This document shows, one piece after another, positions 1 to 64,000 of a DNA stretch of 64,000 bases. The notes below the pieces were generated by a model. The model saw nothing but the letters and a program-made list of their open reading frames with translations. It was not told the DNA's origin and did no database searches. The DNA is taken from positions 401,001 to 465,000 of the forward strand of contig NW_026251403.1 in assembly GCF_025118155.1 (NCBI RefSeq), given 5' to 3'. Source of the DNA: Cokeromyces recurvatus. Lineage: Eukaryota > Mucoromycota > Mucoromycetes > Mucorales > Mucoraceae. Within the stretch, counting starts at the first letter, position 1, and each line of letters starts with the position of its first letter. Both the position numbers and the translations under genes were made by a program.

Positions 1-273
1 GCTAATACTGAAGATCCAGTTCTTTTAACTTCTGATGTTTTAGTGAGATCAAATGGTGTTAAAGATCATTTGACAAAGTTGATTACAAAGAAGAAGCCCA
101 AGATCACCAAAAAGACATCTGAAGATGATAATAAAAACAATTCAGGAAAAGAAGGAGATAACAATAATAACAATACCACAGAGCAAAATGCCTCACAAAC
201 TTCATCAGCTGAAACAGATGCTTCTTCTACGAATAACGCTGAAAATGAAGAGCACACTCATGATGAGCTTTAA
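1..273 (+). CDS. C-terminal end of an ER-lumenal Hsp70-family chaperone (Lhs1/HYOU1-like), partial
   Basis: Frame 1 is open from the first base to a TAA at 271-273, giving the last 90 residues of a protein whose start lies left of the window. The end is HDEL, the fungal ER-retrieval signal, so the protein should reside in the ER lumen. The segment begins EDPVLLTSDV, followed by a lysine-rich stretch and an acidic, Asn/Thr/Ser-rich tail. From memory this resembles the tail of the GRP170/HYOU1/Lhs1 group (PVLL..D, a basic KKPK-like patch, a low-complexity acidic tail, then an ER signal). In that family the protein is a nucleotide exchange factor for BiP. The family call rests on a short and poorly conserved region, so another HDEL protein is possible; the ER location is the firmer statement. 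Confidence 0.6.
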   Translation, partial: ANTEDPVLLTSDVLVRSNGVKDHLTKLITKKKPKITKKTSEDDNKNNSGKEGDNNNNNTTEQNASQTSSAETDASSTNNAENEEHTHDEL

Positions 274-528
274 AGGGAAGAGACACTTTTGCTATTATCT
301 ATCATATCTATTTAGACATTGAATACATCAATAAAGTCAATTTTTATAATACATTTATTCCCCTTTAATTAAATAAATGTAAATATTATCTTAGCATGAC
401 AATATCTGTCATAAAATTGAAATAGACATAGTATTACTATTTTTCTTTAAAAAGGCTATCTATAAAGTGAACCGAAGAAGATGTATCACTTCTTTATTTA
501 AGAGAAAATATTTTTATCAAGTCTATTA

Positions 529-573
<45 letters not shown>

Positions 574-985
574 CATACTGTACGAGATGTTACTTGAATA
601 TACATAATCTAAAGATTGAGAGCGTGAAACTAGTAGGATAAGATTTATATTGAGAACTGCAACTTTAATGTTTATTTTCGATAATAATTCAAATAACTAT
701 AAGAGGAGTACAACTCATCTTACATTGAGGAAATACGATTGTTTAAAAAATTAAAAAATGACCAATGAGCACATAGCATTTATATGCTGTTTTGCCCTAG
801 TCAGATCGCTATGGAAAAAAAAAAGGAAAGAAAACCCCTTTTGGGATACATTGAGGAAATACGGTGATTAAATAAATAGAAACATACTGAGAAAAAAAAT
901 GGCATAGAGACTGGTATAATAACGACAAATCTTTTTTTTTTTTTTTAAAAAAAAAAGATGGTCAAGGAGAGAGATAAGAAAATGT
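274..985. other. Intergenic, with a short dispersed repeat
   Basis: No coding region is supported. The stretch holds a poly(A) run of about 42 nt near 531-572, the short repeat described separately at 721-863, and a T-run joined to an A-run near 931-957. Confidence 0.6.
721..863. repeat. Dispersed repeat copy 1, flanked by 17-bp direct repeats
   Basis: A unit of about 107 bp (742-848) is nearly identical to 15544-15657, differing mainly at two single bases (A/C near 775, A/G near 800) and in the length of an internal poly(A) run. Here it is bracketed by perfect 17-bp direct repeats (TACATTGAGGAAATACG at 721-737 and 847-863), which look like a target-site duplication. The unit contains an AGCAT-TTAT-ATGCT hairpin, an internal A-run and a CCCCTTTTGGG palindrome. 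On the minus strand it ends in T-runs that could serve as Pol III terminators. It is therefore probably a SINE-like or small-RNA-derived retroposon. I do not recognise the source RNA. Confidence 0.65.
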
Positions 986-3176
986 TCAAAAGCGTAATGT
1001 ACAAGGTCGTTTTCTATCTTTTTTGTCTGATATTAATTTCAGAAGCTGAACCAATCCGGGCCCATATCGCTTCATGCAACAGAATTTCTTCGTTCCTTCT
1101 TTCTTTTGTTGTCTGATTTTTTCAAACACGTATGCCACCTGTAGTAATTGTTTGAGTGACGATTGAGTTGTAAGTCGTTCCAAGCTCTCCACTGAACGCG
1201 GAATTTGTATATGAGTAAGTTCAAGCATGGTATAAATCCCTTCTACACTCAGTATAGTTATGTATATGGTGATATTATGGCCTGTTTTCAATAAGGTTAA
1301 ATAACGGGGGGTGAGATACTAATTAGTTTAAGCTACCTTTTACTTGGAAAGAGATGGAAGCCTTGTTGTTGGTGATATTTATCGTTTCCCTAGAAAAATG
1401 CCCAAGGCGGCACAAGTCCCAGGCGAGCATGAACTTGTTGATGGTGGGTTCTTCAATCTTTGCTTCTCTATACTCTAAACTCTTACCCCAACTGGGCTGC
1501 ATAATGACAGAAATAACGCTATCAGGTCTTTCCGAGCCTTGTTCGGTATTATTTAAGTTTGTCCTGTTACAAAAAAAATTGATAATGAGAAGTAGATTAA
1601 TAGCAACTGTGATGGAACGTAAATAAAAAATAAAAGAGAAAATAGAAGAGAGAGAAAGGGAACAAAAGGAAGTGTAGTTTGAGACTGTTTTTATTCAATA
1701 AAAAATAAAGAAGGTTAAAAGAAAGTTAAAGAAAGAAGTTCAAGATTATTTTGTGTCTACACAACTGCTTGTATTTATACTAGTGAATCCTGAATCAAAG
1801 AAATTAAAAATAGCTGTCAAAGAACATGAGTCATGAAATAGTGTTAGTATTCAGATATACATTGTGTTGATTCAAGAGACTGATCTATGGATTATCTATT
1901 GGGTGTTATAATGATCTGATCAAGTTTTAAATAAAAAATTTATTGTTTAATCTGAGTATATGTTCCTGATATCTTTTATGTTTTATTTTATTGGATCAAA
2001 GACGACCTGAATCCTTTATCAAGGTTATAAAAATAAATATTTAGAAATGATACGATGTCTTATACTTGATACATCTAGACAATTGGATGTCAATAAGTTT
2101 TATATTATTTACAAGATGTTATATACAGAGTTTTATTTCATATTCAGGCTTATATTTTATCCTGTATTATGTAATTCATCTATTATAATATTACTTATGA
2201 TTATATCCAGAGCTTGTTCTATAACAGCAACAATCGCTTATTTACCATCGTAAATGGACGCCATTTGCAGGATTACTGAAGAGAGGATCAAGAAGGGGGT
2301 CTACATATGTATTCCACAACACATCTTCACTTTTACATCCTTCCAATGGCTGCACAAGGGGCAGCTTTTCCATCCTATAAATAAAAAAGGTTGATTAAAT
2401 TAGTTAGCTTGCCAAGTAGTTTTCAGCTTACAATTGTCTGATAGCATTAACAGCACTGGTTTCAATAGGACCCATTTCGATAACAAGAGAGCATAGTTTA
2501 TAGGTAGCTCTTTTAATGTAGTACGTTTTTGTACGTAGTCCTGTTTATCGTTGTGGATTAAAGTATATTTAGAATCCCATTAAAATTATTATAAGAGTTA
2601 TTGCTTACGCTGACTATTTTTTGGATGGAAGTAGCTTCTTCATCGTGAAAATTTGGACTGTTACCAACCCACAAGTCAAACTGCTGTAGGTATACCTCTG
2701 TCAAAAGCTTTTCACCAAAGATATATCCAGCATTTGGTTATTACACTGTTGAGGTTTCATCAGTAATATATCCTGAATTGACCTGATATACATTGTTGAC
2801 CTGATATACATTGTTTAGTTTATAAGTATCGAGATTGGACCTTTGTCTAAACTACTTACATAAGCTCATACGTTGATCCCTCAAGTGGTGTCCCTTTTGC
2901 TTCTTCGATATATTGAACAGCTGCTTCTTGTAGTTCAAAAAACTTCTGTGATACGTCACATTCATTTATGAACCATCTGTTATCAGCTGTGGGAGGGACG
3001 ATTACCGGTGTATATTTTTTCTGAATATCGCTTTTTTTTTCTCTACATTCAATGATATTCACAATTGACATCCATTAATGTTTGTAAATACAAAAAAATA
3101 AATAAAAATAGCCTACCTTTCTTTTTCTTCTTGGAGGGCTCTATGTACATTAAAAAAATATAAATTATTTCTAGCC

Positions 3177-3223
<47 letters not shown>

Positions 3224-3677
3224 GTTTCACAGACCTGGAATTTAACTATCAACTTCTTGTAAATTGACTCCTCTGCATTAGCAATGGCTTCCTTTCTGGC
3301 TTCTTTAACACGCAAATTCCTCCAATACTGAGACACATCAAGGCGGTCTAAAATCTATGATATCGTAGAAGATAAATACAAATTTGTAAAAAGCAAGCAA
3401 ATACGTGTGACTACTGTACCTCAAAGTGATTTGCTGTTATAGTATTTACCCATGCACGCAATTGAGCACGTTTAAATCTACCTGTGCACTTCTTGAAAAT
3501 ACTTTCAGTGACATCTTTTTGTCCGAACATAAAAACTTTATAAAAGCTTATTAAGTCAAATGATCCATAACAGTTTTCAATATAGGTTAAACAAGAGGGT
3601 AAAGCAGCACTGTCCATACTAAATTTGTTTTGAGAGCAGAAGAAAAAGCGTTTTTTTTTTATTATTATCCAACACAC
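986..3677 (-). pseudogene. Broken multi-exon gene of unrecognised, probably Mucorales-specific, protein family
   Basis: On the minus strand, coding-looking blocks occur in order: 3677-3411 (contains CLTYIENCYGSFD and FKRAQLRAWVNTI), 3360-3235 (LDRLDVSQYWRNLRVKEARK), 3071-2856, about 2735-2625 (QQFDLWVGNSPNF), 2380-2256 (VLWNTYVDPLLDPLFSNP), then 1560-1325 (SERPDSVISVIMQPSWG) and 1291-986 (YTMLELTHIQIPRSVESLER). The last three blocks read as one continuous protein if about 690 bp of AT-rich DNA between 2256 and 1565 is removed, so the gene appears interrupted by an insertion. One junction near 2745-2860 cannot be joined without a stop. The style resembles, from memory, a multicopy hypothetical family of Mucorales. 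No function can be assigned. It could instead be a functional gene with unusual introns. Confidence 0.5.
2778..2813. repeat. 18-bp perfect tandem duplication
   Basis: The 18-mer TTGACCTGATATACATTG occurs twice head to tail inside the degraded gene, in a stretch where the reading frame cannot be followed. It looks like a replication-slippage duplication. Confidence 0.85.
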
Positions 3678-4354
3678 CTGTTTTTATTTATAAACTGTGG
3701 TTTGTTTATATATATCTGTTCTGGTTACAAACACGTATAAATGGAATTAAAGATATTTAACTTTTAGCAAGTTGTAAATAGCATAAAAACTGGTTGTATC
3801 CCAGTTTTATCGCAAATGTAAGAGCCTTCTTATTATTAACAATAAACAATAAAAAAAAAGCAATCAGACTTAATTTTCATGAATAGTTCATGTTATAACT
3901 GAGATTTGCTAAATTCATACACTATCTGAAAGTTAAGATTCTTGTGCTGCCAAAAATATCCTTCTTTGTCCTTTAATCTTGCTTATTTGTTGTAAAGGAC
4001 TGAAAATATTGCGAAAATCACTCATTTTATAGCCACATCTGATCCTATTATAACCTGTCTGCTCTTGCTTTTTGTTAGATAAGAGTAATGTAAAAGGAAG
4101 GATTAAAAGAGAGTAATACTAACCTCCTTAAAACTGTCCATTCAATTATAGCAATTCATAACACTGCATATTAGTATTTTATTAGCTGTTGGTGATTTAA
4201 GGTATGATTTGGTAGCAAATTATTACCTCTTTTTTCATCCCTTTTTTTACACATTATATAACCTTTTAAAATATAAAAGATCTAAATTTAAGCCTTTAAG
4301 TATGTATTTTTCATATAGATTTCTAAACATAAATGTACTTACAATAAAAATAAA

Positions 4355-4415
<61 letters not shown>

Positions 4416-5419
4416 TTAAGGTTTCCAGAATTTTAATTTTAGAAAGTATGTGCAACTGTAAATGGAGTTGTTAATCTAGGTTATTTTCCTTTTGAAATGA
4501 ACCATTTCAATTGGAATCTACTCAACTTCATGCATTTAAGGTTACTTTAGCGATATAAACAAAAGATATAAACATATTACTCTCAAAGATGGAATGTATG
4601 AAATAGCGCGTATTATTCTGCTCTTATATAATTCTTGAGACCTAAATAGCATTTCTTGCAACTTTCTTCTTAATGTCCCTATGAATGAAACAATGTCTGC
4701 CAAAGTCTTTGTGCAAGCTATTCTGATGCTGACTTCTTGACCACCTGTAAGGTACGGTTGGTGTTCTTTTTGCTAAATGCAATTCATAGACATAAACACA
4801 TTTGGTCACAGAATGATAACGGATATAATCGTCTTTTAAAGAAGTATTATATCGTAATCCTATTGACTTTGCTTCTGCTTTTGCTATTATTTTTATTTAT
4901 ATACAATATCGCACAAGTTAATACTGTTTACAAAATATAAGAGTTATATTGAACATGTTCTCTAATGATAGTCTAATCACACAGCCATTTAGTCTCTAAT
5001 AACAAAAATATGTTTAATATAGTTTATCGTCTAAACTATTGTCTGAACTATTCAGTTCGTTTAATTTGCACTATTCTAGTAACTAGAACAGCAGATAGAA
5101 TATTGTATTATGCCTAGTAAATGTTTGCATATTCGCTTTTATACTGGTTCTATTTACCATAATTTAAATTCTTATATGCTTGACGAACTTTCTTCATATT
5201 CACCAAAACAATTCTAGATAATATATTAGGTAATGCCAGCCTCCTTTCAAACATATAGAAAGCTAAACTTATTTCACAACACACTTTTCTTTTTGATCCC
5301 TTTTCTAAATATATTAATTTATAGTCACTTTGTTTAAAATTATATATTTAACTTGCTCGCAATTTTTTTTTTCTTTCTTTTTGAACTCGTTAATTAGGTT
5401 ATTGAATGGTAAATTAAAT
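3678..5419. other. Intergenic, about 1.7 kb
   Basis: No coding or RNA gene is seen. It holds a poly(T) run of about 57 nt at roughly 4358-4414 and, close to the next gene, T-rich promoter or 5' leader sequence. Confidence 0.6.
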
Positions 5420-7302
5420 ATGTCTGTAGAAATAGAATCAGAAGAGTAAAGTACTTGTTTTATTTACAGCTTGTATGCAAAAATAATAATATTACCTTTT
5501 TTTTTTTTCTTTTCATAGTATTATTCGTCTCATTTTACAATTTCTCAAAGAAAACGATTTACAAGAAACAGCAAAAGTACTAGAGGATGAAACGACTATC
5601 AAAATAAATACTATAGAAAATAAGGATGCATTTATAAAAGAAATTAAAGAAGGAGAATGGGATACTGTGCTTCGCCATGTGTCTGATTTAAAGATCCCTT
5701 CACGAAAATTGATGGATCTATACGAACATGTTGTATTAGAATTAGCAGAGATGCGGGAAATGGGAGCTGCACGTACTTTACTTCGACAAACAGAACCTAT
5801 GTTCATCCTTAAGCAAAGACATCCTGAACGATATTTAAGATTAGAACATATATTATCTCGATCAATATTTGATCCAAAGGATAACTATCCCCAAGGCATG
5901 ACAAAAGAAAAACGACGACAGATAATTGCACAAGGTACTTTTTTTTTTTCTCTTATTTTTTTTTTTTGACACTACTTATTAATTTATGTATTTTTTTTTT
6001 CTTGTTAAGCTCTATCTAATGAAGTAACAATGGTTGAGCCTTCTCGTTTAATGACTTTATTAGAGGATTGTATTAAATGGCAGCAACATCAGGGTTTATT
6101 ACCTCTAGATTCAAAACTTGATTTATTTAAAAGTTCGGATCAACTTCAACAGACTGAAGACGATGCTTTCGCTCATACAAAATATGCAGAAATTAAGGTA
6201 TTAAAAGCAAAATTATTTCAGTAATATTCAAATGATCTAAATTTACACATAGATGCCTGGTAAAAATACATATGCTGAATGTGCAGCATTCTCGCCCAAT
6301 GGATTATATTTAGTATCTGGTTCTGTAGATGGATTTATTGAAGTTTGGAATTATAAAACTGGGAAACTTAGAAAGGATCTCAAATATCAAGCAGAAGAAA
6401 ATTTAATGGCCATGGATCAAGCAGTACTTTGTTTGAGTTTTAGTAAAGATAGCGAGTTGTTAGCATCTGGCTCCACAGATGGAAAAATAGCTGTAAGTTC
6501 ATTACTGAAATAATCTAAAGATACTAACTTGCTTGTTTCATAAAAAAAAAAAAAAAGATTTGGAAATTACAAACAGGTTATTGTACACGCCGATTTTCGC
6601 CAGCCCATAGTCAAGGCGTTACATCAGTTTGTTTCAACAAAGATTCTAGTGAAATATTGAGTTGTAGTTTTGACAAATTGATCAAGATTCATAATGTAAA
6701 GACAGGAAAATTAGTCAAGTCTTTCGAAGGTCATTCTACTTTTGTCAATTCAGTTATTTATAATTCCGATTATACAAGAATTATTAGTGCCAGTAGTGAT
6801 GAAACTATTAAGGTAGAATGAAAAGAAAAATAAAATAAAAGGACAGTAAAATATTCATTTTTCTTTTTTTTTTAAAAAAAAAAATTAGATCTGGGATATA
6901 ACTAGTGGAGCCTGTCTTTATGATGTTCGACCTCAAGAAGGTGTCAAAGCTCAACAAGTTTTGGCAATACCTAATGATTCTGAATACTCAGTAATTATTC
7001 ATTCAAATAATACAGCATCTATTATTTCAAATGAAAATGGAAAAATCATAAAAACAATTGAAAATAAATCTACATCCAAGTTTATTGCAGGAGTATTATC
7101 GCATCAAGGAAGTTTATTATACACATTATCTGAAGATTCATTCATGCATTGCTTTGAATTATCTACTGGTAAACTTATAGGGCAAGTTCGTGTATGCGAT
7201 GAAGAAGTTATTGGTATATTTAGTCATCCATTTTCGAATATTATTGCTGTAAATAATGAAAAACGTCGTATTTATTTATATAAATTTGAGAACAATAAAT
7301 AA
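5420..7302 (+). CDS. SMU1: SMU1, WD40 spliceosome-associated protein
   Basis: Six exons: 5420-5445, 5519-5934, 6010-6197, 6253-6492, 6558-6812, 6889-7302, all with GT-AG junctions, giving 512 aa (human SMU1 is 513). The start [14 protein letters not shown] aligns with the start of the human protein, which fixes the 26-nt first exon. Residues about 6-95 form the LisH/CTLH helical region ([19 protein letters not shown]). The middle contains the conserved YPQG...EKRR and PSRLM.LL...[10 protein letters not shown] blocks. From about residue 210 a WD40 propeller follows ([28 protein letters not shown]). SMU1 acts with RED/IK in activation of the precatalytic spliceosome and in splice-site choice, in the nucleus. 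This fits a genome as intron-rich as this one. Very secure. Confidence 0.96.
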
Positions 7303-7452
7303 TAATAATAACACGATTCTTGTTGTGACTCAAAAAAAGTGCGTCACATGTCCCTGTTCACCCCGCACACACCCCATCCTATAAAGTGTGTAAGGCCCTG
7401 TTTCTTTTTCTTACTTTGTATATCAACCTTTTTTTTTTTTTTTTTGGAAGCA

Positions 7453-8119
7453 ATGTTTTCAACTTTATGTAAAAGATTAAATTCAACATTAATAAGAGGT
7501 ATATTTTGAAATTATAATATAATTAAATTATAAATTCATTCAGTGACAGTTTTTAATTCTAAGGTCTTCAATTATAGGCTCTACCTCTTCAATTATTAAG
7601 CAGCCCCTTCAAAGTAAATATATTATATGAGTACATTATTTATTTATGTTTTAACCAAACACACACACACGCACTCACTCACTCACTCATATATATATAT
7701 ATATTTATATATTGATAGATATTTCACGTCAAATTCAAACCGCTGCAACAACTGATTCACAAACAGCTATTCAAAAACTTCGCGATCAACTTCGCTATTA
7801 TGCCATTGCAGAGATTGCAGGTCGACCTTATTTGATCACCAAGAATGATAAGGTTATTGTTAATCGCCTAAAGGATGTTAAAGTTGGAGATGTTTTAAAG
7901 TTAGATAAAGTTAGTGAGATTGGATCAAAGGATTATACTTTAAAGGGGTCACCTTATATTCCCGAGTCAGTGTTTAACATTAATGCTACAGTTATTGAAC
8001 ATACAAAGAGTAAAATGATCCAAATCGTTAAAAAGAAGAGAAGAAAAAATTATAAGCGTACTATTGAACATAAGCAAACACATACTGTCTTACGAATTTC
8101 AAATGTTGATGTACTTTAG
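7453..8119 (+). CDS. Mitochondrial large-subunit ribosomal protein bL21m
   Basis: Exons 7453-7498, 7578-7613 and 7719-8119 give 160 aa. The first 30 or so residues (MFSTLCKRLNSTLIR...) are basic, Ser/Thr-rich and free of acids, as expected of a mitochondrial presequence. The rest is a complete L21 domain: AIAEIAGRPYLITKNDKVIV, then GDVLKLDKV, a GSPYIPESVF block, and the end KKKRRKNYKRTIEHKQTHTV, which carries the family's Lys/Arg-rich 23S rRNA-binding and HRQ-like motif. In exon 2 the acceptor at 7577 was chosen because the AG at 7562-7563 leads to an in-frame stop. Role: assembly and structure of the mitoribosome (yeast Mrpl49 equivalent). It lies about 150 bp downstream of SMU1 on the same strand. 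Confidence 0.92.
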
Positions 8120-8166
8120 ATAATAAATAAAAAGGAAAAGAAAACAAATAAATAAATAAAAATGGG

Positions 8167-8168
<2 letters not shown>

Positions 8169-8207
<39 letters not shown>
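8169..8207. repeat. Long poly(T) run
   Basis: About 39 consecutive T lie in the short spacer between the bL21m gene and the S1P lyase gene. Such runs recur next to genes throughout the window. Confidence 0.9.
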
Positions 8208-8208
<1 letters not shown>

Positions 8209-8377
8209 TAGCATCTCGTATTTGGTTGTTTAAGATGCTTATTACAAATGAGTAAGTCATTGTCGGAGATCAAATCAAAATAATATGCTGTTGTATTGTT
8301 TTCATTTTTTTTTTTTTTTTAACTTTCTCATTTATTTTTTTTTATTTTTTACACTCTCATTTAAACAATTACAAACA

Positions 8378-10293
8378 ATGACGAATATAATATCAAAGCC
8401 GTATGTTTTAACTCGATTATCACATATTTCAAATAGTATTTTAGATAACCGTTCACTTCAACGTTTAAAGAATATTGTATTTATTTTGGTTTTATTGAAT
8501 TATTGGTTAAAAATATATAACAAAGTCTTGATTGGTGGTCCTAGAAGAGCATTTAAAGAGTTTAAAGCTTATATTCTTGCAGTAACTAGTCCTAAAATTA
8601 TACAAAAGGAAACATATTAATGTCATATATACATATATATATATATAGCTTGTATTTAAACAATTGCGTCGTTTACCTTCTGTTCAGGAAAAGATCAATA
8701 AAGAACTTCAAACAACTTTAGCCAGTATGGAACATTCATTATTAGAAAAGGAAGCCGGCTGTGAATCGCATTTAACTTTACCTGCAAAGGGTTTAACAGA
8801 GGAGCAAGTTATGGAACAATTAAAAAAGTAGGAAAAAAAAAGATCGTATAGTTTTATATGTATTAATTATTTATAATTTTATAAAAGACTCCAGAAACTT
8901 AAGGCTGCAGATTGGGCAGGAGGTAAAGTGTCTGGTTCTATTTATCATGGTGGTGAAGACCTTACCAGAATCCTTGCTGAAGCTTACAAAATATTTGCGG
9001 TTGCAAACCCTCTTCATCCTGAAATTTTTCCTGGCATTCGACGTATGGAAGCAGAATCTGTTGCTATGGTTTTATCCATGTATAATGCACCTGCTACAGG
9101 ATGTGGTACCATGACAAGTGGAGGTACAGAAAGTATTTTAATGGCTTGCAAGACTTATCGTGATATGTATAAAGATGTGAAGGGCATCCACTATCCTGAA
9201 ATGTAAGTGAATGAAGGAGAGAAGAGGTTATGATCATATAGATGATTAAATTATATATACACTCTATTTTAGGGTTGTACCAGATACTATTCATGCTGCA
9301 TTTATGAAAGCAGCTGGTTATTTTAAGATTAAATTGATTACAGTACCTATTGACCCTGTTACACTCAAAGTAGATATCAAGAAAGTTGAACGAGCCATTA
9401 CAAAAAATACAGTCATGGTAAGTTATTATGGATGCCTACTAAATATAGAAAAAAAAACAATCGTGTTTATTTTATTTTATTCCAAGATTGCAGGTTCTGC
9501 TGTTAATTTCCCTCATGGTATTGCAGATGATATTGTTGCATTAGGCAAATTAGCCAAGAAATATAATATTGGTCTTCATGTTGATTGCTGTCTTGGTAGT
9601 TTTATCATGCCCTTCTTGGAAAAAGCAGGTTTCCCGACAACACCTTTTGACTTTAGAGTTGAAGGAGTTACATCCATCTCATGTGATACTCATAAATATG
9701 GCTTTGCCGCTAAAGGTTCCTCTGTTATCATGTATCGATCTGCAGAGATTAGAAAGTATCAATATTTCCTTTATTCACAATGGACTGGAGGTATTTATGC
9801 CTCTCCTAGTATCGCCGGTTCACGTCCAGGTGCTTTGATTGCTGGTTGTTGGGCAGCTCTTATGCACATGGGTGAAGATGGCTATCTGAAAGCATGTAAA
9901 GATATCATTGGTGCTCGTCAAATTATGGAAGCTGGTGTTCGATCCATCCCACAACTTCATGTCAAGGGTCAACCTATTGGCCCCGTTCTTGCCTTTGGAG
10001 CTAATGAGCCACTCAATATTTATGATGTTGGTGATAAAATGGCTGCTCGTGGTTGGAGTTTAAGTGCTCTTCAAAATCCCTCAGGTCTTCATGTCTCTGT
10101 TACCTTACCTTGGGTCCAAAGTGCAGAACTATTCGTAAAAGATCTTAAAGAGTGCGTACAAGGACTTGTAGAAGATCCATCAAGTGGCCATGGATCTACT
10201 GCTGCTATCTATGGTACAGCTGCCAGTGTTCCTGATAAGACCATTGTTGATGATGTAGCTGCAGGATTTTTAGATCTTTTATATAAGGCTTAA
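8378..10293 (+). CDS. DPL1: Sphingosine-1-phosphate lyase
   Basis: Exons 8378-8581, 8649-8827, 8888-9202, 9273-9417 and 9487-10293 give 549 aa. The enzyme is an ER-membrane, PLP-dependent lyase that cleaves phosphorylated long-chain bases to a fatty aldehyde and phosphoethanolamine, the exit step of sphingolipid metabolism. One hydrophobic segment at about residues 31-48 is the membrane anchor. The PLP fold follows, with [21 protein letters not shown] and the cofactor lysine in [15 protein letters not shown] (about K351), then [16 protein letters not shown] and a C-terminal GTAAIYG-like block. The last intron (9418-9486) uses CAAG|ATT as acceptor; the nearby GCAG would shift the frame against the family. 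This intron is 69 nt with no in-frame stop, so its retention would add 23 residues. Well conserved and secure. Confidence 0.95.
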
Positions 10294-10903
10294 AAAAAAT
10301 GAAAAAAAAAAAGCTGTCCATTAGCATTTCAATTACTATCTATTTATTTTTATTCTATGTATGTGTTAAATGTGATAATAGATATAAAAAAAAGTATCAT
10401 TTTTTACATAATGCAAACCCATAACAAATAAGCTTTACATTTATTTATTTAACAAAGAATCCATTGAATATGATATAAATGTAATGACAAATCAAAAACC
10501 GGGATTTAATTTTATATTTGAGGCAACTCCATTGTCATGAAACTATTTTAATTGTTATAGAGCAAATTTGTTCTGTATTGTACGACAAAAGCATTAAATG
10601 AAACATGTTCAGCATCTACAAAATGGAATGATGCATTTAAGCTATTGTTCATAAGTTCATATTGTTAATTATAAACAAAGGAAAAAAAAAAGAATCAATC
10701 TTCTTTATACTTTCAACAAATGATTCCAAAAAAAAAGACTTTGCTAGCATCTCTTTAGTGAATGAACAACATTTATAATAACATTATAAAGTAAAGATTT
10801 AAACAAGACGACACAAAGTTCTCAATTAATAATCATTTGATATGTGTGTATTATCTTTTATATATTAGATGAAAAAAAAAAGTTATACAAATGTATATTC
10901 TTA
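10294..10903. other. Convergent intergenic spacer
   Basis: AT-rich 3' flanks of the S1P lyase gene (+) and the zinc-finger gene (-). No gene or recognisable element is seen. Confidence 0.6.
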
Positions 10904-11621
10904 TTATAAACTATCAAGTCTTTGGAAAGATCTTCCTCCTTTAGGTCGTTCATGTAATTTAGGATTATTTTTTGCAAGTATTTCTATAATAACAAATGTT
11001 TAATAATAGAATGATATAAGCATTTATATTTACCTCTATCTAATTTTGCATAATCAATATCACAGTCATGTCTATCAGGATATCGATGACTATCACAGAA
11101 TATATAACCACATCTACATTTATTTGCTGCTTGTTTAGCCAATGGAACCTAAAATAAAGCCATGGTAATGATTAGCATTTATATATTTAGCAATACTATT
11201 TGTTTATTATTACCTTTGATCTACACTTGAAGCATCTTCCTTTATTTGTTTGAATTGGCTTTTCATTATTATCTGGAGTAGTAGCAGCTGGAGAAGCTAT
11301 AGAAGATCCAGGTGCACTATTCACTTTTAGTTCATTGTCGGGTGATGGACTTCGAAGATGCTTTCTTGTCTTATCAATAATATTAGAATCGTCTAAAGAA
11401 ACTACAGGAGATGATATAATTATTGATGATGATGGTGGTGGTGGTGATGATGATGAAGTAAGATTAGTAGCATTTTTTTCATTAGCAGTCTTGCGCTCTT
11501 TAAAGCACTTTGAACACATGTTATTAAATGCTTCACTGCCATAAAAACCACAGCCGGCAATACAAAGAATAGGTGCTTTGGTTTCGTTGCTATTAGCAGT
11601 GCTATTATTTGTATTTTCCAT
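10904..11621 (-). CDS. A20/AN1 zinc-finger stress-associated protein (ZFAND5/6-like)
   Basis: Minus-strand exons 11621-11214, 11148-11034 and 10983-10904 give 200 aa. An A20-type finger lies at about residues 18-45 (ILCIAGCGFYGSEAFNNMCS, then KCF). A Ser/Pro-rich low-complexity linker follows. The C-terminal AN1 finger begins GRCFKCRSKVPLAKQAANKC and continues CRCGYIFCDSHRYPDRHDC. An A20 finger followed by a C-terminal AN1 finger is the layout of the SAP/ZFAND5-ZFAND6 group. These proteins bind ubiquitin through A20 and influence proteasome function and stress responses. The first intron falls after the CRSK of the AN1 finger. A poly(T) run on the coding strand's 5' side (A-run in the given strand, 11639-11672) ends about 20 bp before the ATG. 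The partner and process in this fungus are unknown. Confidence 0.9.
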
Positions 11622-11636
11622 ATTTTATTATTAATG

Positions 11637-11674
<38 letters not shown>

Positions 11675-12162
11675 AACAAATTTTAAAAATATCATAAGGA
11701 TTTAAAATATGTGAATAAAATAATTCCCGGCGGCCAACAACAAGAGCAATAATAATTTTTTATTTATTATGAGCTTAAGTATGAGTTTAAGGAATTTAAT
11801 TGGCTATTATATATAAATCACTTTTGTTTCTTTTAAAAAGTGGTTTCTATCATAAAGTAGTATGTACTACGTAGAATTATCGACTTGTACCCTCCTCAAG
11901 AAAAAGGAGCTAAATCAATATCAGCTAATTTTACAATTTTTATTATTTCCAGATAATTTATTACAAATTAAGTGTTAATAAAGTTTATTTGTCATAATTC
12001 ACTTCTAAAATTAAGACAGCTACCAATTTTAGGAAAAAAAAAAAAAAAATTCAAATACTGTTTTATTAGTGCTGAGTCCTCTCTTTTATAAGTATGAAAA
12101 AGTCAAGTTTATGACATCATCAAAAAAATGACATATTTAATGGTAATATAAAGTATATTGTT
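11622..12162. other. Intergenic spacer
   Basis: Contains the poly(A) run at 11639-11672 abutting the A20/AN1 gene start, and AT-rich sequence downstream of the SMN-like gene. No gene is seen. Confidence 0.6.
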
Positions 12163-12996
12163 TTACTGTTTTGTTCTATTATTTGCCTAAATAAAAAAAA
12201 AATCATGTTAACATACTTCATTAAATTATCCAAACTAGACATACTTGATATAAACCAGTATAATATCCAGCATAATACCATGCCATAATTAAATTAGATA
12301 AAGCTTCATTATCTTGAGACATCATAGGTGGTACTGGCGGTGGTGTTTGGTAGTATTGTTCTGAAGAATATGTATAATAATTGGAGCTATCATAGTTATC
12401 TTCATTGTTCATTTCTTTATGTTTTTTGGCTCTCTTTGGTTCTTTTTCTTTGGTTTGAGTCTCAATATATTCTTGTAGTTTCTCTTCTTCTTCTTTTTGA
12501 TTTACTTGTTCATCCTCTTCTTGTTCTTCATATACTTCTTCATTGATTGCTTCAGTATCTATAGCTTGTTCATTCTCATATGTCTCTAATTCATCTACTT
12601 TACGCTTATCACCACTCTTTCTATCAACTATTGTATTGTCTTGTCTATATAAAAGCTTAATAAGAACTCTTCTCTCCTAAAAAAAAAACAAGGCATTTTT
12701 TTTTATTTATTTACTTTATGGGTAAACTTTTAATAAGATCGTCTGCTACTTTTTCTGGATCATCGTGTTTATCTTTTGCTTCATGACAGGTCTAAGAGGT
12801 TTAATTAGAATGCCATCCATGTTATTAAGATTATAATTACTTTATAACTTTTTAACGTAGCATCCCAAAAATCAATTACATCGACATCCCAATTATTATC
12901 TGACTATATATGTATAATAAAAAGGATTGTTATTTTTTTTTTAAGAAAAAAAAAGAAAAAGGTCTTCAAGTTTTGATTTACTTTTTGATCAGTCAT
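12163..12996 (-). CDS. SMN1: SMN-like protein (survival motor neuron homologue) lacking a Tudor domain
   Basis: Minus-strand exons 12996-12982, 12903-12841, 12791-12715, 12671-12245 and 12186-12163 give about 201 aa. Exon 2 encodes DNNWDVDVIDFWDATLKSYK, matching the N-terminal Gemin2-binding helix of SMN (WDDT...). The C-terminus carries the YG box, LSNLIMAWYYAGYYTGLYQ, which mediates SMN oligomerisation. Between them lie a Lys/Glu-rich linker and a proline patch (YYQTPPPVPPMM). I see no Tudor domain, as in fission-yeast Smn1. The role in the family is assembly of Sm rings on snRNAs. The join between exons 3 and 4 is uncertain. An AG five bases upstream of the one used leaves the frame broken unless the donor inside GAAAAA|GTAGCA is used instead. 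Identity is secure from the YG box. Confidence 0.85.
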
Positions 12997-13101
12997 AACA
13001 AATGTAGAAAATCGTATATACGATTTTTACTATGTAAAGAAAAGAACTAAAAAAAAAATGCCTTTTTTTTTTTTTTCTTGCTGACATTTTAAATATTTTA
13101 T

Positions 13102-15251
13102 TTAACCAAGAATTGTACGTAACCGACTAATTTCAACTTGTAATTCTTCTAAACTTGATTTCAAGGTTTTAACATCGTCATACTTTCGATCTGCATTAGC
13201 TTCTTTAATATAACCTTCTACTAGATGATATTGTTCTAAATAAGTTTCAAGTTGCTCTTCTAGTAACACCTTTTGGTGATCTTTCTTTTTATTAGTTGTC
13301 TTTAATATACGGGGTAACATTTGTAAGGGTAACATGTTTTGTTGTAAATAGAGATTAGCGGCATGACAAATATTAGCTTGAAGTCTCTTCATGCAAGGTG
13401 TATTAGCAGGCAATGATTTGATACTCTTTGCTAATGTATCATATAATGTAAAATTTTCTAATAATAACTTCCTTATCTGTGCTGCTTTTACAAAACTTTC
13501 ATGTGTATGATTTGTAATGTTTTCTTTTCTATGTGTATAGATTTTAATGAATATGGATTGTCTATTATATATGGATTATATGTGTCATTATTACTCTAGC
13601 ATTAAAATACTTTGATGAAACTTTGGTAATTGCTTTTCAATATTATTTCTTGTAATAGAAAGTTGATTGTAAAGTTGAATAATCGGTAGAGGCTTTGATG
13701 CTTCTTCGTTTCTTAACTTTCTTCTAAACACATATCTTTGACAATCACGACATGCTCGGGTATCACCAACTGGTTCATCATCAAAGGTATCTTTTATATA
13801 CATGTATATGAATTCATGAGGACATGGTTAAACATAAATGGATCTATATACTTCTTACCAGATGACATGTCTGTGAATAAGGGAATCATTTTTGAACACT
13901 TGATATTGCCACAAACAACTTTACCACATAATCGGCAATGATGTTTACGATTGATCAATGTAAAAGAATTACTATATATAATAAAGTAAGTCTAATGCAA
14001 ACTAAATAGCTAATGTTATATACATTACCCACAATATGGACATGCTTTTACTGAACGATCGTCTTCCCATTTAATAATAGATTGCTCTCCATCTACAATA
14101 CATACATAATATTAAATATGTATACAAGTATTCATTCATTTTTATTTACCTCTATATTTTAATTTCATACTTAAAATACTATTACTGTTTGATACAAAGG
14201 ATGATTTAGGTGATAACATGCTAGCTAAACTATCTCTTGAAGATGTGGACGACCGATCCAAAGAGAAGCTGTTTAATGAATTACTTGAAGGAGATAAAAA
14301 ACCTGAATGATCAAGATTATCCATTGAATGATGTACTCTTGCCAGCTTTTCTAATCTCTTTTCTAATCGATTACTTTCTAACTGAACTCTATCTATCGTT
14401 TTTTCTCTTAATTTCATAAAATAGTCTGTTCTGTTTCGTGTTACACCCTCATAAGTATTATAATCTTTGCGATTTGTAAAGCAATTTAGACATACTTTAC
14501 ACCATACACCATGTTCTGGATCATGATGTCCTTGTTGACTTAATTTGATTTCGTATTGTGTATGTAAATCGCAATACAATTTACCACATCTATAACATGT
14601 AAAATATATATTTATATAGATGAATATATTTTTCCGTAAATGAAGATATGTTGCTTTTATTATTACTATATACATATATATATATATATTTTTTTTTACC
14701 TTCGACAATATTGCTTGCCTACACCAGATTTGCCTACAATTTTATTGCATCCGACTATATTACACTTATCATGTCCTGTTTCTCGTTGCCAATGTTCCCG
14801 TGTAACATATTCACCCTGTTTATCCATATCCGAGACAAAAAAATTTGGATGGCTAATGATGGCCTTATTCAATAGAGATGGGTCCACCCATTGCTTAAGA
14901 CTATTACTTTGTGTGGGTGAACCTATTTTAAGAGTTGAATTATTGGTTGATAATGATGTTTGAACTTTCTTTTGTGCATTCCGTAGCCATGATAATAAAG
15001 CTCCTTTTGAATCTTCTTCTGAATGAGCAACATCAAGATGCTAATACATTTAGGTTAAGAATTACTGAATTGCTGCATTTCTCTCTCTTTTTTTTTTAAA
15101 AAAAAATAAATAAATATAATAATCGATTTATATTTACCTTATTCAAATTTTCTAGTGTATTACAGTTTATTTCACAAATAGGACACAGAATACCATCGCT
15201 TGGAATGTAGTCTTCATAATTGAAACTATTTAACTGATGACCTGATGTCAT
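13102..15251 (-). CDS. PEP7: Vac1/Pep7, rabenosyn-5-like FYVE protein
   Basis: Seven minus-strand exons: 15251-15138, 15040-14700, 14589-14150, 14092-14029, 13971-13859, 13790-13595 and 13528-13102 (564 aa). Residues about 22-43 form a C2H2-type finger (CPICEINC...HLDVAH). A first FYVE/RING-like zinc cluster follows (CNIVGCNKIVGKSG; QYCRRCGKLYCDLH; CKVCLNC). A second, canonical FYVE domain comes next (ACPYCG; NRKHHCRLCGKVVCGN with the PI3P-binding basic motif; ACRDCQ), and a helical, coiled-coil C-terminus ends the protein (EEQLETYLEQYHLVEGYI). This matches yeast Vac1/Pep7, the PI3P- and Rab5-GTP-binding tether that acts with Vps45 and a syntaxin in Golgi-to-endosome/vacuole transport. It lies 105 bp upstream of the SMN-like gene's start on the same strand. 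Exon 6 begins after an unusual TATAAAAG acceptor. Confidence 0.93.
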
Positions 15252-15543
15252 TATACAGTCTTGCCTTTAATTATATATAGATATATATAGATATATATAT
15301 ATGTATATAGATACAATGGAAAAGATATGTATATATGTTAAGAAGAAGAGGGAAAGAAAAAAGATATAATTTAGTAAATATAAAAAAACAGCATGATTAT
15401 GTAAATGATTTCTTCGAAAAAAAAAACACACACACACACACACACATACACACTTCAGATAACCTTGTGGAAAATAAATGCTAACTGAGCTTAAATTTTT
15501 TCTTCTTTTTTTTTTTCTATAATACGATTAAAGAAGAATTTTA
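15252..15543. other. Promoter-side spacer with AC microsatellite
   Basis: AT-rich DNA 5' of PEP7, with TA-rich repeats at 15276-15310 and an (AC)n tract at about 15426-15448. No gene is seen. Confidence 0.6.
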
Positions 15544-15657
15544 TTTAAAAAATTAAAAAATGACCAATGAGCACATCGCATTTATATGCTGTTTTGCCCT
15601 GGTCAGATCGCTATGGAAAAAAAAAAAAAAAAAAAAAGAAAAACCCCTTTTGGGATA
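15544..15657. repeat. Dispersed repeat copy 2
   Basis: Second copy of the unit at 742-848, in the same orientation and almost identical outside a longer internal A-run (about 22 A). It lies 49 bp left of the Fanzor transposon. Its possible direct repeats are degenerate (TAAAGAAGAATTTTA before, TAAAGGAAAAATGTT after), so the insertion may be older than copy 1. Confidence 0.65.
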
Positions 15658-15706
15658 TAAAGGAAAAATGTTGAAGTATATGCATAAATGTTTTTTTTCT
15701 ATAATA

Positions 15707-15824
15707 CAGTTTTTACACTTTAAATTTGGACGAAGTTAGTTTTTTTTTTTTCTGGATGAATTAAAATTAGTTTCTAGATATTTAGTTTACCTTTTTTGGA
15801 CAAATTCAAAAAGGAAATTTAGAC
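15707..15824 (+). repeat. Left terminal inverted repeat
   Basis: About 118 bp that match the reverse complement of 18369-18486 with roughly ten mismatches. The repeat contains four spaced copies of a TGGAC/TGGAT/TAGAC-like word (15727, 15753, 15797, 15820), possible protein-binding sites. Confidence 0.88.
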
Positions 15825-16270
15825 AAAAGGTATAGTGTCCCAGTCGACAGCAGCACAAAAGCTGCATTCGTAAAAGTTAACAATAGTAAAATGAGAAAAT
15901 AATCTGTTGTTTGATGTTTAATAACGCTATTTTTTTTTATGATTCAACGAACATTGCCAGTGTTTGTGCACTTTTATTGAAGACGAACAACTTAACTACA
16001 ATTTCATATATCCTCTGGCCGCCCTGGTGAACCCTTTGTCAAAGCCCTTCTCCACATAAATCAGCGTCATTCTGATATAGCTAGTTATCATCCATCTAAA
16101 CGGTCACTCTCCTTATGCAGAGGCGTCGTGCTGTACATATAGAATGTCAGATACTATTTCATTCTAAAGATTGCATTCAATACAATGATAAATGACGCGT
16201 ACAAAGATATCTTAAGAAACAAAATAATCGATAGTTCAAGATACATCCGGACAAATAGTCATTAGAGCAA

Positions 16271-18298
16271 TTGCTTTCTACAAATTATTTTATTTTAGAA
16301 AATATAGAATCAATACCGGACTGTATCTTCAAGCAAAATTACTGGTATTCTGTTTGCCAGCTAGTAGGAGGGCGAAATGTAACAAGCAGTATTCTATTTC
16401 CCAACAACATGTTGGCGACTTGGGACACATTTCGTACTTTGTATTCAAGTGCAATTTATGCAGAAGGGCTTCCTAAAGGGCGCTAATCAACCATTGACAG
16501 CAGCTTGTGTAGAACTCGCCACTATTTATAGCAATAACATAGTAGAGAACTTTGAAAGTAGACTTTTAAGATATCTTAGATATCGTTTACAAAAATGCAT
16601 TTGTTGTAAGCCATTATTTGCGCTCGTATGTAACAAAATCTAACATCTTTGTGATCTATAGAATATACACTGGAAAGATGTAGCTTACAAAGCAGAAGAG
16701 TACTGCTATCAGTATGTTTGTAGCGGTAGTTCTGAATGGAGGGGGAGGAATTGTGGCTCGCTGACAGAAGACTTTAAGAAACAAAACAAAGATATATATA
16801 TGCCTACCACTTAAAGCGCTTTTGCCCAATGGAAGCTACTTTGGTCACTCTTTCAAAGCAAATTCAAAGCTTTGTTCCGCTATTATCATCCTACGAAGCT
16901 GAACACGCAGGTCACAAGCCTTACGATGTAAGGCGGCTTCCTTTTGCCACGACTGTTTGGTTTATTTCCCAATCCATCGATGCACTTTCGGTCTATAACC
17001 ATGAATATCAACGCTATATGTGCATTTCTTTCACTGTCGCTTACCAAGGAATTATAATGACCAACTCAAAATATTTCAACATGTTGTAAAATTCGATAAG
17101 CTACGGTTTTCAAAGTATGTCACTTCAACATTTGAATTATTTTGACATATGCTCTAATTTTCTATTCATAAACTAGTAATGATCTTGAACCAAATGGCAA
17201 TAACGATGTTCTCTTTAGTAATATCATTAGATCCGATGGCTTTGATCTAGATTGTCTTTTTTTTTTTTTTTTTTTTTTATAAAAGAAAGATGACTATAAA
17301 GAACCCAATTAACAGCCTCCAAATAAAGTTGTCAGACTTCAACTACCAAGAAGTTTAACAACAATGTCAGCTCGTTTTTTTTTATTGATCCAGGTAGAAA
17401 ATCCGTGTTTACTACTGCTGGTGTCTCAAGTATTCAGAAGCACGCTTTGACGCGCTGCACCACAAAAGAGTACTACCATTACACTGGGCCTACGAAATAT
17501 GCCGCCAAGCAGACAAAGCTGAAAAAAGAACAAGGGTTTTGACAAAATCGAAAGTGACATTCCCACCCCCCAAAAAAAAAATGTCAACCCTGAATTCTTA
17601 TAAAAAGCTACGCCCAATATTTGTTTAAACATCTGCGCATCTTAACCAACTTCTATGGTTCCAATAGTACAAAAGATAGCTTCTTCTTGTGTCTAGGGGA
17701 GACAGCGAGCTCCCGAGATAATGACCAACATGGTAATAAGCGATGGCAGCAAATACAACAAGGCAAAAAAGGGTAAAGAAGAAGAAGAAGAAGAATGGGG
17801 ATATCACTTTTTCTTGTTTGTAAATGTTTCTTATTATTTTTTTTAAGAAAAAAAAGATAAGACAAATGGAAGCCTATCAAGTATCAGCAAGACAATACCA
17901 AATTTCCTTTGATTGTATTCGGTAGTGGAATGTTTGGTAAGGATAACGTAAAGTTAAAAGGACTTGGATGCGGTGTCGTCGGCAAACTCTATACATCATC
18001 AAAGAAACGTGAGGCTGAAGGTCAGTTGATTGCTATTACAATTGACGAATTTAAAACCTCGAAAACACGCAACCTCTGTTTCTTTGATGATTTAAAAATT
18101 ATCAGTACGAAATCGTTTAAAGGTGTAGTCGTTGTATGTTGCAAACGATGCTCCAAAGTATGGCAAAGAGATTCTAACGCAGCCAACAACATGATGACGA
18201 TTTCAAAGTCAATTTGGTCAGGAGAAGAAAGACCAGATGACTTTACACCTAAGAAAAAAAAAATAATCGTCGTATCAAACACGGTTTTCCTTTTTTAG
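16271..18298 (+). pseudogene. Decayed Fanzor (eukaryotic TnpB-like RNA-guided nuclease)
   Basis: Homology is spread over several frames. N-terminal part: 16271-16486, then a frame change near 16470-16486 into 16449-16643 (NQPLTAACVELATIYSNNIV, ESRLLRYLRYRLQ). Next is 17217-17260 (SNIIRSDGFDLDC), then the RuvC-I block at about 17372-17540 with FIDPGRKSVFTTAG (Asp codon 17387) and RCTTKEYYHYTG. A one-base shift near 17533 gives FDKIESDIPTP, and another near 17590 gives KHLRILTNFYGS. The last block, 17900-18245, has VFGSGMFGKDNVKLKGLGCG, IDEFKTSKT (Glu codon 18047) and VWQRDSNAANNMM (Asp codon 18170). The zinc ribbon keeps C...CCKRC, but the Cys normally following TSKT is Arg (CGC at 18068-18070). 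The catalytic D/E/D are readable; the gene as a whole is not. Some shifts might be introns. Confidence 0.88.
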
Positions 18299-18368
18299 GA
18301 TTCAGATTGTTACAGGTAGACAAGTGTTATTTATTTCCAAATCATCTAAAAACTAATTTTTTTTTTTC

Positions 18369-18486
18369 GTCTGAATTTCCATTTTGAATTTGTCCAAAAA
18401 AGGCAAACTAAATATCTGGAAACTAATTTTGATTCGTCTAGAAAAAAAAAAAACTAACTTCGTCCTAATGTAAAGTGTAAAAACTG
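18369..18486 (-). repeat. Right terminal inverted repeat
   Basis: Inverted partner of 15707-15824. It lies about 70 bp after the Fanzor stop codon, the position from which omega-RNA guides are produced in active Fanzor and TnpB elements. Confidence 0.88.
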
Positions 18487-18488
18487 TG

Positions 18489-18845
18489 TTTGGTTTACAA
18501 ATTACTGGTAGGAAACAATTATGTTATAACATTTTACATTTTATTATTAACAAAACTGAAGTTATGATTTAACAGAAAACTTGACAAAAGTAGTAAAAAG
18601 TCTTTATTATTATTATTCAATATTTTTATAGTTAAATATAAAAGATATGAATTCAACTAATAAAAAATAATGTATTCTATTGTTACAGAGAAAAAAAAAA
18701 GATTATAGAAATCTTATTTTTTCCTTATTGGGCTTGTTTCCTTAATAATTCATGATCAGATAAATAATAAATTTACACTTGATAGGTCCTGAGATGATTA
18801 TTAATCTTAATTTTCTTTTTTTTCTTTTTTGAAAAAAAAAAAAAA
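18489..18845. other. Spacer between transposon and TAH18
   Basis: AT-rich DNA ending in T-runs and an A-run immediately before the TAH18 ATG. No gene is seen. Confidence 0.6.
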
Positions 18846-20889
<2,044 letters not shown>

Positions 20890-21460
20890 AATTATCATAG
20901 AAGCAATAAAATTATTACATAATACAAACTGAATGATAATGAATAATTGTCTATTTTAACAATGTTGAAGGAGAGAGAAAGAGAGAAAGAAAGAAAAAAA
21001 ATAAAAAAAGAGAGAAATAGAAATCAACTTGTAAGAATGATAACAAGACAGTTAATATAGATTAAAATAGTAGACTGTTATTATGTATGCAATGTGTTGT
21101 AGTTTGTGCCTTTAGCTTTTTGTTTCTTTTTCTTTTCTAGATCATAGTTAAAATATTCCTTTTTTTTTTTTGGCTTAATCAGGTTCAATGTACTGTTGTG
21201 AAACTGACTCAAAAATAAATAAATAAATAAAAATTATAATTTTATACTCCGCTTTTTTTTTTTTAACCTTCTTTAACAAGTTTTTTTTTTTTAAAGAGAA
21301 AAAAAGACTCCTCCTTTTTTTTTTTTTTTTTTTTACACACAACAAATTATACACAAACCTTTTTTTTTTCACTATTTTTTTTAGTAAAAAAAAAAAAAAA
21401 AAAAAAATTAAAACAAATAAAAAAGAAATAAAACAGAATTCACATACAAGAAATAGAATA
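20890..21460. other. Spacer upstream of TUP1
   Basis: Low-complexity DNA with a GA-rich tract near 20969-21017 and alternating A and T runs. The run of about 23 A at 21384-21407 is likely promoter or 5' leader of TUP1. Confidence 0.6.
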
Positions 21461-22592
21461 ATGTCTGTTTACAATCATAGACCTATGGGCCCACCTACGC
21501 CTAGTCGTTTGATTGAATTATTGGATGCAGTTAAAAATGAATATGATCAGCTTGCCCAAGAAGTTATGGTTTGTAAAAATCAAAGAGATGAATATGAGCA
21601 TAAAAGTAAGTTTACATCATCTTTCCAAATAAACAAAAAAAAAAAACGCGTTTGTCTCATTTTTTTTAAAAAAAAAAAAAAAAACTTGTAGTGAACAGTC
21701 AAATTCAAGAAATGAATTTATTTCAACAGAATCTAATTGATCTCGAAAGAACTCAACAATTGATTAAAAAACAGTAAATTAGTTATATATACATTCGTGT
21801 AGTCATTCTTGGTTTTTTTTTCTTAATTAACTTTGTCATTATAGATACGAAGAAGAAATTGCAAGACTTCGTCAACAATTAGAACAACAGGTAAAATAGA
21901 ATTAAAAAAAAAAAAAATATACATTTATAAATGTGTATATGTTTATAAGGTAAAATTTTTGTTGCTAACAATTTTTTTTTTTTTGTTTTTTTCTTAAAAA
22001 AAAATCATTAGCAACATGGCGCTGGAGCTCCTCCTCCTGTTAACAGTGGTTATAATGGTAAAGAAACAGAACTAGGAGAGAAAAAGAGAGAGAGAGAGAA
22101 AAAAATTAAAATGTATCATGTTAAAACTATTTTATTAGGACCTTCTGGATATCAACAACAACAACAACAACAACAGCAACAACAACAGCAACAACAAGCA
22201 CCTTTGTTGGAATCTAAACCACCTGCACATCATCCTTCTTATCCTCCAAATGGCCCCCCTCCTCATCCTTCTACTGTTCCACCTCATTCTTCTGGAACAC
22301 CTTATATGAATGGTGGTTCTCCTCTTCCTTCAAATGCTACTACTAATACCACTACAAATGCTCCACCTCCACCTCCAACTACATCTACTTCAACTACTCA
22401 ACAACGTAAGTTTAATAAGTCATCTTTTTTTTTAATTAATTGCTTATTCTATGTATTTTAGGTGTCACTCCTGTTAAGCCTGGGGCTGGTCCTCTTCCTA
22501 ATAATTCAGCAAACTCGGAAGCTCTTGGTGATATTAATCCTGAGAGTGTTCCTGCTAATATGAAAGTGGAGGGTCAAGATTGGTTTGCCTTG

Positions 22593-22626
<34 letters not shown>

Positions 22627-22845
22627 CTATGCTAAATTTATTATTAAACTCTTTTTTTTTATCATTAGATTCAATCCTAAAGCCACTCGTTACCTTAAAG
22701 TAGATTTACTTCATACCTTTGATCATGGCAGTGTTGTATGTTGTGTCAAGTTTAGTGCTGATGGTCGTTTCCTTGCTGCTGGTTGTAATCAAGCCACTTA
22801 TATTTATGATACTTTAACGTCTACTCGAGTTGCGTAAGTTTTATA

Positions 22846-22884
<39 letters not shown>

Positions 22885-23926
22885 GAAAGAAAAGAAAAAT
22901 TGATTCATTCTTATGCATATTTGATAGTGTTCTTCAAGATGCTAATGCTGGACGTGATGGTGATTTATATATTCGTTCTGTTAGCTTTAGTCCTGATGGT
23001 AAATTTTTGGCTACAGGAGCTGAAGATAAACAAATTAGAGTAAGTTAAAGTCATGATAATTCCCTTATATATATGTGTGTGTGTTTATTTTATTTATTAT
23101 AATAGATTTGGGATATTGCAAAGAAACGCATTCGCGGTATTTTATCTGGCCATGAACAAGATATTTACTCATTAGAATTTAGTCGTGATGGACGTATTCT
23201 TGTTTCTGGTTCAGGAGACCGTACAGCCCGTATTTGGGACTGGCAGAACATTCGCTGTCTTCATGAACTTCGTATTAATGATGTAGAACAACAAGACCTT
23301 GGTGTTACGAGTGTTGCTATTTCACCTGATAGTCGTCTTGTAGCTGCAGGTAGTTTAGATAAGGTAGTTCGTGTTTGGGATGCTGTTACTGGTCAAATTT
23401 TGGAGCGTTTAGAGGGTCATAAAGATAGTGTCTATTCTGTTGCATTTATGCCAGATGGAAAGACATTAGTGAGTGGTAGTCTTGATAAGACATTGAGAAT
23501 GTGGCAATTAGGTGTAAGTGAAAGAGGAGGTTATGGAAATAAAAATGCATGTATTCAAGTCTTTACAGGGCACAAGGTAAATAAAATTAAAAAAAAAGAG
23601 ATAAAGGTATTTATGGATACTATAATAGGACTTTGTTTTATCTGTTGCTACTACACCTGATGGTAATTGGATTGTGTCTGGATCAAAGGATCGTGGAGTG
23701 CAGTTTTGGGATCCTCATACAGGACAAACACAATTCATGCTTCAAGGCCATAAAAATTCAGGTACAATAATTATATGTGTATTTAAAACAAGGGGAAAAA
23801 ATATTAAATTTAGTTTAAATAGTCATCTCTGTTGCCACTAGTCCTGGTCATAAACCTATGTTTGCTACAGGTTCAGGTGATAATCGTGCTCGTATTTGGA
23901 GTTATGAACCATTAGGACCAAATTAG
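21461..23926 (+). CDS. TUP1: TUP1, WD40 transcriptional corepressor
   Basis: Eleven exons: 21461-21605, 21692-21773, 21845-21890, 22012-22057, 22139-22405, 22462-22591, 22669-22833, 22928-23039, 23106-23576, 23629-23761 and 23823-23926 (566 aa). The N-terminal tetramerisation coiled coil starts near residue 16 ([20 protein letters not shown]) and runs to [11 protein letters not shown] polyglutamine (about 17 residues) and Pro-rich linker follows. The conserved [19 protein letters not shown] block precedes a seven-bladed WD40 propeller ([20 protein letters not shown] through [14 protein letters not shown]). Tup1 works with Cyc8/Ssn6 in general gene repression and chromatin positioning. This copy is short compared with the yeast protein but typical of filamentous fungi. 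The 3' UTR region has a CTTT microsatellite (about 23934-23970). Confidence 0.95.
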
Positions 23927-25409
23927 TTTATTTCTTTCTTTCTTCCCTTCTTTCTTTCTTTCTTTCTTTCATTTTAAATAATAATAAAGATACTACATTT
24001 AAACAAATATTTTATTTATGAATATATATGTATATATATATAACCTCAATAAACACAAAAACTACATACATAATGCTTTTAATTTTTTTTTTTTTTTTGG
24101 CTAGGCCTGAATCAAAAGAAGAGAATAGGAGGATAAAAGTAAGGAAGAAGAAAAGGAGCTGATGAAGAACCCTTTATTTTATTATTATTTTATTTGTGTT
24201 TATTCACTCATTTAATATTGATTTCAGCAAATTTAAGGAAAGACGACGACGACAACAACAACATCCTTCTGTATATAATAGCAAGTAATTGACAAGAGGA
24301 ATATGAAACAAGCTGTTGATGATAACAGTTATATTTAAGAGAAGCCAAGTAGTAATTTAAGCTTTTTTTTTTTTTGATGTAAATGGGAAGTTTATAATAA
24401 TAATAAAAGAGCTAAACTAATGTGGCACTGAGCACACAAAATAATAAACTATAAACAAATGACACGAAATATACCTCAAGCTACATTGAGTTTGAGGGAG
24501 GAGAGGAATGAAGCTATGAGTAAGAAAGATATGCATGTGTATAAATATATAAATAAATATTTTTTTTTGTTTTCGTAAAACGGTATGCTAATTGACTGGA
24601 ACATGAGATCATACTTATAATGCTATTCATATCCAATTAAAACAGTAATAACTGCTTTATATACTGTATTATAGACATTAACTGGGAATGATTTTACTTT
24701 CATATTGTGATTTGTAGCAATCGAATTGAATATAAACCTATAGAATCTCCCTAATCCTATTTTTGATATTTAAGACAGTCCTATTTTTTTATTTTTTTTA
24801 TTTTTTTTTTTTTTAATTGTAAATAGAGTTTATTTATTTACAATTAACACTATTTCAGGAACAATTGAATTATACTTTAAATCATTTGTATATAAAGCAA
24901 AGAAAAGAAACTATAAGGTGATCTTTTTTTTTTCTTTTTTAAGAGTAGAAACTTACACGTTATAAGCCCTTTTTTTTTTCTTCTTCCCCGCATTTCGCCG
25001 CATAATAGCATAAGAATGAATCGTGTAACTTTTTTTAAAAAAAAAATTGTTATCTAAAAAGTCCTTTTTTTTTTTCATAACCCCACACAAATTAACAATA
25101 ATGTGTATCTGTTTCAAGAAGGCTGTTTGTCGTGTGAAATTTATCAAGTTGCTTACGTTATACTTGGATCGTATTTCAATGTGAATTAGTGTGTTACAAG
25201 ATAACAAAAGAGCAGTGTGAATTTTATACATGATTTACACAAATAAAGCAAGTCATATGGATTCGTTATGCACACATACACAAAGCCACCCCCACAAAAA
25301 TAAAATAAAAAAAAAACTATATATAATTAAAAGCTTTATCTTTATTTCTCTCTTTTTTCTTTTCATCTTTTATTTTATATATCTACTTTTTTTTTAAAAT
25401 AAAATAAAA
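23927..25409. other. Intergenic, about 1.5 kb
   Basis: No gene is supported. Microsatellites and homopolymers include CTTT repeats, TA repeats near 24024-24043, and T-runs at 24792-24814 and 25064-25075. A T-run/A-run junction lies at 25029-25046. Confidence 0.6.
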
Positions 25410-27811
25410 ATGACTGTTGAAATTGCTACAACTGATGATAAAGTCTATCCTGTACCAAAAAGATTATTTAAAGATGATCTTCCAAAGCCTTTTATTTCTA
25501 GCTTTCAAGAATATAAAACTAAATGGGAAGAAAGTGTAAATGATCCAAATAAATTCTTTGGCAATGTAAGTTAGATATATGTATATACGAATTGTAAAAT
25601 ATATATTTACGTATTATTATAAGCTTGCTCGTGAATTGTTGTCTTGGTCAAAGCCGTTTGAAACAGTTCAGACTGGAAGCTTTGCTGAAGGGGATATTGC
25701 TTGGTTTTTAGAAGGTGAATTAAATGTAGCTTTTAATTGTGTTGATCGACATGCATTAACTACTCCGGATAAGGTAAAAAAAAAAAGTGATAAGAGAGTC
25801 ATTTATGACTATAATAACATTATATATATTCATATTCATATTCATATACATATACATATTCATATTTATATAGGTCGCTATTATTCATGAAGGGGATGAG
25901 CCTGAAAATGTGCGTAAGATTACTTATCGCGAGTTATTACAACAAGTAAGTCGGGTTGCGAATGTCTTAAAGTCATTGGATGTACGTAAAGGAGATAATG
26001 TAGCCATCTATATGCCCATGGTCCCTGAAGCCGTCTTTGCCATGTTGGCATGTGCTCGTATTGGTGCTGTACATTCAGTTGTCTTTGCTGGTTTCTCCTC
26101 TGATTCACTTCGTGATCGAATCAATGATTGTGGTGCTCGTGTAGTCATGACTGCAGATGAAGGTCGTCGTGGTGGTAAAAACATTGCGACGAAACGTATT
26201 GTAGATGAGGCTCTTAAGGCGACTCCTACAGTAGAACATGTTCTTGTCTTGAGACGTACAGGATCTGCCATTCCTTTTACTGTCGGTCGTGATCTTTGGT
26301 GGCATGAAGAAATGGTCAAAGCTCGACCTTATTGCCCTCCAGTCAATATGAATGCAGAAGATCCTTTATTTTTACTTTATACATCCGGCTCCACAGGTAC
26401 ACCTAAGGGTGTTGTCCATACTACGGGTGGGTATCTTTTAGGTGCTGCATCAACAATAAAATATGTATTTGATTACCATGAAGGAGATATTCATGCATGT
26501 ATGGCAGATGTTGGATGGATTACTGTAAGGCTATAAATATATGTATATACAGATATATATATATATATATAACGAATGATGTATTTATATGTGTGTATGT
26601 TATATTTATATTATATAGGGTCATACTTATATTGTTTATGGACCACTCGCTTTAGGTGCCACAACAGTGTTGTTTGAAAGTACACCTACTTACCCTAATC
26701 CTGCTCGTTTCTGGAGTGTAGTTGAGAAACATAAAGTCACACAATTCTATACTGCACCCACGGCCATTCGTGCCCTTAGACGATTAGGTGATGAATGGGT
26801 ACAAAAAAATGATCTTTCTTCATTACGAGTGATTGGCTCAGTAGGTGAACCGATTAACCCTGAAGCCTGGGAATGGTATAATGAAAAAGTAGGCAAAGGA
26901 CAATGTGCGGTGGTAGATACCTATTGGCAAACAGAGACAGGATCTATCGTGATCACTCCTTTACCTGGTGCTATTGCATCAAAACCAGGATCTGCTACTT
27001 TCCCTTTCTTTGGTATTAAGCCTGCTATTTTGGACCCTGTAAGTGGTAAAGAATTAAAAGGAAATGATGTTACAGGTGTTTTGGCTATTAGTCAACCTTG
27101 GCCCTCATTAGCACGTTCTGTATATAATAATCATCATCGATATCTTGATACCTATTTGCATCAATATAAAGGATACTATTTTACTGGTAAACAAGAAAAA
27201 AAAAACTCTCACTATTGAAATGGATACATGTATAAACTGTTAACATTTGTTTTCAATTAGGTGATGGTGCTACAAGAGATAAAGATGGTTATATTTGGAT
27301 TCGTGGTCGTGTAGATGGTAAATTATCCTACAACATAGATGGCATTCATATAAATAAATAAATAAATAAAAGTAGATACATGTTGTTTACTTACTCATTC
27401 TATTTATTAGATGTTATTAATGTTTCTGGACATCGACTTTCTACATCTGAAATTGAATCAGCTTTAATCTTACATCACTCAGTCGCAGAAGCAGCCGTTG
27501 TTGGAGGACAAGATGATTTAACAGGTCAATGCATTCATGCTTATGCAACTTTGAAACCTAATATTGAAGATTCAGAAGGACTAGATAGAGAATTAGCTCT
27601 TCAAGTTAGAAAAGTCATTGGACCTTTTGCTACTCCTAAACGAATCTATGTCGTTAATGACTTGCCAAAGACACGTTCTGGAAAGATTATGCGTCGTATT
27701 CTTCGAAAGATTGTGAATGGAGAGCAAGATTCATTAGGTGATATTTCAACCTTGGCTGAGCCTGCTATTGTTCCTCATCTGATTGAACGTGTTCATGGAA
27801 AGAAAAAATAA
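25410..27811 (+). CDS. ACS1: Acetyl-CoA synthetase
   Basis: Exons 25410-25565, 25624-25773, 25874-26524, 26619-27186, 27261-27317 and 27411-27811 give 660 aa, normal for the family. The enzyme activates acetate to acetyl-CoA through acetyl-AMP (facA/ACS1 type), needed for growth on C2 carbon sources and for acetyl-CoA supply. The P-loop-like AMP motif [14 protein letters not shown] is at about residues 270-283. The acetate and adenylate pocket includes [31 protein letters not shown] and [10 protein letters not shown]. The C-terminal domain starts at [16 protein letters not shown] and holds the catalytic, regulatory lysine in [11 protein letters not shown] (about K619). All motifs are intact. 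There is no obvious targeting peptide, suggesting a cytosolic or nuclear form. Confidence 0.96.
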
Positions 27812-28084
27812 GCATCTATTACAAATATTTTCTTAAAATAGCATATGTATGTATTACATAAAGAAATAAAGATCTTAAAAATATATGGGAAAAATAATGA
27901 CATTGAGCATGTGATATGTTGTATGGTTTTTTTTTTTTTTTTACCCCGGACTCAAATTATATAGAGCGGGGTTAATGATGAAATAGTCATTGCTACTCCG
28001 CTCGGCATTTTTTTTTTCTTTTATAAAAAAGAGTTCCTTTTTTTTTTTTCTGTAACTGTGTGTGCCTTTTTTTTATTTTTTATA

Positions 28085-29135
28085 ATGTCTAATCCTTTAC
28101 GTATCTTTGTACCTGTTAAGCGTGTTGTTGATTATGGTAAAGAATAAATAAATCTTATTATTAAAAAAAAATAATAATAATAATAATAAAAATAAATTAA
28201 TCAATCAATCTTCCTCTTCTCCGTCCTTTTTTTTTTTTTTGTTAGCTGTCAAGGTTCGAGTTAATGCTGCAAAAACGGATGTCGATCGTAATGTTAAACA
28301 TAGTATGAATCCCTTTGACGAAATTGCAGTAGAAGAAGCAGTTCGTATGAAAGAGAAATCACCCAAGACAGAAGTTGTTGCCATTTCATGTGGTACAGCC
28401 AAGTCTCAAGAGACACTTAGAACCGCTTTAGCTATGGGTGCAGATCGTGCAGTTCATGTTGAAGTCAAAGATGATAGTACATTACAACCTTTAGCAGTAG
28501 CTAAATTATTAAAAGCCTACGCTGAAAAGGAAAATCAAGGACCTGATCTTTTTATTTTGGGTAAACAAGCAATTGATGACGATGCCAATCAAACTGGACA
28601 AATGCTGGCTGGCTTACTTAATTGGCCTCAGGTAAAAAAAGAAAAAAAAAAAAAAAATTCCTTTTTCCCTTTATTTTATTTTTTTTTTCTCACGCTTATT
28701 TTTTTTTTGTGCGCGCAAAGACTACATTTGCTTCCAAAGTAGAAATTAATGGAGGAGAACTTAAAGTAGTTCGTGAAATTGATGGTGGTCTTGAAACAGT
28801 GTCTACTAAATTGCCTGCTATTATTACGACTGATTTACGGTAAAACTAGGATATAAAATTTAAAATAGAGAGAGAGAGAGTAAGATGTTGATATTTTATT
28901 TTATTTTTTTATATGTAAAAGTTTGAATGAACCTCGTTATGCTTCTCTTCCTAACATTATGAAGGCTAAAAAGAAGCCTTTGATTAAATTAACACCTGAG
29001 GAACTTGGTGTTGATATTTCACCTCGTATTGAAACATTAAAAGTGGAAGAGCCTTCTAAACGTGTTGGTGGACGTAAAGTTGAAAATGTAGATGAATTAA
29101 TCGACAAATTACGTAATGAAGCAAAGGTTTTATAG
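28085..29135 (+). CDS. ETFB: Electron transfer flavoprotein beta subunit
   Basis: Exons 28085-28136, 28246-28631, 28721-28839 and 28922-29135 give 256 aa, the usual ETF-beta length. It starts [17 protein letters not shown] and contains [17 protein letters not shown], the nucleotide-binding segment [20 protein letters not shown], and the recognition-loop region [20 protein letters not shown], which in mammals docks onto acyl-CoA dehydrogenases. ETF is the mitochondrial matrix electron carrier from fatty-acid and amino-acid dehydrogenases to ETF-ubiquinone oxidoreductase. As in other ETF-beta proteins, the import information is internal and no long cleavable presequence is seen. Secure. Confidence 0.95.
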
Positions 29136-30532
29136 AAAGATTTATTATTAAAGACAACAAAAAATGATTATTTTTCTCTTGATATTTTGTTTGATCTTTG
29201 ATTGGAGGAATCATGGTCATAGTCGTGGTTATTTGAATATACAATCGACAGTGACGCGAATAATTTATCTAAAATGCTATAATAAAGTGAATGCTCTTCA
29301 TAAGGATAATTATTATAAGGCATCCCATTTATATATATCTTCTTTATGATTGATAAACATGATGAATGACTTTAAAAGCTTCAATACATGAGTGTGTGGG
29401 TGGGAGTGTTTAAAGCTGAATTCTAGATTTGTACATAAAGATGACAGCAGCCATAACATCATGAACTTGAGTTAAAAAAAAACAACACTATTCACAAGAG
29501 AGAGAGAGAGAGAGAGAGTAGCATAGAATACTGACATAACAGCTAGTAATCAATCACAAATATGAATATAATAAGCTAGAGTTTAATAGAATAAATGCTT
29601 TAAAAGAATGAATCGCGTTCCTTCCTCACTTGGGCAAGAATGCTACTTCCAGCTTATAATAATAAAAATCAAGTCCCCCATCCTATTTCTCGTCCAAGTG
29701 GCCATTGCTCTCTAGGATCTATATAAATATACAACACGTTCCAATTCTGTGTTTTCTAAACTAGTGTGTGTTTTAAGAAAAAAAGAAAAGAAAAGAAAAG
29801 CTTGATCATGAGTGTGTATGATACGATGACGCAATTAAAAGAGACATGGTCAACAACCAAAGTCTAACCCCCTTGATGAAGAAGGGAATCCTCACTTGCT
29901 TAAGCCAAATAAATAAATGAATAAATCCCTTTCCTTCTTTCATTTTATGACTATTAACAACTCCAACAGAGGGATAACAAACATAGTATAGACCTATTTA
30001 ATAATCTTGTTTTACCTGTTGAATCATACGCTTACGTACATTCTTTGTTGTCCAACCAGAAGCACATTTTCATAAAGCCTTTGGATTTTTATGTATGAAT
30101 CAAAGCTTTTATATCTGTATTTACCAGGTAATCTTTTTTTTTTTCATCCATTACTGTTAAATTGTCTTAAAATTGAAGTTTCCTATACATATGAATGTAT
30201 ATTTATATACTTTATTATTGTTATAAACGAAGATTATTAGCATTCTCCTAATGTTGATTATCCTTTATCTGATCTGTATAAAATGATATTTTATATGAGT
30301 ATTTATATTTATATTTCTTTGCTTGATGATAGTACAATAATAGCCATGCCAGAGAAACATATGTATTGGTTTATAACAAATAATAATTACTATTATTTCT
30401 TTGTACAGTTAGTAGGGATATATTATAGAATGATAAAGATGCGGAATAATAAAAAAGAAAAGAAAAAAAAAAGGAAGAATTGAATATGTATAAAAAGAGA
30501 GTGTGGATATGGAGAAAGGTGATAATACATGT
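29136..30532. other. Convergent intergenic region, about 1.4 kb
   Basis: Lies between the 3' ends of ETFB (+) and the LIM-binding gene (-). It contains a (GA)n tract at about 29499-29518 and AT-rich DNA. Short reading frames here look random. No RNA gene is recognised. Confidence 0.55.
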
Positions 30533-32400
30533 TTACTTCATTTTTTTTCTTGGTATTGTTGACTGTTTTGTATCATTGTTTGATATACTTTTTCGTTTCC
30601 CTATATAAGTGAAGTTATAATAAAGGAATGCATCTTTTTTTTTTCTTTTTTTTTTCTTTTTTTTTTCTTTTTTTTTTCACTTACGCGACACTGGACTTTG
30701 TGGCGAAAATTGATCAGGATAGGAAGATGCTGTTTGCTGTTGTTGTCTTGATTGTTTTGTTGATTGTTTATTAGTAGGACTCGTTTGATTACTACCTAAT
30801 CTACCTTGTTGTAATTGTGGGCTTTGTCTTGACGCTGGTGGACGGAAAGGAGAAGTTGCTTGTTGTTGAAGTTGTTGAAATAATTGTTGTTGTTGCCTTA
30901 AAGCTGCCTGTTGTTGAAGTGGTGTCATGGTAGTTTGCTGATTATGTCCTTTTTGTGTTTTTACAATAGGAGATCCTACTGATGTATTATTATTACTCAT
31001 ATTTACTTTATTATCTATTAATTGAGTTTTTTATGTTTTAAAATTTAAAAATAGCTCTTTTTTTTTTTTAAAAAAAAACATTTTACCTTCATCTTCATGT
31101 TTTAAAATTGATCTACGTGTATGATCAAGTATAATAGCACCCATACTATCTATAATAAAGTTTTAGAAAAGAAAATAAAAAGGTTATATTGAATAAGTGT
31201 ACCTTTTGCCGTTGTTTCTGTAACCAGAGAGTGAAACATAATTTCATCTGCTTCACAAACAAGATCAGCATTCTATGTAGAATTAAAGTTTAGTAAAATG
31301 AAAAAAAAAAATAAAAAAATAAAAATAAAATAAAATAAAGATGTAATAACTTACTTGCAAGTAATTTACTACACGAGAAGGTAAATACCATTTTGATATG
31401 GGTGATTCAGGTATAACTGATTGCGTTTTTTTCTTAGAATTTGGAATTGGACCCGTTTTTATATTTGATTTAGACACGTATTCTTCATGGTTCTTACATT
31501 TAAAATCCATATGATTAATTTTCCAGACACCAGCTGATGTTCTTAAAAATTGAGCCCATAAAGGACCCGTATTGATGACCTTAAAGGAATAGGATCATTA
31601 TAAATAAGTACATACATGAGAGATGTAAGCCATTTTCTTTTCTTTTTTTTTTTTTTTTTTTCTTTTTTAATTACCAAAGTGCCATTTTCATAACGATGAA
31701 GCAAACTTGCACGAGGGCATTCTACATGCATTACACCATCTGCTAATATATATTCTTCTGTCTTTCCTAACGTCATTTGAATAGATTTGACTCCACAAAG
31801 ATATTGAACTTGAAAAAATCCAGCTATTGTAGGTGTAGTCATTTCTGATAATAATATGAATAGTAATATGGTTATGAATAAAAGAAATATATATAAAAGG
31901 TCTATTTATTACCAAATGATTTTTTTTCATCATCTTCCGTATTACTTAATTCAAATACTAAATGACTTTCTGGAGTAAAGAAATTATCTGTAAAATTGAC
32001 CCAATGTTTATAATCCACTGCCTAATAATAATAATAATAATAATCAAAATAATAATAATGATGATAATGATAAAGTATGAAAATACCTCAGTTGGGCTTG
32101 GAGTTAACTGTTCAACAAATTGAATTAACCGAAGTACAGCTTGACCACTTGTATGAATTCTAATAATATGATGAATTATTTAGAGCCCCAGGCATTTTTT
32201 ATTTATTTAATTGTTATATTTACGATTCTAAAGCAGCAATAGTTTGAGGATCTATTTTTATTGGTAAAATAGCTGGTGTAGTATTCGTTGATTGGGGTGT
32301 ACTTGTAGGTGTTTGTTGTTGTGATTGACGTCGCTGTTGTTGTTGTTGTTGTTGCTGTTGCTGTTGTTGATGTTGCTGTTGTTGCTGTTGCTGTTGTTGC

Positions 32401-32431
<31 letters not shown>

Positions 32432-32759
32432 GCTGCTGCTGCTGATGAAACTGTTGTTGTAATTGTTGCTGTTGTTGTAATAAATGTTGTTGAATAAGTT
32501 GCTGTTGATGTTGTTGTAATTGTTGAGGAGTTAATTTCTGTTGATGTTGTTGTAATTGTTGAGGAGTTAATTTCTGTTGTTGCAACATTTGTTGTTGCAT
32601 CATTTGTTTTTGAGCTATAAGTTGTCTCTGTCTAAATATATTTTGAGCTTGTTGTTGTTGTTGCAAAAATGCTTGTGATGGACTTGCAGTAGGTGGTTGG
32701 TTAGTAGATAAACCAACAAGTTGTACTGTTGTGTCTGAAGAAGGAAGAGCTGTAGACAT
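30533..32759 (-). CDS. LIM-domain-binding transcription cofactor (Ldb1/PtaB/Mfg1-like)
   Basis: Nine minus-strand exons: 32759-32224, 32159-32087, 32021-31913, 31844-31675, 31579-31355, 31272-31203, 31149-31087, 31014-30685 and 30600-30533 (547 aa). The N-terminal exon has a long Gln/His-rich tract (about residues 100-145). The central LIM-bind domain covers LRLIQFVEQLTP, DYKHWVNFTDNFFTP, LCGVKSIQMTLG and INTGPLWAQFLRTSAGVWKI. The last part is Gln-rich and ends in a basic tail (KRKSIS...PRKKMK). The final 68-nt exon is inferred: the perfect donor GTAAGT at 30684, an AG at 30601-30602 and a kept frame support it. Without it the protein stops two codons later. In fungi such proteins act with SomA/Flo8-type factors in adhesion, morphogenesis and development. 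Confidence 0.85.
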
Positions 32760-33633
32760 TATATAGAAATGGATATATTCTTCTTCTTCTTTATAAATAT
32801 AAAAATGGTATCCAAAGAATAAATAAAGTGGAGAAGAAAATGAAAGAAAAAGGAAAAAATAGAATTAAGTTTTTTTAAAATCTTTTTTTTTTATATACAT
32901 ATTATTATTTATTATTATTATTTCAGTCGGCTCTTTTATAATAAAAAAAAATAAATAACGTGTGTGTGTGTATATGAATGAATACATATTCAACTATTTT
33001 AATCATGATTACTGCTGCCGCCAATTTACATTTAACATGGATGGCTTAATCAACACTATGAGAATCAATATTTTTCTTTTTATAAATATAAGCTTTTCAT
33101 GATAAAGAGAAATGACAATGTTGTATATGATTACTTAATAATAAAGGAGATATTATTAAGTTAAAAGGGGGGAATGGCGCATCATAAACTACTGCTAATA
33201 CAATCTTGTTGTTTTATTATAAAAATAGAAAAAAAATTTTTTTTTTATTTGTTGAGTCAATGATATTATGCCGATTTAATAACACAGTTTTATATGCAAG
33301 AAGAAGTCTACTATGTGTATATTATTTACTTGTGTGGACTCAACCCGTCCAAATAATAAAATGGAATCATTTTTTTTTAATACTCAGATAGTTAACTATT
33401 TCTACTAAGGTGGTGTGTTAACATAAATCATCATTTACTAAAGTTTGACCGTCACAGAATGGGTCTTATGTTCACGAAGAAAAGTATAAAAGAGGAACTT
33501 TTTTTTTTTTTTTTTTTTTTGTAACCTTACGTAGTGGAGAATCTTTTATTTTACTATCTTTGAGAATTTGATATTTTTTTGAAGATCAATATTGATGTGA
33601 GACATCTTTTTCAATTAGGAACAAGGGAGTTTT

Positions 33634-33673
<40 letters not shown>

Positions 33674-34097
33674 TGTATATGTGTATATGCATATACATAT
33701 TTTCTCAGCTTCTATCTTTTTTTTTTTTTTTTTTTTTTTTTTGTTTTTGTTTTAGTGCTCAGAGTTAATAAAGCTAGACAAATTTTTCAATAAAGTCAAT
33801 ACTTAAATTATACAAATATAGGATGGATGTAGGTAGAAAGCTAGTATCATTTAAACATATAAATAAATAAATAATAAAAGCTTATTTGACTTGGAAAAAG
33901 GCGAGATGATTAGATTGAAGGCTTTATATATCTGGACTAAAGGAGAGAAAGAAAGTATTCAAGTCTTGTATTGTATTTGTTAATTTATCATTTACATTTA
34001 CTCTACTAGTATCTTTATTTTATTTAAAAAGAATTGTACATAAGCGTTCTTTCCTTAATAAGATAGATGAAATAATGAAACCTTATCTAGATATAAG
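32760..34097. other. Intergenic, about 1.3 kb
   Basis: Contains T-runs at about 33500-33522 and 33719-33742 and a long A-run at 33637-33670. No gene is seen. Confidence 0.6.
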
Positions 34098-37000
34098 CTA
34101 TTTATTACCTAACCAGCTTGTTGGAAATCTATTCGCTATCTCATCAGGGCTTGACTGGTGGTGAGGTAGTCCCAAAAGATCTGTAGTAAAAAGTGAATTT
34201 AGTCCTAAACTTGATCTTTTCTTCTTTCTAACGATGTATTCTAAAGCAGGTGATGCTTGAGATCTTCTAACAGTTCCTACACTTTGTGAGGCTCTTAATA
34301 AAGGAAATGACGATGATTGATCTGCTGTTGTGCCATGAGTAGTATGTGTTGATCTTCGCTTTGCAAAATGGTTATCCACCTTAGCTGTGGATCTTGTAGT
34401 AGGGAAACTAGATGAAGGTCCATAACGATCTATACTCTTTTGGCATTGAACTACGGATTCATCTTTGTCAACCACTGTAGGAACAGAGGGTACTCTCTTG
34501 GGCTTGGATCTGGAATAGGCTGATGCTGTTGTACATATTTCACTTGTACTAAAACGCGTATGAAAAGGCCTATAAGAGGGTACAAGATTGGAAGATTGAT
34601 CAGGAATATTTTCTGGGCGTTTTTGAAAGATATTGGATAATAACCAGGAAAGAGGTCCATGGTAGCTTGTACTTTCTTTCATCGTACGCTGCTGTATCTG
34701 GAGTTGTTGTTTTCCTAAAGCTTCTTCCTTCAGTCGAATATCATTCTTTTCAATCTTCTTTACATAATCGACTTGTAAATCATTGAGTGTCATCTTAAGT
34801 TGACTGATCTCCTTCAGCATCTCTTGTACAACACCCATCAGTGGGAAAAAGTCGGCCATAGAGACATCGTGGATCCATAATTCCTGCTTTACATCCTCGA
34901 TCCATAAAAACTGCATCTTAAGATGATCTATATCCGTTATAATATTTTCAATAATTGAATTACTCATATTACTTAATTCGAATATATCAAAGGCGCGTCG
35001 AAGCTGTCGATTTAAGGTTCTTGTCTCTGTTTGATTTATTCTTTTCAACATATTCACTATTTGATGATGCAGTTGATGAAATGGCGATAAACTAAAATCT
35101 ACACTATGTGAAGTTGTTGTTGTTGTAGATGAAATAGAGGGTGACAGGATAGTATGCTGCTATATAAAGCTGTTAATGAAATAGAATATATACCAATACA
35201 TACGTATATATATATATATATATATCACCTCTTCAATTTTATTTTTCGGTAAAATAGCTTCTTCAATAGCTTTTTTACCCTTTACATCATCATAATGCAT
35301 CATAGTAGAAGAAGAAGATGATTTATCGATAATAGACTGATTTACACTATTCCCTGTTTTAGTGGGTATTATTCGTTTCAATCGAGAGGAAGACAGTATC
35401 CGTTCATCATTCGCTTGTGGAGCTGACATACTCATCCAACTGACATTATTATTTGAATTCATTTTCTCTTTTACATCATCATCTTCTTCTCCCTCTTCTT
35501 CTTCTTCTTCTTTATCTATCTTGTTATTATTTCTATATTCTACTAATAAATCAGTACAGTCAAGTAGGTCCACTTTTAATTTATTGTTTGCAGATACCAG
35601 CTCTTTAATGAGTTCAATAAGGTAATTTTGATTATTATTATTATTATTGGGTATTTGTAATTCAGCTGCAGAATGAGGTAAAAGCAAAGCATTTGTAAGC
35701 TGCAAATAATGTATATATACATATATGTTTCCAGTAAATATATCATCATTATTAATAAAAGATATGAAAATATATATATAATAAGACGCTACATACAATT
35801 ATACCTTTAATACCTCTTTACGTAACTTTTCATTTGACTCTTTTAACCAAACTACATCAAGTTGAAATTCCTTTGTTATACTCATTTCTTGTTGCTCTAC
35901 TTTGAGTTTTTCATATGCAATGCTGACTGTCTCTATGTAAGAATTATCTTAATATAGGATAATCATGCATATATATATAGATAGATAAGAGGCCATATAT
36001 GTATAGAGTCATTTACCATATTTTGATTTTAGTTTTCTGAGTTTAGATTCCAGCATGAGTTCTGCTCTCCTTGAAATAGCCAACTCTTGCTTTACATCTT
36101 CCAACTAAAATAATAATAGATATTTACATGATATCCCTCTTTAGGATGATGATTACTACTACTACTACTACTACCTTTGAATTTAGAATATCTTCTTGTA
36201 TATCTGCTTGTCTTGCCATAAGTTTAAATACTCTTAGCTTTTCCACTTCATTTATATAATTTTTTAGTTCAGCACTAAGCTTTAAACATCTGTTATTACA
36301 TGTATCCAAATCTAAAGTAGTTTCATCAAGCGTCTTTATTAAAAAAAAAAAAAAGGAAAAGAGAAAATAAAAGAAAAAGAAACAGATTAGATGATATATA
36401 TATATCATGTTACTTGTCTTCTTACTTTTTGTGTCTTTTGATATTCCCAAATTGATTTCATTTTTTCTTCAAGATAGATTTGCTTTAAATTATCAGATTC
36501 GATCAAACCCTGTTCTAATTGTCGAGTTTTTTCTTGTAATAATTCAATCTTTATATGTATGTATCCCATTATTAAATAAATGTATGTACGTATGTATGTG
36601 TAGTTTGATTACCTCTTGTTCAAGTCGATTCTTTACAATACTAGATTCAGCTACATAATGTTCATGTTTTTGTAATAAACTTTGTCCAATCACTTTGTTA
36701 TTATACATTAAGGGTAAAGAAAAAAAAAGAAAAAGAAAAAGAAAAAGGAAAGAAAAGTAATTTATTCTCTCTCTCTTTTTTTTTTTTTTTTTTTTATTAT
36801 TATTATTATTATTTCCCGTACCTGCTGCTAAACGAATATCATTTTCTAATTTTTGAATATGTTTCGAGATGAATTCATGATTTTTACAATCATTTTGATG
36901 ACAGCATTGACACATATCAAACAAGTTATCGTCACTCTCTTGGGAACTACTGTTTTTCGAAAGCCAATCCTGTAATGATTCCTCTATGGATGGCATAACG

Positions 37001-37107
37001 GTAGTGGTAGGATCACTATCCAAAACTGAGTCAAAAGAATTGAAATAAACTGTATTGTCTCGGTTATTATTCAAGCGCATACGGGATTTTTGTCTATTTA
37101 TCGACAT
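34098..37107 (-). CDS. Large coiled-coil protein with N-terminal Cys/His cluster, function unknown
   Basis: Eight minus-strand exons: 37107-36822, 36692-36613, 36548-36426, 36333-36175, 36104-36017, 35932-35805, 35699-35229 and 35159-34098 (798 aa). All junctions keep frame; one donor is GTGATA. Residues about 68-80 hold MCQCCHQNDCKNHEF, a Cys/His cluster that may bind metal. Long heptad-rich helices follow (about 85-330: LEQGLIESDNLKQIYLEEKM; NYINEVEKLRVFKLMARQAD). Next come a Glu-rich and Asn-rich acidic region, a second helical block (DIDHLKMQFLWIEDVKQELW, MLKEISQLKMTLNDL) and a Ser/Arg-rich basic tail. I do not recognise the family. The pattern (coiled coils plus a disordered basic tail) fits a scaffold, for example at the cytoskeleton or septum, but this is inference. 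Confidence 0.8.
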
Positions 37108-37564
37108 TACTCTAATAAATGGCTGCAACTATTACAAGAAAGAAAGAGTATGAGAGAGAAAGGGAAAAAAAGGGGGAGAGGGGAAAGAATGAAAAAAAAG
37201 GGAAGGAAAAGGCCTGTCGCCTTTTGAATTTTTATCCTTTTATTGCAGTTTCTTAAAATAATTGTTCCCTTCTTCTAATGATTCATATCAGTGACTTTTC
37301 TGTCGAGTTAGAACTAAAGTATTGAAGAGTAAACTAGCAGATAGTATTTAAAAAACTTCGAATTATATTATTGCATATACGTCAGCTTTTTATAAGTTTA
37401 TTTAATAATTTATGATATTGATATGAACTGGATTTTTTATTTTATTTTATTTTATTTTTTTTCAAAACATAGTTTATTTGGACTCTTAATTAATTCTTGG
37501 TGAAAAGTGTCAAAGTAATCAAATTAAGTTATCGTTGGCAATTCTCTTTAACATTCCTACCAAG

Positions 37565-37613
<49 letters not shown>

Positions 37614-38270
37614 CTCCGAAAAATAGATCTAAAAAAGTTGGTTATTTTATTTATGATTTTAAATAGTATAAAGCATACAGAGATATCATTTAGTATTCTT
37701 AATAACGTATGCAATACCCTTCGTATATCATTTTCTTCATCAAGCAATATTCATCTTTAGTGAAATAACTTTGTTTTGATAATTATTATTTTGTCGTTTT
37801 CTTCTTTAAACAGTCTTGTGTGTTCATGAGGGATCATTCAATAAAAAGCATGTATCAAGCATAGGTGATACACAGCAAATCATTTAAATATAAAAGTAAG
37901 TATCAGTCAATCATATGCATAAGAATGTAAGAAATGAGATCATAAATATATTCTTAAATCAAGCCAATAAATAAAACTTTGATTGTCTTTCATAAATGTA
38001 GATAGTATTTACCTGTTTTTTTTTTTCAAATAAGTCATAAATCCTTCATGTAACACTACGTCGTCTGAAAATGCTGATGTTAATTGCCTTTTTGTATGTA
38101 CACTTTGAATAAAAAAAAATGTGAATAATCTTGATGAATGTCAATATGATGTACTTTTTTTTTTTTTTTTTTTTTTTAAGAAAGAAAATATAAGACAAAT
38201 TGCATGTGGAGCCCTACAAACAGGTTTTATTGGTCTAAAACTCAATAGCTCAAGATCGTTCATTTTGCTT

Positions 38271-38306
<36 letters not shown>

Positions 38307-38402
38307 TTATATATAAAGATTACTTATTTTTTTTTTGTCTAAATCGTGATCCTTTTTTTTTATTATTATTATTATTAACAATTAAAATTATTATTATTTG
38401 TA
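37108..38402. other. Intergenic, about 1.3 kb
   Basis: Divergent spacer with a GA-rich stretch just 5' of the coiled-coil gene (37136-37210), an A-run of about 43 nt at 37568-37610 and T-/A-runs at 38154-38178 and 38272-38304. No gene is seen. Confidence 0.55.
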
Positions 38403-38684
38403 ATGTCAAGATTTTCTGAATACTTGGAAACTAGCACTTTGGTCTTGGAACAACAAAAGTTTGAAAGCGACGAAAAAAATACCTTAGAACTTACTAGAGA
38501 AGTATCTCAGAGATCATCTATAACAGGTACTAGAAGTAATGCTTCATTAAAAAGGCGTAACTGTGTTAAACGAAGATTTGCAAGTAATAATAGTAATCCA
38601 GCTACTATCATATATAATAGTCAGTCTAGCTTTGTTGACTGGTGGGCTAAACAAAAGTCTAAAATTGCAAAATTGTATACTTGA
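38403..38684 (+). CDS. Possible small orphan protein, 93 aa
   Basis: An uninterrupted frame starts MSRFSEYLETSTLVLEQQKF, is rich in Ser/Arg/Lys in the middle (RNASLKRRNCVKRRFASNN) and ends FVDWWAKQKSKIAKLYT. The composition is more protein-like than the A/T-homopolymer frames elsewhere, and the ATG sits after a TTA-repeat leader as in real genes here. No domain, signal peptide or membrane segment is visible and I know no homologue. It could be a chance frame. Confidence 0.3.
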   Translation: MSRFSEYLETSTLVLEQQKFESDEKNTLELTREVSQRSSITGTRSNASLKRRNCVKRRFASNNSNPATIIYNSQSSFVDWWAKQKSKIAKLYT

Positions 38685-39539
38685 TTATAATAAAACAACA
38701 ACAACAACAACAACATTCGTATACATACATCCTACATATTTATTAGTCGCAATCCTTTCGTTTTTTTTCTTCTTCTTCTAATGAAGGCTATTCAATCTCG
38801 TATTATAAAGCTTCTAAATCAAAAAAAAGAAGCTTCCCTATAATAAACAGTTAAATAACTAATACAGAATTTGTGTCAATGACATATTATTCTTGGTTAA
38901 AAAATAAATAAATAAATAAAGTAAAACATACGCCTTACATATTATGTTGGACATACATTTTTATTTGATTTTGCATGAAAATAGAATATAATTATACTGT
39001 CTCAGTTATGGCATACGAAATTATATGCTTTTTTTTTTTCTTTCTTTCTTTCTTTCTAATCTTGGACATGTTAGCAATCCTTAGTTTATATCATGTATAA
39101 TTATCAAGTCAAGTAGTGTATTTTTTTTTTTTTGTTGTTTGGCTTTACATGAAGAAACGATAATAAGTTTGTTTCTCGTCTTCTGTTTTATAAATGGGTT
39201 TTTGTTGTATTTTACATGTGAAATTAGTTCTTTTTTCAACTTGTGGATCAAACAACACTCTAAATGACATTTATTTATTTATAAATATTGCTTGAACAAA
39301 AATAGTAAAACTTGACCCAATTTATTAGATTTACGCGTTTTAATAGCGATTAAACATGATGATACGCCAACTCATCTGATTTATTTTTTATGTGTTACAC
39401 AATAAGAAATAATAAACAATAAAAAACACATAATTCGTATATTTGACCTTGTTGTTTTTATATATTTATAATTCACAACTTGCAGAGAATATATACATAT
39501 ATATTTATTTAGTTCGATAATACTTGTAATAAAGGTCTA
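38685..39539. other. Intergenic spacer upstream of the MFS gene
   Basis: AT-rich with CTTT and CAA microsatellites. No gene is seen. Confidence 0.55.
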
Positions 39540-41663
39540 ATGTCGAATGGATTACAATTGCCTAAATTTCAATTATTTCTAATCTGCGCATGTCGTTTTG
39601 CAGTAAAAACAAAAATCTATTAAAAATACACACAAATAGATAAACTGAGTCATATATATTTTACATACATATATATACATATTTTCACATATTATATGTA
39701 TAGGAGCCTATATCTTTTAGTATACACGTTCCATTCATTTATTTTGTAATAAATCACAAAGTTTGAACGATATAGCCTCACATACTTATTCTTTTTAAAA
39801 TCTTATTACAGATGATTCGGGATTTCAAAATGACAGATGAACTCTCTATAGGATATTATGCGAGCCTTATTTCATCAACATTTGCAATAGCACAGTTTAT
39901 ATCAAGTATACATACAGACCTCAAATTACATAAATGTAGTTTGACATATAGATTATATATTAGGTGTCCCATGGGGATTGATCTCAGACCGAATAGGTCG
40001 CAAGCCTGTTGTTTTAATAGGTCTTGCTTCAACATCTATTGGTGTATTACTATTTGGCTTATCGAAATCTTTTACTTGGGCATTAGCCACTAAAATAGTC
40101 TCAGGTTTATTTGTTAGTTTATAAACGCACATATATATATAAATATATATGTAAAGTTGTTATTATTGTTTTGTTTTGTTTTTTTTTAACAAAAAAAAAA
40201 AAAAAAAAATCATTATCATATAGAATGGCAATATAAGTATATTTAAAAGTATGATAGCTGAAATGACAGAGAACCATTCTTCAGCACAAAAAACTCGGGC
40301 ATTTTCATTATTACAGGTGACTTTCGGATTAGGTAGCATTGTAGGTGCTACTTTAGGTGGTAATATAAAGCCTTTTTTTTTTTTTTTTAATCTTTCTCCT
40401 GTATTTTTTATTTTTCTATTTTCTTTTGGATTTACTAGGTTATTTATCAGAACCTGTACGTAAATACCCATATTTATTTAAAGACGGCAATTTTGCTACT
40501 GGTTTTCTATTGGATTACCCCTATTTTTTACCATGTTTTGTGGCGACCTGTATATCAAGTTTCTGTTGGCTTTTAGGTTTTTTATTTATGAAAGAAAGTT
40601 TGCCACAAAGCTATTTAGATACAACAAAAATCTTTGAAGAAGAACGATCTCTATTGATGTCTATTAATGAAAATGAGACATATCATACATACCCACTTAT
40701 GGACGAATCCAGAAATAATACATCTATTTGTAAGATACTTACTCCTCCAATACTAACTATTTGCATTTTATATGCAGTCACTGCTTTTCAAATGCTTTAT
40801 TTTGATGGTAAGTTACATGTATTAGTTAGTTAATACTACAATGTGCTATAATATATACCTTTAGAATTACTTCCTATTTGGTCTGCAACACCTAAAGATC
40901 TAGGTGGTCTTGAATTTGAATCAAAAGAAATTGGATCTATTTTGTCCTACACTGGATGTGTCACACTATTCTTTCAACTATTTTTATTACACAAAGCGAC
41001 CACTCTCTTTAGTTTGCTTCACTTGTATCAAATCTCTTTATTATTAAGTATCTTTGTTTTCTTCTCTCAGGGTTTATGTCGATTTTTATATTATTTGCCT
41101 CCTGTTCCCTTCTTGACTCATATCTCCTCAACAAAGCTTTGGGTTTGGATTGGTTTAGTAGCTTGCTTAACTCTCAAATCATTAGCACAAACAATGGGCG
41201 TCACGACAGCTGTTATTTTACTTAATAACTCTATTAAAAGACATGATACACTAGGATTTATTAATGGATTCTCTCAATGTAAGTTTTGCACCGAAGTTCT
41301 TTCATTATATGTATATATATATATATATATATATTATATAAATAATTGGTAAAATCTTGTAGCCTGTAATGCTGCAATGCGAGCATTGAGCCCTATTATT
41401 GCTGGTTATATCTGGTCAAGGTTAGTAATAATTATAATAATAATACCGAAAATATGTGTATAAATATTTATATGTCTATCTATTGCTTCATATTATATTT
41501 ACATAAACTTTATAAAAGATCTATTGCTATAAAATGGATTCCATTAGATATTCGAGCTTATATAAGTTGGAGCATTTTAGGTTTATTTGGTCTTGCTACG
41601 TTTTTGGCTGGTATGCAACTCGATCCTGTCAATTATAATAAGTCATCTCTTGAAAACAATTAA
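39540..41663 (+). CDS. Major facilitator superfamily transporter (ZIFL/YCR023C-like)
   Basis: Nine exons: 39540-39602, 39704-39745, 39812-39905, 39964-40112, 40224-40359, 40439-40807, 40865-41278, 41363-41420 and 41519-41663 (489 aa). The short first exons encode LPKFQLFLICACRFA and EPISFSIHVPFIYF, which match the start of this MFS group and were found by homology to it. Loop 2-3 carries the MFS signature GLISDRIGRKPV. Further blocks include TFGLGSIVGATLGGYLSEP, a hydrophilic central loop of about 60 residues, and six C-terminal membrane segments (VWIGLVACLTLKSLAQTMGV; CNAAMRALSPIIAGYIWS). About twelve membrane segments fit the length. The group includes plant zinc-induced facilitators and fungal vacuolar-membrane proteins; the substrate cannot be told. 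Exon 4 uses the donor TTT|GTTAGT, which keeps the frame. Confidence 0.87.
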
Positions 41664-42109
<446 letters not shown>

Positions 42110-44233
42110 TTACATGATAATACATTTGCTACTGCTCTTTTGTTGTTCGGGCTTAGAAGGTAATGCCTTTTGTTCAGGTGCAATAACAGGTGTAACAGTG
42201 GAAGCTGGAGAGTTGTTTGTAACAGGATTAACAGGTTGAACTGGAACAGCGGGAGCACCAGGTGCAACAGGAGCAGCAGCGACAGCAGGTCCAACTGAAG
42301 CTTGACCAGGAGCTTTAGGATAGACAGGATTTACTTCATTAGAAGAAACTGGGACAGGGATAGCAGGCTCAGGCTTTTGAATTGTGTTTACTAATTTTTC
42401 TTCGATGGTACCAACAGCATGCATTACCTTTTGTGTAGCAGGCATAGCCTTCATGTCCTCAACATACTGGTTAACTGTCTTCTTCACTTCCTCTTGAACA
42501 ACAGGAAGTTCCTTTTGAACTTGAGCAATCTTGTCTTGTGCAAGGTTAACTGTACCAGCAACAGCAGACTTGACGCTTTCAGTAAGAGTAGCTGTCTTTT
42601 CTTCAGCAACAGACTTGGTTTCAGCAGCAGCAGCCTTAACAGATTCGGCTTCAGAGGAAAGAGCAGCCTTGTTGTCACTTATCTTATTATCGATACTCTT
42701 TTGAATAATAGGGGCATCCTTCTTGGCTTCTTCGACGGTAGCATTCATAGTATCCTTGACTGATTCAACATTGTCCTTGACAGTATTCTTAACACTTTCA
42801 ACAGTTTCAGCAACAGCTGCTTTAGTATCGTTCACCTTATCATCCATTGTCTTTTGAATAACAGGTGCTTGCTTTTGAGCTTCTTCAACAGTAGCGTTGA
42901 TGTTTTCTTTAATAGGTTGAATAGTATCGTTGACTGTATCCTTAATCTTAGGCTCAACATCACCGGTTACGTCATCAGAGTGATTATCTTCATCGTTCTT
43001 GACAGCAGAAACAAGAGAGGCAACGCCAGCAGTAGCGGCACCACCGATAGCGACAGCAGCCATCTTAACAGAATCAGACAACGAGTAAGCTTCTGTCTTG
43101 ACATCTTCCAAATTAGCAGCCTTTTCATCTTCCTCTACAACAGCAGCAGATTGAATTGTTTTTGCCAAATTTTGAGTTTGAGACTTTACATCTTGAATGG
43201 CAGCGGCAGGAGCAGGGGTTTGTTCAGCTCCTACTGGTTTCTTCTTACTGTCAAGATAGGAATAGACGTCAACAGCACGAGAGCCGACAACAGAGTCAAT
43301 AGCATATTGAACAGCGGCCTTCATATCTGTTTTCAAGGGTTCTTCATTAGTGACAGCAACAGGAGCAACCTCAGGGACAGTTTCCTTAATTTCCTCAACG
43401 AGCTGGTCTTTAGAATCAATAGCTTCTTCCTTAACTTGATCAACAGCAATGGGAGCAGCCTCTGGAACAAGATGATTGATTTCTCTAACAACATCTTCCT
43501 TGTGATCAATAGCCTCTTCTTTTGTTTCGTCAACTGCGGCAGGAGCTGTTTCGGGGATTTCTTGTTTAATTTCCTCAACAACATCCTCCTTCACTTCAGT
43601 GATTGGCTTTTCATCATCACTAACAACAATTTCCTTTACTTTCTCAGTTACCTCAATCACTTTCTCCTCCTCCTCCTTCTCTTCCACTCTTCCAGTAGCT
43701 TCCTTTGTCTTTTCCAAATAAGCATAAACGTCAACGGCAGAGGAGCCGACAACAGAACGAATAGCGTATTCAACAGCCTCTCTCAAGTCTACCTTCAAGG
43801 GCTCCTCATTGGCCACGGCAGCGGGGGCTACTTCAGGAACTGTCTCCTTGATCTCTTGAACAACGTCTTCCTTATTATCGATTGCCTCTTCCTTTGTTTC
43901 GTCTACAGCAGCGGGGAGAACCTCGGGAACGGATTGTTTGATTTCCTCAGTAAATGTATCCGCTTTTTCAAAGTAACTATCCAGATTAATGACACGAGAA
44001 CCTACAACATTTTTAATAGCAGTTGAAATAGCATCCTGAAGATCTGCTGTTGCAGGAGAAAGGACAGTAGTTTCTTGTTCTTCAGCGGGGGTGGTAGTAC
44101 TATCATTTGTTGATTTCATCTCTTCTCCCTTTCTCTTTTCAAGATAAGAATGAACATCAATTACTCTACTACCTACGACTGAATCGATAGCAGCTTGAAC
44201 ATGAGGACTTAACGCGTTATTTTCTGTTGACAT
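42110..44233 (-). CDS. Repetitive acidic protein with C-terminal CaaX box, lineage-restricted
   Basis: One intronless minus-strand frame of 707 aa, unusual among the intron-rich neighbours. The N-terminal half has four copies of a unit of about 20 residues, AIDSVVGSRVIDVHSYLEK-like, at about residues 14-33, 72-90, 157-175 and 311-330. Between them are repeats of DNKEDVVQEIKETVPEVAPA type. A short Ala/Gly/Val-rich segment (AAVAIGGAATAGVASLVSAV, about residue 400) is followed by amphipathic Lys/Glu/Ala helices (ETVESVKNTVKDNVESVKD) resembling LEA or apolipoprotein-type surface-binding helices, then a Pro/Ala/Val linker. It ends SSSKCIIM, a textbook CaaX box with a Met that favours farnesylation. 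I infer a prenylated, membrane- or lipid-associated protein. No known family was recognised. The codon use is more GC-rich and biased, suggesting high expression. Confidence 0.85.
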   Translation of the reverse strand: MSTENNALSPHVQAAIDSVVGSRVIDVHSYLEKRKGEEMKSTNDSTTTPAEEQETTVLSPATADLQDAISTAIKNVVGSRVINLDSYFEKADTFTEEIKQSVPEVLPAAVDETKEEAIDNKEDVVQEIKETVPEVAPAAVANEEPLKVDLREAVEYAIRSVVGSSAVDVYAYLEKTKEATGRVEEKEEEEKVIEVTEKVKEIVVSDDEKPITEVKEDVVEEIKQEIPETAPAAVDETKEEAIDHKEDVVREINHLVPEAAPIAVDQVKEEAIDSKDQLVEEIKETVPEVAPVAVTNEEPLKTDMKAAVQYAIDSVVGSRAVDVYSYLDSKKKPVGAEQTPAPAAAIQDVKSQTQNLAKTIQSAAVVEEDEKAANLEDVKTEAYSLSDSVKMAAVAIGGAATAGVASLVSAVKNDEDNHSDDVTGDVEPKIKDTVNDTIQPIKENINATVEEAQKQAPVIQKTMDDKVNDTKAAVAETVESVKNTVKDNVESVKDTMNATVEEAKKDAPIIQKSIDNKISDNKAALSSEAESVKAAAAETKSVAEEKTATLTESVKSAVAGTVNLAQDKIAQVQKELPVVQEEVKKTVNQYVEDMKAMPATQKVMHAVGTIEEKLVNTIQKPEPAIPVPVSSNEVNPVYPKAPGQASVGPAVAAAPVAPGAPAVPVQPVNPVTNNSPASTVTPVIAPEQKALPSKPEQQKSSSKCIIM

Positions 44234-46521
44234 GATAAAATAGATATGTGTATAAATAGATATAAATGTATATAGATTTTCTTTTTTTTTTTTTTTAGAA
44301 AGAAAAGAAAAGAATAAAATAAAATAAAAAAAGAAATTTTTTTTATTTTTGGTGTTTTTTTTTAACCTAATTTATTGTGAATTTGTGACGTAAAATGCAA
44401 CCAGCAGAGAAAAGGCATTTTATCTTTTGACTTTATTTTGATCACAAGCTCGTATCTATTCTTCATCAAGAAGAATTCACACACACACTTTGATTATGAG
44501 TTTTGTTTATTATTATTGTGTGTATATGCATTTATTTATTTATTTATTTTTTTCAGATTAGATAATAGCATCATTCATTATTATCATAGAATTCGTAGTA
44601 GATAGGAGGAAAAAAAAAAAAAAAATAGAGTAATAAATGACGACTTTGCGGACAATTAAAGTTTGTCAGGTTTCGGCTCTCTAATATCTTGTTTTACTAC
44701 CATTACTATTACTACTTCAATTTTTTGTTGGACTATTCCAAAACGATCATTTTAGGGCCAATAAAAAATCGTTCTTTTGGATATGATTAAAAGAAGATAT
44801 TTCACCTGAAATTATACAATCTAAAAAATATATATAGACATGTGTGTATATTTGTTTATACATGTATATATTCTTAAATAGCTATAAATGCTTTTATCTT
44901 ATATTTCTCCTTCAGTCATATACAATTTCAAAAAAAAAAAAAAGAAAAAAGAAAGGGGCTTTTTTATTATGATTGTTATTATATCGTCTTAAAGTCTTAA
45001 TTTCATCTATTACTAAAGGCTTCAAGAAAAGAATTCATCTTTTCTTTTGTATCATCAGTTTCCACTAAAAAAAAACTATCTATCTTTTATAGCTTATTAT
45101 TATTAGTACCCTATATTTAGTATGTCTAATTCCTACTAGTTATTACGATGATGATGAATAATACCTGCACTTTTTTTTTATTATTATTCTATTTAGAACA
45201 ACTAACAAGTACGGATATATCATTTCTATTTTGGGAAATACAATAGTCTTTTAGTACAACAATACATGCATAATTTAATAAGAATATGAAGGTTAAATCC
45301 AAAAACAATAGTTAAAAAAAAATCTGTAAGCTTCTTAGTATGTCTTTTGAGCAATTTAGTCTTTTTTTTTTCATAATTTCTGCAAAAAGAAAAGACTTTA
45401 AGAACAAGTTTCAATCAGAGCAGTGTTGTTTTAAAGAAAGATGTATTCCATACTGATGGATACAACTGATGATTAAGAATTACTTGTAATTTATCTGTTT
45501 TGTTAATAATAGCATTAAAGTACACTTTTTCTTCTTCTTTTGGAGATATTAACATAAGTCTGTTTATAGTATTAATTCTCTACTCGCAAAAGATCCTCTA
45601 AATGCCAAAGTTTAAATACTGTAAATTTGCTTAATGTTTCAACTGTTTAAATACTTGGGAGTTGCTAAAATGAATTATTTCTATCAGAAGAAGATGTATT
45701 GCTGTTTATTTTATTACCCTCTCTCTCTCTCTCCATTTTTCCTTGTAATTACTTCTAAGGATATCAATCTTAAAAGAAACCCTTTGGGAGGTATTGCATT
45801 CCTCTAACTGAATAATTTTAATAATTATGCTTTTGGGCCTATTTCATCATTTATTTACGGAGGGCGGGTCTTGATGAAAAATGAGGTCCATTTTATTATT
45901 TAAAAAATAACCTTCAGCTCGGCTCGTCGTATGTATTTCTCTATTGTTTCTAGAATGTGACAGCATATGAATGGACTTGAATATAGCTGTTATTTGTGTC
46001 AGAAGCCCAATTAGGTTAGTTAACTACCTTTCTATCACCTTTTAACTTGCTTCTATTAACCAGTATATATACATATAGGGAATTATTTTACTTTCTACTT
46101 CTATATGTATAATTGACTCTCTGTGTGCCTTAAATGTCTAAAGATTCATTATTATTTGTTTTGAACATAGTAACTACAATAGCTAATTAAATACACTTTA
46201 TTGCATGCGATAGACTTGTCAATCTACAGTGGTGGAATTTTTCCTTTCTTTCTCTCTCCTCTTTTTTTTTTATCATTTAATTCTGAATACTAATTGAGTA
46301 ATTGGCTGTTTTATAGCCCAATTTATTTACACTCTGTTTGTTTTATAGTACTATCATTCCCATCATATTGGGGGGGGGAGGTTTTTCTATTACCTTTTTC
46401 CATACTCTGACCTAATCACCCAACTTGTCTGAACTTGGATTTTTTTTTTCTTTTTTTTTTTTTTTTAAGAAGCAAAAGGTCCATCTTTTTTTTTTTTTTT
46501 TTTCTTATTCAATTTAAAAGA
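44234..46521. other. Divergent intergenic region, about 2.3 kb
   Basis: Runs from the start of the CaaX-protein gene (-) to the start of the Mss4 gene (+). AT-rich, with CT repeats at 45719-45733, a G-run at 46370-46378 and paired T-runs up to the Mss4 ATG. No gene is supported. Confidence 0.55.
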
Positions 46522-47001
46522 ATGATAGAATTATATAAAAGCATTGAAGATCCACTTACAAAATTAGTTGCTGAAAACGGAAAGAATAACGCAGATATTC
46601 TATGTCCAAAAGAAAATTGTAATTGCGTCATTCTGAGAAAGAATACTGCATCTTTGGTTGAAAGGGACGGCTCAAAAGTAAGTTAATTTTAAAGAAGGTT
46701 TTTTTTTTATTATTATTATTAGCTTAATCATAACTATTATTATTATACATTTTTTGAATATAAGCTCGCTTTACCAGAATCAGCCTTACCAGCAAATACA
46801 TTATTAAACGCTGATGATGATACACATTTTTGGCATGTGAGTAATATGATGGATTTTGAAAATGTTGGCTTCTCAACTACCATGGGTACAACAAAATATT
46901 TATCTTGTGCTGATTGTGACCTTGGGCCTATTGGTTATCATGATACAACTAATCCAAAAGAATTTGTTGTTAGCATTAAAAGAGCGAGATATAGATTTTA
47001 G
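46522..47001 (+). CDS. DSS4: Mss4/Dss4-type Rab guanine-nucleotide exchange factor
   Basis: Exons 46522-46677 and 46765-47001 give 130 aa, the normal size of MSS4/RABIF. The zinc-site half-motifs are both present: ILCPKENCNCVIL at about residue 28 and YLSCADCDLGPIGYHD at about residue 98. The family signatures FWHVSNMMDFENVGFS and the C-terminal basic strand FVVSIKRARYRF are also there. Mss4/Dss4 binds exocytic Rabs (Sec4, Ypt1, Rab8), releases nucleotide and stabilises the empty form. The ATG at 46522 follows directly after two poly(T) tracts, probably the promoter or leader. The stop is 80 bp from the convergent arrestin gene's stop. Confidence 0.93.
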
Positions 47002-47080
47002 AATATAATACAAAATATGAATGTTTTATTTATACATGAAAAAAAAAAGGAGAGAGAGAGAATAAAGGTATCATTTTATT

Positions 47081-48313
47081 TTAAGACGCGGATTGATTTG
47101 ACGCCACACTTTCATAACGTGGCGTATATTCTGGTAAATCCAAGTCTATACAAGGGACTTCATCACCTCCGGGCTGAATAAGAGGTGGTAATGAGCTATT
47201 ATTATTATTATTATCAGGAGAAGATAGAGGAGACAGTAGTAAATCATTTCCAAAAGTATTTGGCGGGAAATCAGTTATAATAATGGGAAATTCAAGTTCA
47301 AGTGGTTTTGTATTGATCGTGGAGGCGACAAAATGGATATTGAGTTTAATTCGATGTGTTATTTCTAAAAATGGGTCAAAATGATGTGTTCTAATGGGGT
47401 TTGCTACTTTCTTTGATATTGTAGTGTATATAGGCGTACGAATAAAATGAGTTTCTGAACTATTTGAAAATGTGGGCGGATGATAGACGGTAAAAGGAAA
47501 TCGTGTAACCATAGGTTTTAGATTATGTACTCCAGATTTTGTACTAAACCTAGAATAAATGTGAAGAGCTGTCAAAATAAAATAATCATCATCTTATTTG
47601 TTTTACCTATAAGTTTCTAATTCTTCTATACAAAATTCAATTCTATCTACTTCAACTAACTCTTTTTCTACACTCCAACGTAAAGCAATAACAACTTCGC
47701 CTGCTTCTATTGCTGTCGCCTTTGGTACTTCTATAGACCATTCAAACCATTCTCTTACTCCATGGTATTCTACACTTGGAATTAAAGAACTAGGACTAGG
47801 TAAATAATGTCTACATACCGTCACTGGTTTTTCGACTCTTTGTTTCTTCGAGAAAGTACCTGAAGTAGTACATGTGACGGCTAACGAATATTCCACAAAT
47901 GCATGTTCTGTTATTATACTTGGTGGCAAATAAGGCGGTAAATAGAAGCCAAAATCAATCACCTTTTCATTCGTGTATATTAGTTCCTTTTCAACATCAC
48001 ATAGAGTAACTGTCGTCTCTAGATGAGTAGTTGTAGAGGCAAGTTCCTGTAAATTAGATTGTGAATTAGCTACATCCCGAGGTAATGAACTAGTCGGCGC
48101 ATCAATATTTAACCCTGCTTTTCCTGTAAAATGGAGTGTAATACGATTCCATTTTATTTTTGGATCATTGAAATAAACGTTTCCTAATAATTTTGTACGT
48201 ATTTGTGACATTGGATTTTCTCTTGTTGCGGGACCGATATAATAGACTGGCTTAGAATCTACTTCCAAGTCAACTGGAGGAAGTTTTATACTTGTATCAT
48301 AAGTAAATTTCAT
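47081..48313 (-). CDS. Arrestin-domain protein (ART/alpha-arrestin-like)
   Basis: Exons 48313-47607 and 47549-47081 give 391 aa. The N-terminal arrestin fold begins VDSKPVYYIGP and includes GNVYFNDPKIKWNRITLHFTGKA and FGFYLPPYLPPSIITEHAFVEYSLAVT, the typical beta-sandwich core. The C-terminal arrestin domain (RFPFTVYHPP, ISKKVANPIRTHHFDPFLEITHRIKL) is followed by a tail with an Asn run and a final LDLPEYTPRYESVASN. Fungal alpha-arrestins recruit Rsp5/Nedd4 ubiquitin ligases to membrane transporters for endocytosis. I see no exact PPxY in the tail (only LPEY and TPRY), so coupling may be indirect or weak. A poly(A) run (48344-48385 on the given strand) sits 30 bp before the ATG. Confidence 0.82.
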
Positions 48314-48341
48314 TTGTATCAATAAATAATTTTAATTTAAG

Positions 48342-48387
<46 letters not shown>

Positions 48388-48456
48388 AAATAATAAAATT
48401 TTTATAAAAATGCTGTAAAGTCACACGATTATTGTTATTATTATTATTTTTTTTTT

Positions 48457-49691
48457 TTAATGGGCTGTTTCAAATGGGAAAATATATCCAAATTTGAAAT
48501 GTTGAACTACGGGAACTTTCTTTAACACTTCAGCTACATACATCTTTAACATGCCTGAATTAACTTTACTCCATGACATGACAAAGGAAATATCATTCAA
48601 CATGGGCGAGTGTTCGAAAAAGGGTCCTCTTTTCACTTCTAATATATACTGTATGCATCTAAAATATAAATACTCTTTGGCGAAAGCATCAACATGATCC
48701 CTTTGTAAAATTGATTTGGGTAATAATCTAGGATGATCTATTATAAATAATTAGAGACCATTTTATTTTGCAAATAGTGTATAAATTGACTTACTAATCA
48801 GTTGAGCACTTCCCCAAACATAAGGTAAAAATTGATGATCATCTAATCCCCAAACACCATGGCTGCCTGCTGGTTCTAAAGTATAAGTCTTTTGAATTCT
48901 ACGAACTAATTCTAAATATCTTTTTTATATAATAATAATGAGTTCATAACAAACAAACAAATTCTATTAAATAATTAAATTATAGTTAACCTCACAAAAA
49001 TTCTCAATACAATGGCTTGATAATCATCAGACGTAAATCCACCCAACATGGCAATAGCAGCAAGCCATGCAGCAAAACTAAGCTCATGACCAGATCCGTA
49101 GTCTATTCTTGTTTCATTACCAAAACTTTTGTTTAAATATTCTGATAGTTCAGGAATAGCCAAATGTAGTTTTTCTGGTAATGCTTTTTTCATTAATTCT
49201 TCTGAAGACTAGATACGTATTTTGTTTTTAGTACCGTATAATACTATTATCAATCACATATACATATATGTATATATCTTACGTGCACTAGTTTATTATA
49301 CCATAATCGAAAAGCTTTATTGCCAAATCTTTGAGGATTTTCTAAAGGAGGAAATTCATCAATCCAAGAATTTAATTCATCTAGCATGTCTAATATATGT
49401 TGTGTTTGCTACGATAGAATATGAGTTACCATACAGCAGTTTTTTTTTTCATTTTCTTTTTTTTTTTTTTTTGAACATCTTTTAACTTACAGGTGAAATT
49501 TGACAAGGATCAGAAACTTTCTTCTTCATTACACTTTCATTTAATAATACAACAAAAGTCATGATGCGCTGAAAGGCTTTTGTATTTACAAACTTTTCAA
49601 TATCTCTTTGATTATGAATACATGATACAAGTTCTTTTGGAGTGTAGTTTTCCTGTATATTTTCTAATTGAAGTGGTTTTTCGGTTTGCAT
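48457..49691 (-). CDS. RRD2: PTPA/Rrd, PP2A phosphatase activator (peptidyl-prolyl isomerase)
   Basis: Exons 49691-49491, 49408-49283, 49208-48991, 48919-48795 and 48737-48457 give 316 aa. Diagnostic segments are [32 protein letters not shown], the [25 protein letters not shown] block and the C-terminal [13 protein letters not shown]...[16 protein letters not shown]. All are hallmarks of PTPA, which activates PP2A by helping metal loading of its catalytic site. The length is closest to short fungal Rrd proteins; whether it is Rrd1 or Rrd2 type is not settled here. It shares a 192-bp divergent promoter region with NAA50. Confidence 0.94.
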
Positions 49692-49883
49692 TTTTTTTTT
49701 TTTCTAATAGAGAGGGAATAAATAATAAAAAAATAAAAAGACTTGCATTAATAATAAAAATTAACATCAATTCTTTAATTTTATTGGTCTACCATTGCTA
49801 TTGCTCCTCCAGTTTGTATTATTATGTGTTTGACTCTTTTTTCTTCTTCTTCGTCTTCTGGTTATTATTTATTAATAATTATT

Positions 49884-50548
49884 ATGACAATAGTAACTAC
49901 AAGTAATCCACGTATAACATTTAGTAGTGTCACTTCTGAGACAATTCCTCAATTAATGGACTTACATGCCCGTGTATTCCCTGTACAATATGGAGAAAAA
50001 TTTTATAATGAGGTCCTTCATTCAGAGGAACTTGCTAAAATAAGTGTGTTTATTGAATAGATAAATGTATGCATATGTAATAATAAATGCTAAATAGTGT
50101 ATTCTAGTTTACTATGATAATCAATGTGCAGGTGCTATTTGTTGTCGATTAGAATCAAATAAATATTCTAATTTCACAGCAAGAATCTATATGATGACTC
50201 TTGGGGTATTAAAATTGTATAGAAACTTGGGTTTAGGTATTGTAATTATTAAAAAAAAAAGGGGAAATCTGAAGAATATGTTGATTGAACAATTAAAAAA
50301 AAAAAAAAAAAGGAAGCATGCTTATAGAACATATAATGGAATATGCTAGAAAAACAACAAATCCAATGATAACATCTATTTATTTGCATGTACAAACTGT
50401 CAATGAGAAAGCTATTAGGTTTTACATGCGCAACGGATTTCGTATACACAGCTTTGTACCTGATTATTATAGATTTATTGAAAATAGAGACGCTTATATT
50501 CTATCAAGGCCAGTTTTTCATCTTTATGAAGGCAATAGCAAAACATGA
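49884..50548 (+). CDS. NAA50: NAA50-type N-alpha-acetyltransferase
   Basis: Exons 49884-50043, 50108-50236 and 50313-50548 give 174 aa, close to human NAA50 (169). The GNAT fold is complete: LMDLHARVFPVQYGEKFY near the substrate loop, GAICCRLE on beta 4, the acetyl-CoA-binding signature LYRNLGLGSMLIEH, then IYLHVQTVNEKAIRFYMRNGF and DYYRFIENRDAYIL. These are shared with NAA50, which acetylates Met-starting N-termini in association with the NatA complex. The first donor is the weaker GTGTGT, which keeps the frame. Secure as a GNAT and very likely NAA50. Confidence 0.92.
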
Positions 50549-50784
50549 TAATAGTAGGTCGATTATAGAAGCTATTTATGTGTATATCATTTCCTCCCTT
50601 TTTTATTATTGTTATTACTTCTTTGTACATAATTATCTAACAATTCACATATCAAACGTATTTATTTTATTTTATCTCTTTTTCCTCTTTCAAAAAAAAA
50701 AAAAAATAGTTAGTATTATGTAAAGATGAATTATGTATATATTAAAGCATATATAGATAAAGGAAATTCTTTCTAAGGTCGATT

Positions 50785-52560
50785 TTATTCTTCTTTATTT
50801 TCTTCTTCCTTTGCAACAGCAGCTTCTTTAGCTTCAGCTTCAGCCTTCTTTTTTTCTTCTTCTTCCTTTTCAATAGCTGCAATTCTTTCAATTGCCTTCT
50901 TCTTGTTTAACTCAGTGATCTTAGGTTGCTCAGCAATATAGTAAGCCTTGCGTTCCTTAAGTTTCTTAAGAGTGGCAGGGATTTCAGAAACCTTGGTAGG
51001 TACAGTGACTTTGATATCAAAAAAGGCTTCCATAGTAGCAAGAGGAATCTTGAGTGAATCATCCTTCTTCTCCTTTGTCTCTTTATTCTTTTGTTGCTTC
51101 TTTTTGATAGGCTTTCCAACAAAGAAGTTTTCATCATCACGCTTCTTAATTACCATACCTTCAAAGGCATTATCAGTAACGTTAGGATGAGCCTCATCTG
51201 AGTTAGCATTTGATTTATTGTCAGAGATAAGGAAACCTTCCAAGAAGATGGCAAGATTATCACAAAGAGCAATTTCACTTTCAAAGGCAGGCAAGGAAGC
51301 CAATTCAAGTTCTTGCTTAAGAGCCTCTTGACGCTTCTCCATTTCTTCTTGTTGCTTACGAAGTTGCTCCTGTTCTCTTTTGTATTCCTTCAATTTGTTG
51401 AGGAAATCAAAATATTCATTATTATTCTTACGATATTCATCACGTGTCGAACGCAATTTGTTGTATTCATCATCCAATTGCTTCTTAAACTGGTTACGTT
51501 CTTCGTAAAGTTTATTACGAGCTTCACGTTGTTTGTTTTGTTCAATATTGAGTTTTTTAAACTCAGCATCCAATTGCTCATAACGATCACTCAATCTCTT
51601 AGCTTCAGATTCATCAATATTCTTTTTTAATTCGTTGTAAATTTCTCTTTCTCTGTCAATAGCAGTTTGTTGAGCATCGACGTCTTCAACAGAAAGACGG
51701 TTACGCTTTAACAAAGTAATTTCTTGAAGCATCTATAAAAGTATAGGTTAACAGTGCTCTAATAAAATATATTTATTTATATATATCTTTATGATTTTTG
51801 ATTGGCTACCTTTTTTTCTTCAACAATTCTTACACCTGCTTCTATCTTGCGTTCAAGTTCACTTTTTAAAAAAAAAAAAGGGATTAGAAGGATTTAAAAC
51901 GCGTTTGAAACATGAAAATAATGATACATACGCAATACGGATATCAACTTCTTCTGTTGTTTTGTAAGGAATTCTGGATTGGAAGCCCTTGATAGAACTG
52001 ACCTATGTATACATACAAAAAAAAAAATATTAAAATTTATTCAATCCCTTTCTCTCTCTCTCCCCCTTCCTTATTATCTATGGATACATTATCCTTGTTT
52101 TCTCTATCCTGTGTATTGATAACTTTCTCTTTTTTTTTTTTTCTCCTGCTTACCTTCTTTCTAATAGATTCATTAATAGCATCTAACTGATCATGAACTG
52201 CTTTACGAGTTTTCTTTAATTCAGCTTGTTTATCACGAATCTCGGCTAATTCATTGAGGATTTCTTCACGACGTGTATTATCTTGCTTTGGAGGTAATTT
52301 AGCAATCTTTTCTTTCATAACATTCTATAATTGAAAGAGTTTCAGACAATCCAAAAAAAAAAATAAATACATAATAGAGAGACAAATGTCGAAATAGAAG
52401 AATACAAGCTATATAAATGTATACATGTATATAAAGGACTTACATATTGCTTTTGAATTCTTTCAATATTAGCATTAATAGCTTCTATAGTTTTTTTATG
52501 TTCTTCTTTGTTAGGTTTCTTGACGTGGTCAGGAAGAACAGGAGGAGCTAATTCGGCCAT
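50785..52560 (-). CDS. BFR1: BFR1, mRNP/nuclear segregation coiled-coil protein
   Basis: Exons 52560-52444, 52324-52154, 52002-51932, 51861-51810 and 51732-50785 give 452 aa (yeast Bfr1 is 470). The protein is almost entirely charged coiled coil (ELAEIRDKQAELKKTRKAVH; KKQLDDEYNKLRSTRDEYRK), with a conserved EIALCDNLAIFLEGF segment and a C-terminal Glu/Lys/Ala tail. The paired helices with Lys/Arg-rich hinge (GFQSRIPYKTTEEVDIRI) match Bfr1. This protein associates with polysomes and secretory-protein mRNAs at the ER and affects nuclear segregation and P-body formation in yeast. It is divergently transcribed from LTV1 with a 290-bp gap. Confidence 0.92.
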
Positions 52561-52850
52561 AGTGATTTTAAATTTTGAGATGATGATGAATATGGAACGT
52601 AAAGGAATAAAAATTGTACACATGTCAATAACTAATATAGCGGTGGTTCAATCATGTACGGATTGAATGATTGGTTGATAATTTGACAGCAGAAAAAATA
52701 AAAAACTCAACAAATACTCATCATTATAAATGATAAGCCACCCCTTTTTTTTTTTTTTTTTATATGGATATGGAAATCCAGAACCCGAATACGATATATT
52801 CTTTCTTTTTGTTTTTTTTTAATACATAATATCATATTATAAAAAAAAAT

Positions 52851-54769
52851 ATGGGTAAAAAGCCATTTATTAATAGAAAAACAGCAAAGCATTATCATGT
52901 TGTACACAGATCTCAAAAGGATCCACTTATTAATGACTCTGAAGCATCTGATCGTGTTCTTCAAGAAGTCTTGCCTAGCAATCAACTAAAGGTAATTGAA
53001 CTTTTTTTTTTCTTTTTTTTTTTTTAATTCATTAACAATAGTCGAATTGAATTAATGTAATTTTTTTAGCATAAAACTCAGGAAGAAATAGATCGAGTTA
53101 AAGCAAAACCTAAAAAATTGACACAAGATGAAATTGATCAGTAATGTATCTTTGTTAAGACACCTTTTAACTTGAATAAAGAGAATAACACTTCTTTATA
53201 TATAGACGTATTGGTCAAGCAGCTATGTATGGTATTTTTTTTGATGATGGTGAATATGATTATCTTCAACATTTAAAACCTATTGGTGGTTCTACGGATG
53301 CCGTCTTTTTAGAAGCACCCAAGAAAGAAAAACCAAAGACGATCCATGATGCCTTTCTCAAGGAAGAGGATGAATATAGAGAACAGAAAAACTCTAAATT
53401 AATTCAGCTACCCTCTGATGTTTTGCCTTCCTCTGTGGAAATGGCGGTAGGTGTCATGAATCAATCCACTGGTCTTGATAATGGACTTCAGCCCGATATG
53501 GATCCTCGATTACGTGAAGTCCTCGAAGCTCTCTCTGATGATGAATTTATTGATGATGAATTGGGCGATGATTTTATTGAGCAATTAAATGCTGATGGAG
53601 AACCCTATGACCCTGAGGAGGATGATGATTATTTTGACTCAGAAGTGGAGGAATATGAAGAATATGAAGAATATGATAATGAGGAGCAACAACAAGAAGA
53701 AGGAGAAGTAAATGCAGAAAATTATGATTGGGAAGCAGCATTTAAAAAGTAATAAAGAAAGAAAAAGAGGGAGAGAGAGAGAGAGAGAAAGGATGAGTAA
53801 TGTATATTTATATAATTTTTTTTTTATAGATTCAAGTTAAGCCAAAATCGTAATGCAGGATCTGACGATGAATCTGATAAATTTGATCGATATACAAAAC
53901 AAACAGGATACTCGGTATCATCTTCAGCTATGCATCGTAATACACAACTTCGTTTATTAGATGATCGATTTGAAAAGATTGAAGAAGAATACATGGAAGA
54001 TGAAGATGAAAGTGAAGAAATGAATGAGGAAGAAATTCAACAAAGAGAAGACTTTGAGTCTATTTTAGATGACTTTTTAGAAAAATACGAAATCATAGGA
54101 CGAAAGATGGAACCAAAGATGGAAGGAGAAAGTTCAGCAGCTAAATTAGATAGTTATCGTCAAGGCTTAATAAAACCAGATGTTCAGCAGTTAGAAGAAC
54201 AGCATGAACCATCTAAACCACGCTTGACTCGTGCTTTACTCGAGCCTCGTTTAGAGAGACCTGTACAAAGACAAAAGGAGAGTTGGGATGTACAGACGAT
54301 TATTTCAACCTATTCCAATTTAGAAAATCATCCTTCATTAATTAGTGATAAGGGACCATCAAAGAAAATTCGTATCGATCCCAAGACTGGTATGCCTATT
54401 TTAGTAGAAGTAGAGCGTAAGCAAAAAAAGAAGCAAGTAGAAGAGGAAGAAAATAGCGAAGAAGAAGAAGAAGATGATGATGATGAAAATATATCTGCAG
54501 AAAATAGAGGAGTAGCAAGATTAAAAGGAGAAACAAAAGAAGAAAAGAAAGCACGAAAACAAGCAGTAAAAGAAGCAAAAAAGGTAATAATAATAATAAA
54601 GAGAGAGTGTGTGTGTGTGTGTTTCTACAAATAGTAACAAATTTTATAATATTAGAATCGTCGAGAAGAAAAGAAATTAACAAAATCTGCCTTTAAAAAA
54701 GAAGAAAATCGACAAAAGAAAATCCTTCAACAACAACGCCAAGCAAAAGGTGCTACACATATTCCCTAA
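52851..54769 (+). CDS. LTV1: LTV1, 40S ribosome biogenesis and export factor
   Basis: Exons 52851-52991, 53070-53140, 53206-53748, 53830-54583 and 54656-54769 give 540 aa. It starts MGKKPFINRKTAKHYHVVHR, the near-invariant Ltv1 N-terminus (KF..KK.A..F.LVHRSQ). YDYLQHLKPIG is followed by long acidic stretches, RLLDDRFEKIEEEY and DDFLEKYEIIGRKME, then a Lys/Glu-rich C-terminal half ending in a basic region. Ltv1 escorts the small subunit during nuclear export and late head maturation, with Enp1 and Rps3. The last intron contains AAT and TG repeats. Divergent from BFR1. Confidence 0.94.
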
Positions 54770-55296
54770 TTATAGAGTATTTAATGATATCATGTATATA
54801 TGTAGTTGTAGGGAAATAAATACATATAAAGAAAAAATAAGTCTATTTTTGTATGCATTCGTGTTTATTATACATAAAAGAATTCTATCTTTTAATATCC
54901 CTCCCCCATATTATATGTTACTATTTTTTTTTATTGTGGGCATAATGAGTATTAAAGAAAAGTCTTTCTTCTTTTTTTTTTTAAAAAAAAATGTAGTATT
55001 TAATAAAGAAGTCTTTAATATCCTTGAATTGACATACTATTGGTAATTATTTCTATTGCGTAATAAATACTTATTACATAATAAAATGACAAAAGAAAAA
55101 TGCGCTCTTCTTCTCCTCTTATTTAATAAGAATTTCTCGGAACTATACACAGCGTTGATGAATACAAATGATAAAATACGGAAAAAAAGGCAGCAGTAAA
55201 AATGAATAGCGGAGTCAATTTAGCCGGCGATACATGATTGGTTGCGTATAAAAATATTTTGATACCTTTGTTGTTAATATATCCAAATGTTTATAC

Positions 55297-55328
<32 letters not shown>

Positions 55329-56222
55329 TGCAAATTTATTAAGCTAATTGTTTTATTTATTTTCTTAAATTAATAATTAAATCAGTTTATAGTAGTTAAT
55401 AATACCTCTAACTAGCATAAATATATAAATATATATATATGCCTTTAAGATTAAAATGAAAGCTTAACAATTAGCTTAAAAACGATGGAAAATTCCATAT
55501 TACTATATTTAATATAATGTTTTTATTATAATAAAAGCTTAAAAAAAGACTAAATTCACTTTATTATTATTTATAGAAATTTTATCGAGTCATGGATAAT
55601 GTCAGGAACTTTTATTTTTTAGCAAGTTAACAAGATCTTGTGAAAGGTCAATTAAGTAGATAGGCAAATAATTTTATGGTTGCTGCTGCTGTCCCTGATA
55701 AATTCTTAAAATCTAGGTATATTATACTACATAGTCGTACTACTTGTACGGAGATATCATCTTAGCAAGTTATGAGCATCTAAAGTGTCTAATCCTTTAT
55801 TGTTAAACCTATTACGTGTGTCTACTATTGTATTTACGTTAATAGTCTTTGCAGGTATACAGTTGCCTCACTCTCTCTCTTTTTGCTATTGAATGCAGTC
55901 TTCTTCTAAACACCTTTGTACTTACACAGCTTCGAGTCAATGGCATCTGTCTCATAAATTACACCAACACTATAGTTGTAACGTCTTTATTAGATGAAAA
56001 GAATAACTTCTTTTTCTTTAGTTAAGTATATCACACTTTGATCTACTAAAAGGACATCATATATGTATGCTAAAACCTATCATGTTTATAAAATCACTAT
56101 TTTTGCTCCAATCTATGCTTTCATTTTCAATCTCTTGAATAAGAAAGGGACTATCCTTATTTAAGGCCAAAAGAGGGAGAAAAAACGCCCTTCTTTCTCC
56201 TAAAGAACTGATGATATTTATA

Positions 56223-56258
<36 letters not shown>

Positions 56259-57004
56259 GAGGATTTGTATTTAAGAGGGGATATATAAATATAATCGGTA
56301 AAACTCTTTGATTTTAATAAAGATTTACGAGAAGGATCAACTAAGTTTTACCTCTTCAGCTACTGATAAAATATTCTAACAGGGCTCCTTATAGCTGAGA
56401 CATGTCTCTTTATACAGTTTATTACAAAAGTAATAAACTTTCTTATGTGCCTGAAAGTATAGTGGGAAGGGAGGCGAAAAAGTTATGATCTTTACTAGGA
56501 CAATAATCGCTTCCCTTTTCATTTTATTTTTTATATTTTCTACTCGAGGATAAGAATTGGAGGCTTCTTTTTTTTCATGTATTTGCCCTGAGAAATAAAA
56601 ATCATAATCAACATACCAGAAATGCTATTTTTATAAACATAAAGAACAGTAAAATTATACTTTTTAAGCAACAATGGATTTTTTTTATTATTATTGATTC
56701 AAGACAAAAAAAAAACCAAGAAAATGATAATGATTAAGGTTAAGACAATATGATTTCGGTAAAAAGATTCTCCAATAAGGAATTCTGCAAATGAAATAAC
56801 AATGTTTCTTGACAGCTGGTTTTACATTAATATTTTTTTTTTTTCCAAGGAAAAATACATATAAAAGAGATGGTGCTCCTTAAAAATAAAAAATAAAAAA
56901 AGCCCCTATTTTTATTATTATTTTTTTTTTAATTTTTTAATTTTTTTTTTTTCTAAAAAAAAATAAATATTCATATTTATTTATACATTTATATATTTGT
57001 ATAG
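54770..57004. other. Intergenic, about 2.2 kb
   Basis: Holds poly(A) at 55300-55328, a perfect (AC)16 tract at about 56226-56257 and T-/A-runs leading to AUR1. The TAG just before the AUR1 ATG could be an intron acceptor of a spliced 5' leader. No gene is seen. Confidence 0.55.
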
Positions 57005-58442
57005 ATGCTGCAAATAATAATGAACAAGTTCAACTCCTTTAAATGGAGTTGGCTGCAATACCCTTTTTTTACTGCAATTATTATATTTGACATTGTTTAT
57101 ATTCAATTTCCACCGTTATGGTGTCGACTTTTATTAGCTATTTTACTTTTATCATCACCATTTATACCATATATTAGACGTTTTACAGTACCTGCAATGG
57201 TTGTTTTTACATGGCTTATTACATTTTATGCCGTTCAATTTATTCCAAATAGTATTAAGCCAAAACATATCTTTGTCGATATCTTACCTACTCTTGAACG
57301 AATCATTTATGGAGCTAATTTATCAGAAATTATATCTCAACATACACATCCTATACTAGATATCTTTGCATGGTTACCTTATGGTATCATTCATTTTGCT
57401 TTCCCATTTATTTTTGCTTTGGCACTCTTTATCTTTGGTCCTCCAGGCACTCTTCCTGTTTTTGGTAAAGCATTTGGTTATATGAATTTAGCAGGTGTCT
57501 TGACTCAACTTATTTTCCCCACTTCTCCTCCATGTAAATTGAATGAAAAGAAACAAATTATATAAATATGCAAATGTGTATTTATATATTTATTTATTCA
57601 TTTATTTATTTATTTATTTATTCCTTTTATTAGGGTACGAACTTAGTTATGGCTCTGCACCAGCTGACTATTCAATACACGGTCAACCAGGTGGTCTTGC
57701 CAGAATTGATAAAATTTTGGGTCTAAATCTTTATGGAACCACATTTGGTAATTCACCACTTGTTTTTGGAGCATTCCCATCACTTCATTCAGGATGTGCT
57801 ACAATAGAAATGTTCTTTTTATCTTGGTTATACCCAAAGGCAAGACCTTATTGTGTCTTTCATGTATTATGGATGTGGTTTGCTACAATGTATTTAACAC
57901 ATCATTATTTAATCGACCTTGTTGGAGGATCTATTTACGCCACACTTGCCTTCTTTTGTTTCCGTCAATATCTCCCCATCATTCGACCTGATTGTCGTAC
58001 ACGTTTAGATTATATTGATTCTCCAATTCCTATCAAAAATACATTTATGAACTTTGTACGTTCAATCGAGATGGAGACATTCATGAAGACTTTATTATTA
58101 CGTGAAGCTGATGATACAGAAGCCATGATGCGATTATCGTCAAAGGAAATCTATCACTCACATTCTTCTATTCAATCTAATTCTGATCGAGAAGAAGAAG
58201 AAGACGACAACGATGATGATGATATTACATATATTAACTCTGATAATGATGAAGATACTACAGCTCATTTATTCCAACATATACCTCTTAAGTCTGTTCA
58301 TCCCATTTATATAAATACAACAGATTCAAGAACTAGTTCAAGGTTACCTTCCGTAACTAATTCACCTACATCCTCTGAACCGTCTTCACCTGCTACACCT
58401 TGTTCAGATTATTATTATTCTCATAATGAGCTGAAACATTAA
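57005..58442 (+). CDS. AUR1: Inositol phosphorylceramide synthase catalytic subunit
   Basis: Exons 57005-57533 and 57634-58442 give 445 aa. The start may be the ATG at 57005 or the one five codons downstream (MNKFNSFKWSW). The protein is a Golgi multi-span membrane enzyme that transfers phosphoinositol from phosphatidylinositol to ceramide, an essential fungal step. It contains GFPF-like HFAFPFIFALALFIFGPPG, then SPPWYELSYGSAPADYSIHG, FGAFPSLHSGCATIEMFF and MYLTHHYLIDLVGGSIYA. The last two hold the His and Asp residues of the LPP-type catalytic triad. A cytosolic acidic and Ser-rich tail of about 120 residues (Asp run near 375) follows. Most of the membrane helices are in exon 1. It shares sphingolipid metabolism with the S1P lyase at 8378 but is not linked to it. 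Confidence 0.95.
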
Positions 58443-61056
58443 TACCACTTATTCTAATTTAAATTATAGAAGTTCTGTTACTAATTACTATTACATACAT
58501 TTACTTACCTTTTTACTATTACTACTTAATTTATGTCTCTACTTATAACTATATAATTACTAATATATAAATTTACTTATAATAATAATAATAATAAAAT
58601 AATAATAATAATAATGTATAATACATATGTTTCATATTATTGTATTTAACTTGAGTAATTGTAAAAAAAAAAAAAAAAAAAATTAACTATTAATAAATGA
58701 CATATTTTACACGTAAAAATTAGTATAATGACATAAATTCTATTATGCAGCTATAGCTTATTATCGAATTAATAATAAACTTGCATTGTCATGACTTCGT
58801 AGTAGTAGCAGTAGTATGATTGAATCACTCTTAAGCTTATTTAAACTTTAATACAACAAAATATACTTTAGATTTCAGGAATGGTAAAATTAAATGACTG
58901 ATGATATATTATTTTTTTTTTTCTTATTGGAATCACCACCACCACAAAGAAGTGTACATGTGTTTATTCCGGGTAATAAAATATTGACTCTTTCTTATTT
59001 TGATATGTTTAGGCGAAACAAAAAAAAGAAAAGAGGAGTGGATGTGTGGGCAGACAATAGTATACAACTACAACATGTATTTTACAAATACATAAATGAC
59101 ATAATTATTCATTTAATACACAGAAAAAAAAAGGGGGAAAAAAAAAGAAAAAAAAAAGAAAAAAGATAAACAATCCAACTACTCACATGCTAAATGTAGT
59201 TCAGACAAGAAGACTTTTAAACTGAATTATAACGTATGCTTTTTAAAAAAAAATAAAAATAAAAAATAAAAACACACTGTATTTCTCTTCCTTCTTTATA
59301 TATACGGGGTTTTAAATTTGTTTTCATGTTTTTGTTTTGCTGTCTCTAGAACTAAACAACGCATACAAAGTATTAAGGCATGATTTTATTTTATTTTATA
59401 AAAAAAAAAGGCATAGGATATGTAAATTCAGCTTTTTTTTTTTCAAGCCAGCGTAAAAAAAAAAAGAGTATTAATCAGTTCTTCTATTTGATGTATTTAA
59501 CTTAAAGCTAACCTAAATCTTTAAATCCTCTATAATTAAAATAGTTCAAAATACAAATAAGGAAATTATCAGTAATCTAACAAAAAATAAACTCTTTTGA
59601 GCTTTCAAGATAAAGGCTTTATTACATTAAATTCAATCTGAAAAAGAGCCCTATTTTCAAACTTAAATTTATGTCTGTTAAGCTTTGTAGTTGAGCATGA
59701 TGGATATTGACTGAATTCTTTGATTCATCATTATTATCATTTTTAAACGTTCGAAAGTGACAGGTTATTATTGCGCACTCTTGTTCTTATTATTTTTTAA
59801 ATCACACAAACATTTATTGAAGTTGATAGATTAGCAACGAAAACATAGTTTAAAAGTTAAGACACCTCAAGTTTTTTTTTTTTTTGGGGGGGAGAGAGAA
59901 GAGGATTGAATCGGGTTTTTTTTTTGTTTTTGAATCTTTAGCGCAGTGAATTGTATTCACCAATCGTGCAAGCCAAAAAAAAAAAAAAAAAAAAAAAAAA
60001 AAGTGAGAAACAACACACCCATTTTGATAAAATGTTATCAAGATGGTAATTAATTTATATTCGAAAATCGAAAGATTATGATAAATTTTCAAGGTTTTTA
60101 ATATTTATGTTATCGACGTATTATAGAACAGTTTGTTTCTGCTAACTGGATAAATTCGATTTTATTCTTCTACAACAAGCATCATTGCTTCACTTTCTTC
60201 AAGATTGTTGAAGAGTTTTTAATACAGACTCTTATAAATATGATTCACTAATGTTATTGAATTCTTCATATCAAGAACACACTTTTAACATTTAGCATAG
60301 CGTAAGTAATCCATTTTATCGATCGGGTCTTACTCTTTCATTTAAAAAGAAAAAAAAAAAAGATTAGTCTGGACAGATAACGATTTTGGTGGCGAATTAT
60401 AAGCTCATTTTAAAATAAACATCTTATAGGTTAAAAAAAATTTTTTTTGGAAAGAATTTTAAGAATAAAAGAATAAATGATAAACCAGTCTCTCCTTATA
60501 GCCACTAGTAGATTCTACTACATGACAAAAGATAGTACAGGATATGCTTAAATAGCAACTTGATTGGCTAAAAATACTCAATATTATATTATACTAGAAG
60601 TTAAAAAAACTATTCGCTTTATATGTTAATTATGAACGTGTATAAAACCCTGTCCCCATGTAAATAGTAGTGTTATGAATATGCATATCATAGAAAATAG
60701 CGTGAAATATATTTCATACTTCAAGAACGAAATATTTTCTATTTCAGTTCGTTACTCTGCAACATACACGGCTAAAGATGATAAAATAAAATAAAGAAAA
60801 AAAAATGAAAAAAAAAATGAAAAAAAATAAAAAAAAAAAAAAAAAAAAAAAACTACATTATATCCGAGTTCTCCTATATAAACTATTAAACTCCTCTTCG
60901 TTGTACTACTAGAGTAATACAAAAATTATATTCATTTATAAAATATACCCATTTACAGTAGCAGTTATATAATTATCTCTTTTTTTTTCTTTTTTCTTTT
61001 TTTTTTTTTTAATTCCTTTTCTCCTTTTTCTTTTTCTCCTCTTTATAAATATATAA
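58443..61056. other. Intergenic, about 2.6 kb
   Basis: The longest gene-free stretch. It contains TAA repeats (58579-58617), several A- and T-runs (58662-58681, 59874-59885, 59975-60002, 60830-60851) and a T-rich tract before the DHHC gene. Frames in it are low-complexity. No RNA gene is recognised. Confidence 0.55.
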
Positions 61057-62529
61057 ATGAAAAACTTAAAAGGACTATCGATAATAACATGCGTGACAAT
61101 ATTAACTCTTTTTATCGCTTGTACATCACAAGCAATTGTTATTTATCCCTTTCTTTATTCAATGAATAACAGTATTCAATTAATTCTCATACTTGTATCC
61201 TTAAATTATCTAATATTTATGGTTTTGATAAACTATTTTCTTACATGCAAAACAGATCCTGGATCAGTACCTAACCAATGGGTAATATTGTACTGTGTAT
61301 ATTAGTTGAATCAAATTTCTTATTTATTATATTAGGTGCCGAGACAACAAGCATTTATTGAAGTTAAAAAATCAACTCACACATTACGATACTGTAAAAC
61401 ATGTAAAAATTATAAGCCACCGAGAACACATCATTGTTCTTGCTGTAATCGATGTGTATTGAAAATGGATCATCATTGTCCTTGGGTAGATAATTGTATT
61501 GGTTTTGCAAACTACTGTCATTTTTTTCGTTTTTTAATTTATGTCGATCTGTGCACTATATATCTATTCACTCTCCTAAGCTGCAGGTTAGCTCAAATTA
61601 TAAGAGATATGCATCATGTAATATCTATATTTATATACATCAAATATATGTATACGCTTAAATACATATAAAACTGACTTCAAGTTTGATAGTATCATAT
61701 ATACCCCACAACATTAGAAGCCATCTTTATCTCTATCAATATGATTTTGACAGCAGCTATCATGATTTCTGTCGGTATTTTGACAATCTATCATATTTAT
61801 TGCATTACTACCAATACAACAACTATCGAAGGCTGGGAAAAAGGTAGATCACTTACAATAAAAGGCATGGGCAAAATTCATAATGTAAATAAGAAAATAC
61901 AGAGTAGACTTTCTCTCTTTTTTTTTTTTTTATGAGTATATTTAACTCTTTTTTTTTTTTTTTTTTTTTCTTTTCTTACTTTTTAGGTTAAATGCCCCTA
62001 TGATCAAGGGATATATAAAAATATTCAATCTGTATTAGGAAAATATCCAATATTTTGGTTTTTACCAAGGCCTATGAGCGGCACTGGTTTAGATTTTCCT
62101 ATTAGTACAAAATATCTTGATGAAGAAGTTGAAAACAGTACAACACTCACAACGGAAAAATTACATAATACATCCACTATTTCACTAAATCGATATTCTT
62201 CCAACGCAAGCTCTCAATGGGCTTTATCCTCCTCAGTAATCGATATGTCTTCCTCTGCAATTGATGTTATACCTCCACCCTTAGCGTATAATACCATGAA
62301 TGAGGGATATTATTATTGCCAAGCAACAAAAATAGATCATACGGCTCCATCTCCTATACTATTAAATGATATAAATACCTATAGTGTTAATACAATAATT
62401 GAAGATAAATCAATTCATCATCCTATTACAGCAGTATCAAATACACCAGAATCAACTCTTACATTTGCATCCACCGCAACGACTTTAGTAGATCATTATC
62501 ATCATTTTTCATCCATAGTAAAGCCGTAA
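61057..62529 (+). CDS. DHHC palmitoyltransferase (Pfa4-like)
   Basis: Exons 61057-61281, 61336-61617, 61693-61884 and 61987-62529 give 413 aa. Two N-terminal membrane segments (ITCVTILTLFIACTSQAIVI; LILILVSLNYLIFMVLINYF) precede the cysteine-rich domain RYCKTCKNYKPPRTHHCSCC, followed by NRCVLKMDHHCPWVDNCIG, with DHHC as catalytic motif (about residues 128-131). Two further membrane segments follow, then TTTIEGWEKGR, the TTxE-like motif, and CPYDQGIYKNIQSVLG...WFLP as in Pfa4-type enzymes. The last 150 residues are Ser/Thr-rich and disordered. The enzyme S-acylates membrane proteins such as chitin synthase in yeast. The exon 2/3 join (CAT|GTAATA ... GATAG|TAT) is inferred. Confidence 0.88.
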
Positions 62530-63297
62530 ATCAGAGTGAATTGTTATTTTTGTATATTTAAATAGATTTCTTTCCTTCTCTCTCATTTCTTTTGCAATAC
62601 TACAGTCGCTTGGATATAGATTATATATAGAGAGCACTTTATTTCATTCTCAACCTATTGTTACTAACAAGAAATCATCAGATGCAACTCCGTTTTACTC
62701 GTAATATTCATTCATCTTTTATATATATTCATTGTTTATAATTGTAAATTGTGTATATTGTCAAAGCTCCCATCACTTATATCTATCTATACTATTATGC
62801 AGTACACATAACCTTTTTTTTTTCATTTCATTTCATTTTATTTTTCATTTTATTTATTCTTGTATAAAGAGTATATTATATACTGTTTATATATATCCAT
62901 ATTTCCATTTTATATACCATACAACATATACATCAATTATTAAAATGTACCAAATTTAGTCTACACTTGATATAATTTATTTTATTGAATAATAATAAAA
63001 TTCATAATGTCAATAAACTTCAAGAAATATATATAAATACAAACACATGTGATTGTTTCTAATTTATTATAATTAAATTATATACTAAATATAATGTATT
63101 ATAGAATGATAAAAGCTACAAAATGAGAAATGATGATAGAAAATATATATATATATGTATATATAGTAAATAAAGCGAATATCACTCGTGGGTATTTAAG
63201 CGAAGGACATTTGAGATAAAAAAAAATGACTCTAAATATGTATATAAATATATAAAAAGAGGGGAAGGGAGAGGGAAAGGGAGAGGGGGGGTGTTGT
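62530..63297. other. Convergent intergenic spacer
   Basis: AT-rich 3' flanks of the DHHC gene (+) and the permease gene (-), with a GA/G-rich tract (63255-63292) directly after the permease stop. No gene is seen. Confidence 0.6.
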
Positions 63298-64000
63298 TTA
63301 TGCTTTAGAATTATCATTTCCAACCAAAGTAGATTCTGGAATGGCGGCACCAACAGCAGCAGCAGCCTCCAAACGAGCCTTACGAAGATTTCTCCTTCTT
63401 TTATCCTGAACGATATAGGCCTCTTGATAATTAGGAATCCAACCAAATAACATACGACCGATATGTGGTTTTTTCACACGAACAAACCAAATAGGGATAG
63501 CCAAAAGACCAATAACGATACAAATAATATATTGGTAGACACCTGCAGAACCAGCATCAACTAAGGGGGCAATGACCAAATAAATATCAATAATACAAAA
63601 GAAGATAGCAAAGGGGAGCCAGATCTTGAAGGGTCTGTGTAAATTCTTGGTTGACTTTTTAAAACGCATAATAATCAAACCAAAGACAGCGATACCATAG
63701 AACAACCAGTAGATGAAACTGTACATTTTGGCAAGATAAGTAAAGTTACCGGGAATACACCAGATAGTTGCAATGATACCCACAAGTATAAGGGCCCAGA
63801 TAGGTGATTGACGCTTTTCATTTAATTTACCGAAAAAGGATGGCATATAAACACCATCTTCATTAGCAGCCGTTAAAACAACACGAGAGGCGGCCCAGAT
63901 GTTACCATTGACAGCACCAAAGGTCGATAAGACGACCATCAGGGCAAAGAAATAAGCGCCGCCTTTACCCCATGCAACCATACCAACCTGCATAGCAACA
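63298..64000 (-). CDS. Amino-acid permease of the LAT/APC superfamily, 3' part
   Basis: The minus-strand frame is open from the window edge to a stop at 63298-63300, so the N-terminal part lies to the right. The visible 233 residues hold at least five membrane segments (GGAYFFALMVVLSTFGAVNG; IWALILVGIIATIWCI; YSFIYWLFYGIAVFGLIIM; LPFAIFFCIIDIYLVIAPL; YQYIICIVIGLLAIPIWFV). They also hold the conserved loop NIWAASRVVLTAANEDGVYM and FKKSTKNLHRPFKIWLP, as in L-type transporters. A basic and Ala-rich cytosolic tail ends it. Substrate likely neutral or large amino acids, but it is not determined here. No intron in this part. Confidence 0.88.
   Translation of the reverse strand, partial: VAMQVGMVAWGKGGAYFFALMVVLSTFGAVNGNIWAASRVVLTAANEDGVYMPSFFGKLNEKRQSPIWALILVGIIATIWCIPGNFTYLAKMYSFIYWLFYGIAVFGLIIMRFKKSTKNLHRPFKIWLPFAIFFCIIDIYLVIAPLVDAGSAGVYQYIICIVIGLLAIPIWFVRVKKPHIGRMLFGWIPNYQEAYIVQDKRRRNLRKARLEAAAAVGAAIPESTLVGNDNSKA

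Follow-up and report, generated by a model that had tools for sequence, protein, structure and literature searches.

The 64-kb window analysed here (C9:401001-465000), the whole stretch taken from the 28.05-Mb, 64-contig genome of the mucoralean fungus Cokeromyces recurvatus that was searched throughout, contains a decayed Fanzor1-type gene copy between mariner-type ends. Fanzors, eukaryotic relatives of TnpB and Cas12, are RNA-guided nucleases. The best explanation of the element as a whole is that it is a dead, non-autonomous Tc1/mariner-type transposon with a Fanzor1 gene as its cargo, a reading that we hold to be very probable. The pairing of Fanzor1 with mariner-type ends has been known since 2013 and is not new. 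The new part is the UUACAGGUA motif with its flanking stem-loops, which directly follows the Fanzor gene; judged from its sequence, this region is the best candidate for an omegaRNA scaffold. The features of the element are as follows, in window positions.

15705..15706, no strand: left target-site TA; TA stands at the same place at 33 of 44 family ends.
15707..15824, + strand: left terminal inverted repeat (TIR), 118 bp, starting CAGT (self-comparison, genome matches).
16283..17048, + strand: N-terminal and middle Fanzor remnants in several frames (tblastn with the exons of L010, a relative of the same family).
17381..17698, + strand: RuvC part of the Fanzor, with the first catalytic motif DPGRK at 17387 (tblastn with L010 exons, motif reading).
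17861..18298, + strand: C-terminal Fanzor open reading frame with DEFKTS (18044), a zinc finger retaining three of four cysteines, and WQRD (18161) (ORF, Pfam, motifs).
18269..18285, + strand: candidate hairpin H0, GUCGU...ACGGU, with two wobble pairs in the window copy (alignment, relatives' folds).
18288..18300, + strand: candidate hairpin H1, UCCU...AGGA, overlapping the ORF stop codon at 18296-18298 (alignment, cis/trans permutation).
18310..18318, + strand: conserved motif TTACAGGTA, the sole copy in the 64-kb window, with 0.5 expected by chance.
18369..18486, - strand: right TIR, 118 bp (self-comparison).
18487..18488, no strand: right flank TG, taken for a decayed target-site TA (sequence).
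18489..18508, + strand: position that the guide segment would occupy if the omegaRNA ran off the right end, by analogy with the Fanzor1 RNAs in the passages available from PMC10711439.

The original prediction, made from the DNA alone, had described inverted repeats of about 118 bp starting CAGT, and these were recovered exactly: the repeats at 15707-15824 and 18369-18486 are 92.4% identical, and slightly longer arms (15703-15828 and 18365-18490, 126 nt) are 91% complementary. The left TIR matches 41 places genome-wide, its own two counted; thus, the pair is not a chance resemblance, and the proposed search with this repeat did reveal a family with the same TIRs. Both ends had been placed beside TA, which is true of the left end, whereas the right flank reads TG. 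A single transition turns TA into either TG or CA, so the right flank is most simply a decayed TA.

Matches to the Fanzor C-terminus number at least 153 in this genome and family TIRs at least 73, the latter compiled with three TIR queries (the left TIR of the window and two more) and leaving out one fragment, C9:107687-107722. As the list of Fanzor places, 115 of the 153 rows were used, the omitted rows being mostly second pieces of one place. Within 5 kb of a listed place lie 47 of the 73 TIRs, whose orientation identifies them as left or right ends, and the other 26 have no listed place within that distance. For the flanks, 45 of the 73 TIRs aligned to base 1 or 2; with the remaining 28 left out and one duplicate removed, 44 ends were counted, flanked by TA (33), TG (6), CA (3), AG (1) and GA (1), as compared to a TA frequency of 10% in the window. 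Copies with identical flanks were seen on different contigs (C18/C27 and C43/C21) and, because the flanks are identical, represent duplicated segments or assembly haplotypes; the C18/C27 pair was entered once in the flank count. The marks of Tc1/mariner elements, namely TA target sites at 33 of 44 ends and TIRs starting with CAGT, are thus present together with a Fanzor1-type gene, and the predicted pairing of a Fanzor with mariner-type ends is borne out.

Two members of the window's family, designated family A, are nearly the same element at different sites. L009 and L010 are identical at 3347 of 3357 aligned bases (99.7%), plus 75 gap columns, and their flanks differ, with TA on both sides of each. 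Therefore, they moved recently, without a transposase inside them. On the suggestion that intact relatives may be active, better-preserved and recently mobile relatives do exist; no fully open family-A Fanzor frame was found in the three copies whose whole gene was examined (the window copy, L009 and L010). The spliced L009 gene encodes 788 residues with a single stop; 55 bp that L009 has near an intron are missing from L010. The base before the TA was considered as a sign of a nuclease target motif. A hand count, excluding elements that lacked TA or whose ends were unclear, gave C at this position for 9 of 16 right ends and 1 of 14 left ends; the idea was dropped, as C was found in 0 of 3 new family-A right ends (L123-L125) and family C, described below, was mixed.

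In the window copy, the predicted TnpB-like RuvC motifs were located at 17387 (DPGRK) and 18044 (DEFKTS); together with WQRD they share one frame, with stops in between. The matches to the N-terminus, middle and RuvC part are scattered over several short plus-strand frames. By motif reading, the glutamate of DEF is present, and the first cysteine of the zinc finger has become R. The copy thus retains the D, E, RD and three of the four cysteines of the Fanzor/TnpB pattern in a broken frame. This pattern, D-X(125-275)-[TS][TS]-X-X-C4 zinc finger-X(5-50)-RD in the passages seen of PMC3627910, is found in the spliced L009 protein as D496, TS714 (217 residues between), C718, C721, C740 and C743, and RD at 749. 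The marks of Fanzor1, given in the available part of PMC10711439 as TDG in the WED domain and DPG in RuvC, are represented in L009 by TDG at 450 and VDPGRK, and in the window by SDG at 17232 and DPGRK at 17387; the window's SDG stands where L009 has TDG, so that the first position varies between T and S.

Comparison with known proteins, which the original prediction had proposed as a check, placed the family nearer to solved Fanzor1 than to Fanzor2 or TnpB. A profile of 10 homologues came closest to SpuFz1 of Spizellomyces punctatus (PDB 8gkh; E 2.2e-9), with TranC next at 0.02, and the L010 RuvC exon by itself matched SpuFz1 8gkh (E 4e-5). The C-terminal ORF of the window scored 25.8 bits against PF07282, just below the curated cut-off of 26.3, and the better-preserved L010 scored 40.9. 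The C-terminal exon alone was ambiguous (7zph, E 0.0016; TranC, 0.0029; the TnpB-like L79, 0.008; SpuFz1, 0.49). A protein search with family A returned 16 matches, the best named ones, from Mucor, Rhizopus, Parasitella and Gilbertella, being 43-54% identical. These closest named relatives are hypothetical proteins of Mucor flavus, M. plumbeus, Rhizopus delemar, Parasitella and Gilbertella; most carry PF07282, and the source does not name them Fanzor. The AlphaFold model of the Mucor flavus homologue (mean pLDDT 49.8) was too poor for use. SpuFz1 is thus the best solved relative by RuvC exon and profile, yet a distant one, and family A may differ from it by two zinc-knuckle-like motifs at the N-terminus. 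These CCHC motifs lie at residues 31-47 and 93-109 of L009, are also seen in the N-terminal ORFs of L112, a family-C copy, and occur in several Mucor homologues.

In the passages seen of their paper, Bao and Jurka (2013; PMC3627910) described Fanzor1 genes in Tc/mariner elements, some of them transposase-less with TA flanks. The PUl-4-like Fanzor1-only elements there share with ours the Fanzor1 gene, mariner-type TIRs, TA duplications and the lack of an internal transposase. The Tc/mariner Fanzor1 elements named in those passages are not mucoralean, and the Mucorales ones are MuDr-type or unclassified; the paper also lists further Mucorales families. No paper title on mariner-type Fanzors of Mucorales appeared in the literature searched, in which subscription papers were thinly covered, making this weak evidence of absence.

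A second lineage, Fz-B (L018, L026 and L070; 92-97% identical in DNA), has related ends together with a truncated Tc1/mariner transposase. Its protein matches PpFz1 of Parasitella parasitica (PDB 9cf0) over 422 residues (E 7e-105), a nuclease with the target motif ATN in the portion seen of Xu et al. (2024; PMC11423790). The family-A Fanzor gave no match to PpFz1 in the sequence searches made and represents a distant lineage. The TIRs of Fz-B were seen in L018 and L026 and in part in L070, and over 101 bp that of L018 shows 83% identity to the TIR of the window element. L026 carries the C-terminus of a DDE_3 transposase (111 residues, E 1.2e-9) on the strand opposite to the Fanzor, ending about 110 bp from the TIR. 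Five genome places are at least 77% identical to this remnant, and at all five it lies beside an Fz-B gene. The statement that no transposase is visible in this fungus therefore did not hold. The genome contains at least 184 Tc1/mariner-type DDE_3 matches, including six near-identical open copies, and the related Fz-B lineage, of the same TIR family, carries a truncated one.

However, no complete transposase was found between these TIRs in the window copy and the family-A and family-C copies read, and the Fz-B remnant is truncated. Because no DDE transposase lies within the same TIRs, the window element is at most a non-autonomous Tc1/mariner member. No complete autonomous partner was found among the elements read: L070, L132 and L133 belong to Fz-B, the TIRs of L072 and L073 are different ones, and in L071 no TIR pair was seen. 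Of the complete Tc1 elements read, L073 comes nearest to the DDE_3 remnant (57% identity), but with another TIR. CAGT termini also occur in the intact Tc1 elements of the genome. The six near-identical open Tc1/mariner elements, L059-L064, have the TIR CAGTGCGTCCGCCGTCAATTGG with arms 98.6% identical, and were likely active recently.

A third group, family C, has different CAGT...TA ends. It comprises L112 and ten more right ends, with pairwise identities of 92.6-97.9%, and its TIR has 33 matches in the genome. The right ends terminate in CAGTCTGGG. By eye, TA follows 8 of the 11, L117 and L119 are followed by CA, and L116 has lost its end; two further right ends, L126 and L127, are followed by TA as well. 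The left end of L112, the only family-C left end read, is flanked by GA rather than TA. Eight of these eleven right ends have ACATTTCGTCT, or a similar form, after CGTCCAGAAAAA. This stretch, by eye, resembles part of the family-A TIRs at both ends, and it is absent from the L112 left end.

Families A and C, whose TIRs differ, nevertheless have the TTACAGGTA motif in common. In the right ends it comes after the Fanzor gene and lies on the coding strand. At 30 C-terminal loci, a few of which overlap or are duplicates, it was present exactly in 23 and within one mismatch in 29. On the opposite strand of the same stretches the corresponding counts were 0/30 and 2/30, and in two stretches further upstream there were no exact copies (0/30 each) and 2/30 and 0/30 with one mismatch. 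Among the compiled ends, the exact motif keeps to the Fanzor-gene side, occurring in 14 of 22 right ends and 0 of 20 left ends; with one mismatch allowed, the counts are 19 of 22 (sense) and 3 of 20 (either strand). The motif is absent on the right-end side of the Fz-B copies L018, L026 and L070. The longer pattern TTHAGATNNTTACAGGTA, with at most one mismatch, gave 74 genome matches as compared to 4 for the reversed control, and 28 of the 36 exact and 17 of the 38 one-mismatch matches lie within 900 bp downstream of a listed Fanzor place.

At four places (L013:3945, L134:199, L135:201 and L136:198) the right-end stretch is kept, and no Fanzor match of the list lies within 900 bp. These stretches start at nearly one point, just before TTMAGAT..TTACAGGTA. 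Directly upstream lies an antisense LINE in L013 and L134, and L136 has LINE pieces on either side at a greater distance. The four may have arisen because LINEs prefer one site for insertion, or they may be LINE-made copies of an RNA whose 5' end is fixed.

Three candidate hairpins surround the motif: H0 and H1 lie upstream, and H2 encloses it. The arms of H1 vary between subfamilies and pair within each, and in an exact cis/trans permutation with eight representatives, 10 of 40,320 arrangements were as good. When the stems were tested with anchored arms, p was 0.016 for H1, 0.023 for H2 and 0.25 for H0, the last not significant, with control partitions at 0.92 and 0.67. A stem test with arbitrary halves gave 0.57 (H1) and 0.10 (H2) over 17 representatives. 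With anchored arms, the eight divergent representatives of the permutation above gave 0.00025 (H1) and 0.044 (H2), figures that are optimistic because the arms and the set were picked after seeing the sequences. Single folds had a mean z of -1.16, negative in 12 of 17 representatives, as compared to -0.13 and 8 of 20 for left ends; five of the 17 were no more stable than shuffles, and hairpins on the motif strand appeared in several. RNAalifold found only three pairs (-0.16 kcal/mol) on a MAFFT alignment of 19 sequences and none on 22 right ends, and Rfam returned no match at gathering score for L112, L010, L028 and L048.

A different account of these observations is that the Fanzor is a passive passenger whose nuclease plays no part in transposition, the elements having spread as Tc1/mariner deletion derivatives with a 3' region that binds transposase or regulates the gene. 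The long TIRs with repeated GGACGA-type motifs, read by eye, would suit it, being like transposase-binding ends, as would the broken state of all family-A copies with the whole gene examined (window, L009, L010), the truncated transposase at all five Fz-B places and the missing motif in Fz-B. We regard it as possible but unlikely, given that the exact motif keeps to the Fanzor-gene side (14/22 right versus 0/20 left ends), that the H1 stem changes in sequence while its pairing is kept, and that the motif crosses families A and C despite their unlike TIRs.

More doubtful is the reading of TTACAGGTA as a splice site of a 3'-UTR intron, whether an acceptor (TTACAG) or a donor (AG/GTA), rather than an RNA loop. 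TTACAG/G does look like an acceptor site of fungi, with ACAGGTAAG standing in several copies. However, the bases after GTA differ by subfamily (AAG, AGC, TGC, TCA, GAC), so that no donor consensus is kept, and the covariation of the H1 stem and the motif-strand hairpins in several single-sequence folds also speak against it. That the element belongs to another superfamily and merely mimics mariner ends is highly improbable: it carries no complete transposase and some Mucorales Fanzor1 elements are MuDr-assigned or unclassified in the passages seen of PMC3627910, but against this stand the TA flanks at 33 of 44 ends, the CAGT termini in two unlike families, the Tc1-type DDE_3 remnant within the same TIR family, and the TA-only flanks of L009 and L010, which show no longer duplication.

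Our preferred reading thus remains a Tc1/mariner-type element with a Fanzor1 cargo. The TIRs with their TA flanks, the transposase remnant and the near-identical pair suggest mobilisation in trans: mobile relatives probably move by cut-and-paste at TA sites through a Tc1/mariner transposase from elsewhere, which would bind the long CAGT-starting ends. For guidance, the Fanzor would rely on a transcript that runs through the 3' side of the Fanzor gene and the right end, with the three-hairpin region and its UUACAGGUA loop plus the right TIR as the proposed scaffold, and flanking host DNA as the guide. By analogy with TnpB and other Fanzors, an empty site on sister or homologous DNA would be cut, and copying the element back would be favoured.

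The proposed scaffold has a precedent in layout. In the passages available, Yoon et al. (2023; PMC10711439) predicted the TIR and target duplication to lie within three-stem Fanzor1 reRNA scaffolds. The SfAV Fanzor1 reRNA likewise has three stems at the right end, and its scaffold includes the TIR and the duplication; by the same passages, it belongs to another host and another transposon type, and that RNA was sequenced whereas the Cokeromyces RNA is predicted only.

Taken jointly, the observations allow a more speculative and rather improbable proposal. The UUACAGGUA three-hairpin region may be the omegaRNA core of a mucoralean Fanzor1 clade, and one part of the RNA (UCGUCCAGAAAAA...CUAACAU.CGUCU), confined to the right end in family C, may have come to lie in both terminal repeats of family A, serving there as guide-RNA scaffold and transposase-bound end at once. 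LINEs may make or carry Fanzor-less copies with a fixed start before the motif, which would act as stand-alone guide-RNA loci.

A single 28-Mb genome thus holds three Fanzor groups with mariner-type ends, a transposase fossil in one of them, a recently moved pair, and a candidate guide-RNA core that two of the groups retain despite changing ends. How a Fanzor RNA adapts to new transposon ends is hence directly testable in one species by small-RNA sequencing, and bears on the wider question of why so many kinds of transposon carry Fanzors. Finally, at C23:337070-337214, two family-C TIR matches face each other within 145 bp, possibly a tiny non-coding derivative.
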